Part shown: one piece after another, positions 1 to 64,000 of the stretch | Layout of the letters: each line of letters begins with the position of its first letter | Position numbering within the stretch: position 1 is the first letter of the stretch | Assembly (NCBI RefSeq): GCF_003576315.1 | Contig: NZ_QWFZ01000003.1 | Location: 806,001 to 870,000 of the forward strand | Length of the DNA: 64,000 nucleotides | Source: Henriciella mobilis | GTDB taxonomy: Bacteria; Pseudomonadota; Alphaproteobacteria; Caulobacterales; Hyphomonadaceae | Reading direction: 5' to 3' | Notes under the pieces: model-generated | The model's input: only the letters and a program-made list of their open reading frames with translations | Databases searched by the model: none | Told to the model about the DNA's origin: nothing | Program-made: the position numbers and the translations under genes

Positions 1-315
1 CTGTTCATGGAGCAGTATACCGAGCTCTGGCAGGCGCTTGACGAGCTGGCCGAGCGTATTCGCGCCCTTGGCGCCTTTGCGCCAATGTCCAGCGAAGAGG
101 TGCTGTCCCATGCCTCGATCAAGCCGGACAATGGCGTCCCGGATGCAGAAGACATGATAAATAACCTCGTGCGCGGGAACGAAACCCTGGCGCAAGTTGC
201 CAAGAAAGGCGTCAAAGTCGCGGAGGCCGGTGACGACACAGTGACGGCCGATCTGCTCACCCAGCGGGCCGCCATCGCCGAGAAGACGGCCTGGATGCTG
301 CGCGCCAGCCTTTAA
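1..315 (+). CDS. dps: Dps-family DNA-binding ferritin-like protein, C-terminal part (5' truncated by window)
   Basis: The reading frame is open from the first base and ends in TAA at 313-315, so only about the last 104 residues are present. The start LFMEQYTELW...ELAERIRALG is the typical Dps helix that follows the ferroxidase histidine segment, and the C-terminal helix (TADLLTQR...EKTAWMLRASL) is also Dps-like. Known role of the family: dodecameric cytoplasmic cage that oxidises and stores iron and protects DNA in stress and stationary phase. The ferroxidase residues and promoter lie outside the window. A terminator hairpin follows at once. Confidence 0.85.
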   Translation: MFMEQYTELWQALDELAERIRALGAFAPMSSEEVLSHASIKPDNGVPDAEDMINNLVRGNETLAQVAKKGVKVAEAGDDTVTADLLTQRAAIAEKTAWMLRASL

Positions 316-332
316 GGTCCTGAAAAAATGAC

Positions 333-370
333 AAAAAAAGGCCCGGCAGCGAATAAATCGCGCCGGGCTT
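333..370 (+). terminator. Rho-independent terminator after dps
   Basis: Stem GCCCGGC (341-347) pairs with GCCGGGC (362-368), with a possible inner GCG/CGC pair. A run of A precedes it (333-339), but only TT follows on the plus strand. The A-run before the stem would act as a U-run for transcription from the other side. The rest of 316-527 shows no credible gene. Confidence 0.6.
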
Positions 371-498
371 GTTCAGTTCGGTTCCTATTTGGAGGGAGGA
401 AACGCACAATCGGAGGACGATGTGCTAAGGCCGGAACCAAGGCTCAGCCGAGAGGTAGGGCGGTCATCTGCGTATGTGAAGATGCGAATCAGTAGCCA

Positions 499-520
499 AG
501 CCATGCGTTCGTGCATGGCT
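499..520 (-). terminator. Hairpin downstream of the LysR gene
   Basis: AGCCATGC (499-506) and GCATGGCT (513-520) form a perfect 8-bp stem with a 6-base loop, eight bases past the lysR-type stop codon on the minus strand. There is no strong U-run, so termination is plausible but not certain. Confidence 0.4.
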
Positions 521-527
521 GCGTCGG

Positions 528-1451
528 CTAGCTTGCCCGAAGTTGCAGATTTTCTCTTCGGATCGCGTCAACTTCTGCGGTCAGGAAGTCCCGGAAGGTG
601 GCAATCCGCTTCGAGCGCTTGAGGTCGCTCGGGTAGATAAAGAACAGGTCGAAAGTCGGCCCCGTATGATCGGGCAGGACGCGGACGAGGCGCGGCACGG
701 CGCTCGCCATATAGTCCGGCAAGTCGGCAATGCCGATCCCGGCTTCGACGGCCCGCAGCATGGCCGGGACATTTCGCACCATCAGCGTCGCCTTGCGCGG
801 CAGGGTATCGTCCCGCCCGACACGCTGCGCCCAGCTCATCGCATCAAGCGGGGTATTCTCCGTGCCGTAGCCGATGATCCGGTGATTATCGAGGTCCTGA
901 GGTGTGCGCGGCGTGCCGTGGGCTTTCAGGTATTCGGGCGAGGCATAGAGATTGGTTGCCACGGTTCCGAGCTTGCGCTGGATCAGGTCCGACTTGTCAG
1001 CCGCCCACAGGCGAATGGCGCATTCGGCTTCCAGCTTCAGCAGGTCGTAGGATTCGCCGTCATCGAGGCGAAGATCGATCCGCATGCCCGGATGGGCGTT
1101 GATGAAATTGCCGAGACGCGGCACCAGCCAGGTCGAGCCGAAGGCGACCGGAGCGGTCACGACAAGGTCGCCCTGCGCCACATCCTGCTGGTCGCGAAGC
1201 GCGGCGTTGGCCGATTGCGCGGCGGCGGCCATATCCATGGTCGAGCGGTGCAGCGTGTGGCCAGCGTCGGTAAGCACCAGTCCGCGTGCATGGCGTTGGA
1301 AGAGGGACACGCCCAGCTGCTCTTCAAGCGCGGAGATCTGCCGCGAGACAGCCGACTGGGAAATTCCCAGCCGCTCACCGGCGGCAGTCAGGCTTCCGGC
1401 TTCCGCCGCAGCGTGAAAGGATTTCAACTTGTCCCAGTCCATCTGTAACAT
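528..1451 (-). CDS. LysR family transcriptional regulator
   Basis: The 307-residue protein has the classic LysR layout: an N-terminal winged helix-turn-helix at about residues 6-65 (WDKLKSFHAAAEAGSLTAAG, then SQSAVSRQISALEEQLG), followed by a periplasmic-binding-protein-like effector domain (ready by about residue 95, VTAPVAFGSTWLVPRL). The Met at 1442 (MDWDKL) is an equally good start, since neither ATG has a strong ribosome binding site. It acts as a DNA-binding regulator of unknown target. The neighbouring genes (dps convergent, S24 repressor upstream in the same direction) give no obvious regulated pathway, and the divergent target usual for LysR genes is absent. Confidence 0.9.
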   Translation of the reverse strand: MLQMDWDKLKSFHAAAEAGSLTAAGERLGISQSAVSRQISALEEQLGVSLFQRHARGLVLTDAGHTLHRSTMDMAAAAQSANAALRDQQDVAQGDLVVTAPVAFGSTWLVPRLGNFINAHPGMRIDLRLDDGESYDLLKLEAECAIRLWAADKSDLIQRKLGTVATNLYASPEYLKAHGTPRTPQDLDNHRIIGYGTENTPLDAMSWAQRVGRDDTLPRKATLMVRNVPAMLRAVEAGIGIADLPDYMASAVPRLVRVLPDHTGPTFDLFFIYPSDLKRSKRIATFRDFLTAEVDAIRRENLQLRAS

Positions 1452-1516
1452 GGCTTGGCATACGGATTATCCCGAGGGCAAGCGGATAATGTGCTGCGGC
1501 TGCGAAGGTGCGCCGC

Positions 1517-2134
1517 TTACTGGCTGACCCAGAGAATGCGGGCCAGCCAAAGGATTTCGTCAGGTTTGAAGGTCCGTACCGGGTGATCGGGATTGAGTGA
1601 AATCAGTTCGACCTGACGCTCGGTCTGCCGGCCAAGAACCTTCGCCATGACCTCGCCGCTGGCTGTCTTGGCGACGACGCGGTCGCCGCGCCGCAGCTGC
1701 GCGCCGGGGGCGACAATGATGCGGTCGCCGGCTCTGTAGGCCGGCTCCATGCTGTCGCCTGAAATCTCGAGTGCATAGACAGGTTCATCCCCGAGGCCGG
1801 GAAACCGGACCTCGTCCCAGCCGCCGCCGGCGGGAAAGCCCGCATCGTCGAAGAAGCCGTCGGCGCCGGCCTGTGCGAAACCGATCAGCGGGGCGGTCGG
1901 GCCGCGCCGGCCTTCGATGAGCGCTGCGAAATCGTCCATGCCCGCCCCGACCGCATCCAGGGCGCGCGCAATGCTTTCGGTTGATGGCCAGCGCGGGCGT
2001 CCGTCCTTGCTGGCGCGTTTGGACGGATTGAAGCTCGTCGGGTCCAGTCCGGCCAGCCGTGCAAGCCCCGATGCGCTGAGGCCATTGCGCTCGGCCAGCA
2101 GGTCGATGCCACGCCAGACTTCATTGTGCCGCAT
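1517..2134 (-). CDS. S24 (LexA/CI-like) helix-turn-helix repressor with autopeptidase domain
   Basis: About 205 residues when started at MRHNEVWRG (2134). An upstream Met at 2191 exists, but the domain begins at 2134. The N-terminus is a helix-turn-helix (LLAERNGLSASGLARLAGLD). The C-terminal half is an S24 peptidase fold: the catalytic Ser lies in ISGDSMEPAYRAGDRI and the Lys in RGDRVVAKTASGEV. Known for the family: these proteins repress genes and are inactivated by self-cleavage, or use the fold only for dimerisation. Here the usual Ala-Gly cleavage site is not obvious (an AGADGFFDD stretch is a candidate). The protein is common as a stand-alone regulator in alphaproteobacteria and its target is unknown. 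No phage genes are nearby, so a prophage origin is not supported. Confidence 0.85.
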   Translation of the reverse strand: MRHNEVWRGIDLLAERNGLSASGLARLAGLDPTSFNPSKRASKDGRPRWPSTESIARALDAVGAGMDDFAALIEGRRGPTAPLIGFAQAGADGFFDDAGFPAGGGWDEVRFPGLGDEPVYALEISGDSMEPAYRAGDRIIVAPGAQLRRGDRVVAKTASGEVMAKVLGRQTERQVELISLNPDHPVRTFKPDEILWLARILWVSQ

Positions 2135-2233
2135 GATCGCTGCTCCGGTCAGTTGATCATTCCTATCATGGGAATAAATACCTAGCAACATGTCATCTTG
2201 CAGGATCGCAAAAAGCCTGTTTCAAGCGCTGCC

Positions 2234-2584
2234 ATGCTGATTGAGACTTTCGTCTACAAGATCCTTGGCGCTGAGGATCAGGCCCGCGCTGCAAGGCTCG
2301 GTCACACCGATACCGATCTCGACGCCCGTGACGGCTATGTTCACCTGTCATCGAAGGATCAGGTCGGCGAAACGCTGGCCCTGCACTATGCCGGCCAGTC
2401 GGGTGTCCATCTCTACGAATTCGCCGCCGAGCATCTTGGCGGTGACGTGAAGTGGGAGGAATCGCGCGGCGGCCAGCTCTTCCCGCATCTCTATGGCACG
2501 CTGCGTCTGACGGATACCCGGCGCCACTGGGCGCTCGAAACAGGGCCAGACGGCAATCCAGTGCTGCCGGAGGCGCTGCGCTGA
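2234..2584 (+). CDS. DUF952 domain protein
   Basis: The 116-residue protein begins MLIETFVYKIL. The upstream Met at 2198 lacks domain sequence, so 2234 is preferred. It matches the DUF952 pattern: a hydrophobic YKIL start, DGYVHLSSKDQVGETLALHY in the middle, then LPHLYGTL near the end. Function is unknown; the fold is related to small ADP-ribose or glutathione-transferase-neighbour proteins, but no reaction is established. Its stop overlaps the pyrD start (TGATG), so the two are translationally coupled, an arrangement that hints at a housekeeping role. Confidence 0.8.
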   Translation: MLIETFVYKILGAEDQARAARLGHTDTDLDARDGYVHLSSKDQVGETLALHYAGQSGVHLYEFAAEHLGGDVKWEESRGGQLFPHLYGTLRLTDTRRHWALETGPDGNPVLPEALR

Positions 2585-3699
2585 TGTCGCTTGCGGGGCT
2601 GGGGACAATACTGGCGCGCTCGCTGCCGCCTGAAGCGGCGCACACCGCAACGATCAAGGCGCTGAAGGCGGGGATCGGTCTGCCAAAGGTCAGCCCGCTT
2701 CAATGGAATACCCCCGTCAAGCTGCCGCATGCCGGCCTGCAGCTCTTCAACCCGGTCGGGCTGGCGGCGGGGTTCGACAAGAATGCCGAAGTCTTCGAGC
2801 AGATGCTGCGCTTCGGCTTCGGTTTCGTCGAGTGCGGCACCGTCACGCCGCGCCCACAGCCCGGCAATCCGAAGCCGCGCCTGTTCCGACTGACCGAGGA
2901 TGCGGCTGTCATCAACCGCATGGGCTTCAACAATGAGGGATTGCGCGCCTTCTCGGCCCGTATCCGCCATGCACAGAAGCGGCTCTCGCCTGTTGGTGCG
3001 AATGTCGGCGCGAACAAGGACAGTGAAGACCGTATCGCCGATTACGAAGCCGGCATCGAGGCGGTCTATCCGTACGCGCATTACATCACGATCAACATCT
3101 CCTCGCCGAACACGCCCGGCCTTCGCGGCCTGCAGGACAAGGGCGCGCTACAAGAGCTGCTGGAGCGCTGCGGTGCGGCCCGCGACAAGGCGCAGGCCGA
3201 CTATGGCCAGGAGCTCAAGGATGAAGGCCGCTTCGAGGAAGAAGAAGACTGGAAGCCTGTCTTCCTGAAGGTCGCGCCGGATCTCGATGCAACGGCCATC
3301 GGCGACATCATTGAGGTGCTGCGCGGCCCAGGCCACTGGCTCTCCGGCCTCATCGTCTCGAATACGACGCTGGAGCGGCCGGACACGCTGAAAAGCGAGC
3401 ACAAGAGCGAAGCGGGCGGTCTTTCCGGGGCGCCGCTCTTTGTAAAGTCAACGCGCATCCTTCAGGAATTCGCCTCTGAAATCATCGGTGAGTTCGACCT
3501 GATCGGCGCGGGTGGCATATCCAGCGGTGCAGACGCCTATGCGAAAATCCGCGCCGGCGCGCACGCCGTCCAGCTCTACTCGGCGCTGGTTTATCACGGG
3601 CCGGACCTGGTGGCGGAGATCAACAAGGACCTCGCCGCCCGGCTTCACGCCGATGGCTTCACGTCTGTCGAACAGGCTGTGGGTGCGGATCTGCGCTAG
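2584..3699 (+). CDS. pyrD: Quinone-dependent dihydroorotate dehydrogenase (class 2)
   Basis: The 371-residue membrane-associated flavoenzyme oxidises dihydroorotate to orotate in pyrimidine synthesis and passes electrons to quinone. Class 2 features are visible: an N-terminal helical extension (LAGLGTILARSLPPEAAH) for membrane docking, the FMN/substrate segments NPVGLAAGFDKNAE and GFVECGTVTPRPQPGNP, NRMGFNN, INISSPNTPGLR, the catalytic-base region VSNTT, and GAGGISSGADAYAKI. The acidic stretch around residues 206-222 (ELKDEGRFEEEEDW) is longer than in E. coli. The start overlaps the DUF952 stop by one base, and the 3' end overlaps the convergent MATE gene by 41 bases. Confidence 0.97.
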   Translation: MSLAGLGTILARSLPPEAAHTATIKALKAGIGLPKVSPLQWNTPVKLPHAGLQLFNPVGLAAGFDKNAEVFEQMLRFGFGFVECGTVTPRPQPGNPKPRLFRLTEDAAVINRMGFNNEGLRAFSARIRHAQKRLSPVGANVGANKDSEDRIADYEAGIEAVYPYAHYITINISSPNTPGLRGLQDKGALQELLERCGAARDKAQADYGQELKDEGRFEEEEDWKPVFLKVAPDLDATAIGDIIEVLRGPGHWLSGLIVSNTTLERPDTLKSEHKSEAGGLSGAPLFVKSTRILQEFASEIIGEFDLIGAGGISSGADAYAKIRAGAHAVQLYSALVYHGPDLVAEINKDLAARLHADGFTSVEQAVGADLR

Positions 3700-4990
3700 T
3701 GCGGGCGATCAGGCCGGGCAGGTACCAGGCCAGTGCCCCGGCGCGCCAGAGATACATGGTCAGGAAGGCCGACCAGACACCCGTATTCCCAAGCCATGGC
3801 CGCAGGGCGAGGTCCGTGGCGACATAGAGCAGGCAGGACACCACGCCCGCATTGCGCAGCGCGCGGCCCTGCGTTGCGCCGAGGAAGAAGCCGTCGAGCT
3901 GCCAGCAGGCGATGCCGATGAAGGGAACAGCCGCGCAGAAGGGCAGGTAAGCCAGCGCCACGCTGCGGGCCTCCAAGTCAGCGACGAAATGCTCGATGAG
4001 CCAGCCGCCCGCGAAATAATAGGCCAGCGAGATCGCAGCGCCGAATATGAGGGCAAGCTCGGTCGTGACCCGCATCGCGCGAAGCAACCGGGCCCGGTTC
4101 CTGCCGCCATAGGCCTCGCCGATCTCTTTCTCGGCAACAAAGGCGAACCCGTCGAGGATGAAGGCCGATACGCTGATGAATTGCAGCAGGACCTGGTTGC
4201 CGGCGAGCGTCGCTGCACCAAGGCTCGCGCCGGCATTCACGAACCAGGCAAAGGAAAAGAGCAGGGCGAGCGTGCGGATCAGGATGTCGCGATTGGCGCT
4301 CACCAGCTCTGCGAGTCGGGCGCGGTCGAACAGGTCGCGTGAGCGCTGCAGGCCGCCGCGAACCAGCACAAGGCCGAAGCCGAGCGCGACCCATTCGGCG
4401 ATCGCGGTGCCTGCGCCAATCCCGGCCGGCCCCCAGCCAAGCCCTGCCACGAACCAGATGTCGAGCGCGGCATTGGTGCCGTTCATCACGATCTGCAGGG
4501 CAAGCAGTTGGCCCGTCCGTCCGGTCCCGAGGAGCCAGCCATTGATGGCATAGCTCATCAGGATGGCAGGCGCGCCCCAGATGCGCGCATCGAAATAGTC
4601 CTTTGCGAGGGTCTTCACCTGCTCGCCCGCCGAGAAGGGCTGAAAGACAACCATCTTCAGGAGCGGCGAGAGGAGCAGGATGGCCAGCCCGAGTGCCCCG
4701 CCGAGAAGCAGGGCGCGCTGCAGGACCGAGTTGGATTCGACCTGGTCATCGGCGCCTGCCGCCTGAGCCGTCAGCCCGGTCGTCGACATGCGCAGGAAGC
4801 CGAACGCCCAGTAGAGGAAGTTCATCACCACCGCGCCGACGCCGACCGCGCCAAGGTCGAACTTGTCGCCATTCAGGCCCATGACGGCGGTGTCCACCAC
4901 GCCGGTCGAGGCGATGGCCGCCTGCGACAGCATCACGGGGACGGCGAGCGCCATGACCTTTGAGCGGGAGAGCGGCTGGGACATCATCAC
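3659..4990 (-). CDS. MATE family efflux transporter (DinF-like)
   Basis: The 443-residue inner membrane protein has about twelve hydrophobic segments and the MATE N-terminus (SRSKVMALAVPVMLSQAAIASTGVVDTAVMG). MATE transporters export cationic drugs or metabolites using Na+ or H+ gradients. The sequence best fits the DNA-damage-inducible DinF subgroup rather than NorM, but substrate cannot be inferred. The 3' end is inside the pyrD coding sequence (41 bases, convergent). Confidence 0.9.
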   Translation of the reverse strand: MMMSQPLSRSKVMALAVPVMLSQAAIASTGVVDTAVMGLNGDKFDLGAVGVGAVVMNFLYWAFGFLRMSTTGLTAQAAGADDQVESNSVLQRALLLGGALGLAILLLSPLLKMVVFQPFSAGEQVKTLAKDYFDARIWGAPAILMSYAINGWLLGTGRTGQLLALQIVMNGTNAALDIWFVAGLGWGPAGIGAGTAIAEWVALGFGLVLVRGGLQRSRDLFDRARLAELVSANRDILIRTLALLFSFAWFVNAGASLGAATLAGNQVLLQFISVSAFILDGFAFVAEKEIGEAYGGRNRARLLRAMRVTTELALIFGAAISLAYYFAGGWLIEHFVADLEARSVALAYLPFCAAVPFIGIACWQLDGFFLGATQGRALRNAGVVSCLLYVATDLALRPWLGNTGVWSAFLTMYLWRAGALAWYLPGLIARTSADPHPQPVRQT

Positions 4991-5052
4991 GCGCTGGCAT
5001 ATGGGCCGGGGCGGCGCTTGACAATCGGCGCGGTGAGGGCACTTCGAAAGGG

Positions 5053-5958
5053 ATGCGCCTGCCGATCGTTCATCATCCCGACTATGACGCCGACAGCGTG
5101 CCGGACAGGCACCGTTTCCCGATGCGCAAATACTCGCTTGTGGCGGAGCTGCTGCGGGCCCGCGGCGAGGCGATGACGGTGCCGCAGCACGCGCCGCAGC
5201 GCTGGCTCAACCTTGCCCATGACCCCGACTATGTCACAGCGGTGCTCACCTCTTCGGTCGATGCAAAGACCGCGCGGCGCATCGGCTTCGAGATGACGCC
5301 AGCCATCGCGGCGCGGACCTGTGCTTCGGTCGGCGGGACCTGTCTCGCCGCCCGCCTCGCGCTCGACCATGGGGCCGCTGTCACGCTCGCAGGCGGCAGC
5401 CATCATGCCAGCTATGAGGGCGGGGCGGGCTTCTGCGTCTTCAACGATGTCGCGGTCGCCGCGCGCGTCATGCTGGAGGAGGGTCATGTGCGCCAGGTCG
5501 CTGTCATCGACTGCGACGTCCATCATGGCGACGGCACCGCTCGCATCTTCGCGGGCGACCGGCGCGTGTTCACCGCGTCGATCCACTGCGAGGACAACTG
5601 GCCGCTGGAGAAGCCGCCATCCGATCTCGATGTCGGGCTGGATAAGGAGACCGAGGACGAGGACTATCTGGAAGCGTTGACGGGCTTTGTCAGTGCCGTA
5701 TTTGAACGCACTGCGCCCGATATCGTCTTCTACAATGCCGGTGTCGACCCGCATGCCGACGACCGGCTCGGCCGGCTCTGTCTCAGCGATGATGGGCTGA
5801 AGACCCGCGACCGGATTGTGGCTGAGGCCTGCGCGCGCCGCGGGGTGCCGATTGTCGGGGTGTTGGGCGGCGGTTATTCCAGCGACGCAATGGCTGTTGC
5901 ACAGCGCCATGTTTTCATGGTGGACGCCCTCCACAAGGTCGCAGCGGTTTCCGCCTGA
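5053..5958 (+). CDS. Histone deacetylase-like (class IV type) amidohydrolase
   Basis: The 301-residue protein starts at MRLPIVHHPDYDADSVP with the first domain residues. The Zn-hydrolase signature is complete: tandem His (GGSHHASYEGGAGFCVFND, residues 115-133), VIDCDVHHGDGTA (151-163) with metal ligands Asp and His, and the Asp-containing YNAGVDPHADDRLGRL. Bacterial relatives deacetylate acetyl-lysine, polyamines or other acetamides. Its compact size and these motifs are like HDAC11-type proteins. It is 41 bases upstream of recQ on the same strand. Substrate is unknown. Confidence 0.88.
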   Translation: MRLPIVHHPDYDADSVPDRHRFPMRKYSLVAELLRARGEAMTVPQHAPQRWLNLAHDPDYVTAVLTSSVDAKTARRIGFEMTPAIAARTCASVGGTCLAARLALDHGAAVTLAGGSHHASYEGGAGFCVFNDVAVAARVMLEEGHVRQVAVIDCDVHHGDGTARIFAGDRRVFTASIHCEDNWPLEKPPSDLDVGLDKETEDEDYLEALTGFVSAVFERTAPDIVFYNAGVDPHADDRLGRLCLSDDGLKTRDRIVAEACARRGVPIVGVLGGGYSSDAMAVAQRHVFMVDALHKVAAVSA

Positions 5959-5999
5959 ACCGGCTTGCGCCGCTGGCGCGACTCCCGCCAAAAGACGGT

Positions 6000-7841
6000 A
6001 TGCCCGCTGCCATTATCGCCGAACCTCAGGAAACGCCGCTCGACCTCTTGAAGCGTGTTTATGGCTATGAGGCCTTCCGCGGCCTTCAAGCCGATGTCAT
6101 TGCCGATGCCATGGCGGGCCGGGACGTGCTGGCAGTCCTGCCGACCGGTGGCGGCAAGTCGCTTTGCTACCAGATCCCGGCCATCCTTCGTGACGGGGTC
6201 GGCCTTGTCGTCTCGCCGCTGATCGCGCTGATGGCCGACCAGGTCGATGCGCTGAAGGCTTTAGGCGTACGGGCCGAACGGCTCGATTCCTCCATGGCCT
6301 TCGAGGACAAGACAGAGGCGCTGAACGCGGCGGCGCGCGGCGAGATGGACCTGCTCTATCTGTCGCCGGAAGCGCTGGCGACGGGTCTTGCCGGGCGCCT
6401 GTCGCAGCTACCGGTATCGCTGATCGCGATCGATGAAGCCCACTGTGTCAGCCAGTGGGGCCATGATTTCCGGCCTGATTACCGCGCGCTTGGCCGGCTG
6501 AAGGAGATGTTTCCGGGGGTGCCGCGCATGGCGGTGACGGCAACGGCCGACTCGCGCACCCGCGACGATATTCTCGCCCAGCTCGACCTGCGCGAACCAC
6601 ACACGCATGTGGCAAGTTTCGACCGTCCAAACCTGGCGCTCGGCGCCGAGCCGAAGGGCGGCGGGAGGTCTGATCGGGTCATCGCGCTGGTCAAGGCGCA
6701 CAAGGGCGAGAGCGGGATTGTCTATGCGGCGACGCGCGATGGCACCGAGAAGCTCGCCGAAGCGCTGGAGAAGGCCGGCATCCCGGCGCTTGCCTATCAT
6801 GCCGGGCTTGATCCTGAGGTGCGGGCCGAGCGCCAGCGCCGCTTCCTGCTGGAAGAGGGGCTGACCATGTGCGCGACCGTCGCCTTCGGCATGGGCGTGG
6901 ACAAGCCGGATGTGCGTTTCGTGATCCATGCCGATCCGCCCAAGACGCTGGAAGCCTACTGGCAGGAAGTCGGCCGCGCGGGCCGGGACGGAAAACCGGC
7001 TGAAGGCTACGCCCTGTTCGGCCCGGCCGACATGCGCCGCTCGATCAGCTGGACGATGGAGGGCGACGCGGCCGACGAGGTCAAACGCGTCCAGCTCAAC
7101 AAGACCCGCCAGCTTTTTGCATTCTTTAATGGAACGGAGTGCCGCCGGGCAGCGGTCCGCAAATATTTCGGCGAGACCGATGTCGAGCCCTGCGGCGACT
7201 GCGACAATTGCCAGCGCGAACCGGGCGAGGGCTATGACGCCACGAAGTTCGCGCAGATGGCGGTGTCTGCCGTCATCCGCTGCGGCCAGCGGATCGGGCG
7301 CGGTCGGCTTATCATCCACCTGCTCGGCCAGGCCAAGGATGGCTTTGACGAGGACATGCAGGCCCTGTCGACCTATGGCATCGGCACAGACCTATCGAAG
7401 CAGGGCTGGAATGCTGTGTTTGACGAGCTGCTCTTCTCGGGGCTGCTGGCCGAGGGCGGCGATGCCATGCGCCCGGTCATCATCGTGCCCGATGCGGACG
7501 CCGCCAAGGCGCTGTTCCGGGGCGAGAGCGAAGTCTGGCTGCGCAGCGATCCGAATGTCCGCAAGAAGCGTACGCGTCAGCGCTCGGCCGCCGCGGACTA
7601 TTCCGGCGAACTGTCCGAGCGCGACCAGTCGCTGTTCGACATGCTGCGCACCTGGCGGCTCGAGACGGCCAAGGCCAAGGGCGTGCCGCCTTATGTCATT
7701 TTCCATGACAAGACGCTGGCGGCAATTGCGCAGGAACGCCCGTCCAGCCAGGACAGCCTGCGCGCGATTTCCGGGGTCGGCGAGAAGAAAGCCGGGCGCT
7801 ACGCCGCTGAAATTGCGCGCCTTGTCGCTGAGGCCGCGTGA
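6000..7841 (+). CDS. recQ: ATP-dependent DNA helicase RecQ
   Basis: This 613-residue 3'-5' DNA helicase is used in recombination and replication-fork repair. The domains are in order: a superfamily 2 core with Walker A TGGGKS (49-54), DEAH (145-148) and the RecQ aromatic loop HDFRPDYR; the second RecA domain with TVAFGMGVDKPDVRFVIH and QEVGRAGRDG; the RecQ zinc site (CRRAAVRKYF...CGDCDNC); a winged helix; and a C-terminal HRDC domain (about 530-610). Length is as in E. coli RecQ. The gene lies downstream of the deacetylase and ends 70 bases before the next operon. Confidence 0.97.
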   Translation: MPAAIIAEPQETPLDLLKRVYGYEAFRGLQADVIADAMAGRDVLAVLPTGGGKSLCYQIPAILRDGVGLVVSPLIALMADQVDALKALGVRAERLDSSMAFEDKTEALNAAARGEMDLLYLSPEALATGLAGRLSQLPVSLIAIDEAHCVSQWGHDFRPDYRALGRLKEMFPGVPRMAVTATADSRTRDDILAQLDLREPHTHVASFDRPNLALGAEPKGGGRSDRVIALVKAHKGESGIVYAATRDGTEKLAEALEKAGIPALAYHAGLDPEVRAERQRRFLLEEGLTMCATVAFGMGVDKPDVRFVIHADPPKTLEAYWQEVGRAGRDGKPAEGYALFGPADMRRSISWTMEGDAADEVKRVQLNKTRQLFAFFNGTECRRAAVRKYFGETDVEPCGDCDNCQREPGEGYDATKFAQMAVSAVIRCGQRIGRGRLIIHLLGQAKDGFDEDMQALSTYGIGTDLSKQGWNAVFDELLFSGLLAEGGDAMRPVIIVPDADAAKALFRGESEVWLRSDPNVRKKRTRQRSAAADYSGELSERDQSLFDMLRTWRLETAKAKGVPPYVIFHDKTLAAIAQERPSSQDSLRAISGVGEKKAGRYAAEIARLVAEAA

Positions 7842-7844
7842 AGC

Positions 7845-7869
7845 GGAACCCTTGCCAACAGGTCTCGTT
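7845..7869 (+). promoter_or_regulatory. Candidate EcfG (general stress sigma factor) promoter for the GNAT-nitrilase operon
   Basis: GGAAC (7845-7849), exactly 16 bases, then CGTT (7866-7869). This is the alphaproteobacterial EcfG/SigT consensus (GGAAC-N16/17-CGTT). It sits 43 bases upstream of the ATG at 7912 in the short gap after recQ. Inference from motif only. Confidence 0.6.
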
Positions 7870-7911
7870 ACCCTTTCTTAAGAGGGGTCCGAACGAGCAA
7901 GAGGAGGCTTG

Positions 7912-9465
7912 ATGCCCAGCCAGAGAACGAAGGCATCCGTCATTGTCCGCAATGCGACACTGGATGACGTGCCAAGAATCGCAGCGCTGGTGCTCAAGGT
8001 CTATGGCCGCCCGGCTGACGGCTACACGCCGGGCATGCTGCGCGGCCAGATTTCCGCCTTTCCGGAGGGCCAGTTCCTGGTCGAGTATGATGGCGAAGTC
8101 GTCGGCTATGCCGCCAGCTTCCTGGTCAGCGAAGAGCTTGCCATGTCGCCGCACAACTGGATCGAGATTACCGGCAATGGCTATGCCGCCCGCCACGATC
8201 CGGAGGGTGACTGGCTGTACGGCATGGAAGTCTGCGTCGATCCGGAAATCCGCCGCACACGGATCGGGCAGCGCCTTTACAATGCGCGCCAGCAACTCTG
8301 TGAGAACTGGGAACTGAAGGGGATCGTCTTTGGCGGGAGGATGCCGGGCTGGCGCCGCCGCCGCAAAGCCTATCCAGAGCCGGAAGACTATGTGACGGCC
8401 GTCCGTGAGCAGAAGATCACCGACCCGGTCATCCGCTTCCACATGCGCGCTGGCTTCGAACCGATCGGTGTGCTCCGCAACTATCTCGACGAGGACAAGG
8501 ATTCCGGCGGGCATGCCACGCACATGGTCTGGCACAACCCTTACGCCCAGCAGGAATCCCAGACCCAGAAAGCCTCTTACTCCTACAAGGAATCTGTCCG
8601 TGTCGCGACGGTTCAGGTCCTGATGCGGGCTGTGAAGAGCTTTGAGGAATTCATGAGCAACGTCGAATATTTCGTCGATGTCTGCTCGGACCGGCGCGCT
8701 GACTTTGTGGTCTTTCCGGAGATGTTCACCTTGCAGCTGCTCGCTTTCGAGAAGCGCAAACTGGCACCAGCCGAAGCCATCGAGGCCCTGACCCAGTTCA
8801 CGCCGCGCTTCATCGAGGAAATGCGCGAACTCGCCATCTCCTACAACATCAACATCATCGGCGGCTCTCACCCCACGCGCACTGATGATGGCGACATCCA
8901 GAACGTCGCCTATGTCTTCCTGCGCAATGGGTCGGTCCATGCCCAGGAGAAGATCCATCCGACCCCGGACGAACGTCACTGGTGGAACATCAAGGGCGGC
9001 GACTCGGTCGATGTCATCCCGACAGACTGCGGCCCGATTGGCGTGCTGATCTGCTACGATTCCGAGTTCCCGGAACTGGCCCGCCGCCTCACCGATGAGG
9101 GTGCGCGGATCCTGTTCACGCCCTTCTGCACGGACTCACGTCAGGGCTATCTGCGCGTCCGCTATTGCTGCCAGGCCCGCGCCATCGAGAACCAGCTCTA
9201 CGTCGTCACGTCCGGCTGCACTGGTAACCTGCCGAATGTCTCCAATATGGACATCAACTACGCGCAGTCGGCCATCATGACGCCGTGCGACTATCCTTTT
9301 GCGCGCGAAGGGATTGCGGCTGAAGTGGCCGAAAATGTCGAGGCAGTTGCGGTGGCCGATCTCGATCTCACCGACCTGTCCTGGGCCCGCGCCGAGGGCA
9401 CCGTCCGCAATCTTCGTGACCGCCGGTTCGACATGTACCGCGTCGCCTGGCGCGACGGTGGATGA
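7912..9465 (+). CDS. GNAT acetyltransferase fused to carbon-nitrogen hydrolase (nitrilase superfamily)
   Basis: The 517-residue two-domain protein starts at the ATG 4 bases after a strong GAGGAGG ribosome binding site (7901-7907). Residues 10-210 form a GNAT domain with an acetyl-CoA loop region (VDPEIRRTRIGQRLYNAR, 109-126). Residues 228-510 form a CN-hydrolase domain with the full triad: Glu270 (VFPEMF), Lys347 (AQEKIHP) and Cys381 (GVLICYDSEFPEL). The same fusion is known in other bacteria (B. subtilis YhcX type), but its substrate is unknown. An amide or nitrile is likely hydrolysed and an amine acetylated, or the reverse. It overlaps the next gene by ATGA, so it is coupled to an AmpG-like permease. 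Confidence 0.92.
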   Translation: MPSQRTKASVIVRNATLDDVPRIAALVLKVYGRPADGYTPGMLRGQISAFPEGQFLVEYDGEVVGYAASFLVSEELAMSPHNWIEITGNGYAARHDPEGDWLYGMEVCVDPEIRRTRIGQRLYNARQQLCENWELKGIVFGGRMPGWRRRRKAYPEPEDYVTAVREQKITDPVIRFHMRAGFEPIGVLRNYLDEDKDSGGHATHMVWHNPYAQQESQTQKASYSYKESVRVATVQVLMRAVKSFEEFMSNVEYFVDVCSDRRADFVVFPEMFTLQLLAFEKRKLAPAEAIEALTQFTPRFIEEMRELAISYNINIIGGSHPTRTDDGDIQNVAYVFLRNGSVHAQEKIHPTPDERHWWNIKGGDSVDVIPTDCGPIGVLICYDSEFPELARRLTDEGARILFTPFCTDSRQGYLRVRYCCQARAIENQLYVVTSGCTGNLPNVSNMDINYAQSAIMTPCDYPFAREGIAAEVAENVEAVAVADLDLTDLSWARAEGTVRNLRDRRFDMYRVAWRDGG

Positions 9466-10766
9466 AGCTCCCCGCGCTCAGCGAGAACCGGCCGCTCCGG
9501 CTGGGAAGCCTGATGCTGCTCTATGCGGCGCAAGGCGCACCGGAGGGGCTGCTCTACATCGCCATTCCGGCCTGGTTTGCCTCGCAGGGCATCAGCGCTG
9601 AGGCGATCGGCGGTTACATCGCGATCATCCTGCTGCCCTGGAGCTTCAAGCTTTTCAATGGTGTGCTCATGGACCGGTTCACCTGGCTGCCCATGGGGCG
9701 CAAGCGGCCCTGGCTGATCCTGGCGCAGCTGATGCTTGTCGGGAGTCTGGTCTGGTTTGCCTGCCTGGCGGAACCGACGCCTGCGCTGACCTGGTTCGCG
9801 GCGATCGGCTTTGCGGTGAATTTTGCCGGCGCCTTCCAGGATGTCGCGATTGACGGCATGGCGATCGACTTGCTGGACGAGACAGAACGCGCCAGCGCAA
9901 ACGGCCTGATGTGGGGCGGCAAGACGCTCGGCACGGCTGGCTTCGCTTTCCTGACCGGCGTTCTGATCAGCGATGAAGGTCACGCGCTGGCAGCGATTGC
10001 GACGGCGGCTTTTGTGGGCCTTGTGATGCTGCTGCCGCTTTTCCTGCGCGAGCGGTCTGGCGAGAAGCTGCTGCCCTGGACGCCGGGCCGGGCCGCGGCC
10101 ATTACCCGCGAGCGGCAGCTGACGCGCTGGTGGCCGCTTCTTCGCGACGTCGCGGGCGCCATGGCGAAACCGGCCAGCCTCGCGCTTGGAGCAGGGATAC
10201 TGGTTGCCTTCGCTGCCTACGGTCTGAAAACGGCCTTTTCGCCGACGCTGGCCGTGCAGGAGATCGGATGGGACCGGTCCGTGTTCACCAATCGCGATGC
10301 GACGGCCGACCTGGTCGGCGGCCTGTTCGGTATCTTTGTTTCGGGCTGGCTGGCTGACCGGATCGGGCCGATGAAAGCCCTTGGCGGCGCGCTGCTCGGC
10401 ATGGCGTTCCTGAACGGGGCTGCCGTGTTCATGTGGCAAAGCGGAGGGTTCTATTTCGCCTACCTGCTCGCCTACAGCATCCTCTTCGTCCTGATGTCGG
10501 TCTGCACCTATGCCATCGCCATGGGGCAATCGCGCGGAACAGTGGCGGCGACGCAGTTCTCGATCTTCATGGCGCTCCTGAACCTCGGCACGAGCTTTGG
10601 CGCGTCGCGCCTCGAACTGGCGCGCGGGCTTGGCGGCTATGAGGCGGCCTTCGGGGCCTGTGCCCTGCTCAGCCTGTTTGCTGTCGGCGCCTATGTGCTG
10701 TCAGTCCGCCTTGATGGCGGCCGGACGCCGTCAACTGTCCTGCGGGACCAGGAAATGCGCCTGTAG
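9462..10766 (+). CDS. AmpG-like MFS permease
   Basis: The 434-residue inner membrane protein has about twelve predicted helices. The N-terminus (LMLLYAAQGAPEGLLYIAIP, then DRFTWLPMGRKRPWLI between helices 2 and 3) follows the PAT/AmpG branch of the major facilitator superfamily, whose members import muropeptides or move acetyl-CoA. The start overlaps the previous stop (ATGA), so production is coupled to the GNAT-nitrilase protein. I infer that the permease brings in, or releases, that enzyme's substrate. The 3' end overlaps a convergent thioesterase gene by 36 bases. Family identification is fairly secure, substrate is not. Confidence 0.85.
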   Translation: MKLPALSENRPLRLGSLMLLYAAQGAPEGLLYIAIPAWFASQGISAEAIGGYIAIILLPWSFKLFNGVLMDRFTWLPMGRKRPWLILAQLMLVGSLVWFACLAEPTPALTWFAAIGFAVNFAGAFQDVAIDGMAIDLLDETERASANGLMWGGKTLGTAGFAFLTGVLISDEGHALAAIATAAFVGLVMLLPLFLRERSGEKLLPWTPGRAAAITRERQLTRWWPLLRDVAGAMAKPASLALGAGILVAFAAYGLKTAFSPTLAVQEIGWDRSVFTNRDATADLVGGLFGIFVSGWLADRIGPMKALGGALLGMAFLNGAAVFMWQSGGFYFAYLLAYSILFVLMSVCTYAIAMGQSRGTVAATQFSIFMALLNLGTSFGASRLELARGLGGYEAAFGACALLSLFAVGAYVLSVRLDGGRTPSTVLRDQEMRL

Positions 10767-11150
10767 CGCCGTCACGGGCTTTTCGCGTTCGCCCTGCCAG
10801 GCTTCGGCGCGGACGCTCGCCATGCGCCGGCCAAGCTTGTGCACGATGGCCGTTGCATAGAGGTCTTCACCCCCCTTGGCCGAGCGCAGATAATCTATGG
10901 TGATGTTGATCGGCTTCGGCGGGCGCGGCATGTCCGACTGCAGGAACACGCCGGCCATCGCTGTCAGCTCAAGAAAGGCGCCGGTACAGCCGCCATGCAG
11001 TGCGTTTATGGCTCGGTTGCCGATGAACTTGTCCTGGAAGGGCAGGATCGCAATCATCTCATCGTCCTGCATCTCGCAGCGCATACCGAGGTAGCGCGCG
11101 AAGGGTGTGCGCTCCAGCAAGGCCTGAACTTCCTTCAGTCGTGCGGTCAT
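10731..11150 (-). CDS. PaaI-type hotdog thioesterase (second of a pair)
   Basis: The 139-residue single hotdog-fold protein starts MTARLKEVQALLERTPFARY. The active-site loop is NALHGGCTGAFLELTAMAG (about residues 49-67), matching the HGG motif of PaaI acyl-CoA thioesterases. Such proteins release free acids from aryl- or acyl-CoA. Its ATG overlaps the stop of the upstream thioesterase (ATGA), and the longer frame upstream is the other gene, so 11150 is the start. The pair may act as a hetero-oligomer. Confidence 0.88.
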   Translation of the reverse strand: MTARLKEVQALLERTPFARYLGMRCEMQDDEMIAILPFQDKFIGNRAINALHGGCTGAFLELTAMAGVFLQSDMPRPPKPINITIDYLRSAKGGEDLYATAIVHKLGRRMASVRAEAWQGEREKPVTALQAHFLVPQDS

Positions 11151-11653
11151 GACTTGTTTCCCAGAATCTTGGAGACCATCTCGACCGCCTCGTTCCCGCT
11201 TGCCCAGCGCGAGATGTCGTTGAGGGCAAAGGTGCCGGCCGCAGTGGCGATCACCTCTTCGCGTGTCTCGTGATACGCCCAGGCATGGGTGAAAGCGACA
11301 TTGCGGGTGACATGATAGCACTCGGCCTCTGCGAGGATATCGCGTCCCTTTTCCGCGGGGCGCATGTAGTCGATACGAAGGTCGAGTGTTGCCATCGACT
11401 TCGGCTCCGTCAGCACCGTGTTGATACATACGCCGCAGAGATTATCGAGCAGGGCGGTCAGAACGCCGCCGTGAATGACGCCGGTTTCGGGGTTGCCAAC
11501 AAGATCTTCGCGCCAGGGAACACGCGCGAAGGCACGGCCTTTTTCAATGCCCGTCAGCTGCAGCCCCAGCGCCTGTGCCCACGGAACGGCAGACATGACT
11601 TTCGAAGCGTGTTCCTTGATCAGTTCGAGCATCATGTCCTGGTCGTCTGACAT
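11147..11653 (-). CDS. PaaI-type hotdog thioesterase (first of a pair)
   Basis: The 168-residue protein begins MSDDQDMMLELIKEH, 9 bases after CAGGAG. The active loop is TGVIHGGVLTALLDNLCGVC, with the conserved HGG and an acidic residue one turn later. The family hydrolyses CoA thioesters in aromatic and fatty acid pathways. It is divergent from the flavin monooxygenase, and a LiuR-like operator lies between them (11681-11696). The second thioesterase gene overlaps its end. They may relieve CoA trapping during acyl-CoA breakdown, which is inference from context. Confidence 0.88.
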   Translation of the reverse strand: MSDDQDMMLELIKEHASKVMSAVPWAQALGLQLTGIEKGRAFARVPWREDLVGNPETGVIHGGVLTALLDNLCGVCINTVLTEPKSMATLDLRIDYMRPAEKGRDILAEAECYHVTRNVAFTHAWAYHETREEVIATAAGTFALNDISRWASGNEAVEMVSKILGNKS

Positions 11654-11680
11654 CCTGACTCCTGCTTCCGTTGCGTGAAA

Positions 11681-11708
11681 TTGACGTTCGCGTAAGCGTC
11701 GATACCAT
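11681..11708 (+). promoter_or_regulatory. Candidate MerR (LiuR-like) operator and promoter of the flavin monooxygenase
   Basis: TTGACGTTCGCGTAAG (11681-11696) is identical in its first 15 bases to the merR-promoter site (minus strand, 25844 down to 25829). TTGACG serves as -35, and after 16 bases TACCAT (11703-11708) serves as -10, the same geometry as at merR. The transcript would run toward the monooxygenase at 11751. The divergent thioesterases start 28 bases away and could share control. Confidence 0.55.
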
Positions 11709-11750
11709 CCTTTCCCAAGAGCGCAATCCATCGCGCCACGGGAGGTCACA

Positions 11751-13082
11751 ATGCCATTTGACGGACAATCGAACGGGAAAGCCTGCATCATCGGAGCGGG
11801 CTGCTCGGGCTTTACCATGGCCAAGCGGCTGAAGGATTACGGTATTCCGTATGATTGCTTCGAGATGTCGGACGATATTGGCGGTAACTGGTATTACCGC
11901 AATCCGAACGGGCTTTCGTCCTGCTATCAGAGCCTGCACATCGACACGTCGAAGTGGCGGCTCGCATTCGAGGATTACCCGGTGCCGGATGACTGGCCGG
12001 ATTTCCCGCATCATGCCCAGCTCTTCCAGTACTTCCAGGACTATGTCGACCATTTCGGCCTGCGCGAGACCATCACCTTCAACACCGCGGTCGAGAAGGC
12101 TGTGCGCCGCGAGGATGGCGACTGGGATGTGACCCTGTCGACCGGCGAAACACGCACCTATCAGTGGCTCTTTGTCGCCAATGGCCACCACTGGGATGCG
12201 AGAACGCCGGAGTATCCCGGCGAATTCAATGGCTACCAGGTCCACTCCCACCACTATCGTGACCCCTTCGAGCCCTATGATTTCCGTGGCAAGCGCGTTC
12301 TCATCGTCGGCGCGGGGAACTCGGCCATGGACATCTCATCGGAGCTCTCCCAGCGCCCGATTGCCGAAAAGCTTTTCATCTCGATGCGGCGAGGGGTCTG
12401 GGTGCTGCCGAAATACATGAACGGCCAACCGGCGGACAAGGCCGTCCTTCCGGGCTGGATGCCGGCCAAGCTCGGGCGCAAGCTTGCCCGGGCTTCCATC
12501 AAGAAGCGTGTCGGCAACATGGAGGATTATGGCCTGCCCAAGCCCGACCACGAACCGCTTGATGCGCACCCATCGGTCTCCGGCGAATTTCTCACCCGCG
12601 TCGGCTGCGGCGACATCACGCCCAAGGGCGCGATGGAACGGCTCGACGGCGACGGTGTGGTCTTCAAGGATGGCACGCGTGAGCAGGTTGACGCGATTGT
12701 CTGGGCGACCGGCTACAATGTCAGCTTTCCATTCCTGGAAGACCCGGAAATCCTGCCGAAGAACAACAAGCTTCCGCTGTTCAAGCGCATGGTCCGGCCG
12801 GGTTACGAGAACCTGTTCTTCCTCGCGCTCGCCCAGCCGCTGCCGACACTGGTCAATTTCGCCGAGCAGCAGTCCAAGCTGTGCGCCGCGAAGATTGCCG
12901 GCGAGTATGAATTCCCGCCGCGTGAGGAGATGGAACGCATCATCAAGGAGGATGAGGAATTCCACCTCGGTCATTTCTACGATGCACCGCGGCATACGAT
13001 GCAGGTCGATTTTAACGCCTATGTAAAAGATCTGATGAAAGAGATCGAGCGCGGGAAGAAGCGGGCGAAGATGCCAGCCTGA
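11751..13082 (+). CDS. Flavin-containing monooxygenase
   Basis: The 443-residue FAD/NADPH enzyme has an FAD-binding GAGCSG (15-20) and an NADPH-binding GAGNSA (187-192). The FMO fingerprint FNGYQVHSHHY (159-169) matches FxGxxxHxxxY and distinguishes it from Baeyer-Villiger enzymes, whose motif ends in W. Family members oxygenate N- or S-containing or carbonyl compounds. It has a GGAGG ribosome binding site (11741-11745) and lies behind the LiuR-like operator. That links it to acyl-CoA or ketone breakdown, but the substrate is unknown. Confidence 0.9.
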   Translation: MPFDGQSNGKACIIGAGCSGFTMAKRLKDYGIPYDCFEMSDDIGGNWYYRNPNGLSSCYQSLHIDTSKWRLAFEDYPVPDDWPDFPHHAQLFQYFQDYVDHFGLRETITFNTAVEKAVRREDGDWDVTLSTGETRTYQWLFVANGHHWDARTPEYPGEFNGYQVHSHHYRDPFEPYDFRGKRVLIVGAGNSAMDISSELSQRPIAEKLFISMRRGVWVLPKYMNGQPADKAVLPGWMPAKLGRKLARASIKKRVGNMEDYGLPKPDHEPLDAHPSVSGEFLTRVGCGDITPKGAMERLDGDGVVFKDGTREQVDAIVWATGYNVSFPFLEDPEILPKNNKLPLFKRMVRPGYENLFFLALAQPLPTLVNFAEQQSKLCAAKIAGEYEFPPREEMERIIKEDEEFHLGHFYDAPRHTMQVDFNAYVKDLMKEIERGKKRAKMPA

Positions 13083-13113
13083 CCGCGGGAACCGGCAATG
13101 GGAAGGCGCCGCC

Positions 13114-13794
13114 ATGAAGCATGCAGCAATGGTCTGTATTCTTGTCCTGCTCTGGATGACAGGTTGCGCGTCCCAGCCAAGGCGGGTGGTCAGCCCGCCG
13201 CCGGCGATTTCCACCACCGCCGCCATTCCTGCGCCAGCCGGCCAGTTCCAGCCCGATGCCAACCTCTATCTCTGTCCGAACGCGACGATCACGAATGCGC
13301 TGGAGTCTGACGGCCGCAACCGGGTTCTGAACTTCAATCCGGTCGTGCTTGTCGACGGCAAGGTCGTCATGACGCCTGTTCCGGTCAACAATGCCTGCCT
13401 GACCTCGGGTTTCGGGCGGCGGTTCGGCCGCACCCACAAGGGCCTCGATCTGAAGGCCAGTCCGCCGGAGATGGTGTATGCGGCTGCACCCGGCATCATC
13501 CGTGAGGCAACGACGTCCACCGGTTTCGGCAATCATGTCGTCATTGACCACGGCCAGGGCGTGTTCACCCGCTACGGACACCTCGACCGTTTCGCGCCCG
13601 GCGTCTGGGAAGGGGCCAGTATCGGTTTCGGCCAGCCGCTCGGCGTCATGGGGCAAACGGGCAATGCGACGGGCATTCACCTGCACTTCGAAGTGCTGAC
13701 GGGCAATTACAATACACCGAAGAAATCCTTCGGCCTGACCGCACGTAACCCGCTTTCCTTTCCGGCCTATACCGGGCAAGCTTCCGGCTACTGA
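13114..13794 (+). CDS. M23 family metallopeptidase lipoprotein (LytM-like)
   Basis: The 226-residue protein carries a lipoprotein signal peptide with lipobox MTGC (Cys18). The C-terminal LytM domain holds the zinc ligands His108 and Asp112 (THKGLDLKA) and the HxH motif GIHLHFEV (His189/His191). Both sites are complete, so it should be an active endopeptidase on peptidoglycan cross-links, anchored in the outer or inner membrane. A GGAAGG site precedes the ATG. It is followed by a DUF6498 gene on the same strand. Confidence 0.92.
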   Translation: MKHAAMVCILVLLWMTGCASQPRRVVSPPPAISTTAAIPAPAGQFQPDANLYLCPNATITNALESDGRNRVLNFNPVVLVDGKVVMTPVPVNNACLTSGFGRRFGRTHKGLDLKASPPEMVYAAAPGIIREATTSTGFGNHVVIDHGQGVFTRYGHLDRFAPGVWEGASIGFGQPLGVMGQTGNATGIHLHFEVLTGNYNTPKKSFGLTARNPLSFPAYTGQASGY

Positions 13795-13825
13795 GACTGG
13801 CGCCCGACGGGCGGAGGGTGGGACG

Positions 13826-14524
13826 ATGCTGAACTGGCTGCGGCCTCAGGCGCTTGCTGAAACCTACCGCGACCCCGTGTCCTGGGCGATCCTCGCGGTT
13901 GATCTCTTTCCGGTCTACGCGGTGCTGCAATTCGGCTGGGACGCCACGGCGCTGGTTTTTCTCTACTGGCTGGAGAATGTGATCATCGGCGCCATAACGC
14001 TGCTGCGCATGTTGGCGACAAGCCTCCGCGCCGGGCCGTTCGGCGTGGCCGGCATGCTGTTCATCGGGCCCTTCTTCACCGTCCACTACGGCATGTTCTG
14101 CTTCGTGCACGGTATATTCCTCGCGGCCTTTTCCGCCATCAGCCAGGGTTCAGATGACGCTCCTTTCATGGATCCTGTCAGCCTCATCCAGTTCGCGCTC
14201 GGCACCGGTGCCCATATGGCCCTCTTTGCGGCCGTTATTGTCGCCCTTCAATTGTTCCTGTTCTTCCGCGACTTCATTGCCCGGGGCGAGTGGCGCGAGA
14301 GCGATGTCATGGTGGAAATGACCAGACCCTACGGCCGCGTCGTGGTGTTGCATATCGCGCTATTTGTGGGCTTCGGCGTGATGATTGCGCTTGGCCAGCC
14401 GATGCTCGGCGTGCTCGGCCTGATCGCGCTCAAGGCTCTGTGGGGGATGTATCAGGCGCATCGCCGGCATATTCAACCGCAGCTCGAATCGGTTGAAAAA
14501 GTTGACGAGCCGTCACCAATTTGA
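13826..14524 (+). CDS. DUF6498 integral membrane protein
   Basis: The 232-residue membrane protein has about five to six hydrophobic segments and begins MLNWLRPQALAETYRDPVSW. The motif FLYWLENVIIGAITLLRML (about residues 45-65) is typical of the DUF6498 family. Function unknown. It has a GGAGGG site just upstream and lies 31 bases after the M23 gene, so co-transcription with it is likely. There is no catalytic motif to point to a reaction. Confidence 0.8.
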   Translation: MLNWLRPQALAETYRDPVSWAILAVDLFPVYAVLQFGWDATALVFLYWLENVIIGAITLLRMLATSLRAGPFGVAGMLFIGPFFTVHYGMFCFVHGIFLAAFSAISQGSDDAPFMDPVSLIQFALGTGAHMALFAAVIVALQLFLFFRDFIARGEWRESDVMVEMTRPYGRVVVLHIALFVGFGVMIALGQPMLGVLGLIALKALWGMYQAHRRHIQPQLESVEKVDEPSPI

Positions 14525-14555
14525 TTGCTGGTGATTCAAGGCGCAAGGAGACGGC

Positions 14556-15188
14556 ATGACAACGATAGCCAAGGCGAGCGGGTCGGGGGGCAAACGCGCC
14601 CTCACCAAGGCGGCTAACCGCCAGGCCATACTGGCAGCGGCCCGCCAGGTGTTCGCCCGCATTGGCTTCGACGCGACCACGGTCCGCGACATCATCCGCG
14701 AGACCGATCTCGCCGCAGGCACGTTCTACAACTACTTCCGGTCCAAGGAGGAAGTCTTCGAGGCGATCGCAGGCGAAAGCGCCCGGCGGTTCCGGCCGAT
14801 GCTGCAGACGGTACGTGAGGAAGCGCGCTCCTTTGAGGACTATATCCGCGCGGCCTACAAGGCGTATTTCAGCTTCCTGAAGTCTGAGAATGAAGAAGCC
14901 TTTCGCAGGGGCGAGCCGCACATGGCGCTGATCGGCGTGCGCGTCGACACACCCGAGATGCACGCCATCTTCGACGAAATCCGCCAGGACCTCGAAGAGG
15001 TTGCCCGCAACGCCGACATTTCACTGGAGGACTCCGAATTCCTCACTGCCGCCGCGATAGGGATTGCGCGTGAACTCGGGGACCATATGCTGCAGCGCAG
15101 GCCCGTCGATGTCGATGGCGCGGCCAAGTTTGCGACGACGCTCTTGCTGGACGGGCTGAAGGCATTGGCAACACAATCGACACGATAG
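14556..15188 (+). CDS. TetR family transcriptional regulator
   Basis: The 210-residue protein has an N-terminal TetR helix-turn-helix (about residues 22-68): ILAAARQVFARIGFDATTVR then AAGTFYNYFRSKEEVFEAI. The C-terminal ligand domain is less conserved. It has an AAGGAG site 6 bases before the ATG. The HSL-type esterase begins 12 bases after its stop, so the regulator probably controls that gene and responds to an ester, acid or related lipophilic compound. Confidence 0.93.
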   Translation: MTTIAKASGSGGKRALTKAANRQAILAAARQVFARIGFDATTVRDIIRETDLAAGTFYNYFRSKEEVFEAIAGESARRFRPMLQTVREEARSFEDYIRAAYKAYFSFLKSENEEAFRRGEPHMALIGVRVDTPEMHAIFDEIRQDLEEVARNADISLEDSEFLTAAAIGIARELGDHMLQRRPVDVDGAAKFATTLLLDGLKALATQSTR

Positions 15189-15200
15189 GGAGATGGCGCG

Positions 15201-16250
15201 ATGAGCCTTCAGGTCACCATTGCGAAACTGCTGCTCAAGCTGCCTGGAAATCTGCTGGTCAAGCTGAGTGGGGGCAAGCCGGTCGAGATCAACGGACGCG
15301 TTCTTGATCCGCAATTCCAGTTCATTGCACATGGCGCTGCCAGCCAACCGCCCATGTCGTCCCTGTCGCCTCAGGATGCGCGCGCGGCCTCGGCGGCGGG
15401 CCTTGCCATGTTCACCGAAGCGCCCGAGCCGGGCGTGTCTTTCCACGATGACGAGATCCCGTCCCGGAACCGGCACAAGATTCCTGTCCGTATCTACCGG
15501 CCGGACAATCAGGACCCGGCCGCGCCGGTCATGGTGTATTACCATTTCGGCGGCGGGGTGATCGGTGATCTGGATACCTGCCACGTCTTCTGCTCCATCC
15601 TCGCAAAGCGCGTTCGTTGCCCGATCCTGTCGGTCGATTACCGGCTGGCGCCCGAGCACAAGTTTCCAGCCGGTCTCAACGATGCCATCGACGCGTATGA
15701 GTGGGCGCTGCGCAATGGCGAGAAGCTGGGCGCGCCGTCCGGCATCGCAACGATTGGCGGTGACAGTATGGGCGGCAATTTCACGGCGATTGTCGCGCAG
15801 GAAATGATGCGTGAGCGCAAGCCGCTTCCGCTGCTTCAGCTGCTCATCTATCCGGCGACCGAACTCGAGAACGAGTTTCCATCCTACACGGCGTTCGGGG
15901 AGGCTTATCCGCTGTCTGCCGACACGATGCGCTGGTTCATGGATCAGTACCTGCCAGAGGGCCAGAACCGGGCCGATGTCCGGCTTTCGCCTGCCCGGGA
16001 GACGCGGCTGGAGGACTTGCCGACTGCGATCGTGGTGACAGCCGGCTTCGACCCGCTCGTCGATGATGGCGCAGCCTATGCAGAGCTCCTGCGCCGGTCA
16101 GGCGTTGATGTGACCTTCAAATGCTATGACAGCCTCGCGCACGGCTTCACCGCCTTTACCGGCGTCGTGAAGGCAGCGCGCAAGGCTTGTGAGGAGATCG
16201 CTGGCATGGTGGCTGAGGCCTATGCCGGTTTCGACCTCAAGGACGACTAG
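15201..16250 (+). CDS. Alpha/beta hydrolase, hormone-sensitive-lipase (HSL) family esterase
   Basis: The 349-residue esterase has the oxyanion segment YYHFGGGVIGDLD (residues 113-125), where family members usually have HGGG. Ser189 is in GGDSMGGN. Asp is likely in FDPLVDDGAAY and His in LAHGFTAF. The unusual Phe before the GGG still leaves the oxyanion glycines. Likely hydrolyses medium or short acyl esters. It is the second gene of a probable TetR-esterase operon. Confidence 0.9.
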   Translation: MSLQVTIAKLLLKLPGNLLVKLSGGKPVEINGRVLDPQFQFIAHGAASQPPMSSLSPQDARAASAAGLAMFTEAPEPGVSFHDDEIPSRNRHKIPVRIYRPDNQDPAAPVMVYYHFGGGVIGDLDTCHVFCSILAKRVRCPILSVDYRLAPEHKFPAGLNDAIDAYEWALRNGEKLGAPSGIATIGGDSMGGNFTAIVAQEMMRERKPLPLLQLLIYPATELENEFPSYTAFGEAYPLSADTMRWFMDQYLPEGQNRADVRLSPARETRLEDLPTAIVVTAGFDPLVDDGAAYAELLRRSGVDVTFKCYDSLAHGFTAFTGVVKAARKACEEIAGMVAEAYAGFDLKDD

Positions 16251-16306
16251 GCCGCATAAGCGGCCAAGGCCAGCAGGGCGACAAAACAGATATATAAAGT
16301 TCGCAT
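16247..16306 (-). other. Possible 19-residue hydrophobic micro-ORF
   Basis: ATG at 16306-16304 reads a 19-residue peptide made almost entirely of hydrophobic and small residues (starts MRTLYICFV), like a signal-peptide core, and stops at TAG across the end of the esterase gene. No proper ribosome binding site sits at the right distance. It may be a remnant or chance. The other bases of 16251-16352 hold a small ggccgc/gcggcc hairpin (16250-16265). Confidence 0.2.
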
Positions 16307-16352
16307 GGGGTGGTTTCCGGATTTCCTGAAGTCATAACGCGCGGGGCGACGA

Positions 16353-17024
16353 TCAGGTTTCCTCTATCAGGCCCGGATAATTGTTCCGGACATTGCCGAC
16401 CTCAGGCCCGACTGGCCAGACATGCATGTCTTCAGACGGGAACGGCTCAAAAAGGTCCTCCACCTTGCGACTGTCGGTGTCGAGCCAGCGGTCAAAGTCC
16501 GACGGGTGCAGGATGACCGGCATCCGGCTGTGAATCCCGGCTGTTGCGTCGTTGGCTTGAGTCGTCAGGATGGTGAAGCTGTGCAGTTCAGACCCGTCGA
16601 TATGCGCGACGTCATATAGCCCGGCGAAGCAGAAATGACGCCGGTTGCGCAAGCCGATGGCAAACGGTGTCTTTGCGCCGGGCCGTCCGGTCCACTCATA
16701 ATAGCCGCTGGCCGGCACGAGGCAGCGATGGTGGCGGAACGCGCCGCGGAAGACCGGTTTCTCCGCAACCGTCTCGCATTTCGCATTGAAGGTGGTGAAG
16801 GATTTCTCCTTCAGCGGTTTCTTCCACCAGGAGGGCACCAGGCCCCACAGGGCAGGGGCCAGTTCGGCGGGGCCTTCACGGGTGAGCCGGATGATCGGCT
16901 GGTAGGAGCCTGGCGCGGCATTATAGGTGGCTTCGGGCGGGTCGGTTTCGTCCGGCGGAATGAGATTCAGCCAGGCCTGGAAGTCGGCCCAGGTCACGCC
17001 ATGCCTGAAGAATCGCCCGCACAT
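16353..17024 (-). CDS. SRAP family protein (SOS response-associated peptidase, HMCES/YedK type)
   Basis: The 223-residue protein begins MCGRFF. Cys2 is the catalytic nucleophile that crosslinks to abasic DNA after Met removal. The other SRAP residues are present: Asn in FTTFNAKCE, Glu in SGYYEWTG, His in GIHSRMPVIL. The known role is to shield abasic sites in single-stranded DNA and release itself by autoproteolysis-like reversal. No SOS box is visible upstream. The gene is divergent from the OmpA lipoprotein and fits the DNA-repair theme of the region. Confidence 0.95.
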   Translation of the reverse strand: MCGRFFRHGVTWADFQAWLNLIPPDETDPPEATYNAAPGSYQPIIRLTREGPAELAPALWGLVPSWWKKPLKEKSFTTFNAKCETVAEKPVFRGAFRHHRCLVPASGYYEWTGRPGAKTPFAIGLRNRRHFCFAGLYDVAHIDGSELHSFTILTTQANDATAGIHSRMPVILHPSDFDRWLDTDSRKVEDLFEPFPSEDMHVWPVGPEVGNVRNNYPGLIEET

Positions 17025-17065
17025 GAATTCTTTTTAAACGAGATGTTCATTCACGAAAACGTTGC

Positions 17066-17091
17066 GGAACGGTAAGAACGCCCAAGCGTTC
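17066..17091 (+). promoter_or_regulatory. Candidate EcfG-type stress promoter for the OmpA lipoprotein
   Basis: GGAAC (17066-17070), 16 bases, CGTT (17087-17090): the alphaproteobacterial general stress promoter consensus. An inverted repeat GAACGC-CCAA-GCGTTC (17076-17091) overlaps it. The ATG is 52 bases further on at 17142, with AAGGAG upstream. Confidence 0.65.
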
Positions 17092-17141
17092 AAAGGGGCA
17101 ACCTCTCCAGAATGCTGTGAGGATAAAGGAGATATCCCGAG

Positions 17142-17789
17142 ATGAAGACATTTATGATTGGTACCGTCGCCGCAGCCATGATGCTCACGGCCTGTGAAAC
17201 CGGCGGAATTTCCCAGCGCCAGGCTGTTGGCGCAGGCGCCGGCGCTATCGCCGGTGCGGGTCTTGGCACGCTGGCTGGCGGCGATGACCGCCGCAATGCC
17301 GCTATCGGTGCAGCCGTTGGCGCCATCGCTGGCGCGGCTGTCGGCACCTATATGGACAAGCAGGAGCGCGAGCTGCGCCAGCGGACCCAGAATACCGACA
17401 TCCAGGTCGAACGCCGCGGCGACCAGATCGCCCTGACCATGCCGTCCAGCGTCACGTTTTCGGTCGACAGTGCGCAGCTGAAGCCGGAATTCTACCAGCC
17501 GCTCAACGAAGTTGCAGGCACGCTGGTCAACTATCCGTCGACCGCCATCGACGTTGTGGGGCATGCCTCCGCTGACGGTCCGGATGACTACAACCAGCAG
17601 CTGTCGGAACGCCGCGCCTATTCGGTGGCCAACTACCTGCAGGCGCAAGGCGTGCAGCCGGTTCGTATCAATGCCTATGGCATGGGCGAAACCCAGCCGA
17701 TCGCCAGCAATGAAACGCAAGCCGGACGCGCGGCCAACCGCCGCGTCGAAATCCTGCTCAACCCGGTCACGCAGGACCAGGTGAGCTAG
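17142..17789 (+). CDS. OmpA family lipoprotein with glycine-zipper N-terminus
   Basis: The 215-residue lipoprotein has lipobox LTAC (Cys18). Residues 26-66 are a glycine-zipper-like stretch of small residues (GAGAGAIAGAG, GAAVGAIAGA). Residues 100-210 form an OmpA C-terminal domain: TFSVDSAQLKPEFYQPL, DVVGHASADGPDDYNQQLSERRA, and NRRVEILL with the Asp and Arg that bind diaminopimelate in peptidoglycan. It anchors the envelope to the cell wall. The EcfG-type promoter suggests that it is made under stress or stationary conditions. A strong terminator follows. Confidence 0.93.
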   Translation: MKTFMIGTVAAAMMLTACETGGISQRQAVGAGAGAIAGAGLGTLAGGDDRRNAAIGAAVGAIAGAAVGTYMDKQERELRQRTQNTDIQVERRGDQIALTMPSSVTFSVDSAQLKPEFYQPLNEVAGTLVNYPSTAIDVVGHASADGPDDYNQQLSERRAYSVANYLQAQGVQPVRINAYGMGETQPIASNETQAGRAANRRVEILLNPVTQDQVS

Positions 17790-17814
17790 GGCCGTCAGGT
17801 ACTGCTCAGAAAAG

Positions 17815-17847
17815 AGGCCGCGGAGCATGGCGCTTCGCGGCCTTTTC
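17815..17847 (+). terminator. Rho-independent terminator after the OmpA lipoprotein
   Basis: AGGCCGCG (17815-17822) pairs with CGCGGCCT (17836-17843) and is followed by TTTT. It lies between the OmpA gene and the convergent small gene. Confidence 0.8.
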
Positions 17848-17855
17848 CATTGGGC

Positions 17856-18224
17856 TCAGCCTTCGGTGACGCTCGTGACCTGATAGGTCAGCGGGTCGCC
17901 CTCATGGCCAGTGACCGTGAGATATTCGCCGACGGCGAACTTGTGATCACCAAGCCGGTAGGTGGGCTCATCCGGGCCTTCGCGGTCCTCATCATAGTGG
18001 AAGAACCAATGGCTGCCGCGATGGGTCAGCCAACCGTCTGCGCGCTCATCCGGGTCAGGGTCAAACCGGACCACCGTGGCTTTCTCGCGATCCTGTCTCC
18101 AGGCCTCGAGATCCAGTGTGCCGTCGGTTTTTAGCGGGGCGTTGAGGACATAACCACGTTCGGCGTCGCCATCGGGAAACCCGGGATTGCGAGCCAGGCG
18201 CAGGACGATCTTCTTGAATGCCAT
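17856..18224 (-). CDS. Conserved hypothetical protein, 122 residues
   Basis: I do not recognise a family. It starts MAFKKIVLRLARNPGFPDGD and is soluble, charged and rich in Asp, Glu and aromatic residues, with GWLTHRGSHWFFHYDEDREG and LGDHKFAVGEYLTV in the middle. No signal peptide or membrane segment. A weak AGGTTCTC-like site precedes it. Codon use looks like the rest of the window, so it is probably a real core gene. It is convergent with the OmpA gene across the shared terminator, and isolated from the fadJ operon by its own 197-base spacer. Confidence 0.7.
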   Translation of the reverse strand: MAFKKIVLRLARNPGFPDGDAERGYVLNAPLKTDGTLDLEAWRQDREKATVVRFDPDPDERADGWLTHRGSHWFFHYDEDREGPDEPTYRLGDHKFAVGEYLTVTGHEGDPLTYQVTSVTEG

Positions 18225-18372
18225 AAAGAGAACCTCTCATCTGATGGTGAGACTGTCCCCACTCTAATGGTTCGTGCCAATTGTGGCTATTACGTATTCG
18301 CGCGGACAGGGGGCGTTGTGACGCTGCGCCGGTCCCGACGCTGCGCCAGACGTTCAGACAAGCCGCTCAAAC

Positions 18373-18400
18373 AAAAAAGCCGGGGCGACAGCCCCGGCTT
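18373..18400 (-). terminator. Rho-independent terminator of the fadJ operon
   Basis: AGCCGGGGC (18378-18386), loop GACA, GCCCCGGCT (18391-18399). The A-run at 18373-18378 becomes the U-run for the minus-strand transcript, 22 bases past the fadJ stop. Within 18225-18372 I also see two 11-base direct copies of GACGCTGCGCC (18320, 18337). Confidence 0.85.
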
Positions 18401-18421
18401 TCCATGAGATTTTTGCAGATA

Positions 18422-20653
18422 TCAGGCGGCGACCTTGGCCTTCACGCCGCCCGGCGGGAAGCGGTCATAGAAGCCTTCGCCCTTGGCCGCCATATCCTTC
18501 AGGAGCTGGGGCACCTTGAAGCGCTCACCATACTTCTCTTCCATCCGGGTCGCTTCCTCGACGAAGGGCTTGATGCCCCAGATCAGGTCGACATAGGAGC
18601 AGCAGCCGCCCGTATAGGGCGCAAAGCCCCAGGCGAGGATGGAGCCGATGTCGGCATCGCGCGCATCGGTGATGACGCCTTCCTCGAAGCAGCGGGCCAC
18701 CTCGATCGCCTGACGGATCAGGAAGCGGTTCTTCAGGTGCTGCTTCAGCTCCGGCGGGCATTCGTCCACCGTCACTTCGAGACGGGAGTTGAGATCGGGC
18801 CAGAGCCGCTCCGGCTTGCCCTTCTCGTTATAGTCGTAGAAGCCCTTGCCCGCCTTGCGGCCAACCCGGCCCTGGTCCTCGACCAGCCAGCCGAGGAATT
18901 GGGTGCGATCATCCTTCTGGATGTCCACGCCCATGGCTTCGGCCGTGGCGCGTGTCACTTTCAGGGCGGTGTCGAGACCGACGGAGTCAGAGACTTCCAG
19001 CGGGCCCATCGGCATGCCGGACTGGCGCCCGACATTCTCGATGATGGCCGGCTTGATGCCTTCGGCCAGCATTTCCATGCCTTCGCGCGTATAGGTGCCG
19101 AAGCAGCGCGAGGTGTAGAAGCCGCGGCTGTCATTCACGGCGATCGGCGTCTTGCGGATGGCGAGGACATAGTCGATCGCCTTGGCGAGGGTCGCTTCAG
19201 AAGTCTTTTCGCCAGAGATGATCTCGACGAGGCCCATCCGCTCGACCGGCGAGAAGAAGTGGATGCCGATGAAGTTCTCGGGGCGCTTCGACGCCTTGGC
19301 GAGACCGGTGATCGGCAGGGTCGAGGTGTTGGAGCCGAAGACGGCATCCTCGCCCAGAACCTCTTCGGCCTGCTTGGTGATCTTGGCCTTCAGCTCTTCA
19401 TTCTCGAAGACGGCTTCGATGACCAGGTCGGCGCCTTTGACATCGTCGTAATTATCCGTCGTCGTGATCAGGTCGAGCAGCTTGTCACCCTTTTCCTTGG
19501 TCGACTTGCCGCGCGAGATGTCCTTCTCGACGAGACGGCGGGAGTAATCCTTGCCCTTCTCGGCGTTCTCCTTGGAGACGTCGACAAGCACGGTCGGGAT
19601 GCCGGCCTTGGCCTGGACATAGGCGATGCCTGCGCCCATCAGGCCGGCACCGATGACCGCGATCTTCTTGAACTCTGTCTTCGGATAGCCGTCAGGACGA
19701 TTGCCGCCCTTGGACAGGGCCTGCGTCGACAGGAAGAGCGAGCGGATCATCGCCTTGGCTTCCGGGCGAGACTGGGTGTTGATGAAGTAGCGCGTCTCGA
19801 TCCTGAGGCCCGCATCGATCGGCACCTGGATGCCTTCATAGACACAGGAGAGGATGTTCTTCTGGGCCGGGAAGTTGCCATAGGTCTTGGCGTGCAGCAT
19901 GGCGTTGGCCATGGTCATGACCTGGCCGGCACCCGGAGAGCGGTGCGGAACGCCGCCCGGGACCTTGTAGCCCTTCTCATCCCATGGCGCCTTCGCGTTC
20001 GGGTTTGCCTTGACCCAGGCCTTGGCGCGCTCGACGACGTCGGCGCCGGGAGCGAGTTCGTTGATCACTCCCATCGCCTTGCCCTTTTCGGCATCGAAGC
20101 TCTCGCCCTGAAGGATCAGGGGCAGGGCCGCCTGAACGCCGACAAGGCGCGGCAGGCGCTGCGTGCCGCCAGCCCCTGGCAGGAGCCCGATCTTCGCTTC
20201 CGGCAGGCCGAATTGTTGTTTCGGATTGTCGTTCGCGGCCACACGGTAGTGGCAGGCAAGCGCGACTTCGAGACCGCCGCCGAGGGCGAGGCCATTCAGG
20301 GCGCAGGCGACAGGTTTGCCGCAGGTCTCCAGTTCGCGAAGCGTCTTGTTCAGGGAGAAGCCCTGCTCGAAGCGGGCTTTCAGTTTCTCGTCCTCGGACA
20401 TGGAGCCGCCATCGGAAGCGCCGGCCCGGTTGCCCATCTCGCCAAGGTCTGCGCCAGCGCAGAAGCCGGACGGCTTGCCCGAAGAGATCACAAGGCCCTT
20501 GATCGCGTCATTGCTGGCGACCTCTTTCGAGATCGCGATGATATCTGCGACGGCCTGGCCGGTCAGCGTGTTCATGCTGCGGCCTGGCACATCGAACACG
20601 GCATGCGCGATGCCGTCGCCATCAATGTCGAATTTGAATGTTTCGAGTTTCAT
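18422..20653 (-). CDS. fadJ: Fatty-acid oxidation multifunctional protein (enoyl-CoA hydratase / 3-hydroxyacyl-CoA dehydrogenase)
   Basis: The 743-residue protein carries two beta-oxidation steps. The N-terminal crotonase domain (about 1-190) has the oxyanion region [21 protein letters not shown] and the Glu-containing [20 protein letters not shown]. The NAD-binding 3-hydroxyacyl-CoA dehydrogenase domain starts near residue 330 ([18 protein letters not shown]) and contains [13 protein letters not shown] with the catalytic His. The C-terminal 3HCDH domain closes the protein. It is the last gene of an operon with an acyl-CoA dehydrogenase and thiolase, so the full cycle is encoded together. Confidence 0.95.
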
Positions 20654-20674
20654 TGTCTTTCGTCCTGTTGGAAG

Positions 20675-20884
20675 TCAGCCCGCATCAGGGCCGCCCTCAT
20701 CCGTCTTGTCTTCAGATTCAGTCTTCATCCGCGCCTCGCCGAAGACCGGCGAAAGCGCGAGGCCGATCGGGAGGCCGAGGCCGATAAAGGCCATGTTCCC
20801 GAGCGCAGCGCCGAACGCTGCGCCGAGAGCAATGCCGACGGCGATGCCGATCGGCAGGCCCCTCTCGAAGGCCTCGTCAGCCAT
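20675..20884 (-). CDS. Small glycine-rich membrane protein within the beta-oxidation operon
   Basis: A 69-residue protein with no recognised family. Residues 8-45 form a hydrophobic glycine/alanine-rich stretch ([19 protein letters not shown]) suitable for one or two membrane segments, followed by a short charged tail with many Asp and Glu. Its ATG shares a base with the thiolase stop (TGATG), which supports real, coupled translation. fadJ starts 22 bases further on. It could be a membrane anchor or a permease-like accessory for fatty acid entry, but that is speculation. Confidence 0.65.
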
Positions 20885-22089
20885 CAGACCCGCTCAATGA
20901 TCGTGGCGGTGCCCATGCCAGCGCCGACGCACAGCGTGACGAGCGCGGTTTCCTTGTCGGCGCGCTCCAGTTCGTCGACCATGGTGCCGAGCAGCATGCC
21001 GCCGGTCGCACCCAGCGGGTGACCGAAGGCGATGGCGCCGCCATTGACGTTCATCTTCTCGTGCGGAATGCCGAGCAGGTGCATCATGAGCATCGGCACG
21101 GAGGCGAACGCCTCGTTCAGCTCATAGAGGTCGATATCGCCGACATCCATGCCGGCCTTCTTCAGCGCTTTCAGGGACACAGCCGTCGGGCCGGTCAGCA
21201 TGATGGCCGGCTCGGAGCCGATCGAGGCCATCGCCTTGATGCGCGCCCGCGGCTTGAGGCCGAGCTTCTCGCCCATTTCCTTCGAGCCGAAGAGAACCGC
21301 CGAGGCGCCGTCCACGATACCCGACGAGTTGCCGGCATGGTGCACGTGGTCGATCTTTTCCAGCTCAGGATAGCGCTGCTTGATGACTTCATCGAAACCC
21401 ATGCCGCCCATGCCCGCGAAAGACGGGTTCAGGCCGGCCAGCGACTGCATGTCCGCATCCGGACGCATATGCTCGTCATGATCAAGGATGACGGCGCCCA
21501 TCTGGTCCTTCACCGGGACGATGGATTTGCTGAAACGGTTTTCCTTCCAGGCTTTCGCGGCGCGCTTCTGGCTCTCGATTGCATAGCCGTCGACATCGTC
21601 GCGCGAGAAACCCCACTTGGTCGCGATCGTGTCCGCGCCAACACCTTGCGGGGCGAAATAGGATTTGAGCGCGATCGACGGGTCGGAGGACCAGGCGCCG
21701 CCGGCTGCGCCCATCGGCACGCGCGACATGCTCTCGACACCGCCGCCAATCGCCATGTCAGCCTCGCCAGTCATGACCTTGGCCGCCGCCATGTTGCAGG
21801 CCTCAAGGCCTGAGGCACAGAAGCGGTCGATCTGCACGCCCGCGGTGGTTTCGGCATACTCGGCGTTCAGCACCGCGATCCGGGCGATATCGCCGCCCTG
21901 CTCGCCAACCGGCGACACGCAGCCGAGGACCACATCGTCGACATTCGAGGTGTCGAGTTCGTTGCGGTCGCGGATGGCTTGCAGCGCCTGGGTCGCCAGC
22001 GAAAGCGAGGTGATTTCGTGCAGAGAGCCGGAGCTCTTGCCCTTGCCACGCGGGGTGCGCACGGCGTCGTAAATATAGGCTTCAGTCAT
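20884..22089 (-). CDS. Acetyl-CoA acetyltransferase / 3-ketoacyl-CoA thiolase
   Basis: The 401-residue thiolase has the nucleophilic Cys91 in [13 protein letters not shown], a His in the [14 protein letters not shown] box, and the second Cys in [12 protein letters not shown] near residue 391. It cleaves ketoacyl-CoA with CoA, or condenses acetyl-CoA. Position between acyl-CoA dehydrogenase and fadJ suggests the cleavage direction for fatty or branched acids. AAAGGAG precedes the ATG, 46 bases from the acyl-CoA dehydrogenase stop. Confidence 0.93.
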
Positions 22090-22134
22090 TTCAGGGGCTC
22101 CTTTCGGGGGGAATTTCGTGTCTGGCGAGTGACG

Positions 22135-23298
22135 CTACATCGTCCTTGCGATCAGCATTTTCATGACTTCATTCGCGCCGCCATAGATGCGCTGGACGCG
22201 GGCGTCGGCATACATCTGGCCGATCGGGTATTCGTCCATATAGCCATAGCCGCCATGCAGCTGCAGGCACTCGTCGATGATCTTGCACTGCAGGTCGCTG
22301 ATCCAGTATTTCGACATGGACGCGGTCGCTGCGTCCAGCTTGCCCTGGATGAGCAGCTCTGTGCAGTGGTCGGCGAAGACCTTCGCGATGGTTGCTTCGG
22401 TCTTGCATTCGGCGAGCTTGAACTGGGTGTTCTGGAAGTCCCAGATCGTGCCGCCAAAAGCCTTGCGCTGCTTGACGTATTCGACCGTTTCCTTGATGGC
22501 GCGCTCAATCATGCCGACGCCCTGGAGGCCGATCACGTGGCGCTCCTGCGGCAGTTTCTGCATCAGCTGAACGAAGCCCTGGCCTTCCTCGACGCCGAGA
22601 AGGTTCGATGTCGGCACGCGAACGTCATTGAAGAAAAGCTCTGACGTGTCGGCGGCCTTCTGGCCGATCTTTTCGAGATTGCGGCCGCGTTCGAAGCCTT
22701 CGACCTCGTCGGTCTCGACCACAATGAGCGAGATGCCCTTGGCGCCCTTGGTCGGATCGGTCTTGGCAACGGTGACGATCAGGTTTGCTGTCTGGCCGTT
22801 GGAAATGAAGGTCTTCTGGCCGTTGATGACGTAATGGTTGCCATCCTTCTTCGCGGTCGTCTTGACCGCCTGCAGGTCGGACCCGGTGCCGGGCTCGGTC
22901 ATCGCGATCGCGGCGATCAGCTCACCGGAGGCCAGCTTCGGCAGCCACTTTTTCTTCTGCTCTTCAGAGCCGAACGTTTCGATGTAAGGCGCGATGATGG
23001 CGTTGTGCAGCGTGATGCCGAAGCCGTCGATGCCCTGCCATTGCTGCTGTTCGATGATGACGGCCTCATGGCGGAAATCGCCGCCAGCGCCGCCATACTC
23101 GTCGGACACTGATGCGCAGAGGAGGCCGGCTTCACCCGCCTTCTTCCACATCTCGCGCGGGACGTAGCCCTGCTTGCGCCAGTCCTCGACATGCGGCTTG
23201 CATTCGCGCTCGAAAAACTGACCGACAGCGTCGGAAAAGATCGAGATTTCCTCGTCCTGGCGCCATTTTGCTGGTGGTACATCGAGCACATTTTGCAT
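22135..23298 (-). CDS. Acyl-CoA dehydrogenase (first gene of the thiolase-fadJ operon)
   Basis: The 387-residue FAD enzyme forms the trans-2 double bond in acyl-CoA. Signatures: AAIAMTEPGTGSDLQ with the FAD/substrate region, VINGQKTFISNGQ, and the C-terminal RIYGGANEVMKMLIAR. The catalytic Glu is not obvious at position 367 and may lie elsewhere in the C-terminal domain. GGGAGA precedes the ATG. A LiuR-like operator lies 40 bases upstream, so the operon probably responds to branched or straight acyl-CoA. Confidence 0.92.
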   Translation of the reverse strand: MQNVLDVPPAKWRQDEEISIFSDAVGQFFERECKPHVEDWRKQGYVPREMWKKAGEAGLLCASVSDEYGGAGGDFRHEAVIIEQQQWQGIDGFGITLHNAIIAPYIETFGSEEQKKKWLPKLASGELIAAIAMTEPGTGSDLQAVKTTAKKDGNHYVINGQKTFISNGQTANLIVTVAKTDPTKGAKGISLIVVETDEVEGFERGRNLEKIGQKAADTSELFFNDVRVPTSNLLGVEEGQGFVQLMQKLPQERHVIGLQGVGMIERAIKETVEYVKQRKAFGGTIWDFQNTQFKLAECKTEATIAKVFADHCTELLIQGKLDAATASMSKYWISDLQCKIIDECLQLHGGYGYMDEYPIGQMYADARVQRIYGGANEVMKMLIARTM

Positions 23299-23337
23299 CT
23301 GGTCATCTCCCTGATCGCGATCGGCGACAAGTTGTCG

Positions 23338-23353
23338 TTTACGTTCACGTCAA
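23338..23353 (-). promoter_or_regulatory. Candidate LiuR-like MerR operator before the acyl-CoA dehydrogenase operon
   Basis: On the minus strand TTGACGTGAACGTAAA, matching TTGACGTnnnCGTAAA as at merR and the flavin monooxygenase. It overlaps a TTGACG -35 element, though the corresponding -10 is weak (CTTGTC). The intergenic block 23299-23456 also has a 7-bp GGGCGGC/GCCGCCC hairpin (23418-23442) after the upstream dehydrogenase gene. Confidence 0.55.
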
Positions 23354-23456
23354 CATATAAAGCCCACGCTTCTGTGGCGCGAGTCCTCACGCAACGTCAT
23401 GTTGCAGTGTGTCAGATGGGCGGCAGGCCGGGCCCGCCGCCCAACAACCATTCCGG

Positions 23457-25238
23457 TTAGAACCGCTCGGCGTCGAGCGCCATGAGCGGGTCCGCGCCGG
23501 TCTTGAGCTTGGCAAGATGGGCTGCCGTTTCCGGCAGGATCCGGCTGATATAGTAGCGCCCGGTGACCAGCTTGTCGTCATAATACGGGTCCGAGCCGCG
23601 CTTTTCCACCGCCGTCTTGGCCATCTTCGCCCACATATAGGCGAGCGCCGTCAGGCCGAAGAGGTGGAGATAGTCGGTCGAAGCGGCGCCGGCATTGTTG
23701 AAGTTGCTCATGCCGTTCTGCATCAGCCAGGTCGTGCCATCCTGCAGCTTGGCCTTCGCATCCTTCAGCCCCTCGATGAACGGCGCGAGGTCTTCATTGT
23801 CTTCATTGGCGCCGATGAAATCGTCAATCTCGGCGAAGAAGGTGAAGACGGCCCGCCCGCCATTGGCGGCCAGCTTGCGGCCGACCAGGTCGAGCGCCTG
23901 GATGCCGTTCGTGCCTTCATAGATGAGGGTAATGCGCACATCGCGGACGAATTGCTCCATGCCCCATTCGCGCGTGAAGCCAGAGCCGCCGTGCAGCTGC
24001 AGGGCATCATTGCAGGCTTTCAGGCCGCGATCGGTCAGGAAGGCTTTCACCACAGGCGTCATCAGCGCCATGTAGTCGCCCGCCTTCTCGCGGACTTTTT
24101 CGTCCGGGGACTGGTGCAGCAGGTCGCCATGCAGCGCCGTCCAGTAGGTGAACAGGCGGGCGCCTTCGATGAAGGCCTTGCAGTCCAGCAGCATGCGGCG
24201 GACGTCCGGGTGCACGATGATCGGATCGGCAGGCTTGTCGGGTGCCTTCGGGCCGGTCAGCGAGCGGCTCTGCAGGCGGTCATTCGCGAAGTCTACCGCG
24301 TTCTGGTAGGCGACTTCCGCCTGCGCCAGGCCCTGCAGGCCGACGCCCAGGCGCGCCTCGTTCATCATGATGAACATGGTGCGCATGCCCTTGTGCTCTT
24401 CACCGACCAGCCAGCCAGTCGCTTCGTCATAGTTCATGACGCAGGTGGCATTGCCGTGAATGCCCATCTTTTCCTCAAGCCCGCCGCAGGACACGGCATT
24501 GCGCTCACCCAGTGAGCCGTCGTCATTGACGATGTATTTCGGCACGACGAAGAGCGAGATGCCCTTGATGCCTTCCGGCGCGCCCTCGATCCGGGCCAGG
24601 ACGAGGTGAATGATATTGTCGGTCAGGTCCTGTTCGCCGCCGGAAATCCAGATCTTCTGGCCAGTAATCTTGTAGGAGCCGTCGGATTGCGGAACGGCCT
24701 TGGTCTTGATGAGGCCAAGATCGGTGCCGCACTGGGGCTCGGTCAGGTTCATCGTGCCGGCCCATTCGCCAGAGGCCATTTTCGGACCGTACTTGGCTTT
24801 CTGCTCATCGGACCCGCCGGCCATCAGGGCTTCATAGGCGCCCGATGTCAGACCCGGGTACATGCCGAACGCCATGTTTGCGGACGACACCATTTCGCTG
24901 AGGGCGATTGCCAGGAGGCGCGGCAGGCCTTGCCCGCCATGCTCCAGCGACTTCGAGAGCAGCGGCCAGCCATTCTCGACGAACTGCTTGTAGGCGTCCG
25001 GAAAGCCGTCCGGCGTTTTCACCGAAGCGTCGTCATTGCGCACGCAGCCCTGCTGGTCGCCGACGCTGTTCAGCGGGAAAAGCACTTCCTTGGCGAACTT
25101 GCCGCCTTCTTCGAGGATCTGGTCGATGATATCGGGCGTCGCCTCGGAGAAGCCTTCGAGGTTCGAGTAGTTTTGCAGCGACAGCACATCATGGAAGATG
25201 AACTGCATATCGCGCACAGGCGCATCATATCGCGGCAT
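23457..25238 (-). CDS. Large acyl-CoA dehydrogenase with C-terminal domain (FadE/DmdC-like, about 593 residues)
   Basis: At 593 residues this is the long acyl-CoA dehydrogenase type with an extra C-terminal domain, like the DmdC and long-chain FadE groups. The core is intact: MNLTEPQCGTDLGLIKTKA, ITGQKIWISGGEQDLTDNI, and ALQLHGGSGFTREWGMEQ with the C-terminal RITLIYEGTNGIQALDLVGRK. N-terminus MPRYDAPVRDMQFIFHDVL is characteristic of this group. It is the gene after merR on the same strand and probably handles a different chain length from its 387-residue neighbour. Confidence 0.92.
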   Translation of the reverse strand: MPRYDAPVRDMQFIFHDVLSLQNYSNLEGFSEATPDIIDQILEEGGKFAKEVLFPLNSVGDQQGCVRNDDASVKTPDGFPDAYKQFVENGWPLLSKSLEHGGQGLPRLLAIALSEMVSSANMAFGMYPGLTSGAYEALMAGGSDEQKAKYGPKMASGEWAGTMNLTEPQCGTDLGLIKTKAVPQSDGSYKITGQKIWISGGEQDLTDNIIHLVLARIEGAPEGIKGISLFVVPKYIVNDDGSLGERNAVSCGGLEEKMGIHGNATCVMNYDEATGWLVGEEHKGMRTMFIMMNEARLGVGLQGLAQAEVAYQNAVDFANDRLQSRSLTGPKAPDKPADPIIVHPDVRRMLLDCKAFIEGARLFTYWTALHGDLLHQSPDEKVREKAGDYMALMTPVVKAFLTDRGLKACNDALQLHGGSGFTREWGMEQFVRDVRITLIYEGTNGIQALDLVGRKLAANGGRAVFTFFAEIDDFIGANEDNEDLAPFIEGLKDAKAKLQDGTTWLMQNGMSNFNNAGAASTDYLHLFGLTALAYMWAKMAKTAVEKRGSDPYYDDKLVTGRYYISRILPETAAHLAKLKTGADPLMALDAERF

Positions 25239-25263
25239 GGAATATCCCCTGAAATAGCATTTG

Positions 25264-25313
25264 GCGGCGCTTCACTAACAGGTGAAACGCCGCACTGTCA
25301 GCCCCGACGGGGC
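25264..25313 (-). terminator. Paired hairpins between merR and the large acyl-CoA dehydrogenase
   Basis: GCCCC/GGGGC (25301-25313) and, further on, GCGGCGCTTCAC (25264-25275) against GTGAAACGCCGC (25282-25293), 12 bp with one mismatch. They lie between the merR stop and the dehydrogenase start and may weaken read-through. No U-run. Confidence 0.4.
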
Positions 25314-25331
25314 ATGAATAATTGAGTGGGC

Positions 25332-25808
25332 TCAGGCTTCGTCGAGCTGCTTGCGGGCGACCGCATCATAGGCAGCGACATTCTCGGCATCATCGGAAGT
25401 TGGCCCGACATTGGACAGGTCCTGCTCAAGCCATTCGATGCCCTTGCGAAGCTCTACAAGGGCGACCTCGATATCTTCGCGCTGGTCCTCGAACTCCTGG
25501 ACCTGCTTGCGGAATTTCTCGAGCGTCTTGCGCTTCTGGGCGCGCTGATTGTCGCCCAGGCCGTAAAGGTCGAGGATTTCGCGGATGTCGGCAAGTGGCA
25601 GGCCGAGACGCTTCATTCTCACGATGATCGTGACGCGGGCGCGATCGCGATGAGAGTAGACGCGGGTCATGCCATCCCGTGCGGGGTGCAGCATGTCCTT
25701 GTCTTCATAGAAGCGGAGGGCGCGAGGCGTGATGCCGAATTCGCGGGCGAGTTCCGAGATCGTGTAGGTGCGGCTCTCGGCGATGGAAAGGGAAGCTGTA
25801 TCTGGCAT
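25332..25808 (-). CDS. MerR family regulator of acyl-CoA degradation (LiuR-like)
   Basis: The 158-residue protein has the MerR helix-turn-helix (YTISELAREFGITPRALRFYEDKDML, quoted in part; residues 15-40) then SHRDRARVTIIVRMKRLGLP, and a C-terminal coiled coil (about 90-135: AQKRKTLEKFRKQVQEFEDQ) for dimerisation. It lacks the metal-binding Cys pattern of MerR metal sensors and resembles LiuR, which controls leucine/branched-chain degradation. It lies beside the acyl-CoA dehydrogenases and has its own operator over its promoter, so it probably autoregulates. Its transcript is predicted to be nearly leaderless. Confidence 0.88.
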   Translation of the reverse strand: MPDTASLSIAESRTYTISELAREFGITPRALRFYEDKDMLHPARDGMTRVYSHRDRARVTIIVRMKRLGLPLADIREILDLYGLGDNQRAQKRKTLEKFRKQVQEFEDQREDIEVALVELRKGIEWLEQDLSNVGPTSDDAENVAAYDAVARKQLDEA

Positions 25809-25816
25809 GATTGCGA

Positions 25817-25844
25817 ATAATACGCGCCTTTACGCGAACGTCAA
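25817..25844 (-). promoter_or_regulatory. merR promoter with LiuR-like operator
   Basis: Minus strand: TTGACG (25844-25839) as -35, 16-base spacer, TATTAT (25822-25817) as -10. The 16-bp operator TTGACGTTCGCGTAAA (25844-25829) overlaps the -35 and spacer, where MerR proteins normally bind. The -10 ends 9 bases before the ATG (25808), so the start point falls within a few bases of it and no Shine-Dalgarno is present. A further similar half site lies at 25858-25873. Confidence 0.6.
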
Positions 25845-25876
25845 CGTCATCTTTCCCTTTGCGTAAAAGTAATGTG

Positions 25877-25968
25877 GAATCCGGGGACTCCGCGCCCGGG
25901 ATGAAGCGGTCCTTGCAACTCTGTGAATAATTCCGGCAGCGCAGTTTACCTTTTTAACGGGGTTTTAA
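25877..25968 (+). promoter_or_regulatory. podJ control region: two GANTC sites, DnaA box, CtrA box
   Basis: GAATC (25877-25881) and GACTC (25886-25890) are CcrM methylation/GcrA sites. TTATTCACA on the minus strand (25922-25930) fits the DnaA box TTATNCACA. TTAA-CGGGGTT-TTAA (25954-25968) is a perfect CtrA box (TTAA-N7-TTAA). All lie within 180 bases of the podJ ATG at 26056. Sites are seen directly; binding is inferred from known consensus sequences. Confidence 0.7.
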
Positions 25969-26055
25969 GACGAAGCTTACCATTCACGTAATGATAAGGT
26001 GGCGAGGGGCTGCCTGCCGGTCACTCACGGCCTGTCTTGGAGTGGAGCGCTTAGC

Positions 26056-29000
26056 ATGTCGAATTATGGTCCCTGGAGCGTCAAGGGAATCGACCAGCGA
26101 GCCCGCGAAGCGGCGCGCGAAGCAGCCCGCGAGGAAGGCCTCACCATTGGCGAATATATCAATCGCATGCTGCTTGAGGAAACCGACGAGGACGCGCCGT
26201 CCATGCGCGATTATCGCGAACCGAGATATCCCCGCGCCGTCGAGGAACTGGCGCCAGAGCCACGCCGCCCACAACAGGGCCGCGGAACATTCGACCAGCT
26301 GATTGCGCGCCTCGAAGCGGTCGAAGCGCGGTCCACGCTCGCGCTGACGGGCATTGACCAGTCCATCGTTGGGCTGGTCGCGCGCCTGAACAAGACGGAT
26401 GCGAAGTCCGACCGGGTCGCCGAGAATGTCGATGCCTTCATCGAGGATCTGCGCACGACGTATGAGCAGCTCCAGGAAAAGGTCGAGGCGCTTGAGGAAG
26501 ACGATACCGGCGCGCGCAATCTTGAATCGCTGAAATCGCTGGAAAAGGCGCTCGGCGAACTGGCCAGCCATATCAACGAGCAGAACGAGCGCCGCAAGAA
26601 CGAAAACCAGGACATTCGCGGCCAGGTCAAATCCGACCTTGAAGACGTGAAGAACCGTGTATCGGGTATGGAGAAGCGCGTCGAAAGCACGCTGGCCGAC
26701 ACGTCCCGGCGGATCGAGGAAGCCCTGGAGCAGGCCGAGGCCTGGTCGGAGAAATCCTCACGCAAACTCAATGAGCGGGTGTCCGAGGTCGAAAGCACGG
26801 TTGCGTCGAAACTGTCGCGGCTGGACCAGTTCGACGAGCGCATGGGCGCGGTCGAAGGCGACGTTGCCGGTGCGCTGAGCTCCATCGAGGCTGTGATGAC
26901 CCGCATGCAGGACCGCCTGCATCGCGCCGAAACGGCAACCAATACCGCGCTCGAGGGGCTTGAGCAGACCTTCAACCGGCTGGACCAGCGCATCAACGAA
27001 CTTGCCGAGCATGCTTCACCGGAAGCGGCCGCCGAGCTCAAGGCGCAGTTTGAGTCGCGCTTCGAAGGCCTTGCGAGCGAGCTGCGCTCGTCGGTCGAGT
27101 CGGCCCGCGAGTCGCTGGCCCGAGAGATCGAGGAAGCAGCTGCATCTGCCGATCCGGAAAAACTGGGGGCGCTTGAAGAAAGTGTCGACGGGCTTCAGAA
27201 GCGCGTCGCCGCCAGCGAGGAACGCTCCAGCCGCGCCCTTGAAGGCATGACCAACCAGGTCAGCCGGATTTCGACCTCCCTCGACCGACGCCTGCGCGAC
27301 GTGGAAGCGCGCGACCCGGGTGAGGCTGTCGAGACCGTGCGCGCGGACATGGAAAAGCTGACCCAGGAGGTCAGCGACCGCTTCGAGCAGTTCGACTCGC
27401 AGAATGACGAAGTGATCAACAAGATTACCGAACAGATGCAGGCGCTTGCTGACCAGTTCGAGTCGCGCGTTGATGAAAGCGAACAGCGCAGCGCCAACGC
27501 GATCGAGCAGGTTGGCGAACAGGTTGCCAATGTCGCCCAGCGTCTGCAGGCGCGCCAGGAACGGGCGTTCACGCAGCTTCAGGAATCGATGGAACAGGCG
27601 CGCAAGCAGCAAAGCATGCGCCTGTCCGACGCGCTGACCGGCGTGTCTGACCGTATCGAGAAGATGCAGCAGCAGCAGGCGTCGGCCATGTCGCCCGTGC
27701 AGAAGGCGATTGCATCCCTCGCGACGCGCCTCGAGGCGCTGGAAGATTTCACGGCCCCGCCGCATGCTCAACCTGCCCGGGCTGACTCTGAACCGGACTT
27801 TCCCGGGCCGGATTATGATGGCTTTGCCGATGAGCCAGACACGTCAAACGATCTGACTTTCGATGAAAAGGGGCACGAGCCCAGCGACCTCGAAATGCTG
27901 GTTGCTGAAATCGAGGATGAGGCGCCGGCGGCAGAAGCGGATGCTGGCGATGACATCTTCGAAATCGAGATCGACGAATCCGGTCTCGAGGACGACGAGG
28001 ACGCCGCCTTCGAGGCCGGCATTCCCGATATCTCCGAAGTCGACGAGCCATCGGACGCGGTCGAGACAGAATCCGACTTGCTGGAGACGCTGGAAATCGA
28101 TGACGGTGATGAGCCTGTCGAAATTGCCGATCCGGACGCCGACCCGCTCTCTGAGCTTTCGTCCTGGGATGATGGGGCCGATGAGGCCCGTGACAGCGAC
28201 ATATTTGGCGAGGATGATCCCGGCGACCTGCTGGAGGCCGGCGAAGACAGCGAGCCCGAGACCGACCTAGAGGCCGATGAAGAGACCCTGGCCGACGCTG
28301 AGGAAGAGGCACCCCTCCAGGAAGATCCAGAGGCGATGGACTATCTGTCCCGCGCCCGCAAGGCTGCAATGTCCGCCACCGCCGAGTCCCGTCGTGGCAA
28401 GGTCAATACAGGCAAGCGTGGCAAGTCCCGCGTGCCTCTGGTTGCGGCCGTTTCCGTAATCGCTCTGGCGACCGCCGCAGCGGGTACTTTCGTTACGCTG
28501 CGTGGCCTGCAGCAGGACGCCGACCGTCCGGTCGTGCAGTCCACGACGCCGGTGCATGCCGAGCCGACATCAGCGGATGCCGCCCCGGAAGAAACGTCCG
28601 CCCCCGAAGAGACTGCAGCCGCGCCAGTGATCGAACCACTCGATTCGAGCGAGCTGGCATCCCTGTCACCCGAAGACGAGGCCGCGGTCGAAAGCGAGCT
28701 GTTTGAGGAGCCGGCGGACAGCCCCGCGCCGCAAGCATTGCAGCCAGTCGTCGATTATGCGGCCCTGCCGAGGATTCCGCAGACGCCAACCCTCGAATCC
28801 GCGGCGTCGACAGGCGATCCGGTCGCCCAGCTGATCCTTGGCGAACAACGCCTTGATGCCGGTGACTATACGAGTGGCCCGAGCCTGGTGCGACGGGCGG
28901 CCGAAGCCGGCGAGCCTGCCGCCCAGTATCGCCTGGCCAAGCTGCATGAGCGCGGCCTTGGCGTGCCGAAGGATCTCGAAGCCGCCCGCCAATGGACCGA

Positions 29001-29595
29001 ACGCGCCGCCGAGGGCGGCAACGTCAAGGCGATGCACGACCTCGCCGTCTACTATGCCGAAGGCGAAGGCGGCCAGCAGAGCTATGCCGCCGCCGCTGAA
29101 TGGTTCCGCAAGGCTGCCGATTACGGCCTGACAGACAGCCAGTACAACCTCGCCGTCCTTTACGAAGCCGGGCTCGGCATTTCGCCCAGCCGGACAGAAG
29201 CGCTTTACTGGTATGAAGTCGCGAACGCGCAGGGCGATAGCGGCGCCATCGAGAAAGTGGAAGAGCTGCGCGCAGGGCTCTCGCTTGATGCCGCCCAGCA
29301 GGCCCAGCGCCGTGCGGCGAGCTGGAGCCCCGCCGAGCCGTCAGCCCGTCCGAATGGCCGTTTCGGCTTGCAGGCCTGGCAGGGCAGTTCGGCCGAGCAG
29401 GTCCGCTCGGTCCAGACGGTGCTTGGTGCCCTTGGTTATGAGGCCGGGCCCGCCGATGGTGTCATGGGTGCCGGCACGAGCAGCGCAATTGCCGCCTATC
29501 AGCGCGATGCCGGTCTGCCGGCCACAGGTTCGATCACGCCGGAACTGGTGAGCAGCCTCAACAACACGGTCGAGGGCGCCAGCCAGGGCGGCTAG
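26056..29595 (+). CDS. podJ: PodJ-like polar localisation factor (coiled coil, membrane segment, SEL1 repeats, PG-binding domain)
   Basis: The 1179-residue protein starts MSNYGPWSVKGIDQRARE, like the conserved N-terminus of PodJ; the upstream Met at 25999 is not needed. Order: coiled coil in the cytoplasm (about 60-560), acidic region rich in Asp and Glu (570-760), one membrane helix (794-814, PLVAAVSVIALATAAAGTF), Pro/Glu-rich linker, SEL1-like repeats (about 910-1070: AQYRLAKLHERGLGVPKDLE), and a C-terminal PG_binding_1 domain (1108-1171). PodJ marks the new pole and recruits PleC and pilus/holdfast factors in Caulobacter. The upstream DnaA, GANTC and CtrA motifs fit its known cell-cycle control. 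Confidence 0.9.
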   Translation: MSNYGPWSVKGIDQRAREAAREAAREEGLTIGEYINRMLLEETDEDAPSMRDYREPRYPRAVEELAPEPRRPQQGRGTFDQLIARLEAVEARSTLALTGIDQSIVGLVARLNKTDAKSDRVAENVDAFIEDLRTTYEQLQEKVEALEEDDTGARNLESLKSLEKALGELASHINEQNERRKNENQDIRGQVKSDLEDVKNRVSGMEKRVESTLADTSRRIEEALEQAEAWSEKSSRKLNERVSEVESTVASKLSRLDQFDERMGAVEGDVAGALSSIEAVMTRMQDRLHRAETATNTALEGLEQTFNRLDQRINELAEHASPEAAAELKAQFESRFEGLASELRSSVESARESLAREIEEAAASADPEKLGALEESVDGLQKRVAASEERSSRALEGMTNQVSRISTSLDRRLRDVEARDPGEAVETVRADMEKLTQEVSDRFEQFDSQNDEVINKITEQMQALADQFESRVDESEQRSANAIEQVGEQVANVAQRLQARQERAFTQLQESMEQARKQQSMRLSDALTGVSDRIEKMQQQQASAMSPVQKAIASLATRLEALEDFTAPPHAQPARADSEPDFPGPDYDGFADEPDTSNDLTFDEKGHEPSDLEMLVAEIEDEAPAAEADAGDDIFEIEIDESGLEDDEDAAFEAGIPDISEVDEPSDAVETESDLLETLEIDDGDEPVEIADPDADPLSELSSWDDGADEARDSDIFGEDDPGDLLEAGEDSEPETDLEADEETLADAEEEAPLQEDPEAMDYLSRARKAAMSATAESRRGKVNTGKRGKSRVPLVAAVSVIALATAAAGTFVTLRGLQQDADRPVVQSTTPVHAEPTSADAAPEETSAPEETAAAPVIEPLDSSELASLSPEDEAAVESELFEEPADSPAPQALQPVVDYAALPRIPQTPTLESAASTGDPVAQLILGEQRLDAGDYTSGPSLVRRAAEAGEPAAQYRLAKLHERGLGVPKDLEAARQWTERAAEGGNVKAMHDLAVYYAEGEGGQQSYAAAAEWFRKAADYGLTDSQYNLAVLYEAGLGISPSRTEALYWYEVANAQGDSGAIEKVEELRAGLSLDAAQQAQRRAASWSPAEPSARPNGRFGLQAWQGSSAEQVRSVQTVLGALGYEAGPADGVMGAGTSSAIAAYQRDAGLPATGSITPELVSSLNNTVEGASQGG

Positions 29596-29597
29596 AC

Positions 29598-30350
29598 CTA
29601 CTGCAAGGCGGTCCGGGCACCATAGGCCAGCCGCCGCCAGATCACATACAGTCCGACCAGCGTGGTCATGACTGCCAGCCCATGCAGGCCGGTGCGTTCC
29701 CAGTTATTGAGCGCAATACCGGCAAGGCCCCAGCCGAGCGCCACGAAGAACCAGAGGCTGCGGCTGATCCGGGTTGCGAAAAGCCAGGCCAGCAGCGCGG
29801 CCGGAACGAGCGCAAACCAGAGCGAGATCCAGACATGGTCTGTCGGCGCCAGCCCTATCAGCAGGCGCGCGACACGCGGGATCGATATGGAGATGGCAAC
29901 TGCCGCCCAGCCGGACAGCAGGCCCGTCAGGGCGCAGGCGACCAGCCGCCGCGCTGTCCCGTCCCATCCGCCCATCCGGTGCAGCCGGCGTGCCGCCCAC
30001 CAGGCCAGCGCGGCAATGGGCAGGAGAAGGATGAGGTTGAGAATCTCGTTGCCGATATATTGCGCGGACAGCATCCAGATGACATTGCCCGCCCCCGCGA
30101 ACAGCAGAGGCTGGCCAAGACGTTCTTCCAGAAAGCTGGCCTTGAAGACGGCAAGTAGCGCAAAGATCAGGTAGAGCGTGAAGATGACGCCCCAGATCGA
30201 GAAGAACACGCCCGGCGGCAGCTCTGGCGGAATGCCTTCTTCCACGGCCTGCGCGCCGATGGTGCGGCCATGGCCGGACAAGGGCAGCAGCGGCGCCAGC
30301 CATTGCAGGATGGCGACGGCGAGCAGGAGAAGGGGCGTGCCGGACTTCAT
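29598..30350 (-). CDS. Integral membrane protein, TspO/MBR-like (tryptophan-rich)
   Basis: The 250-residue protein has about seven to eight hydrophobic segments. The upstream start at 30398 would add 16 residues without a membrane segment; 30350 (MKSGTPLLLL) has AGGT at a plausible distance. The stretch LPPGVFFSIWGVIFTLYLIF resembles the Trp-rich first half of TspO/translocator proteins (PPgwvFxiVWxxLY), though it is longer than the 160-residue family norm. It ends 2 bases from the convergent podJ stop. Likely role: binding porphyrin, lipid or other hydrophobic ligands, with low certainty. It lies 48 bases after the DNA ligase gene. Confidence 0.6.
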   Translation of the reverse strand: MKSGTPLLLLAVAILQWLAPLLPLSGHGRTIGAQAVEEGIPPELPPGVFFSIWGVIFTLYLIFALLAVFKASFLEERLGQPLLFAGAGNVIWMLSAQYIGNEILNLILLLPIAALAWWAARRLHRMGGWDGTARRLVACALTGLLSGWAAVAISISIPRVARLLIGLAPTDHVWISLWFALVPAALLAWLFATRISRSLWFFVALGWGLAGIALNNWERTGLHGLAVMTTLVGLYVIWRRLAYGARTALQ

Positions 30351-30398
30351 CTTGAGACCTTTGGCAAATGCGGGCGCCTCTGACCAGTTATTCCACAC

Positions 30399-32039
30399 TT
30401 ACGACCTGGCGAGGGGGTCGGGCGGCAGCATTTTTTCGAGCGTGGCGAGCTGGTCGGCCTCGCCGGCGGGCTTGTCCCACCGGATGCGATTGATCCGCGG
30501 AAAGCGCATGGCGAGGCCGGATTTGTGCCGCGGGCTGCGCTGCAGGCCTTCGAAGGCAACTTCCAGGACGAGGCCCTCCTCAGCTGATGCGGTGACTGCC
30601 CGCACAGGACCGAACCGGTCGATCGTGTTTTCCCGGACGAATTTGTCGAGCTGTTTGAGCTCCTCATCGGTAAAGCCGAAATAGGCCTTTCCGACAGGCG
30701 TCAGTTCAGGGCCGTCTGCTCCGTCTCGCCAGACGCCGAAGGTGAAGTCCGAATAGAAGCTGGATCGCCGGCCATGTCCGCGCTGGGCGTAGAGCAGCAC
30801 GGCATCCACCAGGAACGGGTCGCGCTTCCACTTGTACCAGGGGCCGGTGGGCCGCCCGGCTTCGTAGAGGCTGTCCCAGCGCTTCAGCATCAGGCCTTCG
30901 ATTTCCGGTGCGGGCGGTGCGTTGCGCGCGGCCTCCAGCGCATCCAGCGTCGTGACCGGCACCAGCGGCGAGAGGTCGATCCGTTCGCTTCCCGCCCGCG
31001 CAACGAAATCTTCCAGCCGGGCCCGCCGGTCGCGGAAGGGCAGGGTGCGCAGATCTTCCCCGCCGTCGACGAGGATGTCATAGGCGCGGATGAATGCCGG
31101 CCTCGTTTCCATCTGCTTCTTCGAGACCGTTTTGCGGTTGAGCCTTTGCTGCAGGTCATTGAAGGGAGCAACCTCGCCATTCGGGGCCCGGATCAGGAGT
31201 TCGCCATCAATCGCGGCATCGAAATCCATGCCGGCCAGCACATCAGGGAAGGTGTGCGAGATGTCATCGCCCGTTCGCGTGTAGATGCGCCGCGTGCCGC
31301 GCTCCGAGACGGCCTGGACCCGAATGCCGTCATACTTCCATTCGGCGGCGAAGACCTCCGGATCGATCATGGCGGGGTCGACGGCATCCGGGTCGTCGCG
31401 CTTGTCCTTGGTGACCAGCGGATGGGCCAGCATGACCGGCCTGAACGGTGCCTTGATGTCGGGCGCGGGCTTGCCAGCGGTCCCGTCCAGCCAGTCGAAC
31501 AGGCTTTCATAGGGCGGCTCAAGGCCATGCCAGATCTCCTCGATCTCGCCGGCATCGACCCCGCCCATCTGGGCCAGGGCAAGCTTGGTCAGGCGGGCCG
31601 ACACGCCAATGCGCAGGCCCCCGGTCACCATCTTGATGAGCGCCCAGCGGCCTTTCGGATCGAGCTGGTCGAGCCAGCCGGCGACCAGGCGCTCGCCTTC
31701 TGCACGTGTGGCATCGAGCAATGTTTCCACGATGTCCTCGATGGGCGGCACGCGGTTCGCGCCGCGCGTGCCCGGCCAGATGAGACTGACCGTCTCTGCA
31801 AGGTCGCCCACATAGTCATAGGACATGCGGAAGAGTTCAGGGTCGGATCTTGCCTCTGCGAGACGGCGGATCGAGCCGGCTTTCACGCCCGGTATGTCGA
31901 GTTCGCCGGTCAGCACCGCCAGGGCCCAGCCGCGAGCTGGATTTACTTCACTAGTGAAATAATTTACAAGGAGGTCGATCTTCCCATTGCGCGAAGGCGT
32001 CAGGATCAGTCGCTCGAGAAGGTCGGAAAAGGCCTGCAT
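30399..32039 (-). CDS. Ligase-associated DNA damage response ATP-dependent DNA ligase
   Basis: This is the cisplatin damage response ATP-dependent DNA ligase of alphaproteobacteria and others. The 546-residue protein starts at MQAFSDLLERLILTPSRNGK; an upstream ATG at 32069 overlaps the divergent thioesterase. The N-terminal domain (about 1-180) precedes the nucleotidyltransferase core with the adenylated Lys235 in AEWKYDGIR, then motifs such as GELLIR, and the OB-fold C-terminus (RSPRHKSGLAMRFPRINRIR). The family acts with an MBL exonuclease and an Lhr-type helicase. Both are found nearby here, but not contiguous. Confidence 0.94.
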   Translation of the reverse strand: MQAFSDLLERLILTPSRNGKIDLLVNYFTSEVNPARGWALAVLTGELDIPGVKAGSIRRLAEARSDPELFRMSYDYVGDLAETVSLIWPGTRGANRVPPIEDIVETLLDATRAEGERLVAGWLDQLDPKGRWALIKMVTGGLRIGVSARLTKLALAQMGGVDAGEIEEIWHGLEPPYESLFDWLDGTAGKPAPDIKAPFRPVMLAHPLVTKDKRDDPDAVDPAMIDPEVFAAEWKYDGIRVQAVSERGTRRIYTRTGDDISHTFPDVLAGMDFDAAIDGELLIRAPNGEVAPFNDLQQRLNRKTVSKKQMETRPAFIRAYDILVDGGEDLRTLPFRDRRARLEDFVARAGSERIDLSPLVPVTTLDALEAARNAPPAPEIEGLMLKRWDSLYEAGRPTGPWYKWKRDPFLVDAVLLYAQRGHGRRSSFYSDFTFGVWRDGADGPELTPVGKAYFGFTDEELKQLDKFVRENTIDRFGPVRAVTASAEEGLVLEVAFEGLQRSPRHKSGLAMRFPRINRIRWDKPAGEADQLATLEKMLPPDPLARS

Positions 32040-32062
32040 CGCAACAGAGATAGGAGATGGCG

Positions 32063-32494
32063 ATGACAATGACAGCCGAAGATGTGCCAGCCGGTTTCGA
32101 GCGGCACTTCCGCACCTCTCCCTTCACCGATCCATGGGAGCCGCTCTTTTCAAGGCGCGAGAGCCGGAAGGTGGTCATCGGCGTGCGCCTGCGCAAAGAA
32201 CACTGCAATTCGCGCGGCCTTGTCCATGGCGGCCTGATTGCCTCCCTCGCCGACAATGCCATGGGACTGAGCGCCGGCGAGGCGCTGAAGGCCGAAGGCC
32301 GGGAAAACCTCAAGGGGCTCGTCACGGTCAGTCTGGCGACGGACTATATGGGCGGCGCCCGGATTGGCAGCTGGCTGGATGTCGATACGCATTTTGTGAA
32401 GACGGGCGGTTCGCTCTGCTTTACCGACTGCCTCGTGCATGCCGATGGCGAGCCCGTTGCACGCGCCAGTGCGAGCTTCAAGATCCTGAAGTAA
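32063..32494 (+). CDS. PaaI-type hotdog thioesterase (single copy)
   Basis: A 143-residue hotdog protein, the third of this type in the window. AGGAG (32052-32056) is spaced ideally for the ATG at 32063 and too close for 32057. The active loop is RGLVHGGLIASLADNAMG (about residues 50-67), with the HGG motif and following Asp. It presumably hydrolyses acyl- or aryl-CoA. It is divergent from the DNA ligase gene and unrelated to DNA repair, so it interrupts the repair block. Confidence 0.85.
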   Translation: MTMTAEDVPAGFERHFRTSPFTDPWEPLFSRRESRKVVIGVRLRKEHCNSRGLVHGGLIASLADNAMGLSAGEALKAEGRENLKGLVTVSLATDYMGGARIGSWLDVDTHFVKTGGSLCFTDCLVHADGEPVARASASFKILK

Positions 32495-32521
32495 GGCTGT
32501 CATTATAGCTGTGCAGCCGTT

Positions 32522-32860
32522 TCATTGTGACTTGGTGAAGCCTGTCACGTCGAGTTTGCCATCGGGTGTTTCGGACACTTCGACATCGTATATGGCGCGC
32601 GCTTCAGGCGAGCCGGTCATCTCGACATGGACCTGGTAGACGGCTGGGCTGGTGCCGGTCTGTTCGACATTCGCGAAATCGACAAGCGCGCGCGTCGGAT
32701 GGCGCTCATAGACAGCATCAAGGGCGACGCTCCGGGCGCCGAAGGCTGAAATCTCCTGAGGTTCGACCTGCAAAGCCTGTGGATCGGACTCCACGCAGGT
32801 GGCGCCATGGCAGGCGGCCAGCATCAATCCTCCCAGCCCCGAAATCAGCATGGCACGCAT
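32522..32860 (-). CDS. Small hypothetical lipoprotein
   Basis: The 112-residue protein starts MRAMLISGLGGLMLAAC with lipobox LAAC (Cys17). AAGGAGG stands 5 bases before this ATG, which decides it against the Met at 32875. I do not recognise a domain; the mature protein is mostly polar, with EVSETPDGKLDVTGF near the end. It is transcribed with or toward the ligase and lies 62 bases after the exonuclease gene on the same strand. It sits between two DNA repair genes yet is predicted to be in the envelope, so the neighbour link may be coincidental. Confidence 0.65.
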   Translation of the reverse strand: MRAMLISGLGGLMLAACHGATCVESDPQALQVEPQEISAFGARSVALDAVYERHPTRALVDFANVEQTGTSPAVYQVHVEMTGSPEARAIYDVEVSETPDGKLDVTGFTKSQ

Positions 32861-32922
32861 GGCGGCCTCCTTCATTTGCGGGTTGCGGGACTATGCGCCT
32901 GATCGCCGGGCGGTGCAAATGC

Positions 32923-33954
32923 CTATTCGAAGGCGTCTTCCTCATAGCCAACCAGGCGCAGCGGCCTCGCCTTGCGGCCCTGAAGCTCCGCCCAGCGGAC
33001 CAGTGCATCCTCGCGGCCATGCGTGATCCAGAGTTCCTCCGGATCGACCTCTCGGACCGTGTCCGTGAGCTCGTCCCAGTCGGCATGGTCGGAAATGATC
33101 AGTGGCAGTTCGACGCCCGATTGCTTGGCGCGCTGTCGCACGCCCATCCAGCCGCTGGCGAAGCAGGGCAGCGGATCGGGGAAACGCCGGCCCCACCGAT
33201 CATGGAAGGAGGCGGGCGGGCCGAGCACGATCTGGCCGCGAAACCGCTCCTGCGCGCCGCGTTCGCTGGTGTCGAGGGTCGCGGTTTCCAGCGGGCCGAG
33301 ATCGATGCCGTGCTCTTCATAGAGCTTGCACAGCTTTTCCAGCGCGCCGTGGATATACAGCGTTTCGTGATAGCCCGCTTCGCGCAGCAGCTTTATGACG
33401 CGCTGCGCCTTGCCGAGCGCATAGACGCCGACGAGGTGGGTTCGGTCTGGCGATGCGCGCACGCTGGCGAGCAGCTTGGCGATTTCCTGGTCGCTGTCGG
33501 GATGGCGGAAGACGGGCAGGCCGAAGGTCGCTTCGGAAATGAAGACATGCGTGCCGGGGACAGGCTCGAACGCCCTGCAGGTCGGGTCGCGGCGGCGCTT
33601 ATAGTCGCCCGTGCAGACCATGCGCAGGCCCTTCCATTCCACGACGACCTGCGCTGAACCCAGCACATGACCGGCCGGCGACAGCCAGACGGTCACGCCA
33701 TTGATCTCGACCGTCTCACCATATTCAAGCGGCTGGGTCGCCCCGGCAAAGCCTTCGCCATAGCGCGACGCCATGATGGCCAGCGTTTCAGGCGTTGCGA
33801 GGACATGGGCGTGGCCCGCGCGGGCATGGTCGGCATGACCATGGGTGACGACGGCCCGGTCGACCGCGCCGCGCACCGGGTCGATATAGAAATCGCCTGG
33901 CGGGCAGTAGAGGCCCTTTGGGGTTGGCTTGAGCAGCAGGTCCGGTCGGATCAT
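32923..33954 (-). CDS. Ligase-associated DNA exonuclease (metallo-beta-lactamase fold)
   Basis: The 343-residue protein has HGHADHARAGH (residues 38-48; HxHxDH at 38-43) as the metal site, GYKRRRDPTC with DYKR from the beta-CASP type, and FGLPVFRHP. This is the MBL-fold exonuclease regularly found beside the ATP-dependent ligase. It probably trims DNA ends before ligation in repair after crosslinking or oxidative damage. Here a small lipoprotein and an oppositely oriented thioesterase separate it from the ligase. Confidence 0.94.
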   Translation of the reverse strand: MIRPDLLLKPTPKGLYCPPGDFYIDPVRGAVDRAVVTHGHADHARAGHAHVLATPETLAIMASRYGEGFAGATQPLEYGETVEINGVTVWLSPAGHVLGSAQVVVEWKGLRMVCTGDYKRRRDPTCRAFEPVPGTHVFISEATFGLPVFRHPDSDQEIAKLLASVRASPDRTHLVGVYALGKAQRVIKLLREAGYHETLYIHGALEKLCKLYEEHGIDLGPLETATLDTSERGAQERFRGQIVLGPPASFHDRWGRRFPDPLPCFASGWMGVRQRAKQSGVELPLIISDHADWDELTDTVREVDPEELWITHGREDALVRWAELQGRKARPLRLVGYEEDAFE

Positions 33955-34077
33955 GGCTTTTCATATAGGGCTGCGCGTGCGGATTGGGACTGCCATGTTT
34001 CTGCCTTTTCCGCATGTGAGAGAGTCGCGTGTCTAAGCGCCGGCAGAACGCGCCGGTGAAGAACCAGGGAGCCCTTT

Positions 34078-35553
34078 ATGCGTTGGACCGTCCTCAGCGC
34101 GCTTGTCGGCGTGCTTGCCTTTCCCTCAATAGCGACTGCACAGGAAGGCGGCGAGACCGAGATCATGCAGAAGGCGCTGGCCGCCGGTTACAAGGCGCTG
34201 TTCACCTGCTCGGCGACTTTTACCGCTGACCAGTCCCGTGCCGAGATCGACTTCAACGAGCTCGACGGAATCTATACCGACTACCGTGAGCCGATGCGGA
34301 CCGTGTCCGAGGCCAAGATCAATGATCGCCAGCGCAGCGTCGCGGTGCGCTACAAGAAGGGCGAACCGCCGCGTATCGCCGTCTGGCGCTCCGGGTTTGG
34401 CTGCTCCCTGTTGCCGATTGGTGCTGACCCCTCGGCGTCCGACTGGCTGCCGCGCTTTTCCGGAGAAGTATCGCGCCTGCAACGGGATGTTTCCACGGCC
34501 ATTGGCTCGGACGTGAAGCTGATCGATACGTCCTTCTACCAGCAGCGTACCGAGCCGTCGGTCAGTTTCGCTTTCGACGGCCAGACCTATGGCCGAGGCA
34601 CGCGCACCAGTGCGGTTGTCATTGTCAAGGACGGTCAGCTCGTTGCGGAACGCTATGCGCGCGGCATCGACGCGACCACGCCGCAGCGGACCTGGTCGGT
34701 CGCGAAGTCACTCACGGCAACCATCATCGGCGCGGCCCTCGAGCAGGGCATCATGGATCTGGACTATCCAGCGCTCGTGAAAGCCTGGACAGCCGGGGGC
34801 GATCCGCGCCGCGAGATCACGCTGCGCGACGTACTTCAGATGGCCAGCGGCCTGGATTCCGGGGTGACAGGCAGCCGGACCGACCGGACCTATTTCGGCG
34901 GTGCGCGCGTCATTGATACTGCGCTCGTCAACCCGCTCGAAATAACGCCGGGCGAGCGGTTCAAATACGCCAACTACGATACGCTGGCAGCCATGCGCGG
35001 CCTGCGCGAGGCGATGGATGACGACCAGCGCTACTGGCGCTTTCCCTATACCGACCTGCTGTGGAAGATCGGCGCGCTCAACACGACGCTTGAGACCGAT
35101 TGGGGCGGTGATTTTGTTTCTTCCAGCCAGGTCTGGATGACGGCCCGCGACATGGCCCGCCTCGGACAGCTCTACCTGCAGGACGGGGTGTGGGCGGGCG
35201 AGCGCATCCTGAAGGAAGGCTGGGTCGATTTCGTCTCCAGCCCGGGCCCGGCACAACCGGACAGGACCGATCCGGACTCGCTTGGCTACGGCGGCAGTTT
35301 CTGGCTGCTAGACCGGTTCGACGGCATTCCCAGCGATACATATGCCGGGATCGGCAATCGCGGCCAGTACATGGTGATCGTCCCGTCGCATGGGCTTGTC
35401 ATTGTCCGCCGCGGCTTCGACACGGCCGATGGCGGGCGCTTCGACATCGTCGCTTTCACTCGCGATGTCATTGCCGGCATCGACCAGGGCCAGACCGACA
35501 TGCTCGACGCGCAGATGCAGGCTTCCCAAGCCGAAGCCGAGTATAACGACTAG
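34078..35553 (+). CDS. Serine hydrolase, beta-lactamase class C / esterase family, exported
   Basis: The 491-residue protein has a signal peptide (MRWTVLSALVGVLAFPSIATA, then QEGG; cleavage near residue 21). The active-site Ser207-x-x-Lys210 occurs in RTWSVAKSL, and a YxN motif in RFKYANYDT. The family (EstB, D-aminopeptidase, class C lactamase) includes peptidases and esterases, so antibiotic hydrolysis is not implied. About 180 residues before the SxxK motif form an unrecognised extra N-terminal domain. The gene is convergent with the following hypothetical gene (4-base overlap). Confidence 0.85.
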   Translation: MRWTVLSALVGVLAFPSIATAQEGGETEIMQKALAAGYKALFTCSATFTADQSRAEIDFNELDGIYTDYREPMRTVSEAKINDRQRSVAVRYKKGEPPRIAVWRSGFGCSLLPIGADPSASDWLPRFSGEVSRLQRDVSTAIGSDVKLIDTSFYQQRTEPSVSFAFDGQTYGRGTRTSAVVIVKDGQLVAERYARGIDATTPQRTWSVAKSLTATIIGAALEQGIMDLDYPALVKAWTAGGDPRREITLRDVLQMASGLDSGVTGSRTDRTYFGGARVIDTALVNPLEITPGERFKYANYDTLAAMRGLREAMDDDQRYWRFPYTDLLWKIGALNTTLETDWGGDFVSSSQVWMTARDMARLGQLYLQDGVWAGERILKEGWVDFVSSPGPAQPDRTDPDSLGYGGSFWLLDRFDGIPSDTYAGIGNRGQYMVIVPSHGLVIVRRGFDTADGGRFDIVAFTRDVIAGIDQGQTDMLDAQMQASQAEAEYND

Positions 35554-36227
35554 GGCATCGTGACCGGGTCGAGCAGTTTCGTGATCCGCTGGGTCACGCT
35601 CTGGCTGAAGGCCTGCATCATGGCAGAGCCGGACACGTCCATCTGCATGGCTTCGAGATAGGTGCGCCCGTCCGGCGCCCGCACGCAGGTCGCGTCGAGC
35701 TGGAACGAATTGATCTTTGCGATCATGGCCGGCTTGAACGGTTTGGGCAGGGACATGCTGAAGGACAGAACCTGCCCATCCGCCTTGCTGAGCGTGGCAC
35801 TGGCTTTGACCTTCTTGAGGATCTTGCGCTCCATGTCGTCCGACTCTTCGTCTGGCACAGGCGTAAAGGCGAACTGGACCGTGTCGTCGGTTTCCTCCAC
35901 CCGGCGGGCGGTTGCAGGAATCTGCGCAGCGAGGTCATCGCAGAAAATATCGCCGGTCACCTCGGAATCGATGGATGTCATCGTATCGCGAAAGTCGTCG
36001 TCCCATTCGCTTTCGTCGGGGGTGTAGATCGTGATCCGCTGGCCTTCAGGCTGGCTTGGATCGACTTTGCCGGTCGCATGCATCTCGCCGTCGGAATACT
36101 CCATCTCATAGGCGTAGAGCGGGCCGGCCGCCCCCGTCGATGCGTGCGCCTGTTCGATCAGCGGGTCGGCCGCGGCAGGAAAGGCGAACAGGACGGCGAT
36201 GGATGCGAGCAGGACCTGGTGGTGCAT
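35550..36227 (-). CDS. Exported hypothetical protein
   Basis: The 225-residue protein starts MHHQVLLASIAVLFAFPAAA with a cleavable signal peptide (cut after AAA, residue 20). A GGGAGA site lies just upstream of this ATG, which favours it over the Met at 36263. No known domain. The mature protein has a beta-rich, charged pattern with a Cys near residue 95 (IFCDDLAAQIP) and another near 190 (LDATCVRAPDGR), perhaps a disulfide. Function unknown. Overlaps the convergent serine hydrolase by four bases. Confidence 0.7.
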   Translation of the reverse strand: MHHQVLLASIAVLFAFPAAADPLIEQAHASTGAAGPLYAYEMEYSDGEMHATGKVDPSQPEGQRITIYTPDESEWDDDFRDTMTSIDSEVTGDIFCDDLAAQIPATARRVEETDDTVQFAFTPVPDEESDDMERKILKKVKASATLSKADGQVLSFSMSLPKPFKPAMIAKINSFQLDATCVRAPDGRTYLEAMQMDVSGSAMMQAFSQSVTQRITKLLDPVTMP

Positions 36228-36325
36228 GGCTGTCTCCCGATCTGGAGACGCTATAAAAGCCAAGCCAGGCTGAAAGTCATGTGAACAAGATGCAGGAATT
36301 GGTCCGAGGCGCTATCTAGGTAGAT

Positions 36326-38899
36326 ATGCCCGACCAGCCGCCCCCCAGCTTGTTGCCCGAAGTCTTCTCCGACTGGTTCGCCGGGCGGGGCTGGACGCCG
36401 CGTGCCCATCAGCTTGCCCTGACAGAAACAGCCCTCGCCGGTGACAGCGCGCTGCTGATCGCGCCGACGGGTGGCGGCAAGACGCTGGCGGGCTTTCTCG
36501 CCAGCCTGATCGAGTTGAACGATGCCGGTGGCAAAGCAGCCCTGAGCCCGGTCCATCGCGCAGGCGCAGCCGGAGCGGGTGGCCAGAACCAGAAGCGCCC
36601 GGCGCTCCACACGCTCTACATTTCACCGCTCAAGGCCCTCGCCACCGATGTTGAGCGCAATCTCAACACGCCGGTCGCTGAGATGGGGCTCGGTATCCGC
36701 ATCGAGACCCGCACAGGCGACACGCCGCAATCCAAACGCCAGCGCCAGCGCGCCAATCCGCCGGATATCCTGCTGACCACGCCGGAGCAGCTCGCGCTGT
36801 TCATTGCCTCCGACCACGCCGCGGAATTCTTCTCCGACCTCAAATGCGTGATCATCGACGAGATTCACGCGATTGCAGCGTCGAAGCGGGGTGACCTCCT
36901 GTCGCTGGGCCTCGCAACGCTGGCCGAATGGGCGCCCGCCTGCCGGTTCATCGGACTGTCGGCGACGGTGCGCGATCCGGGCCTGCTGGCCGAATGGCTG
37001 CCGACGCGGGAGGACCGCGAAACGCGCCTGATCCGCGCCGAGGGAGGGGTCAATGCGGATATCGGCATCATGGTCTCGCGCGAGCGCATTCCCTGGTCGG
37101 GCCATTCGGGGCGCTTTGCGGTTCCCGAAGTCTATGAGGCGATCAAGGCGAGCCAGATGACGCTGGTCTTTGTCAACACGCGCAGCCAGGCCGAAATGCT
37201 GTTCCAGGAGCTGTGGCGGGTTAATGAGGATGCCCTGCCGATTGCGCTGCATCATGGCTCGCTCGCCCGCGAGCAGCGCCGGAAGGTCGAAGCCGCCATG
37301 GCGAAGGGCGTGCTGAAGGGCGTCGTCTGCACCTCGACGCTCGACCTTGGCATTGACTGGGGCGGGGTCGACCTTGTGATCCAGATGGGCGCGCCGAAGG
37401 GGGCGGCCCGGCTGATCCAGCGGATCGGGCGCGCCAATCACCGCATGGATGAGGCGAGCCGGGCCTTGCTGGTGCCGACCAACCGGTTCGAAGTGCTGGA
37501 ATGCCGGGCGGCCGAAGCGGCGGTCGAGGCAGGCGAAATTGACGGCGAGCCGATGCGCACCGGCGCGCTCGATGTCCTCGCGCAGCACATCATGGGCCGG
37601 GCGTGCGGGGAAGGCTTCGAACTTGAGGCCCTGTACGATGAGATCCGCCGCGCTGCGCCCTATGCCGGTCTTGACTGGGAGACCTATGAGCGGGTTGTCG
37701 ACCTCGTCGCGACGGGCGGCTACGCGCTCACCACCTATGACCGCTTCCACCGTATCGTGAAACGCGACGGCGTCTGGCGCGTCCGCACGGCACGCGATGC
37801 CCAGCAGCATCGAATGAATGTCGGCGCGATCGTCGAGGCGCAGCTGCTGAACGTCCGCATCGCCAGTTTCGTTGGAAAGAAGGGCGAAGCGAGCGGTGGG
37901 CAAGAGACGAGGTCTGTGCGCGGTGAACAGAGAGCGATCCGGGCCGGCCGCAAGCTTGGCGAGATCGAGGAGTATTTCATCTCGACGCTGACGCCGGGCG
38001 ACACATTCCTGTTCGCCGGAGAGATCCTCCGCTTCCTTGGCGTCTCGGAGCTCGACGTGCTCGTCACCCGCGCCAAGGCCGACAAGCCGGCAATCCCGTC
38101 CTACAATGGTGGCAAGTTCCCACTGACGACCTTCCTGGCGGACCGTGTGCGCCACATGATCCACGACCCGGCCCAATGGAGCGGCCTGCCGGACCAGGTG
38201 CGCGAATGGATCGAGATCCAGAAGGAAAAGTCCGAGATCCCGCCGCCGGACCATCTCCTCGTGGAGACCTTTCCGCGGGCCAATCGCCACTATCTCGTCA
38301 CCTATCCCTTCGAGGGGCGGCTGGCGCACCAGACGCTTGGCATGCTGCTGACCCGGCGGCTGGAGCGCGCCGGCGCAAAGCCGCTCGGCTTTGTAGCATC
38401 CGAATATGCCATGGCGGTCTGGGCCATGGACGATATGTCAGGTGTCGACATGGACGGCCTGTTTCATCCGGACATGCTCGGCGACGATCTTGAAGCCTGG
38501 CTTGATGAGAGCCCGCTGATGAAGCGGACCTTTGCCCAGTGCGCGCAGATTTCAGGCATGATCGCGCGGCGCCTGCCGGGCAAGGAGAAGACCGGCCGGC
38601 AGGTCACCTTCTCGACCGACCTCATCTATGATGTCCTGCGCTCACACGAACCCGACCACATCCTGCTGCAGGCGGCGCGTCAGGATGCGGCGACCGGCCT
38701 GCTCGACATTCGCAGGCTGTCGGACATGCTTGTGCGTATTCGCGGCAAGATCGATCACCGCGCGCTGGAGCGGATCAGCCCGTTCGCAGTGCCTGTCATG
38801 CTCGAAATCGGCAAGGAGCCGGTCAATTCCGAAAGCGCCGCCGAGGCGATCATGGAAGAAGCCGAGTCAGCGCTGATCCGCGATGCGATGCAGCGCTGA
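36326..38899 (+). CDS. Ligase-associated DNA damage response DEXH box helicase (Lhr family)
   Basis: The 857-residue helicase has Walker A TGGGKT (48-53 region, APTGGGKTLAG), DEIH (178-181) in VIIDEIHAI, motif III SATV, FVNTRSQAEML, and QRIGRANHRMDEASRALL for motif VI. After the helicase core comes the Lhr winged-helix and extra domain of the family. This branch lies beside ATP-dependent ligase, exonuclease and the PdeM nuclease in many genomes. PdeM is not visible in this window. ATG 36326 is 8 bases after a weak AGGTAG. Confidence 0.95.
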   Translation: MPDQPPPSLLPEVFSDWFAGRGWTPRAHQLALTETALAGDSALLIAPTGGGKTLAGFLASLIELNDAGGKAALSPVHRAGAAGAGGQNQKRPALHTLYISPLKALATDVERNLNTPVAEMGLGIRIETRTGDTPQSKRQRQRANPPDILLTTPEQLALFIASDHAAEFFSDLKCVIIDEIHAIAASKRGDLLSLGLATLAEWAPACRFIGLSATVRDPGLLAEWLPTREDRETRLIRAEGGVNADIGIMVSRERIPWSGHSGRFAVPEVYEAIKASQMTLVFVNTRSQAEMLFQELWRVNEDALPIALHHGSLAREQRRKVEAAMAKGVLKGVVCTSTLDLGIDWGGVDLVIQMGAPKGAARLIQRIGRANHRMDEASRALLVPTNRFEVLECRAAEAAVEAGEIDGEPMRTGALDVLAQHIMGRACGEGFELEALYDEIRRAAPYAGLDWETYERVVDLVATGGYALTTYDRFHRIVKRDGVWRVRTARDAQQHRMNVGAIVEAQLLNVRIASFVGKKGEASGGQETRSVRGEQRAIRAGRKLGEIEEYFISTLTPGDTFLFAGEILRFLGVSELDVLVTRAKADKPAIPSYNGGKFPLTTFLADRVRHMIHDPAQWSGLPDQVREWIEIQKEKSEIPPPDHLLVETFPRANRHYLVTYPFEGRLAHQTLGMLLTRRLERAGAKPLGFVASEYAMAVWAMDDMSGVDMDGLFHPDMLGDDLEAWLDESPLMKRTFAQCAQISGMIARRLPGKEKTGRQVTFSTDLIYDVLRSHEPDHILLQAARQDAATGLLDIRRLSDMLVRIRGKIDHRALERISPFAVPVMLEIGKEPVNSESAAEAIMEEAESALIRDAMQR

Positions 38900-38909
38900 G
38901 CGGGACTTC

Positions 38910-40295
38910 CTACATCTGCATCGTCCAGCCCTCGACGCCCATAGCTGCCTGACGGACCGCTTCCGAGAGCGTCGGGTGCGCGTGGGAAGTGCGGGCGACA
39001 TCCTCTGAGGCGGCGCCGAATTCCATGGCGACACAGATCTCGTGGATCATCTCGCCGACACCGACGCCGACCATGTGCGCGCCGAGGATCTGGTCTGTCT
39101 TCGCATCTGCGAGGATTTTCACGAAGCCCAGCGTCTCGTGGTTCGTGCGCGCGCGGGAATTGGCCTGGAAGGGGAACTTGCCCTTCTTGTACTCGATCCC
39201 GGCGTCCTTGAGTTGCTCTTCCGTCTTGCCGACCCAGGCGATCTCCGGATTGGTATAAACAACGGACGGAACAAGGTTGTAGTCGACATGGCCCGCCTTG
39301 CCGGCGATCAGTTCAGCAACCGCCGCGCCATCATCTTCGGCCTTGTGCGCCAGCATCGGACCGTGGATGCAGTCGCCGACCGCCCAGACGCCATCGGCGG
39401 CCTTGAAGTGATCGGTTTCGACGAAGCCGCGCTTGTCCAGTTTTGCGCCAACCTTTTCCAGGCCGAGACCTTCAGTATAGGGGCGCCGGCCGACTGCCAC
39501 GATCACGGCGTCGGCTTCAAGCACTTCCTCGTCGCCGCCCTTGGCAGGCTCCATGAAGAGCTTCAGTTTGGACTTCAGTTTTTCCACGCCCGTGACCTTC
39601 TGGCCGAGGCGGAAGTCGAGCCCCTGCTTCTTGAAGATGCGCTGGGCTTCCTTGGCGACCTCATTGTCCGCGCCTGGCATGATCCGGTCGAGATATTCGA
39701 CCACGGTCACGTCGGAACCAAGCCGCGACCAGACCGAACCGAGCTCAAGCCCGATGACGCCAGCGCCGATCAGGATCAGCTTCTTCGGCACTTCTTTCAG
39801 CGCGATGGCGCCGGTATTGGTGACAACGCGTTCCTCGTCGATCTCGATATTGGGCAGGGTGGATGGTTCGGACCCGGTTGCGATGACGATGTTCTTCGTT
39901 TCCAGCGTCTTGCCGTCGACCTCGACCTTGCCCTGGCCGGTGATCTTGCCGAAGCCCTTGATGTAATCGACCTTGTTTTTCTTCATCAGGAATTCGACGC
40001 CCTGCGTGAGGCCTTTCACGGCCTCGTCCTTCTGTGACATCATCTGCTTCAGATCGAGCTCGACCTTGCCGGTCTTGATGCCGAGGCCGGCAAAGCTGTG
40101 ATTGGCTTCGTCAAAGAGTTCCGAGGCGTGCAGCAGCGCCTTTGACGGGATACAGCCAACATTCAGGCAGGTGCCACCCAGCACGCCGCGTTTCTCGATG
40201 ATGGCCGTCTTCAGGCCCAACTGTCCGGCGCGGATCGCGCAGTTATAGCCGCCGGGGCCGCCTCCGATGATGACGACGTCATAGGTGTCTGACAT
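38910..40295 (-). CDS. lpdA: Dihydrolipoyl dehydrogenase
   Basis: The 461-residue flavoprotein is the E3 subunit shared by 2-oxo acid dehydrogenase complexes. FAD motif IIGGGPGGYNCAI (9-21), redox-active disulfide GTCLNVGCIPSK (Cys43, Cys48), NAD site IGAGVIGLELGSVW, and the C-terminal HAHPTLSEA with the catalytic His. The other complex genes (E1, E2) are not adjacent. It is convergent with the helicase. It is preceded by an inverted repeat (40345-40368) that might regulate it. Confidence 0.96.
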   Translation of the reverse strand: MSDTYDVVIIGGGPGGYNCAIRAGQLGLKTAIIEKRGVLGGTCLNVGCIPSKALLHASELFDEANHSFAGLGIKTGKVELDLKQMMSQKDEAVKGLTQGVEFLMKKNKVDYIKGFGKITGQGKVEVDGKTLETKNIVIATGSEPSTLPNIEIDEERVVTNTGAIALKEVPKKLILIGAGVIGLELGSVWSRLGSDVTVVEYLDRIMPGADNEVAKEAQRIFKKQGLDFRLGQKVTGVEKLKSKLKLFMEPAKGGDEEVLEADAVIVAVGRRPYTEGLGLEKVGAKLDKRGFVETDHFKAADGVWAVGDCIHGPMLAHKAEDDGAAVAELIAGKAGHVDYNLVPSVVYTNPEIAWVGKTEEQLKDAGIEYKKGKFPFQANSRARTNHETLGFVKILADAKTDQILGAHMVGVGVGEMIHEICVAMEFGAASEDVARTSHAHPTLSEAVRQAAMGVEGWTMQM

Positions 40296-40344
40296 GGAAA
40301 TTCCGCCTCAAAAGGTCAGTGCTGTGAATCGACCGCGAACCTAA

Positions 40345-40368
40345 GCATTGACGCAACGAAATCAATGC
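40345..40368. promoter_or_regulatory. Inverted repeat upstream of lpdA
   Basis: GCATTGA (40345-40351) - 10 bases - TCAATGC (40362-40368). Perfect symmetry; 50 bases before the lpdA start and 11 bases past the stop of the upstream small membrane gene. It could be an operator or a weak terminator. Confidence 0.35.
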
Positions 40369-40378
40369 GGCGAAGGCG

Positions 40379-40744
40379 TCATTTGCGCGATCGAAAAACC
40401 AGTACGCCGGAAATCACCAGAAGGAAGGGTGCGAGCACGGCCTCATCGGACCAGAGAGACGCATCGGCGCCCGATCCGACCATTGCCCCCGTCATGACCG
40501 CGAAGATCACCGCACCGGCCGAAAAAAGCCAGGCGCCGCCACGAACGGCCAGGATCGCCAGCAATCCGCCAAGGATCATCAGCAGGGTGGACGTGAGCCG
40601 CAGCAGGGCCACAGGCGGGTTGAGCAGCTCCGTCATCAGGTCGCTGCCGCGCGATATCTGCATCTGGATAGGCTGCACGGTCTCCCAGAGCATCCATGCG
40701 GCCACGATGATCCCGGCCAGTCCGGCCAGTCGCCTTATCGGCAT
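40379..40744 (-). CDS. Small integral membrane protein, paralogue of the next gene
   Basis: The 121-residue protein starts at MPIRRLAGLAGI. GGGAGG sits upstream of this ATG; the GTG at 40750 would put the site too close. About three to four membrane segments. It shares a pattern with the 137-residue protein at 40825-41238: GGAWL, a hydrophobic block, SLW-x-D, then an Arg-rich end (GGAWLFSAGAVIFAVMTGAM and ASLWSDEAV here). No family recognised; the gap between the two is 80 bases. Confidence 0.65.
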   Translation of the reverse strand: MPIRRLAGLAGIIVAAWMLWETVQPIQMQISRGSDLMTELLNPPVALLRLTSTLLMILGGLLAILAVRGGAWLFSAGAVIFAVMTGAMVGSGADASLWSDEAVLAPFLLVISGVLVFRSRK

Positions 40745-40824
40745 GCCCACCTCCCGTCGGGACTTGTTAAGTCCAGCTATCCAACGGTGAATTGGGCCTT
40801 ATTGCAAGCGCGGCAAGGCTTGGC

Positions 40825-41238
40825 TTAGCGGGCTTCAACCGCGTCGTAGGTCTCACTCGGCTCGCTATCTTCCTCCCGGCGCAACACAACGAGCGCGAGG
40901 AAGAGCGTGGTCAGGATCGACAGGTAAATATAGTTGTCGCGCCACAGCGATACGTCATGACGGCCCTGGATCAGGCCGATCGTGACGGTTGCGAACATGA
41001 AGGTCGACAGGCCTGCCAGCCAGGCGCCGCCCTTGCGCTCGGTGAGCGCGGCAAGACCAGCCAGAAAGGCGGCAACAGCCGACATCAGGCGCATCATTAC
41101 CTGCGGCTCGAAAAGGACACCGGGGAAGCTCACGCCGAAGGTTGCATGGATGAAGTGTGCGAGACCCACGCCAACTTGCCACATGAACCACGTTCCCAGT
41201 AGGCCTAGGCAGAAACCACAGAACTGGCGGAATCTCAT
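40825..41238 (-). CDS. Small integral membrane protein, paralogue of the preceding gene
   Basis: The 137-residue protein starts MRFRQFCGFCLGLLGTW and has about four membrane segments. Its end aligns with the 121-residue protein: KGGAWLAGLSTFMFATV then DVSLWRDNYIY, then a charged tail ending SEPSETYDAVEAR. The N-terminal parts are less alike. Function unknown. The gene is probably co-transcribed with the upstream membrane gene (stop at 41355, 116 bases before this start). Confidence 0.65.
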   Translation of the reverse strand: MRFRQFCGFCLGLLGTWFMWQVGVGLAHFIHATFGVSFPGVLFEPQVMMRLMSAVAAFLAGLAALTERKGGAWLAGLSTFMFATVTIGLIQGRHDVSLWRDNYIYLSILTTLFLALVVLRREEDSEPSETYDAVEAR

Positions 41239-41354
41239 GATGGCGACACTCCCCGTTTAAGGCGGACAAACCTGATTTTACGGCAATGCCATCAACAGTT
41301 CATGAACAAGATGTAACGGATTGATTGAGTCTGGCGGCTCGCCCGGACGTCTTG

Positions 41355-41996
41355 CTAACGCCCCTTCCGGGCGCGCATGCGCCGGCCTTCGGCGGCAAAA
41401 TGAGCGCGCTGGCGGGCGATGGCTGCGGGAACCGGGCGCCGGCGGCGGGGCTTCGGCTCAGCGGGTTCAGGATTGGCTTTCGGTTCAGTCCGGGCCATGA
41501 GCGCTTCGAACTGTTCCTGGCTCAGCACCACCTGTCCATCTTCCTCGTCCGCCGCAATGGCAGCCGGGCGGACCTTGCGCAGGCGCAGGTGGAGCACGGC
41601 GAGGCCCAGCAGCAAGATGATCACCGAACCGCCCGCGACCATGCCTTCAGGACCACTGGGGTCTCGCCACCAGCCTTGTTCGAAATCGACGAGATAGTAG
41701 ATCGGCAGCGACGCCACCATGGCCATGCCATACCAGATGATCGAGCCGGGCCGGCGGCTGGCGACCGACACCGCGGCCGCATAGTAGCAGAGCGATGCCA
41801 GGAAGTATGGCGCGCCGTAAACGATGCCGAGTTCGCGCCAGTTGATATTATCAAGGCCAAGCGCGGGGTCGGGATGGATGAACATCGTCACGAACATCAT
41901 GATGCTCGGCCAGCGGATGGCCGAAAGCGCGCCAAACGCAAACACGATGGCGAGAGCAGCAATCATCAGGGCAATGAGCCGTCGGGACATGTCCAT
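41355..41996 (-). CDS. Integral membrane protein with basic C-terminal tail
   Basis: The 213-residue protein has about four membrane segments (MDMSRRLIALMIAALAIVF...) followed by a soluble tail that ends in Arg/Lys-rich blocks (KPRRRRPVP, RMRARKGR) after a short acidic part. Family not recognised. The basic tail could bind nucleic acid, acidic lipid or a partner. It heads a row of three membrane genes on the minus strand. A 26-base palindrome (42037-42062) lies upstream. Confidence 0.6.
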   Translation of the reverse strand: MDMSRRLIALMIAALAIVFAFGALSAIRWPSIMMFVTMFIHPDPALGLDNINWRELGIVYGAPYFLASLCYYAAAVSVASRRPGSIIWYGMAMVASLPIYYLVDFEQGWWRDPSGPEGMVAGGSVIILLLGLAVLHLRLRKVRPAAIAADEEDGQVVLSQEQFEALMARTEPKANPEPAEPKPRRRRPVPAAIARQRAHFAAEGRRMRARKGR

Positions 41997-42036
41997 ATCC
42001 CTACACTCATTGCAATTGACGCCGCATGAATGGTTA

Positions 42037-42062
42037 CTTTCAGATTGCGTTCAGTCTGAAAG
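42037..42062. promoter_or_regulatory. Palindromic operator-like sequence
   Basis: CTTTCAGA (42037-42044) - 10 bases - TCTGAAAG (42055-42062), in the divergent spacer between the membrane gene at 41996 and DUF3429 at 42128. The symmetry and length fit a dimeric regulator. The spacer 41997-42127 holds no other gene. Confidence 0.4.
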
Positions 42063-42127
42063 CTTGTGTTTACATTTGCGTGATGGCGGCATGAAATCTG
42101 GACGAAGCGATCCATATCCGGGCTGAG

Positions 42128-42592
42128 ATGAGCAACGATATTCTGACTTTCCGGCGTGCCGCCACGGTCCTGACCCTGGCCGGAGCCCTGCCCTTCATTG
42201 GCCTTGTCGCAGCGATGGCTGCGCTTGAGCCACCGACCAATCTGACCGCCAGTTTCTGGCTGATGGTCTATGCCACCGTCATCCTCAGCTTTCTCGGCGG
42301 CATACGCTGGGGGCTGGCCTTGTCAAACCCCGAAGCGGGATGGACGCCGCTTGCTATTTCGATCCTGCCCGCATTGGCCGGGTGGGTGATCGTGCCTTAT
42401 GCGATCCTGATACAGCAGGTGCCAAGTCCGGCCTGGTTCCTGGCCTACGCCGTCTTCTTTGCGCTGCACCTCGCCTGGGACTGGCTGTCGGGGTCGGTCC
42501 CCAGCTGGTTCAAGACGCTCCGGGTGACGGTCAGCGTAATCGTCATCGCGAGCCTGGTCGGGGCGTGGGGCATTCGCCAGTTCATGGCGTAA
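42128..42592 (+). CDS. DUF3429 membrane protein
   Basis: The 154-residue protein has four to five membrane segments. FLGGIRWGLALSNPEAGWTP (about residues 56-75) and WDWLSGSVPSWFKTLR are typical for the DUF3429 family. Function unknown. GAT codon follows the start (MSNDILTFRRAA). It is convergent with dsbB, 20 bases apart, and divergent from a membrane gene across the 42037-42062 palindrome. Confidence 0.85.
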   Translation: MSNDILTFRRAATVLTLAGALPFIGLVAAMAALEPPTNLTASFWLMVYATVILSFLGGIRWGLALSNPEAGWTPLAISILPALAGWVIVPYAILIQQVPSPAWFLAYAVFFALHLAWDWLSGSVPSWFKTLRVTVSVIVIASLVGAWGIRQFMA

Positions 42593-42612
42593 GCTAAGAA
42601 GGCCGGGGTGGT

Positions 42613-43134
42613 TCAGGCGGTTTCGCGCGGCAGTGCGGTTGTGGCGGCGATGAAGCTGACCACGGTCAGGCCGAGTGATACCAGCGCGTTCCAGCCGGCC
42701 ATGGAGAGGCCCAGCATCGTCCACGGGGCATCCTCGCAGGAGGCGGTTGCAGTGCGCTCATCGATACCGCCAAGGTCGATATTGATGACGTCCACAGCTT
42801 CAGCACCGCAACCGGTCGGCGCGGGCCAGAAGTCCCACTCAACCCCGGCATGGAAAACGGCAACGACCGCACCGGTCAGGAAGACCAGGGCCAGCATCAC
42901 GTTGAACGCAACCAGAAAACGCCGGTTCTGACGGATGTTCCAGAGAACGAGCCCGGTGACAGCCATCGCGATCGCGGCCCAGTAGACTTCGCGCTGACGC
43001 AGGCAGAGCTGGCATGGCAGCAGGTAGGCAAAGCGCTCGAAGGCATGGGCAGCAGCCAGCATGGCCGCCGAGATCAGCAGCGCCATGAGTGGCCATCGCC
43101 ATGTTCGCAGGACAGGAGAAAGCGCCGCAGTCAT
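42613..43134 (-). CDS. dsbB: Disulfide bond formation protein B
   Basis: The 173-residue inner membrane protein has four helices. It has the first Cys pair CQLC (Cys41, Cys44) in YLLPCQLCLRQREVYW, and a second periplasmic pair represented by TGCGAE and ASCEDAPW. It re-oxidises DsbA and passes electrons to quinone. The substrate DsbA is not in the window. Family length is normal. GACAGGAG lies too far upstream to be sure of the ribosome binding site. Confidence 0.92.
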   Translation of the reverse strand: MTAALSPVLRTWRWPLMALLISAAMLAAAHAFERFAYLLPCQLCLRQREVYWAAIAMAVTGLVLWNIRQNRRFLVAFNVMLALVFLTGAVVAVFHAGVEWDFWPAPTGCGAEAVDVINIDLGGIDERTATASCEDAPWTMLGLSMAGWNALVSLGLTVVSFIAATTALPRETA

Positions 43135-43224
43135 ATTGCCTCAGACATCCGTGACAGGTTCACGCGACCGGGAAAATGACGACTGAGGGGAAAGCGCGCA
43201 ATGCGGCGATGGAGCGCGCCTACA

Positions 43225-43827
43225 TCAACTACCCGTGAGCGTCCTCACACCGAGGGCGACCAGGGTCAGCAAGGTTGCGATCCAGGCGGTGCCGATAATG
43301 CTGCCGATAATGACCAGGATGCCGTCGCGCGCCATCAGGCCGAATGCAACGATCGCAACGCCAAAGCCGGGCACCGTATTGGTCGACGGGAGGGGGACCA
43401 GAATGGAGGCGCAAAAGAAGACGAGGAACAGGCCGATAATCCGCTCGCCGCGCGCGCCCATCAGGAAGGTAAGGCGCGGGCGGGCGATCTTTTCCAGCCA
43501 GCCGAACCATTTGCGCCCGCCTTTCGCGGTCCGTGTCAGACCCTTCTTGTCGATCATGCGCTGGCCGAATTTCTGCGGCAGCCAGGGCTCCTCGCGTCCG
43601 GCGACCATCTGGCCCGCCAGCACCATCATGGGCAGCGAGACAACTTGCGGGACGCCATAGAGAAACGGGATGCAGCAGGGCAGGGCCAGGATGAAAAGCG
43701 CCGCGCCAAACGCCCGCTCGTCCAGCCGGTCAAAGATCATCCTGAGGGAGAAGCCTTCTTCGGGCGCCTCTTCCGCCATGAGTTCGATCGACTGGAGAAA
43801 CGTTCGCGGGGATGGGTAGCGTGTCAT
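43225..43827 (-). CDS. exoD: ExoD family exopolysaccharide-associated membrane protein
   Basis: The 200-residue protein matches ExoD: soluble N-terminus (SPRTFLQSIELMAEEAPEEG), LDERAFGAALFILALPCCIP, LPMMVLAGQMVAG, LPSTNTVPGFGVAIVAFGLM. Known from Sinorhizobium as needed for exopolysaccharide output and alkali tolerance; the molecular activity is not established. No polysaccharide genes are adjacent. Start 43827 has a weak ribosome site (AGGCGA); the in-frame Met of MAEEAPEEG is a second option. Confidence 0.9.
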   Translation of the reverse strand: MTRYPSPRTFLQSIELMAEEAPEEGFSLRMIFDRLDERAFGAALFILALPCCIPFLYGVPQVVSLPMMVLAGQMVAGREEPWLPQKFGQRMIDKKGLTRTAKGGRKWFGWLEKIARPRLTFLMGARGERIIGLFLVFFCASILVPLPSTNTVPGFGVAIVAFGLMARDGILVIIGSIIGTAWIATLLTLVALGVRTLTGS

Positions 43828-43915
43828 GAGATTCGCCTAGTCGAGTTTTTTCTGCTGGTCGAGAAGATTGACGCATTGCCTGCCATAAGGCAGAGGCTTT
43901 GCTCGCAATCTGTAT

Positions 43916-44002
43916 GCCGGTGTGGCGGAATTGGTAGACGCAGGGGACTCAAAATCCCCCGGGCTTCGGCTCTTGTCGGTTCGAGTCCGACCACCGGTAC
44001 CA
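43916..44002 (+). tRNA. tRNA-Leu (anticodon CAA)
   Basis: The 87-nt gene folds as a class II tRNA. Acceptor GCCGGTG (43916-43922) pairs with CACCGGT (43992-43998), a discriminator A (43999) follows, and CCA is encoded (44000-44002). Anticodon stem GGGGA/TCCCC with loop CTCAAAA gives CAA (43950-43952), reading UUG. A long variable arm (GGGCTTCGGCTC) and the T-arm (GTCGGTTCGAGTCCGAC) are present. Confidence 0.97.
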
Positions 44003-44065
44003 TTCATTTGCGATGGCGCGACGCGCCAAAAATCAGTCCGGTGGACTGATTTTAGCAAATGAGTG
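44001..44065. repeat. 65-base three-way-junction palindromic element after tRNA-Leu
   Basis: Outer stem 44001-44011 with 44055-44065 (11 bp, one G-T wobble). Inside, hairpin TGGCGC/GCGCCA (44014-44028, loop GAC) and hairpin AAAATCAGTCC/GGACTGATTTT (44029-44053, loop GGT). Only nine of 65 bases are unpaired. It starts within the tRNA CCA end. It may be a dispersed palindromic repeat, a tRNA 3' trailer or a processing/termination structure. Confidence 0.65.
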
Positions 44066-44078
44066 CCCCGGCAGGGGC
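44065..44078 (+). terminator. Probable terminator after tRNA-Leu
   Basis: GCCCC (44065-44069) - GGCA - GGGGC (44074-44078), followed by TTTA and a T-rich stretch. Confidence 0.5.
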
Positions 44079-44098
44079 TTTAGGTTCGTTTCCGTTTC

Positions 44099-44176
44099 GG
44101 CGCTTTGGCGCCTCCCATGAAACAGGCTCAGGGCGGCTGTCCCTTCGGACACATTCACTTTCTGGCGATCCGCCCT
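44099..44176. other. Further stem-loops upstream of the SDR gene
   Basis: GGCGC/GCGCC (44099-44112), then a two-tier structure: outer AGGGCGG (44130-44136) with CCGCCCT (44170-44176) enclosing TGTCC-CTTC-GGACA (44138-44151). It lies just before the CAGGAGG site of the SDR gene, so it could belong to a structured leader. Confidence 0.4.
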
Positions 44177-44205
44177 AGCTCGTCTCCTGAACAGCAGGAG
44201 GCATC

Positions 44206-44913
44206 ATGTCTGCAGTCATTATCGGCGCGACCGGCGGCATTGGCCGCGCCCTCACCCTGGCGCTGCATGAGCGCGGCCATGCCGGCCCGATACATGCGCT
44301 CTCACGCTCTGGCGGCGGCGACTGGCCCGATGGCGTGGTCCAGGGAAAGATCGATATCCTGGATGAGGACAGCATCGCACAAGCAGCCGAACGTGCCGGG
44401 TCGCCCGATCTTGTCATCGTCGCCAGCGGCATCCTGTCGGACGGCGAGCGCCTGCAGCCTGAAAAGTCCTTCAGACACCAGTCCATGGCGGCCTATGACG
44501 AGGTCTTCCGCATCAACACGTTCGGGCCGGGGCTGGTCGCCAAGCATTTCCTGCCGCGCATGCCGAGGGAGGGACGGGCTGTCTTCGCAGCCCTTTCCGC
44601 ACGGGTCGGTTCGATTGGCGACAATGGTTTTGGCGGCTGGCATGCCTACCGCGCATCCAAGGCAGCGCTGAACATGCTGATCCGCAACTTCGCCATCGAG
44701 CAGGCCCGCCGCAATGAGGCGTTTGTCTGTGTCGGCTTGCATCCGGGGACCGTCGATACAGACCTGTCAAAGCCGTTCCAGAGCAATGTGCCGGACAAGC
44801 AGCTTCAGACCGCTGAGCAATCAGCCGGTCACCTGCTCGATGTCCTTGATGCCCTTGGCCCTGAGGCGAGTGGCAAGGTGTTCGACTGGAAGGGTGAGGA
44901 AATCGAGCCCTAA
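44206..44913 (+). CDS. Short-chain dehydrogenase/reductase, CsgA-like
   Basis: The 235-residue Rossmann-fold enzyme has the NAD(P) motif GATGGIGRAL (residues 6-15). Catalytic residues: Ser in ALSARVGSIG, Tyr and Lys in WHAYRASKAALN. FQSNVPDKQLQ is near the end. A similar clade includes the C-signal CsgA of myxobacteria and eukaryotic carbonyl reductase-like SDRs. CAGGAGG precedes the ATG. Substrate unknown. Confidence 0.88.
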   Translation: MSAVIIGATGGIGRALTLALHERGHAGPIHALSRSGGGDWPDGVVQGKIDILDEDSIAQAAERAGSPDLVIVASGILSDGERLQPEKSFRHQSMAAYDEVFRINTFGPGLVAKHFLPRMPREGRAVFAALSARVGSIGDNGFGGWHAYRASKAALNMLIRNFAIEQARRNEAFVCVGLHPGTVDTDLSKPFQSNVPDKQLQTAEQSAGHLLDVLDALGPEASGKVFDWKGEEIEP

Positions 44914-45383
44914 CCTGTAATGTTGGCGAGTACGGAGGAGGCGTCATAGACGTCCGGCTCATCCGGCTTGTCGCCCGTGCCGATAACGATCTCGAGGCTT
45001 TCGGTGGTCTTCTCGCTGCCGCCGCCGACCGGGAAACCGATCCCCACGCCGACGCCCACGCCTGAGCCATAGGAACCGCTGCTCCCGCCGACAGACACTG
45101 AAGACCCGCCGCCGCCGCTGTGCTCAGTATCGGTGGTGCTGCGCACGACCCGGAACCACTGACCGCCATTCTCGAAGGTCACCTCGGCCGCCCGCCGCAA
45201 GGCATAGCGCCGGGCGTCGTCGGAACTGAGCGCTGTGTAGCTGACCCGGAAGCGGTTCGATTCTATCGGTTGGACGAGGTAGCCCTGGGCTGATGGCGAA
45301 CTGGCCGGACCATAGGGCTTGGCGGTGGTGCAGGCAGCTGCGCCGGAAGCAAGCAGGCCCGCGATGAGTAGGGATCTGATCAT
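44910..45383 (-). CDS. Lipoprotein resembling the CC0125/CC1285 family
   Basis: The 157-residue protein starts at MIRSLLIAGLLASGAAAC with lipobox AAAC (about Cys18). Upstream Met residues are out of the signal peptide. The pattern GYLVQPIESNRFRVSYTALS, then RYALRRAAEVTFENG, resembles the small Caulobacter lipoprotein family named CC0125/CC1285, though that assignment is from memory of the pattern. Residues about 95-130 are Gly/Ser-rich. Function unknown. Overlaps the SDR stop by four bases, convergent. Confidence 0.65.
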   Translation of the reverse strand: MIRSLLIAGLLASGAAACTTAKPYGPASSPSAQGYLVQPIESNRFRVSYTALSSDDARRYALRRAAEVTFENGGQWFRVVRSTTDTEHSGGGGSSVSVGGSSGSYGSGVGVGVGIGFPVGGGSEKTTESLEIVIGTGDKPDEPDVYDASSVLANITG

Positions 45384-45600
45384 GATGGCATATTGCCATG
45401 GCGGGGGCGCTGCCGCCAGTGGGACATCATGGCCTGACATGAACCTTCCGCAACGAGGCGGCCCCATGCTGTTCAGTCCGGCCGTGATAGACACAAGCCT
45501 GGCGCCTGCGGATCCCCCTGAGCCGCTTCAGGTGCCATGCGGGTTTCGCGCCGGACCGCTTTCCTGCCCGACCGGCGGTCACGGGCGCGATCCATCCGGC

Positions 45601-45660
45601 AGAATGCCAATGGCGGAGCGGTCTTCGCTGAGGGGAGAGCCGCCGCTCCGCCCGCATTCT
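45601..45660 (-). terminator. Long stem-loop after tyrC
   Basis: GGCGGAGCGG (45612-45621) pairs perfectly with CCGCTCCGCC (45643-45652). Outside it AGAATGC (45601-45607) pairs with GCATTCT (45654-45660), 17 bp in two blocks. It lies 15 bases past the tyrC stop on the minus strand and may end the hisC-tyrC transcript, but has no U-run. The 291-base spacer 45384-45674 has no other feature I can support. Confidence 0.45.
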
Positions 45661-45674
45661 CCGGGATATACTTG

Positions 45675-46607
45675 CTACTTCTTCGGGGGGCGGTTGCGGC
45701 CGAAATTCGTCTCGTCCGTATCCTGTCCGGCTTCGACGATGGCCTTCCGGATACCGCGCGCGCGCTCGAATTCGCGGAACAGCGTTTCGCCGTCGTCCCA
45801 GCGGATCGCGCGTTGCAGAGCGGCGAGGTCTTCGCTGAACCGGCCCAGCGTCTCGAGCACGGCATCCTTGTTGTTCAGGAAGACGTCCCGCCACATGGTC
45901 GGGTCAGACGCGGCGATCCGGGTGAAGTCCCGGAAACCACCGGCGGAGTATTTCACCACCTCGCCCTCGCCAACGCTTTCCATGTCATGAGCGGTCGAGA
46001 CGATATTGTAGGCAATGAGGTGCGGCAGGTGCGAGGTGATGGCGAGGACGCGGTCGTGGCGTGCCGCCTCCATGATTTCGACCTTGGCGCCCAGCATTTC
46101 CCAGAAGCTGGCGAGCCGGTCGACCGCCGAATTATAGGGCTCGTCCTGTTGCGGCAGAGGGGTGAGGATGTGCCAGGCATTGCGAAACAGCGAAGCAAAG
46201 CCGGCCTCGGGGCCGGACTTTTCGGTCCCCGCAATCGGGTGGCCCGGAATGAGGAACACACCTTCGGGGCAATGCGCGGACATCGATTCCAGCGCTTTTT
46301 CCTTCACCGAACCGACATCCGTCAGGATCACGCCGGCTTGCAGATAGGGGGCGATGGCCGCGGTTGTCTCGCCGATGGCGCCGACAGGTACGCAAAGGAT
46401 GATGCAGTCTGCGCCGGAGCAGGCCGCTTCCATGGTCTCGGCCACCTCGCCCAGGTTTAGCGCGCGGGCGCGTGCACGGACATCTTCGCTCTTGTCGTAG
46501 AGGACGACCTTCTTCGCAGCCCGGTATTCACGCGCGGCAAGCGCAATGGAAGAGCCGATCAGGCCGGCCCCGAAAATCGCAATACGGTCGAAGACGGGAC
46601 CCGGCAT
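45675..46607 (-). CDS. tyrC: Prephenate/arogenate dehydrogenase
   Basis: The 310-residue enzyme makes the tyrosine precursor by NAD(P)-linked oxidative decarboxylation. It has GAGLIGSSIALA (13-24) in the Rossmann domain, LTDVGSVKEKA, LIPGHPIAGTEKSGP, a catalytic His in the last of these, and ITSHLPHLIAY for the second domain. No ACT domain follows, so feedback control by a fused domain is absent. The gene starts 3 bases after the hisC stop. The pair hisC-tyrC is widespread and allows one aminotransferase to serve histidine and aromatic pathways. Confidence 0.95.
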   Translation of the reverse strand: MPGPVFDRIAIFGAGLIGSSIALAAREYRAAKKVVLYDKSEDVRARARALNLGEVAETMEAACSGADCIILCVPVGAIGETTAAIAPYLQAGVILTDVGSVKEKALESMSAHCPEGVFLIPGHPIAGTEKSGPEAGFASLFRNAWHILTPLPQQDEPYNSAVDRLASFWEMLGAKVEIMEAARHDRVLAITSHLPHLIAYNIVSTAHDMESVGEGEVVKYSAGGFRDFTRIAASDPTMWRDVFLNNKDAVLETLGRFSEDLAALQRAIRWDDGETLFREFERARGIRKAIVEAGQDTDETNFGRNRPPKK

Positions 46608-46610
46608 GCC

Positions 46611-47693
46611 TCAGTCAGCTTTCGCGAAGGCTTCGAACGCGGCAAGGACATCGTCATTGGCTTGCTTTGTCCCGATGGACAGGCGCATGCAGTCTGGCAG
46701 CCCGTAAGCCTTCATGTCCCGGATCACGATCCCGCGCGCGCGCAGGAAGGCGTCAGCATCTTCGGCGCGTTTGCCATCACGATCCTCGAACTGGATCAGC
46801 AGGAAGTTCGCGACGCTTGGATAGACCTTGTAGCCCATCTTTTCGAGGGCCGGCTTCAACCGGTCGAGCTCATCATTGTTGTGGTCGGCTGATTTGGTCA
46901 CGAAGCTGTCATCGGCCAGCGCCGCGATCGCGGCAGCCTGACCGACGGATGTGACGTTGAACGGGCCGCGCACGCGGTGCAGCGCATCGATCACGCTTTC
47001 CGGGCCGTAGGCCCAGCCAACCCGCAGGCCGGCCAGCCCGTGAATCTTCGAGAAGGTCCGCGTGACCAGGACGTTCGGTTCCTCCCCGGCCATGTCCATT
47101 CCGGCGGAATAATCGTTCTGGCGGACATATTCGGCATAGGCCCCGTCGAGGACGAGCAGGATGTCGTCGCGCAGACCCTTGTGCAGGCGGCGGACCTCAT
47201 CAAAGGGGATATAGCTGCCGGTCGGATTGTTCGGATTGGCGAGGAAAACAATCCGTGTCTTGTCCGTGACCCGCTCGAGGATGGCGTCGACACTGGCTGT
47301 CAGATCGGTCTCGGGCGCACTGATGCACTTGGCGCCCGATTGCTGGGCGACGAGCCGGTAGACGAGAAAGCCATGTTGCGACTGGATGATCTCGTCGCCC
47401 GGCTTCAGGTAGGCGCGGCCGAGCAGCTGGAAGATCTCGTCCGAGCCGGCCCCGCACACGATACGGTCTGGATCGACCCCGTATTTCTTGCCGATCGCCT
47501 CACGCAGGCCAAAGCAGGCGCCATCCGGATACATCTCCAGGTGTTCGGCCGCCTTGGTCAGCGCCTTGCGGGCGGCCGGGCTGCATCCGAGGGGGTTTTC
47601 ATTCGATGAAAGCTTCCACCCGTGGTCGAGCTTTTGCCCGCCCTTGTAGGGGGTGATCTCTAGAATGTTCGCAAGTGGCTTTGGCCCGCTCAT
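46611..47693 (-). CDS. hisC: Histidinol-phosphate aminotransferase
   Basis: The 360-residue PLP enzyme starts at [19 protein letters not shown]. The long frame to 48368 continues through metX in antisense and is not used. PLP-binding features: [32 protein letters not shown], catalytic Lys in [16 protein letters not shown], and ANFLLIQF. It transaminates imidazole acetol phosphate and, in bacteria with linked tyrC, probably aromatic keto acids as well. It is divergent from metX (132-base spacer). Confidence 0.95.
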
Positions 47694-47825
47694 GCTGATC
47701 GCTCCATGTCTGGCCGTCCTCCTGAGCAAAGACGGGCCGAAAATCAAGTCGGCGATGTGCAAGGCGGCGTCGCAATGGAGAGGCTGCTTGACTTCCGGCG
47801 CCGCTGCGGACACCTCAAGCGCACG

Positions 47826-48962
47826 ATGCCGGATACCACGCGCCTTTCGCCAAGTGAAGTCAAGCAGCTGGCCCTGCCGGGGCCGCTGTCGCTCGACTGT
47901 GGCGAGACGCTGGAGACTGTTCGCATCGCCTATGAAACCTGGGGCGAACTGAACGCCGACAAGTCGAATGCGATCCTGGTCTGCCATGCGCTGACCGGTG
48001 ACCAGTTCGCCGGCTCCGACAATGTTGTCACCGGGCGGCCAGCCTGGTGGCCGCGCATGATCGGGCCCGGCAAGCCGATTGATACCAATCGCTTCCACGT
48101 CATCGCGACCAATGTGCTCGGCGGGTGCATGGGCACGACGGGCCCGGCCTCGCCCGGCCCGGATGGCAAGCCCTGGGGCACGCGGTTTCCGGTGATCACC
48201 ATCGGCGACATGGTCCGCGCCCAACGCGCCTTCATCGAGGCGCTCGGCATAGACAGCCTCTTCTCGGTCATGGGTGGTTCCATGGGCGGCATGCAGGCGC
48301 TGGAATGGGCCGTGCAGGCGCCGGAAAAGGTCTTCACGGCCGTCCCGATTGCAACGGCCGCGCGCCATTCGGCCCAGAACATTGCCTTCTACGAAGTCGG
48401 ACGACAGGCGATCATGGCCGATCCTGACTGGTGTGACGGGCTATATCTCGCCGAGGGGCGCCGCCCGGCGCGCGGCCTCGCCATTGCGCGGATGGCCGCC
48501 CACATCACCTATGTCTCTGAGTCGGCGCTGAAGCGGAAATTCGACCGCGGCCTGCAAGACCGAGAAAAGGCAAGCTTCAGTTTCGATGCGGACTTCCAGG
48601 TCGAATCCTACCTGCGATATCAGGGGCATTCCTTCGTCGACCGGTTTGACGCCAATTCCTATCTCTATGTGACCCGCGCCATGGACTATTTCGACATGGC
48701 TGCGCGCTACAATGGCCGGCTTGCTGAAGCCTTCAAGGGGACCCCGGTCCGCTTCTGCCTGTTCTCATTCACCTCGGACTGGCACTATCCGCCTGAGGCA
48801 AGCCGCGAGATCACGCGCGCGCTGGCGGCGGCTGGCGCTGAAGTCAGCCACCTCGAAATCGAGAGCGACAAGGGCCACGATGCCTTCCTGCTGGATGAGC
48901 CGGTCTATGAAAAGGCGCTTGCCGGTTTCCTCACCGCAAATGCTGAATTGCGGGGAATCTGA
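47826..48962 (+). CDS. metX: Homoserine O-acetyl/succinyltransferase
   Basis: The 378-residue alpha/beta hydrolase-fold enzyme acylates homoserine at the entry to methionine synthesis. Ser152 is the nucleophile in [14 protein letters not shown]. The Asp and His of the triad appear to be in [12 protein letters not shown] and [15 protein letters not shown] 47826 is preceded by no strong ribosome site; an alternative Met at 47775 (MERLLDF) is possible. Acetyl versus succinyl use cannot be told from sequence by eye. The start of metW overlaps the stop (TGATG). Confidence 0.95.
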
Positions 48963-49573
48963 TGAGCGAAACCCGTTCGATCCGCGCCGACCACCTCGCC
49001 ATCGCCTCACGTGTTCCCGCCGGTGCGCGGGTTCTGGATGTCGGCTGCGGCAATGGTGACTTGCTCGCGCTGCTGAAAGAGCAGAAGCAGGTCAATGCTC
49101 GCGGGCTGGAGCTGTCGCCGCATGAGGCGGGCATTGCGCTGGCGCGCGGGCTGTCTGTCATACAGGGCGACGCCGACAGTGATCTCGAAGTCTTTCCCGA
49201 TGACGGTTTCGATGTCGCCATCCTGTCCAAGGCGATCCAGCAGATGCGCCGGCCGGCCTTCGTGCTGCAGGAACTTGCCCGGATCGCGCCGGAAATGATC
49301 GTATCCTTCCGCAATTTCGGACTGTGGCAGCGGCGCTTTTCCCTCGTCACAACCGGGCGCATGCCAGGCCATCGGGACTGGCACGATGACGGCGCGCTGC
49401 ACCCATCGACAGCCCGCGACATGATTGACCTGACGCATGCCATGGGGCTGGAAATGGTCGCCATGGCGCCGATGCGGAATGGCAAGGTGGGCGAGTTTCG
49501 GAGTACGGGCCTGTCGCGGCTCAACTGGGGTGCGGACGAAGTCATCCTGCACCTGCGCCGAAGCCGAAACTGA
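48962..49573 (+). CDS. metW: Methionine biosynthesis protein MetW
   Basis: The 203-residue protein has a class I methyltransferase-like core (RVLDVGCGNGDLLALLKE, about residues 23-40; given in part). MetW accompanies MetX in proteobacteria and is needed for full homoserine acyltransferase output; its own catalytic role is not settled. It is translationally coupled to metX. A strong bidirectional terminator follows 17 bases after its stop. Confidence 0.93.
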   Translation: MSETRSIRADHLAIASRVPAGARVLDVGCGNGDLLALLKEQKQVNARGLELSPHEAGIALARGLSVIQGDADSDLEVFPDDGFDVAILSKAIQQMRRPAFVLQELARIAPEMIVSFRNFGLWQRRFSLVTTGRMPGHRDWHDDGALHPSTARDMIDLTHAMGLEMVAMAPMRNGKVGEFRSTGLSRLNWGADEVILHLRRSRN

Positions 49574-49586
49574 ACAGACCAGACAT

Positions 49587-49622
49587 GAAAAAGCCGGCTG
49601 GGCCCTGACCCCCAGCCGGCTT
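49587..49622. terminator. Bidirectional terminator between metW and the PII gene
   Basis: AGCCGGCTGG (49591-49600) pairs with CCAGCCGGCT (49611-49620), extended by GGG/CCC. A-run before (49587-49591) and TTT after, so it can end both convergent transcripts. Confidence 0.85.
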
Positions 49623-49647
49623 TCTGGCACTCCCGAGAGAGACGCCT

Positions 49648-49992
49648 TTAGCTTGCGAGCGCCTGCTCGTTCTTTTCGCCGGTGCGGATCCGGACGACCG
49701 AGTCCAGACCGGATACGAAAATCTTGCCGTCGCCGATTGTGCCGGTATTGGCCGCGCTGATGATGGCTTCCGACAGCCGGTCGACATCGCCGGTCGCGCA
49801 GGCAACTTCGACTTTCACCTTCGGCAGAAGGCGAACTTCGTATTCGGCGCCGCGGTAGACTTCCGTCTTGCCCTGCTGCCGGCCATAGCCGCGGACTTCC
49901 GAGACAGTCAGGCCTGCAACGCCTGCTTCGCTCAGAGCGTCGATGACGGCATCAAGCCGGCTTGGCTTGAAGATGGCGGTAATAAGTTTCAT
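49648..49992 (-). CDS. PII nitrogen regulatory protein
   Basis: The 114-residue trimeric signal protein starts MKLITAIFKPSRLDAV. The T-loop carries Tyr51 (YRGAEYEVRLLP), the uridylylation site, and the C-loop region GDGKIFVSGLDSVVRIRTGE is complete for ATP/2-oxoglutarate binding. Sequence is between GlnB and GlnK, so I give no symbol. Neither glnA nor amtB is adjacent, contrary to the usual setting. The Met at 50010 is upstream but less likely. Confidence 0.93.
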   Translation of the reverse strand: MKLITAIFKPSRLDAVIDALSEAGVAGLTVSEVRGYGRQQGKTEVYRGAEYEVRLLPKVKVEVACATGDVDRLSEAIISAANTGTIGDGKIFVSGLDSVVRIRTGEKNEQALAS

Positions 49993-50021
49993 GGCCCCAA
50001 AGCCTCCCAATTTCTAACAGG

Positions 50022-50831
50022 TTAATCAAAGCGCGCGCCCGATGAGCGGTCAACGCGAGAATTTCGGTGTTTTCGAACGCTTTCCACGTCTGCCTCTTTT
50101 CTAGGCAGTTGTGCAACTCCTTTGCGCCCGGGTGCCAAACCGGTCACGGGCGCAACGGCGCCGCCGCCGGGCCGAGCATAGAGTCTTTTCGTCGCCTCGA
50201 CCATGACCACACCGCCCAGCCCGGGTGTGAGCAGGGCACCGACCTTCTCCCAGCCTTCAGCGCTGGCCGCCAGAAAATCCATTTGGATCGGCAGGACATG
50301 GACGGCCGTCGTACTGGCGGTGACCTGGAAGAGGTGGTCGTTGAGATAGGCAATCAACTGGCGGCGCGTCCATGGGCGGCCATGGCCGAAGGGCGTGTTC
50401 TCGAAGAGGGACCAGAGGCTGGTCCGGTTGGCAGCCGCGACGAGCATGCGGCCTTCTGGTGCCAGCAGCCGCCAGGCTTCACGCAGGACCGCGCGCGGGC
50501 TGTCGGCTTCCTCTATGGCGTGGAGCAGGACGATCCGCTCGAAGGCGCCGTCGCCGAAAGGCAGGCGGTCTTCTTCGGCGAGGCAGGTCGATATCCCGCG
50601 GTCGCTCGCGCTCCAGACGGCTTGCGGCGATGTCTGGGGCGTGGCGGCGATGCAGGCGCGGGCGGTTCCGGCATAGGCCGACAGCAGGGGATGGGCATAT
50701 CCCATGCCCAATACATTGAGGCCTTTGCAGTCGCCCCAAAGGTCGCCCAGACGCTTCATGATGAGGTAAGCCGCTGCCTCGCCGAGGCGGCTGCTATAAA
50801 ATCCGTCGAGTTCCTCCGCGGACAGTCTCAT
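50022..50831 (-). CDS. Class I SAM-dependent methyltransferase
   Basis: The 269-residue protein has a divergent SAM-binding first loop (GLNVLGMGYAHPLL, about residues 37-50) and FERIVLLHAIEEADSPRAVL, typical of a methyltransferase type 11. Then APEGRMLVAAANRTSLWSLF. The usual acidic tip of the SAM loop and DxGxG residues are weakened, so the target and even activity are uncertain. It sits divergent from gloB by 45 bases, an arrangement I know as common in alphaproteobacteria. The C-terminal 30 residues are charged and look disordered. Confidence 0.8.
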   Translation of the reverse strand: MRLSAEELDGFYSSRLGEAAAYLIMKRLGDLWGDCKGLNVLGMGYAHPLLSAYAGTARACIAATPQTSPQAVWSASDRGISTCLAEEDRLPFGDGAFERIVLLHAIEEADSPRAVLREAWRLLAPEGRMLVAAANRTSLWSLFENTPFGHGRPWTRRQLIAYLNDHLFQVTASTTAVHVLPIQMDFLAASAEGWEKVGALLTPGLGGVVMVEATKRLYARPGGGAVAPVTGLAPGRKGVAQLPRKEADVESVRKHRNSRVDRSSGARFD

Positions 50832-50876
50832 TAAAACCCCTTGTTTCGACTGGGTATCATAGCGTTAAATGGGGTC

Positions 50877-51638
50877 ATGCTCGACATTCACCAATTCCCC
50901 TGCCTGAATGACAATTACGGTTTCCTTGTCCATGACCGCGAAAGCGGCATGACGGTTGCCATCGATACGCCTGACGGTGCCAAGTATCTCGAAGAGGCAA
51001 AGTCTCTCGGCTGGACCATCGATGCCATCTGGAACACGCATTGGCATCCGGACCATGCTGGCGGCAACCTCAAGATCAAGGACGAGACCGGTTGCCGCAT
51101 CATCGGTCCGGCAGGCGAGGCGCAGAAAATCCCCGGCATCGAAGACCAGATGCGCGGTGGCGACACGTTGAAGCTCGGCGAGCTGACGGTGAAGGTCATT
51201 GACGTGCCGGGCCACACCCTCGGCCACATTGCCTACTACATTCCCGACGCGAAAGTGGCCTTTGTCGGCGATGCGCTGTTCGCGCTCGGCTGCGGCCGGG
51301 TGTTCGAGGGCGACCCGAAGATGATGTGGTCCTCGCTCTCCCGGCTGAAAGACCTGCCGCCCGAGACGAAAATTTACTGCGCGCATGAGTACACGGCCGC
51401 CAATGCGCGGTTTGCCGTGACGGTCGACCCTGACAATGCAAAGCTCGCAGCCTACGCCGAAGACGTGAAGCTGAAGCGCCAGCGCGGCGACTGGACCGTG
51501 CCGACCATCCTGTCGCGCGAGCTTGAGGCCAATCCGTTCCTGCGCGCGGACGATCCAGCCCTTCAGGCTGCAATGGGTCATCCCGGCGATCCGGTCTCGA
51601 CCTTTGCCGAGATCCGACAGCGCAAGGACAATTTCTGA
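50877..51638 (+). CDS. gloB: Hydroxyacylglutathione hydrolase (glyoxalase II)
   Basis: The 253-residue metallo-beta-lactamase-fold enzyme hydrolyses S-lactoylglutathione in methylglyoxal detoxification. THWHPDHAGG (54-63) supplies metal ligands, with VPGHTLGHIAYY and VGDALFALGCGRVFEG for the rest, and the CAHEYTAANARF glutathione-binding segment. The ATG at 50877 follows GGGG; the Met at 50841 would add residues not in the family. DUF985 follows immediately. Confidence 0.95.
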   Translation: MLDIHQFPCLNDNYGFLVHDRESGMTVAIDTPDGAKYLEEAKSLGWTIDAIWNTHWHPDHAGGNLKIKDETGCRIIGPAGEAQKIPGIEDQMRGGDTLKLGELTVKVIDVPGHTLGHIAYYIPDAKVAFVGDALFALGCGRVFEGDPKMMWSSLSRLKDLPPETKIYCAHEYTAANARFAVTVDPDNAKLAAYAEDVKLKRQRGDWTVPTILSRELEANPFLRADDPALQAAMGHPGDPVSTFAEIRQRKDNF

Positions 51639-51640
51639 GG

Positions 51641-52081
51641 ATGCCGGCGCTATCCGGCGATCTCGGCGCCAGGGAAATCATCCGCCTGCTTGGCCTCAAA
51701 CCCCACCCCGAAGGCGGGCACTATGCCGAAATCTATCGCAGCGCGGGCGAGGGCCGGGGCGCCTGCACGACAATCTACTACCTGCTCGAAGCCGATGAGG
51801 TGTCCGCCTGGCACCGGGTCGACGCCGACGAGGTGTGGGCCTGGCATGCCGGCGGCCCATTGTCGCTGACCATCTCTCCGCCGGACGGCAAGGGCGCGGC
51901 GGCAAACACGCTCGGGCCCGATCTCCGCGCCGGGCAGAACCCGCATCTGGTCGTGCCGAAGGATCACTGGCAGACGGCTGAGAGCCTTGGCGCCTGGACG
52001 CTGGTGAGCTGCTTCGTGGCGCCGGGCTTCGAGTTTGCCGGCTTCGAACTCGCGCCTGAGGGCTGGCGCCCGCAAACCTGA
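51641..52081 (+). CDS. DUF985 cupin-like protein
   Basis: The 146-residue protein matches DUF985: IIRLLGLKPHPEGGHYAEIYRS (given in part), AWHRVDADEVWAWHAGGPL with cupin-type His/Glu metal ligands, LVVPKDHWQTAESLGAWTLVSCFVAPGF (part). Function unknown; likely a small-molecule binding or isomerase-like cupin. Starts two bases after the gloB stop, so it may be in the same operon. Confidence 0.88.
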   Translation: MPALSGDLGAREIIRLLGLKPHPEGGHYAEIYRSAGEGRGACTTIYYLLEADEVSAWHRVDADEVWAWHAGGPLSLTISPPDGKGAAANTLGPDLRAGQNPHLVVPKDHWQTAESLGAWTLVSCFVAPGFEFAGFELAPEGWRPQT

Positions 52082-52088
52082 GCAAAGC

Positions 52089-52883
52089 TCAGCCTGCGGT
52101 CGCGCCGCCATCGATGACCAGTTCCGCCCCGGTCATGTAGCTGCTTTCATCCGAGGCGAGGAACAGCATGCCGTTCACAATTTCCTGGATCGTGCCGGCG
52201 CGCCCGAACGGGACACCCTCGGCGGTCATGCCGGCAAGCGTTGCATCGCGCGGCATGTTGCTGTCAGCCCCTTCGGCGGTTCCGATCAGCGTGTCCCAGA
52301 TGGCGGTCGAGACGATGCCAGGGTGGATGGAATTGACCCGGATGCCGTCCTTGGCCTCAGCGCATTCAAGCGCGACGGATTTGGTGAAGCTGCGCACGGC
52401 GGCCTTCGTCGCGCAATAGCAGGAAAAATTCGCGGTCGAGCGGATGCCGGCTATGGATGAGACGTTGATGATGTTGCCTTTGCCTGCCGATTTCATCAGC
52501 GGCAGGGCATGCTTCACACCCAGGAAGACACCGTCCACATTCACCGCCATCATCTTGCGCCAGAGCGACAGCTCCATCTCGTGTGCAAGGCCGGTCATGC
52601 CAATCCCGGCATTGTTGATCAGCACATCGAGGCGTCCATGATCCTTGCGAATGCCATCGATGACACCGGCCCATGCGTCTTCGGAGGTGACGTCGTGCTC
52701 GAGGAATTGCGCCCGGCCGCCGGCTGTCTCGATCTCGGAAACGAGCGACTGGCCTGCTTCAGCCTCGATATCGGTCGCGACGATGATGGCGCCCTCTGCG
52801 GCGAAGCTGAGCGCAGCCTGCCGGCCGATCCCCTTGGCGGCCCCGGTAATACAGACCACGCGGTCCTGGAATCGATGTGTCAT
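52089..52883 (-). CDS. Short-chain dehydrogenase/reductase
   Basis: The 264-residue protein starts MTHRFQDRVVCITGAAKGIG, with an NAD(P) site ITGAAKGIGRQAA. NNAGIGMTG, then Ser in INVSSIAGI and Tyr/Lys in YCATKAAVRSF complete the active site. GAGGGAG precedes this ATG; the upstream Met at 52940 is not needed. Relatives act on steroids, sugars or hydroxyacyl compounds. It lies 102 bases after the HMG-CoA lyase gene on the same strand and may belong to leucine or acyl-CoA metabolism. Confidence 0.9.
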   Translation of the reverse strand: MTHRFQDRVVCITGAAKGIGRQAALSFAAEGAIIVATDIEAEAGQSLVSEIETAGGRAQFLEHDVTSEDAWAGVIDGIRKDHGRLDVLINNAGIGMTGLAHEMELSLWRKMMAVNVDGVFLGVKHALPLMKSAGKGNIINVSSIAGIRSTANFSCYCATKAAVRSFTKSVALECAEAKDGIRVNSIHPGIVSTAIWDTLIGTAEGADSNMPRDATLAGMTAEGVPFGRAGTIQEIVNGMLFLASDESSYMTGAELVIDGGATAG

Positions 52884-52985
52884 CTGTTGTCTCCCTCCTC
52901 TTCGAGCCGCTGTGCGAGGGGCTCTGATATTCGTCGACAAGAACGCGAGCGCAATTGCCGCGCAAGTCTGACGCGAGGGCAGCGA

Positions 52986-53882
52986 TCAGGCGGGGAAAGG
53001 GCCGGCCTTGCTCAAGCTGGAACTGACGGGATGGCCGAGAACGGTTTCCAGCCATTTGGCTGTTTCGATCAGCTTCGACAGGTCCAGCCCGGTCTCGAAA
53101 CCCGAGCGCTCCAGCATGTAGACAACATCCTCTGTCGCGACATTCCCGGTCGCCGCCGGCGCAAAGGGGCAGCCGCCAATCCCGCCGCAGCTGGCGTCGA
53201 TGACGTCCACGCCCTCCTCGATGGCGGCGGCGACATTGGCAAGCGCGGCGCCGCGCGTGTCATGGAAGTGCATGCGCAGGAAGACGTCGGGCGCCTCGAT
53301 CAGCACGCGCTCGATCAGGGCACGCACCTGCCAGGGCGAGGCCACCCCGATCGTATCGCCGAGGGCCAGCTCGCCGATCCCGGCCCTTTGCGCCCGGGCC
53401 GCGAGGTTGGCCACGACAGCCGGGTCCACCTCTCCATCATAAGGGTCGCCAAACGCCACCGAGATGGTTGCAGACAGGGGAATGCCGGCCTCATGGATCA
53501 GCGGGGCGCACTGCTCCAGCATGTCGGCGCTTTCCGATGGGCTCATGCCCTGGTTGCGCCGGCCGAAGCCTTCACCCGCGACAAGCACGAAATTGATCTC
53601 GTCGGCTTTTGCATCGATGGCGCGGCGAACGCCCTTCTCGTTAAGCGCCAGCGCGATATGACGGGTCGACCGGGACCGGTCGAGGCCCATGAAGACTTCA
53701 GCGCTGTCGGCCATTTTCGGCACAGCCTTGGGTGAGACGAAGCTGCCGGACTCCATCCGCCTTACGCCACATGCCTCCAGCCGGGCGATGAATTCCAGCT
53801 TCTGGGCCGTCGTCAGATTGCCCGGATCGTTCTGCAGTCCATCGCGCGGGCCGACTTCAACTATATCGATGCGTCTTGTCAT
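52986..53882 (-). CDS. mvaB: Hydroxymethylglutaryl-CoA lyase
   Basis: The 298-residue HMGL-like TIM-barrel enzyme cleaves HMG-CoA to acetyl-CoA and acetoacetate, the last step of leucine degradation. Catalytic Arg/Asp in VGPRDGLQNDP, metal His in MHFHDTRG, and the mobile Cys loop GGIGGCPFAPAATGN. The other leucine genes (liuABCD) are absent, so the substrate assignment comes from sequence. The divergent neighbour is a CaiB-type CoA-transferase. Confidence 0.93.
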   Translation of the reverse strand: MTRRIDIVEVGPRDGLQNDPGNLTTAQKLEFIARLEACGVRRMESGSFVSPKAVPKMADSAEVFMGLDRSRSTRHIALALNEKGVRRAIDAKADEINFVLVAGEGFGRRNQGMSPSESADMLEQCAPLIHEAGIPLSATISVAFGDPYDGEVDPAVVANLAARAQRAGIGELALGDTIGVASPWQVRALIERVLIEAPDVFLRMHFHDTRGAALANVAAAIEEGVDVIDASCGGIGGCPFAPAATGNVATEDVVYMLERSGFETGLDLSKLIETAKWLETVLGHPVSSSLSKAGPFPA

Positions 53883-53911
53883 GAGCGTCTTCTAGTGCTG
53901 TTGGAGATCAG

Positions 53912-55105
53912 ATGACAGACCCAATATTACCGCTTGCCGGCCTACGCGTCCTTGAACTCGGCCAATTGATCGCCGGGCCTTTCTGCGGCCAGCTGCTAGG
54001 CGACTTCGGCGCCGAAGTGATCAAGATCGAGGCGCCCGACGCACCGGACCCGGCCCGCGGCTGGGGCGCCGCCAAGGTCGATGGCCAGAGCCTCTTCTGG
54101 CCGATCATCGCGCGCAACAAGAAGTCGATGACGCTGAACCTGCGCACCGAACGTGGCCAGGCCATCCTCAAGGACCTTGTCGAAACAGCGGACGTGCTGG
54201 TGGAGAATTTCAGGCCGGGCACGCTCGAACGCTGGGGCCTTGGCCCGGACGTCCTGCATGCCATCAATCCGCGCCTCGTGATCACGCGGGTCTCCGGCTA
54301 TGGCCAGACGGGTCCGGAAAGCCACAAGGCGGGTTATGCCAGCGTCGGGGAAGCGAAGGGCGGCCTGCGTCACCTGATCGGTGAGCCGGACCGGCTGCCT
54401 GCCCGCGCGGGTGTCTCGCTGGGCGACACAATGACCGGCACGTTTGCGGCGCTTGGGACAATGTTGGCGCTATTTGCGCGTGAGCGCACCGGCAAGGGCC
54501 AGGTCGTCGATGCGGCTATCTATGAGAGCGTCATGGCCTTCATGGAAAGCCTCATCCCGGAATATGCCCTGGCTGGGCACACGCGCGAGCGCACCGGGCC
54601 GATCCTGCCGAAGATCGCCCCGTCCGGCGTCTACCCGTGTGCGGACGGACTGGTCATCATCGGGGCCAACCAGGACACGCTGTTCCGCCGGCTGTCTGCG
54701 ATGTGCGGCAAGGACTGGGCGGATGATCCGCGCTACGCCACGCATGATGCGCGCGGCGAGAACCAGCAGGACCTGGATGAAAAGATCAGCGCCTGGACGC
54801 GCCAGCACCCGGTCGCTGACGTGCTGGCCCGGTGCGAGGAACACGGTGTGCCCTGCGGCCCCGTCAACACGGCAAGGGACATGCTGGCGGATGCCCATAT
54901 CGCGGCGCGAGAAGCGATCATCAAAGTCGCGCATCCCCTTCTTGGCGAGGTGCCGATGCAGGGCGTCTTCCCGAAACTGTCGGACACGCCGGGCAGGGTC
55001 GACAGGGCCGGGCCGGCGCTTGGTGAAAATACCAGCGAGATTCTCGCGGCGATCGGCTATGACGAGAAAGCGCAGGCCGGACTCAGGCAGGAGGGCGTCA
55101 TCTGA
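53912..55105 (+). CDS. CaiB/BaiF family (class III) CoA-transferase
   Basis: The 397-residue enzyme moves CoA between carboxylic acids. LRVLELGQLIAGPFCGQLLGDFGAEVIKIE (given in part, residues about 9-38), NKKSMTLNLRTERGQ, and the catalytic Asp probably in GVSLGDTMTGTFAALG (near residue 169). C-terminal CGPVNTARDMLADAH is also typical. It is divergent from HMG-CoA lyase (29-base gap), so both may serve an acyl-CoA acid such as glutarate, mesaconate or succinyl acceptors; substrate unknown. It overlaps hisI by one base. Confidence 0.93.
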   Translation: MTDPILPLAGLRVLELGQLIAGPFCGQLLGDFGAEVIKIEAPDAPDPARGWGAAKVDGQSLFWPIIARNKKSMTLNLRTERGQAILKDLVETADVLVENFRPGTLERWGLGPDVLHAINPRLVITRVSGYGQTGPESHKAGYASVGEAKGGLRHLIGEPDRLPARAGVSLGDTMTGTFAALGTMLALFARERTGKGQVVDAAIYESVMAFMESLIPEYALAGHTRERTGPILPKIAPSGVYPCADGLVIIGANQDTLFRRLSAMCGKDWADDPRYATHDARGENQQDLDEKISAWTRQHPVADVLARCEEHGVPCGPVNTARDMLADAHIAAREAIIKVAHPLLGEVPMQGVFPKLSDTPGRVDRAGPALGENTSEILAAIGYDEKAQAGLRQEGVI

Positions 55106-55506
55106 TGTCGACATACAAACACCCGCTTGAAGGGGCCTCTCAGGACGAGACCCTCGAAATCAGGCCACGGTTCAACGCCGACGGGCTCGTCGCGGCGATT
55201 GCACAGGACGTCGAGACCGATGAGGTCCTGATGCTGGCCTGGATGAATGCCGATGCGCTGGCGCAGACGATCCGGACCGGCCGGGCGACGTACTGGTCGC
55301 GCTCGCGCGAGGCGCTCTGGGTCAAGGGCGAGAGTTCGGGCCATACCCAGGAAGTTGCCGACATTCTGGTCGACTGCGACCAGGACGCGGTGCTCCTGAA
55401 AGTGCGCCAGCGCGGCGCTGCCTGCCACACCGATCGCAAGAGCTGTTTTTATCGCCGCATCGACGCGGCCGGGTCTGCGCTTTCTTTCACAGGGACGGAC
55501 GGTTAG
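55105..55506 (+). CDS. hisI: Phosphoribosyl-AMP cyclohydrolase
   Basis: The 133-residue Zn/Mg enzyme opens the purine ring of PR-AMP in histidine synthesis. VLMLAWMNADALAQTI, GRATYWSRSREALWVKGESS (part), DCDQDAVLLKVRQRG and the Cys-containing ACHTDRKSCFYR are diagnostic. No PR-ATP pyrophosphatase domain (HisE) is fused. It is encoded alone, away from other his genes, and coupled to a CoA-transferase by TGATG. Confidence 0.95.
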   Translation: MSTYKHPLEGASQDETLEIRPRFNADGLVAAIAQDVETDEVLMLAWMNADALAQTIRTGRATYWSRSREALWVKGESSGHTQEVADILVDCDQDAVLLKVRQRGAACHTDRKSCFYRRIDAAGSALSFTGTDG

Positions 55507-55549
55507 AGTCCGCAGGGAATCACAGGGTATTTTTTACGGGGTTAGTCTG

Positions 55550-56509
55550 ATGAAACAGATCGTACTTGCAACGGCCAGCGCATTCATCCTTGCCATGGCG
55601 GCGTGTTCAGGCCCGGCGGGGAACGAGGGGGCGAACAGCGAGACCGATGCACCGGAAACCGATACTGGCGCGACCGATGCGGTCGTCGCGCCGGAGACGG
55701 CTTCCGAAGAAGGTGTCGATGCGCTGCAGCTCATCAAGCTCGATTGCGGCAGCATCTACGTCTCCGACCTCGATATCTTCTCGACCGCCGGCGACTATGC
55801 TGGCCAGTCCGACACCTTTACCGACACCTGCTGGCTCATCCGCCACCCTGAGGGCGACCTGCTCTGGGACCTCGGCCTGCCGGGCATCCTGACGACGCAG
55901 GACGAACAGACGACTGGTGTCTTCACCGTTTCTCTCGAAAAGACGATCGCCGAGCAGCTCGCCGAGCGCGACCTCTCCATGTCGGATATCGAATACGTCT
56001 CCATCTCGCACAGCCATTTCGACCATTCCGGACAGGTCGACCTCATCGATGGTTCGACCTGGCTCGTGAACCAGCTCGAATACGATCACATGTTCCCTGA
56101 GCCCGACGTCTCCGAAGAAGCGCCTGCTGAGGATGCCGAAACCGAAGGCGGCGCGGATGCGGGCAGCCAGTTCCCCGGCTTCGAGGTGCTCCAGCATGAG
56201 ATCATCCTCGACAATCACGATGTCTTCGGCGACGGCTCGGTGATCATCTTCATGACGCCCGGCCACACGCCTGGCCATGCCGCGCTGCTGGTGAACCTGC
56301 CGGAGACCGGTCCTGTCATGCTGACCGGCGATCTCTATCACCGCACTGAAAGCCGCGAGCTGAAGCGCGTGCCGCAATTCAATACGAGCGAGGCCGAAAC
56401 GCTGGAATCGATGGAAGCGTTCGAGGACCGTGCCGCCGAACTCGGCGCCAAGGTCATCATCCAGCACGAGCCGGCCGATACGGACGACCTGCCTGAGGTG
56501 ATGCGCTAG
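55550..56509 (+). CDS. MBL-fold hydrolase lipoprotein, N-acyl homoserine lactonase-like
   Basis: The 319-residue protein has a lipobox at AAC (Cys19, LAMAACSG) and then an acidic linker. The metallo-beta-lactamase core shows HSHFDHSG (154-161) and TPGHTPGHAALL (His239), as in AHL lactonases such as AttM/AiiB. Residues 183-206 form an acidic insert not found in the short lactonases. Quorum quenching or other lactone hydrolysis is possible. It is anchored outside the cytoplasm, which differs from most cytoplasmic AHL lactonases. Overlaps the next gene by 4 bases, convergent. Confidence 0.8.
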   Translation: MKQIVLATASAFILAMAACSGPAGNEGANSETDAPETDTGATDAVVAPETASEEGVDALQLIKLDCGSIYVSDLDIFSTAGDYAGQSDTFTDTCWLIRHPEGDLLWDLGLPGILTTQDEQTTGVFTVSLEKTIAEQLAERDLSMSDIEYVSISHSHFDHSGQVDLIDGSTWLVNQLEYDHMFPEPDVSEEAPAEDAETEGGADAGSQFPGFEVLQHEIILDNHDVFGDGSVIIFMTPGHTPGHAALLVNLPETGPVMLTGDLYHRTESRELKRVPQFNTSEAETLESMEAFEDRAAELGAKVIIQHEPADTDDLPEVMR

Positions 56510-57477
56510 TCGCTCTCGGCCGCCGGATCGCCAAGGAGCTGCTTCAGGGCTGCGATCTGCATGTCGAAGGCCAGCGTGCCCGGCGCGACGAGTTCGACAT
56601 GACCGCTCGCGGGAACGTTGACATAGTCGGCCGCTCCACCGGCTGCCTTGATCTTCTCTGTAAGCCCGCGGCCAAGTTCCGGCGGAGCGATCCGGTCCAG
56701 TGCACCATTCACGCTGATAATACGCGTATCGAGCGGCAGGAACTCAGCCGGTGAAGTGTCGGAGAAGACGTTCGGCCGTTCCTCGCTCGGGGCACCGGTC
56801 AGAGTGTCCAGGATATTGGCGAGGCAGGTCGGCGCGGTGACAGGCGCGGAGGCTTCGAGGTCTGCGAGCCCGCCGGAGTTGATCACGCCAGCCAGCTCCA
56901 GAGGCGCTGCCGCGAAAAGCGGGCTGGCCTCGGGCAGGTTTGCGCGCGCCGCCGTCCAGACTGCCAGGTGCCCGCCTGCAGAATGACCGAAGGCTGCGAC
57001 GCGACGGGTTTCGAGACCGAGCGCTGCGCCATGCCTGGCTAGCGCGTCAGCCGCATTTGCCACATCCAGAAACGTTCCGGGATAGCCACCGCCTTCTTCG
57101 TCGACGCCGCGATACTCCACGTTCCAGACAGCGAAGCCCTCGATGCGGAGCGCCTCGGCCGCATAGTTCATGAGCGTGCGGTCCGCGATGGCCTTCTGCC
57201 AGCAGCCGCCATGGATCATCAACACCGTCGGGTGCGGGCCGGCGCCCTCCGGCAGCCAGACATCAACCACATCGATGTCCGGATCGGGTCCGATCTCGAT
57301 TGACCGGCTTGGCTCCGGCCTGTCGCGGCTGAGAAGGTCGGACCACTGCATCAGACTGGCGGGGCGCTCTGTCTCAACCGCGGCTTCGTCGCCTGCAGGG
57401 GCTTCGCCCGGCGGCGGCGTTGTGCAGGCAGCGGCAAGCGCGGCGCCTGCGGCGATCATGATTGCGCGGCATCTCAT
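56506..57477 (-). CDS. Alpha/beta hydrolase lipoprotein with HGGxW motif (formamidase-like)
   Basis: The 323-residue protein starts MRCRAIMIAAGAALAAAC with a lipobox (Cys18). Its motifs HGGCW (89-93) and GHSAGGHLA (164-172) resemble arylformamidase (AFMID type) and related lipases; catalytic Ser166. Asp and His appear near residues 250 and 290 (SVNGALDRIAPPE, ASGHVEL). The Met at 57519 is upstream of the signal peptide, so 57477 is preferred. Its divergence from kynU hints at kynurenine metabolism, though an exported formamidase would be unusual. Confidence 0.75.
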   Translation of the reverse strand: MRCRAIMIAAGAALAAACTTPPPGEAPAGDEAAVETERPASLMQWSDLLSRDRPEPSRSIEIGPDPDIDVVDVWLPEGAGPHPTVLMIHGGCWQKAIADRTLMNYAAEALRIEGFAVWNVEYRGVDEEGGGYPGTFLDVANAADALARHGAALGLETRRVAAFGHSAGGHLAVWTAARANLPEASPLFAAAPLELAGVINSGGLADLEASAPVTAPTCLANILDTLTGAPSEERPNVFSDTSPAEFLPLDTRIISVNGALDRIAPPELGRGLTEKIKAAGGAADYVNVPASGHVELVAPGTLAFDMQIAALKQLLGDPAAESD

Positions 57478-57548
57478 GCATTGCCCTTTCCCTTTCCGAC
57501 GGTTCAATGAGTACGGCACGCGTAATCCGTTGCAAGGGAAAGGTCCTC

Positions 57549-58778
57549 ATGAGTTATGTCATTCCCGCAGACCGGGGCGAGGCAGAGGCGCTGGACAGCC
57601 ACGACCTGCTTGGCCATGCGCGCGAATTGTTCGACCTGCCGGACGGCAAGACCTACCTTGTTGGCCATTCCCTGGGGCCTGCAACGCATTCTGCGCTCGA
57701 TGAGCTGGAGCGGACGGCGTCCGGCCACTGGCGCAATGAACTGGTCAAGGCGTGGAATTCGGCCGGCTGGTTTGACCTGCCGCGCACGGTCGGCGCATCG
57801 CTCGCCCGCCTGATCGGCGCGCGCCAGGATGAAGTCATCATCGCTGACAGTGTTTCGATCAACCTGTTCAAACTTGCAGCCGCCGCCCGGTCGATTGCGA
57901 GAACGCCGGCACTGATTGTCGAGGAAGATGAATTCCCGACCGACCAGTATATCATCGAAGCGCTCTCGCAGCTCAGTGGACGTGACTTTGTGCGCGCGAA
58001 ATCCGGTGACGGGCTCGCCCATCTTGAGCGCTCAGGCGGCGTGCTGGTTCTCAGCGCGGTAAACTACCGATCCGGCGAGATCCGCAATATGGCGGCCGCC
58101 GAAGGCGTTGCGCATTCGTCTGGAGGCGTGATTGTCTGGGACCTTAGCCATGCGACCGGCGTCACAGATGTGAACCTGCAAGAGGCGGGTGCGCGACTCG
58201 CAACAGGGTGCACCTACAAATACCTGAACGGTGGCCCGGGGGCGCCTTCCTTCCTCTATGTACGTGCCGATACGATTTCTCGGCTTGAAAGTCCGCTGCC
58301 GGGCTGGATGGGCCATGAAAAGCCCTTTGCCTTTGAGCCGGTATATGCACCGGCAAGCGGCATCCAGCGTTTTGCGTCCGGCACCCCGCCGATCCTGTCC
58401 CTTGCGGCCCTGTCAGGCGCGCTCGAAGTCTTTGAGAGCATCGACATGAGCCTCGTCCACGACAAGGCGAGAGCGCTCGGCGAGCTTGTTATCGCCCGCG
58501 CCGATGCGCTTGGACTCGAGGTCGCTTCACCGCGCGATGGGCGCAGGCGCGGTGGTCATGTCAGTCTGCGTCATCCGAACGGCTACGAGATTGTCCAGGC
58601 GCTTATCCATCGCGGCATCCTCGCCGACTTCCGCGAACCGGACACGATCCGTTTCGGCCTTTCGCCGCTTTTCCTGCGGTTCACCGACGTCTGGGACGCG
58701 CTTGATGCGCTCGCCGACATACTCGCAACCCGCGCCTGGGACGACCCGGCCTTCCGCCAGCGCTCAAAAGTGACATGA
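57549..58778 (+). CDS. kynU: Kynureninase
   Basis: The 409-residue PLP enzyme cleaves kynurenine (and 3-hydroxykynurenine) to anthranilate and alanine. Motifs: VGHSLGPATHSALDELER, GHWRNELVKAWNSAGWFDLP (part), DLSHATG and Lys224 in TYKYLNGGPGAPSFLYV, RFASGTPPILSLAAL. No kynA or kynB is adjacent apart from the divergent AFMID-like lipoprotein. The Met at 57549 follows AAGG, chosen over 57462. Confidence 0.88.
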   Translation: MSYVIPADRGEAEALDSHDLLGHARELFDLPDGKTYLVGHSLGPATHSALDELERTASGHWRNELVKAWNSAGWFDLPRTVGASLARLIGARQDEVIIADSVSINLFKLAAAARSIARTPALIVEEDEFPTDQYIIEALSQLSGRDFVRAKSGDGLAHLERSGGVLVLSAVNYRSGEIRNMAAAEGVAHSSGGVIVWDLSHATGVTDVNLQEAGARLATGCTYKYLNGGPGAPSFLYVRADTISRLESPLPGWMGHEKPFAFEPVYAPASGIQRFASGTPPILSLAALSGALEVFESIDMSLVHDKARALGELVIARADALGLEVASPRDGRRRGGHVSLRHPNGYEIVQALIHRGILADFREPDTIRFGLSPLFLRFTDVWDALDALADILATRAWDDPAFRQRSKVT

Positions 58779-58781
58779 GCC

Positions 58782-58858
58782 TGGCGACCCCGGCGCGATT
58801 CGAACGCGCGACCTACAGATTAGGAATCTGTTGCTCTATCCTGCTGAGCTACGGGGTC
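58782..58858 (-). tRNA. tRNA-Arg (anticodon CCT)
   Basis: The 77-nt gene runs from 58858 to 58782 on the minus strand. Acceptor GACCCCG pairs with CGGGGTC, discriminator G, CCA encoded (58784-58782). Anticodon stem ACAGA/TCTGT with loop TTCCTAA gives CCT (58824-58822 read on the minus strand: 58824 is the third position, CC at 58826-58825), reading AGG. T-arm GCGCG-TTCGAAT-CGCGC is standard. It ends 3 bases from the kynU stop. Confidence 0.97.
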
Positions 58859-58910
58859 TTGCCAGAAAGTGTGCGATACCTTGTTTTTGCGTGGGGTTGA
58901 AGAGGCGGCG

Positions 58911-59678
58911 ATGCTGAGAAGGAAGATCCTTGCGGCTGTTGCCCTGTTTGTGGTCTGCGCCTGCTCGCCTTCCTCGCCGCTCGACAGCATGCAGCCGGGC
59001 GAGCGCGGGCGCGTGGTCAGAGTGATCGATGGCGACGCGCTGGTGCTGGATACCGGCCAGAGCGTCCGCCTTGTCGGCATCGAGGCGCCCGTGCGCGAGG
59101 GCCGTGACCGTCCCGGCGAGCCCTTTGCTGAGGAAGCTGCCCGCGAACTTGAGGATCTCGTCATGGGGCGGGACGTCCGGCTCTACTATCCCGGCCTGAC
59201 CCGCGACCGATATGACCGCGCGCTGGCCCATGTCGTGACGGCCGATAGCAAGGGTCCGGACTATTGGGTCAATCTCGAACTCGTGCGGCGCGGCGATGTT
59301 CGCGTCCGGCTCTATCCTGACACCGATGGCGGCGGCGAAACCCTGATGGAGGCCGAGAAGGCCGCCCGGGAAGAGGCGCGCGGCCTGTGGCGCCTGATCG
59401 CCTATGACGCCATCAATGCCAGCGATATCGCACCGGACAGGCGCGGCTTCCTCATCGTTGAGGGTGTGCTGGGCGACGAGGCGCCCCGCCCGAAGGAGGA
59501 GGTACGCACCATCCTCTGCACGCGGCGGATGCGCGGGGCCGACCTTGTGATCGACATGGCCTTTTCGGCCCGGCCGGCCTGTTCAGCCCCGGAAGGGACA
59601 GCCGTCCGCATACGCGGATGGACGAGCGGCCAGCGCCTTGAACTCGTCCATCCGCTGCATCTCGAAAGTCTTGACTGA
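58911..59678 (+). CDS. Thermonuclease (SNase-like) domain lipoprotein
   Basis: The 255-residue protein starts MLRRKILAAVALFVVCAC (lipobox CAC, Cys18); the GTG at 58869 is upstream. The SNase fold spans about residues 30-145: RVIDGDALVLDTGQSVRLVGIEAP, GEPFAEEAARELEDLV, and DRYDRALAHVV, with Arg/Glu/Arg positions of the active site recognisable. The C-terminal 100 residues are less clear. It may degrade extracellular or periplasmic DNA. Its promoter must overlap that of the divergent tRNA-Arg. Confidence 0.83.
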   Translation: MLRRKILAAVALFVVCACSPSSPLDSMQPGERGRVVRVIDGDALVLDTGQSVRLVGIEAPVREGRDRPGEPFAEEAARELEDLVMGRDVRLYYPGLTRDRYDRALAHVVTADSKGPDYWVNLELVRRGDVRVRLYPDTDGGGETLMEAEKAAREEARGLWRLIAYDAINASDIAPDRRGFLIVEGVLGDEAPRPKEEVRTILCTRRMRGADLVIDMAFSARPACSAPEGTAVRIRGWTSGQRLELVHPLHLESLD

Positions 59679-59689
59679 GGCTTTAAGGC

Positions 59690-60415
59690 CTAGCCGGCGA
59701 TGTACTGCGCGCCGTTCACAGTCATTGTTGCGCCCGTGATGAAGGCAGCTTCCTCGGAGGCGAGATAGGCGCACATGGAGGCGATCTCCTCGGCCTTGCC
59801 GAGACGGCCGACCGGAATGGTCGAAATGATTGACTCCAGAACCTTCTCCGGCACGGCGCGGACCATTTCCGTATCGATATAGCCCGGCGCGACCACGTTC
59901 ACCGTGATGCCCTTCTTGGCGCCTTCCTGGGCCAGCGCCTTGGTCAGGCCGATCAGGCCGGCCTTGGCGGCGGAATAGTTTGCCTGGCCGAACTGGCCTT
60001 TCTGCCCGTTGATGGACGAGATGTTGATGACCCGGCCGAAACCGCGCTCACGCATGCCATCCCAGACCTGGCGGGTCACGTTGAAGGCGGAGGTGAGGTC
60101 GACATCGATGACCTTGTCCCACTGCTCCTTGGTCATCTTGTGGAACGGGCCGTCCCAGGTGATGCCGGCATTGTTGACGACAACATCGACCGGGCCGAGA
60201 TCGCTCTCGATCTGCTTCAGGCCGGCACCGACGCCATCATAGTCCGAGACGTCGAACTTGTAGCACTTGATGCCGAGTTCCTGTTCACAGAGCTTGGCGG
60301 CTTCCTCGTTGCCGCCATAGTTCGCGGCGACGGCGTATCCGTCCTTTTTCAGGCGTTCGCTGATTGCGCGCCCGATACCTCTTGTACCACCTGTCACGAG
60401 GGCCACTCGTCCCAT
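59690..60415 (-). CDS. phaB: Acetoacetyl-CoA reductase
   Basis: The 241-residue NADPH enzyme makes (R)-3-hydroxybutyryl-CoA for polyhydroxybutyrate. VALVTGGTRGIGRAISERL, YKFDVSDYDGV, NNAGITWDGPF, Ser in INISSINGQKGQFGQANYSAAKAGL (part) with Tyr/Lys, and the substrate Gln/Ile-rich loop. It is divergent from phaR, which represses pha genes. phaA and phaC are not in the window. Confidence 0.95.
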   Translation of the reverse strand: MGRVALVTGGTRGIGRAISERLKKDGYAVAANYGGNEEAAKLCEQELGIKCYKFDVSDYDGVGAGLKQIESDLGPVDVVVNNAGITWDGPFHKMTKEQWDKVIDVDLTSAFNVTRQVWDGMRERGFGRVINISSINGQKGQFGQANYSAAKAGLIGLTKALAQEGAKKGITVNVVAPGYIDTEMVRAVPEKVLESIISTIPVGRLGKAEEIASMCAYLASEEAAFITGATMTVNGAQYIAG

Positions 60416-60436
60416 TTATTCCTCCCTGCTTATTGC

Positions 60437-60455
60437 GCAGCAAAAATTTCGCTGC
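60437..60455. promoter_or_regulatory. GCAGC-N9-GCTGC inverted repeat, possible PhaR operator
   Basis: GCAGC (60437-60441) - 9 bases - GCTGC (60451-60455), in the TGC-rich phaB promoter region. PhaR of relatives binds TGC/GCA-rich repeats. The sequence is seen; the function is inferred. The 171-base spacer 60416-60586 contains no other gene. Confidence 0.35.
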
Positions 60456-60586
60456 ATCTGCTCAATCTGGTGTAAGCATGATATGTATAAGACAAAAGGG
60501 CGATTTTGAAAGTTAGGCGGCGACATGCGAAGATCGGCGCCAAACAGCAATAAATTCGCCGCAAAGGGCGGAGAAAAGGGCACGAA

Positions 60587-61213
60587 ATGACTAAGGCAAA
60601 CGGCAACGATGGCACGGTTGTGATCAAGAAGTACGCTAACCGGCGGCTTTATGACACATCTACCTCATCGTATGTCACGCTCGACCATCTTGCAGATCTT
60701 GTGCGGCGCGAAGTCGATTTCGAAGTCCGCGACGCCAAGACCGGCGAAGACCTGACGCGCGCCGTTCTCACGCAGATCATCTTCGAACGCGAAACCAAGG
60801 GCGATGGTGCGCTGCCGCTCTCCTTCCTGCGCCAGCTGATCGGTTTTTATGGCGGCGGCGCCCAGTCCATGCTGCCGGCCTGGCTCGACATGAGCATGAA
60901 CAGCTTCGCCGAGTCCCAGGAGCGCTGGAAGAAGGCCATGGGCGGGGCCCATCCGATGGCGATGTTCGAGAACCAGGCGCGCCGCAACATGGAAATGTTC
61001 GAGCAGGCGATGAAAATGTTCACGCCTCCCTCGGTCATGTCCGGCGGGATGCCGGCGGGCGATCCGCACGGCAAGACCGAGAAGCCGAAGCGCAGTGATC
61101 CCGAACCGGAGGCAAAGACCGCCGAAGAGGATGAGCGCGATGCAGCCATGTCTGCGCTGAAGGCGCAGATGAAGATGATGCAGGAGCAGCTGGAAAGCCT
61201 CTCCAAGAAGTAG
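60587..61213 (+). CDS. phaR: Polyhydroxyalkanoate synthesis repressor PhaR
   Basis: The 208-residue DNA- and PHA-binding regulator shows the PHB accumulation domain (VVIKKYANRRLYDTSTSSYV at about residues 11-30, then LADLVRREVDFEVRDAKTGE) and a C-terminal amphipathic, Met-rich helix (about 100-150), with a charged end. It represses phasin and other pha genes until PHB granules titrate it. Divergent from phaB across 171 bases. Confidence 0.95.
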   Translation: MTKANGNDGTVVIKKYANRRLYDTSTSSYVTLDHLADLVRREVDFEVRDAKTGEDLTRAVLTQIIFERETKGDGALPLSFLRQLIGFYGGGAQSMLPAWLDMSMNSFAESQERWKKAMGGAHPMAMFENQARRNMEMFEQAMKMFTPPSVMSGGMPAGDPHGKTEKPKRSDPEPEAKTAEEDERDAAMSALKAQMKMMQEQLESLSKK

Positions 61214-61222
61214 GCTGCTTGC

Positions 61223-61888
61223 CTATTTCAGCCGATGCGTGGCGTAGACCTCGCCATAATTCGGCGCCTGCACAATGGCGACGCAGCTCGCCTCGCAGTC
61301 ATAGCTGAAGCTGACATGGCCGCCCGTCCACAGGCCGAGCGTCGATGCCCGCGTGACCGGGTGTACCATTGGTGTCGGATTGGCCGGTGCGTCGAGGAAT
61401 TCGACCAGGTTGACCTCGGCCGGGGCGGGCGTATGCCCGTCGAGGCTGAAACGGTTGCCGGGCAGAACCGCGACTGAAACTTCACCGGGCCGGTCTGCAG
61501 CGGTGCGCAGCGCGATGTTCTCGTCGACCGCCGCGCGCCGTGTCGCCGGGCACTGTTTGGCGCCATCATAGACCGATTGCGGCGTGTAAGGCGCACGAAC
61601 GCCCAGCCGATCAGCATAGGCGGCCTGGCGCTCGCTGGCCACAGGCAGCGCCATCGGGTCCGGCGTGCCGAGATAGTCCCAGTAATCCACCGACCAGGTC
61701 AGCACCATGACATTGTCGCCCTGCTCGGCCTGAACGGCCTTGAGCGTGCGATGCGCGGCGGGGCAGGCATTGCAGTTCTGCGATGCGAAAAGTTCGATCA
61801 GCACAGGCTGACGCTCCGCAGCGGCCGGGCCGGCGGCGAGTGTCAGGGTTGCAAGCGCGAGCAAGCTGGATGGGGGGAAATTTTTCAT
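61223..61888 (-). CDS. DUF1223 exported thioredoxin-like protein
   Basis: The 221-residue protein starts MKNFPPSSLLALATLTLAAG with a signal peptide cut near AAA-ERQPV. The DUF1223 core has VLIELFASQNCNACPAAHRT with a CxxC pair, then MVLTWSVDYWDYLGTPDP. The fold is thioredoxin-like, and the family is predicted to be secreted/periplasmic; activity is unknown, perhaps thiol redox. The upstream Met at 62047 is before the signal peptide. Convergent with phaR, and separated from acnA by a strong hairpin. Confidence 0.9.
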   Translation of the reverse strand: MKNFPPSSLLALATLTLAAGPAAAERQPVLIELFASQNCNACPAAHRTLKAVQAEQGDNVMVLTWSVDYWDYLGTPDPMALPVASERQAAYADRLGVRAPYTPQSVYDGAKQCPATRRAAVDENIALRTAADRPGEVSVAVLPGNRFSLDGHTPAPAEVNLVEFLDAPANPTPMVHPVTRASTLGLWTGGHVSFSYDCEASCVAIVQAPNYGEVYATHRLK

Positions 61889-61942
61889 CGCTGCGTGAGA
61901 TAGCGTTTTCGGCGGCTGAAATGAAATCACCGTGCTGTGATC

Positions 61943-61977
61943 GGCCCGCAATCGCTGACATTCGCCGATTGCGGGCC
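61943..61977 (-). terminator. Terminator-like stem-loop after acnA
   Basis: GGCCCGCAATCG (61943-61954), 11-base loop, CGATTGCGGGCC (61966-61977): perfect 12-bp stem 14 bases past the acnA stop. Confidence 0.6.
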
Positions 61978-61991
61978 GCTTCACCTGATCC

Positions 61992-64000
<2,009 letters not shown>

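Follow-up and report, generated by a model that had tools for sequence, protein, structure and literature searches.

Our analysis suggests that the 92 bases between positions 25877 and 25968 belong to the podJ promoter region of a Henriciella-like member of the Hyphomonadaceae, and that the functional core of this region is probably a single high-quality CtrA dimer site (25954-25968) through which CtrA would time podJ transcription. The two GANTC sites and the perfect DnaA box found in the same 92 bases probably lie outside the conserved podJ circuit. Judged from sequence comparison, they look like accidents of one species. The features discussed below are listed here with their positions in the window, the 64-kb stretch of DNA that was analysed:

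25332 to 25808, minus strand: merR, a divergent MerR-family regulator gene, assigned by Pfam and synteny
25877 to 25881, no strand assigned: first GANTC site, GAATC, not conserved
25886 to 25890, no strand assigned: second GANTC site, GACTC, not conserved
25922 to 25930, minus strand: perfect DnaA box TTATTCACA, a private variant of a clade-level TNTGAAYAA element
25924 to 25932, plus strand: TGAATAATT, part of the TGAA(C/T)AA element, recognised by an enrichment count
25945 to 25950, plus strand: TTTACC hexamer, 9 bases upstream of the start of the CtrA box, candidate extra CtrA half-site
25954 to 25968, plus strand: CtrA box TTAACGGGGTTTTAA, TTAAC-N6-TTAA and thus a perfect TTAA-N7-TTAA, -102 to -88 from the podJ start
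25981 to 25983, plus strand: CAT, 12 bases after the CtrA box, recognised by column conservation anchored on the box
26056 to 29595, plus strand: podJ orthologue, 1179 aa, assigned by Pfam and by comparison with the Caulobacter sp. CCUG 60055 orthologue

A preliminary description of the region had reported two GANTC sites, a perfect DnaA box on the minus strand, a perfect CtrA box of the form TTAA-N7-TTAA and a PodJ-like gene downstream, and all of these are present. It had also proposed that the polarity and cell-cycle circuit is shared with Caulobacter. This idea survives for the link between CtrA and podJ, but not for a promoter under the joint control of DnaA, GcrA/CcrM and CtrA. The comparison of podJ upstream regions among relatives, which the description had put forward as a check, divides along the same line: the CtrA box is conserved and keeps nearly the same distance to podJ, whereas neither the DnaA box nor the GANTC pair is conserved.

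The gene at 26056 is a true podJ orthologue. Its product combines coiled coils, one hydrophobic segment (read from the sequence), Sel1 repeats (Pfam E-value 1.2e-24) and a C-terminal PG_binding_1 domain (E-value 4.7e-13) with the N-terminal WSVKGID motif, as expected for the polarity factor PodJ. Identity to the Caulobacter sp. CCUG 60055 orthologue is 29% in the N-terminal half and 43% in the C-terminal part, alignment backs the ATG at 26056 as the start codon, and a search of the Henriciella genome with the Caulobacter protein returns this gene as the best match. The 92-base stretch precedes that start by 88-179 bases. The genome also encodes CtrA (the best match to a Caulobacter CtrA query shows 78% identity across 228 aa), GcrA, SciP and a CcrM-like methylase with N6_N4_Mtase and RAMA domains.

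podJ and merR are divergently transcribed from a common intergenic region. In the Hyphomonadaceae genomes examined, podJ retains merR and an acyl-CoA dehydrogenase gene on its upstream side, so that the equivalent intergenic region was compared in every genome. In Caulobacter-type genomes a synteny check detected no merR next to podJ. A scan for sigma-70 promoters found no convincing -35/-10 pair for podJ and yielded only a merR promoter, TTGACG-N16-TATTAT, near the merR start codon (25817-25849). This promoter is overlapped by TTTACGCGAACGTCAACGTCA, and the ACGTCAA core found there is almost invariant among aligned relatives. We take the ACGTCAA element to resemble the LiuR/MerR-type operators of acyl-CoA degradation genes; acyl-CoA degradation genes sit downstream at the merR locus.

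The CtrA box at 25954-25968 is the sole TTAA-N7-TTAA match within the window, where 0.02 are expected. The whole genome (3.97 Mb) contains 12 such matches, compared to 31 for a backwards control pattern, and only four matches to the stricter TTAAC-N6-TTAA. Most of the other perfect boxes listed adjoin genes without an obvious cell-cycle role. One of them (positions 1501-1515 of locus L169) precedes a parE-like gene by about 65 bases.

For the comparison with relatives we used podJ upstream regions from 135 genomes or records, some of which are one genome reached twice. Thinning left 65 regions that are not near-identical: 38 from Hyphomonadaceae and 27 that we call Caulobacter-type (Caulobacteraceae, Maricaulaceae, Robiginitomaculum and unnamed families of the same order), a manual split based on names and N-terminal sequences. 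All promoter counts span related species and are not independent events. TTAA-N7-TTAA occurs in 36 of the 38 Hyphomonadaceae promoters, and in 37 if N6 is allowed, when about 0.2 (0.21) would be expected from shuffling. The control spacings N4, N5, N8, N9 and N10 give 0-2 matches in the same promoters. The start of the box precedes the podJ ATG by 79-108 bases in these 36 promoters. The best reading of this pattern is that CtrA input to podJ has been strongly selected in the Hyphomonadaceae.

When the 36 promoters are anchored on the box, which by itself fixes the TTAA columns, 35 of them show a C directly after the first TTAA. Conservation is weak at most spacer positions and in the flanks beyond about -15 on the upstream side. 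The CAT exactly 12 bases after the box is kept at each position by most promoters (C in 34/36, A in 31/36, T in 32/36), and it may mark a core-promoter position tied to CtrA. The TTTACC hexamer is retained in Henriciella and many Hyphomonas, with a spacing to the box of 7-9 between lineages, and reads TTAACC in two relatives (G035 and G043). It is a candidate for an extra CtrA half-site.

The two GANTC sites tell a different story from the CtrA box. The window contains far fewer GANTC sites than expected (88 vs 319), so that two sites within 14 bases are locally unusual. The pair falls in a non-conserved indel adjoining merR, at a distance of 69 bases from the start of merR and 170-179 bases from that of podJ, and is absent from all nine Henriciella relatives aligned. 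A comparable insertion exists in one relative only, without either site. The pair forms a short inverted repeat, GGAATCCGGGGACTCC (25876-25891), with a terminator-like score on the minus strand. We also considered the pair as part of the merR promoter and rejected this, since no aligned relative keeps it. Neither site fits the extended GcrA motif YGAKTCK, which is absent from this podJ promoter, and this genome has no GANTC between the CtrA box and the podJ ATG. Of what would be expected at a GcrA/CcrM-controlled podJ promoter, GcrA and a CcrM-like methylase are encoded, while a conserved GANTC of the extended form YGAKTCK was not found in the core promoter. Across the 38 Hyphomonadaceae promoters YGAKTCK is present in 16 over 300 bases, compared to up to 18 for scrambled controls. 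The excess of GANTC in the last 100 bases is modest (22/38 vs 4-15 for scrambled palindromes). The pair is probably private to this species and not part of the conserved podJ circuit.

The DnaA box fares similarly. TTATNCACA has one match in the window (25922-25930), with 0.29 expected and at least one match in 24 of 100 shuffles. A perfect box is found in 2/38 Hyphomonadaceae podJ promoters. If up to one mismatch to TTATNCACA is allowed, the figure is 3/38 vs 5.7 expected, which is rarer than chance if anything. The conservation in relatives that a DnaA-controlled podJ promoter should display is not seen, and the perfect box probably is species-private and no part of the conserved circuit. 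In most of the nine aligned Henriciella relatives the position of the box reads TGAAGAA, TGAATAA or TGAACAA. TGAA(C/T)AA itself is enriched and directional: it is present on the podJ strand in 11 Hyphomonadaceae promoters and on the opposite strand in 3, with 1.6 expected. It lies upstream of the CtrA box in Henriciella and downstream of it (-60) in some Hyphomonas-type promoters. Among Hyphomonas loci (L100-L114) we observed a recurrent TGTGAAC(G/A)AATC about 60 bases before podJ, downstream of the CtrA box; it consists of a DnaA-like half that in many is joined to a GANTC.

Caulobacter-type promoters are built differently. TCCACA is present in 22/27 of them and TTTACAC in 25/27, with TCCACA about 46 bases upstream of TTTACAC in most. 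The difference in TCCACA between the two groups is large (P about 1e-9, Fisher's test, uncorrected for shared descent). All 27 have a GANTC at most 100 bases from the start, and a perfect CtrA box, with N6 or N7, is present in 10/27, in most cases between -155 and -196. At six Caulobacter-type loci a conserved GTTTACAC follows TCCACA at a distance of about 46 bases; in such loci GTTTACAC is followed by a TAGCGT-like hexamer, and GATTC often stands just before the ATG. The counts agree with the mapped podJ promoters of Caulobacter, where P1 at -120 has a full CtrA motif, TTAA-N6-TTAA, at -49 of P1, about 169 bases upstream of the gene, and P2 has a DnaA motif and a GANTC (PMC4287350). They also agree with the GcrA dependence of Caulobacter podJ (PMC3667746).

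Like Caulobacter crescentus with its P1 and P2, the genome analysed here has a podJ orthologue with a full CtrA motif upstream and encodes the same set of regulators. Unlike in C. crescentus, its box is TTAA-N7-TTAA at -102, not TTAA-N6-TTAA about 169 bases upstream, no GANTC separates the box from the ATG, and the family does not conserve the DnaA box. In predicted GcrA regulons of Caulobacteraceae and Hyphomonadaceae, from the study that gives the extended motif YGAKTCK, podJ ranks among the likely targets of GcrA for the majority of 23 species (PMC7987155). In contrast to this prediction the motif is absent from the podJ promoter of this genome, and its frequency in Hyphomonadaceae is no clearer than that of some scrambled controls. 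The best reading seems to be that the Hyphomonadaceae lost, relocated or never acquired the inputs from DnaA and GcrA that are known in Caulobacter. More tentatively, one could argue that the podJ promoter was rewired between Caulobacteraceae and Hyphomonadaceae, with a fixed-spacing module of DnaA box, TTTACAC and GANTC in the former and a near-invariant CtrA dimer site with a fixed-spacing CAT in the latter. The diverged TNTGAAYAA, now a perfect DnaA box in two species, would then be either what is left of DnaA input or a site for some other regulator. This reading is possible, but we lean slightly against it.

Another comparison is Hyphomonas neptunium, a member of the same family. Its PodJ orthologue HNE_0666 is reported to localise to the pole and to position PleC, and the ChIP consensus of CtrA is given as TTAA-N7-TTAAC (PMC7200025). 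The box analysed here has the same N7 spacing, but in the conserved podJ box the C follows the first TTAA, not the second. As far as the main text of that study goes, podJ is not named as a CtrA target, many CtrA-bound genes are unchanged on depletion of the CtrA pathway, and only seven direct CtrA targets are common to H. neptunium and C. crescentus (PMC7200025).

We propose that phosphorylated CtrA would bind 25954-25968 and set when in the cell cycle podJ is transcribed. Its most likely role is that of a promoter-proximal activator, although position alone fits activation or repression. If the geometry is like that of Caulobacter podJ P1, with the CtrA motif at -49, the predicted start of the podJ transcript is some 50 bases ahead of the ATG. 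PodJ localises PleC, which feeds back on CtrA through DivK and CckA, so that a CtrA site at podJ would close a loop from CtrA through PodJ, PleC and CckA back to CtrA.

One could also imagine CtrA bound at the conserved site as a repressor of podJ, whose transcription would come from an upstream promoter around TNTGAAYAA. In favour of this, TGAAYAA is directional and precedes the box in Henriciella, and with transcription starting there the CtrA box would come after the start. We consider this variant unlikely: in some Hyphomonas-type promoters TGAAYAA lies downstream of the box, which makes a common repressor geometry unlikely, and the fixed CAT after the box points to a downstream start. Less plausible still is the full Caulobacter-type circuit, in which these sites would place podJ under DnaA, GcrA/CcrM and CtrA together. 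It would account for all four motifs being exact and the regulators being encoded, and Caulobacter podJ does have DnaA, GANTC and CtrA elements (PMC4287350, PMC3667746). However, in Caulobacter these elements are placed differently relative to the start, the GANTC pair is missing from all nine of the closest relatives aligned, lies in an indel and does not match the extended motif, and a perfect DnaA box is found in only two of the 38 promoters. In Brevundimonas subvibrioides podJ has a GcrA peak yet is not GcrA-dependent (PMC7987155).

It is very hard to believe that the CtrA box serves merR and not podJ, even though the two genes share the region in the Hyphomonadaceae genomes examined. The gap from the box to podJ (82 +/- 8 bases) is far steadier than that to merR (134 +/- 29), CtrA boxes also occur in Caulobacter-type podJ promoters, where merR was not detected beside podJ, and merR has a promoter of its own with a conserved ACGTCAA-type element.

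If CtrA does control podJ through this site, the site ties CtrA to a polarity factor that helps to control CtrA. CtrA regulons turn over quickly (PMC7200025), so that a family-wide CtrA site in a nearly constant place would mark a link held by selection. The contrast between Hyphomonadaceae and Caulobacter-type promoters may then offer a clean case of cell-cycle promoter rewiring in which the gene and its regulators are retained.

A further GAATC lies within podJ itself, at 26087-26091 (+31 in the coding sequence), where it spans the codons GGA ATC of K-G-I. It recurs in 10 of the thinned promoter set, and GGA makes up about 9% of glycine codons in such N-terminal regions. The recurrence could reflect selection for GANTC or for A-rich early codons.
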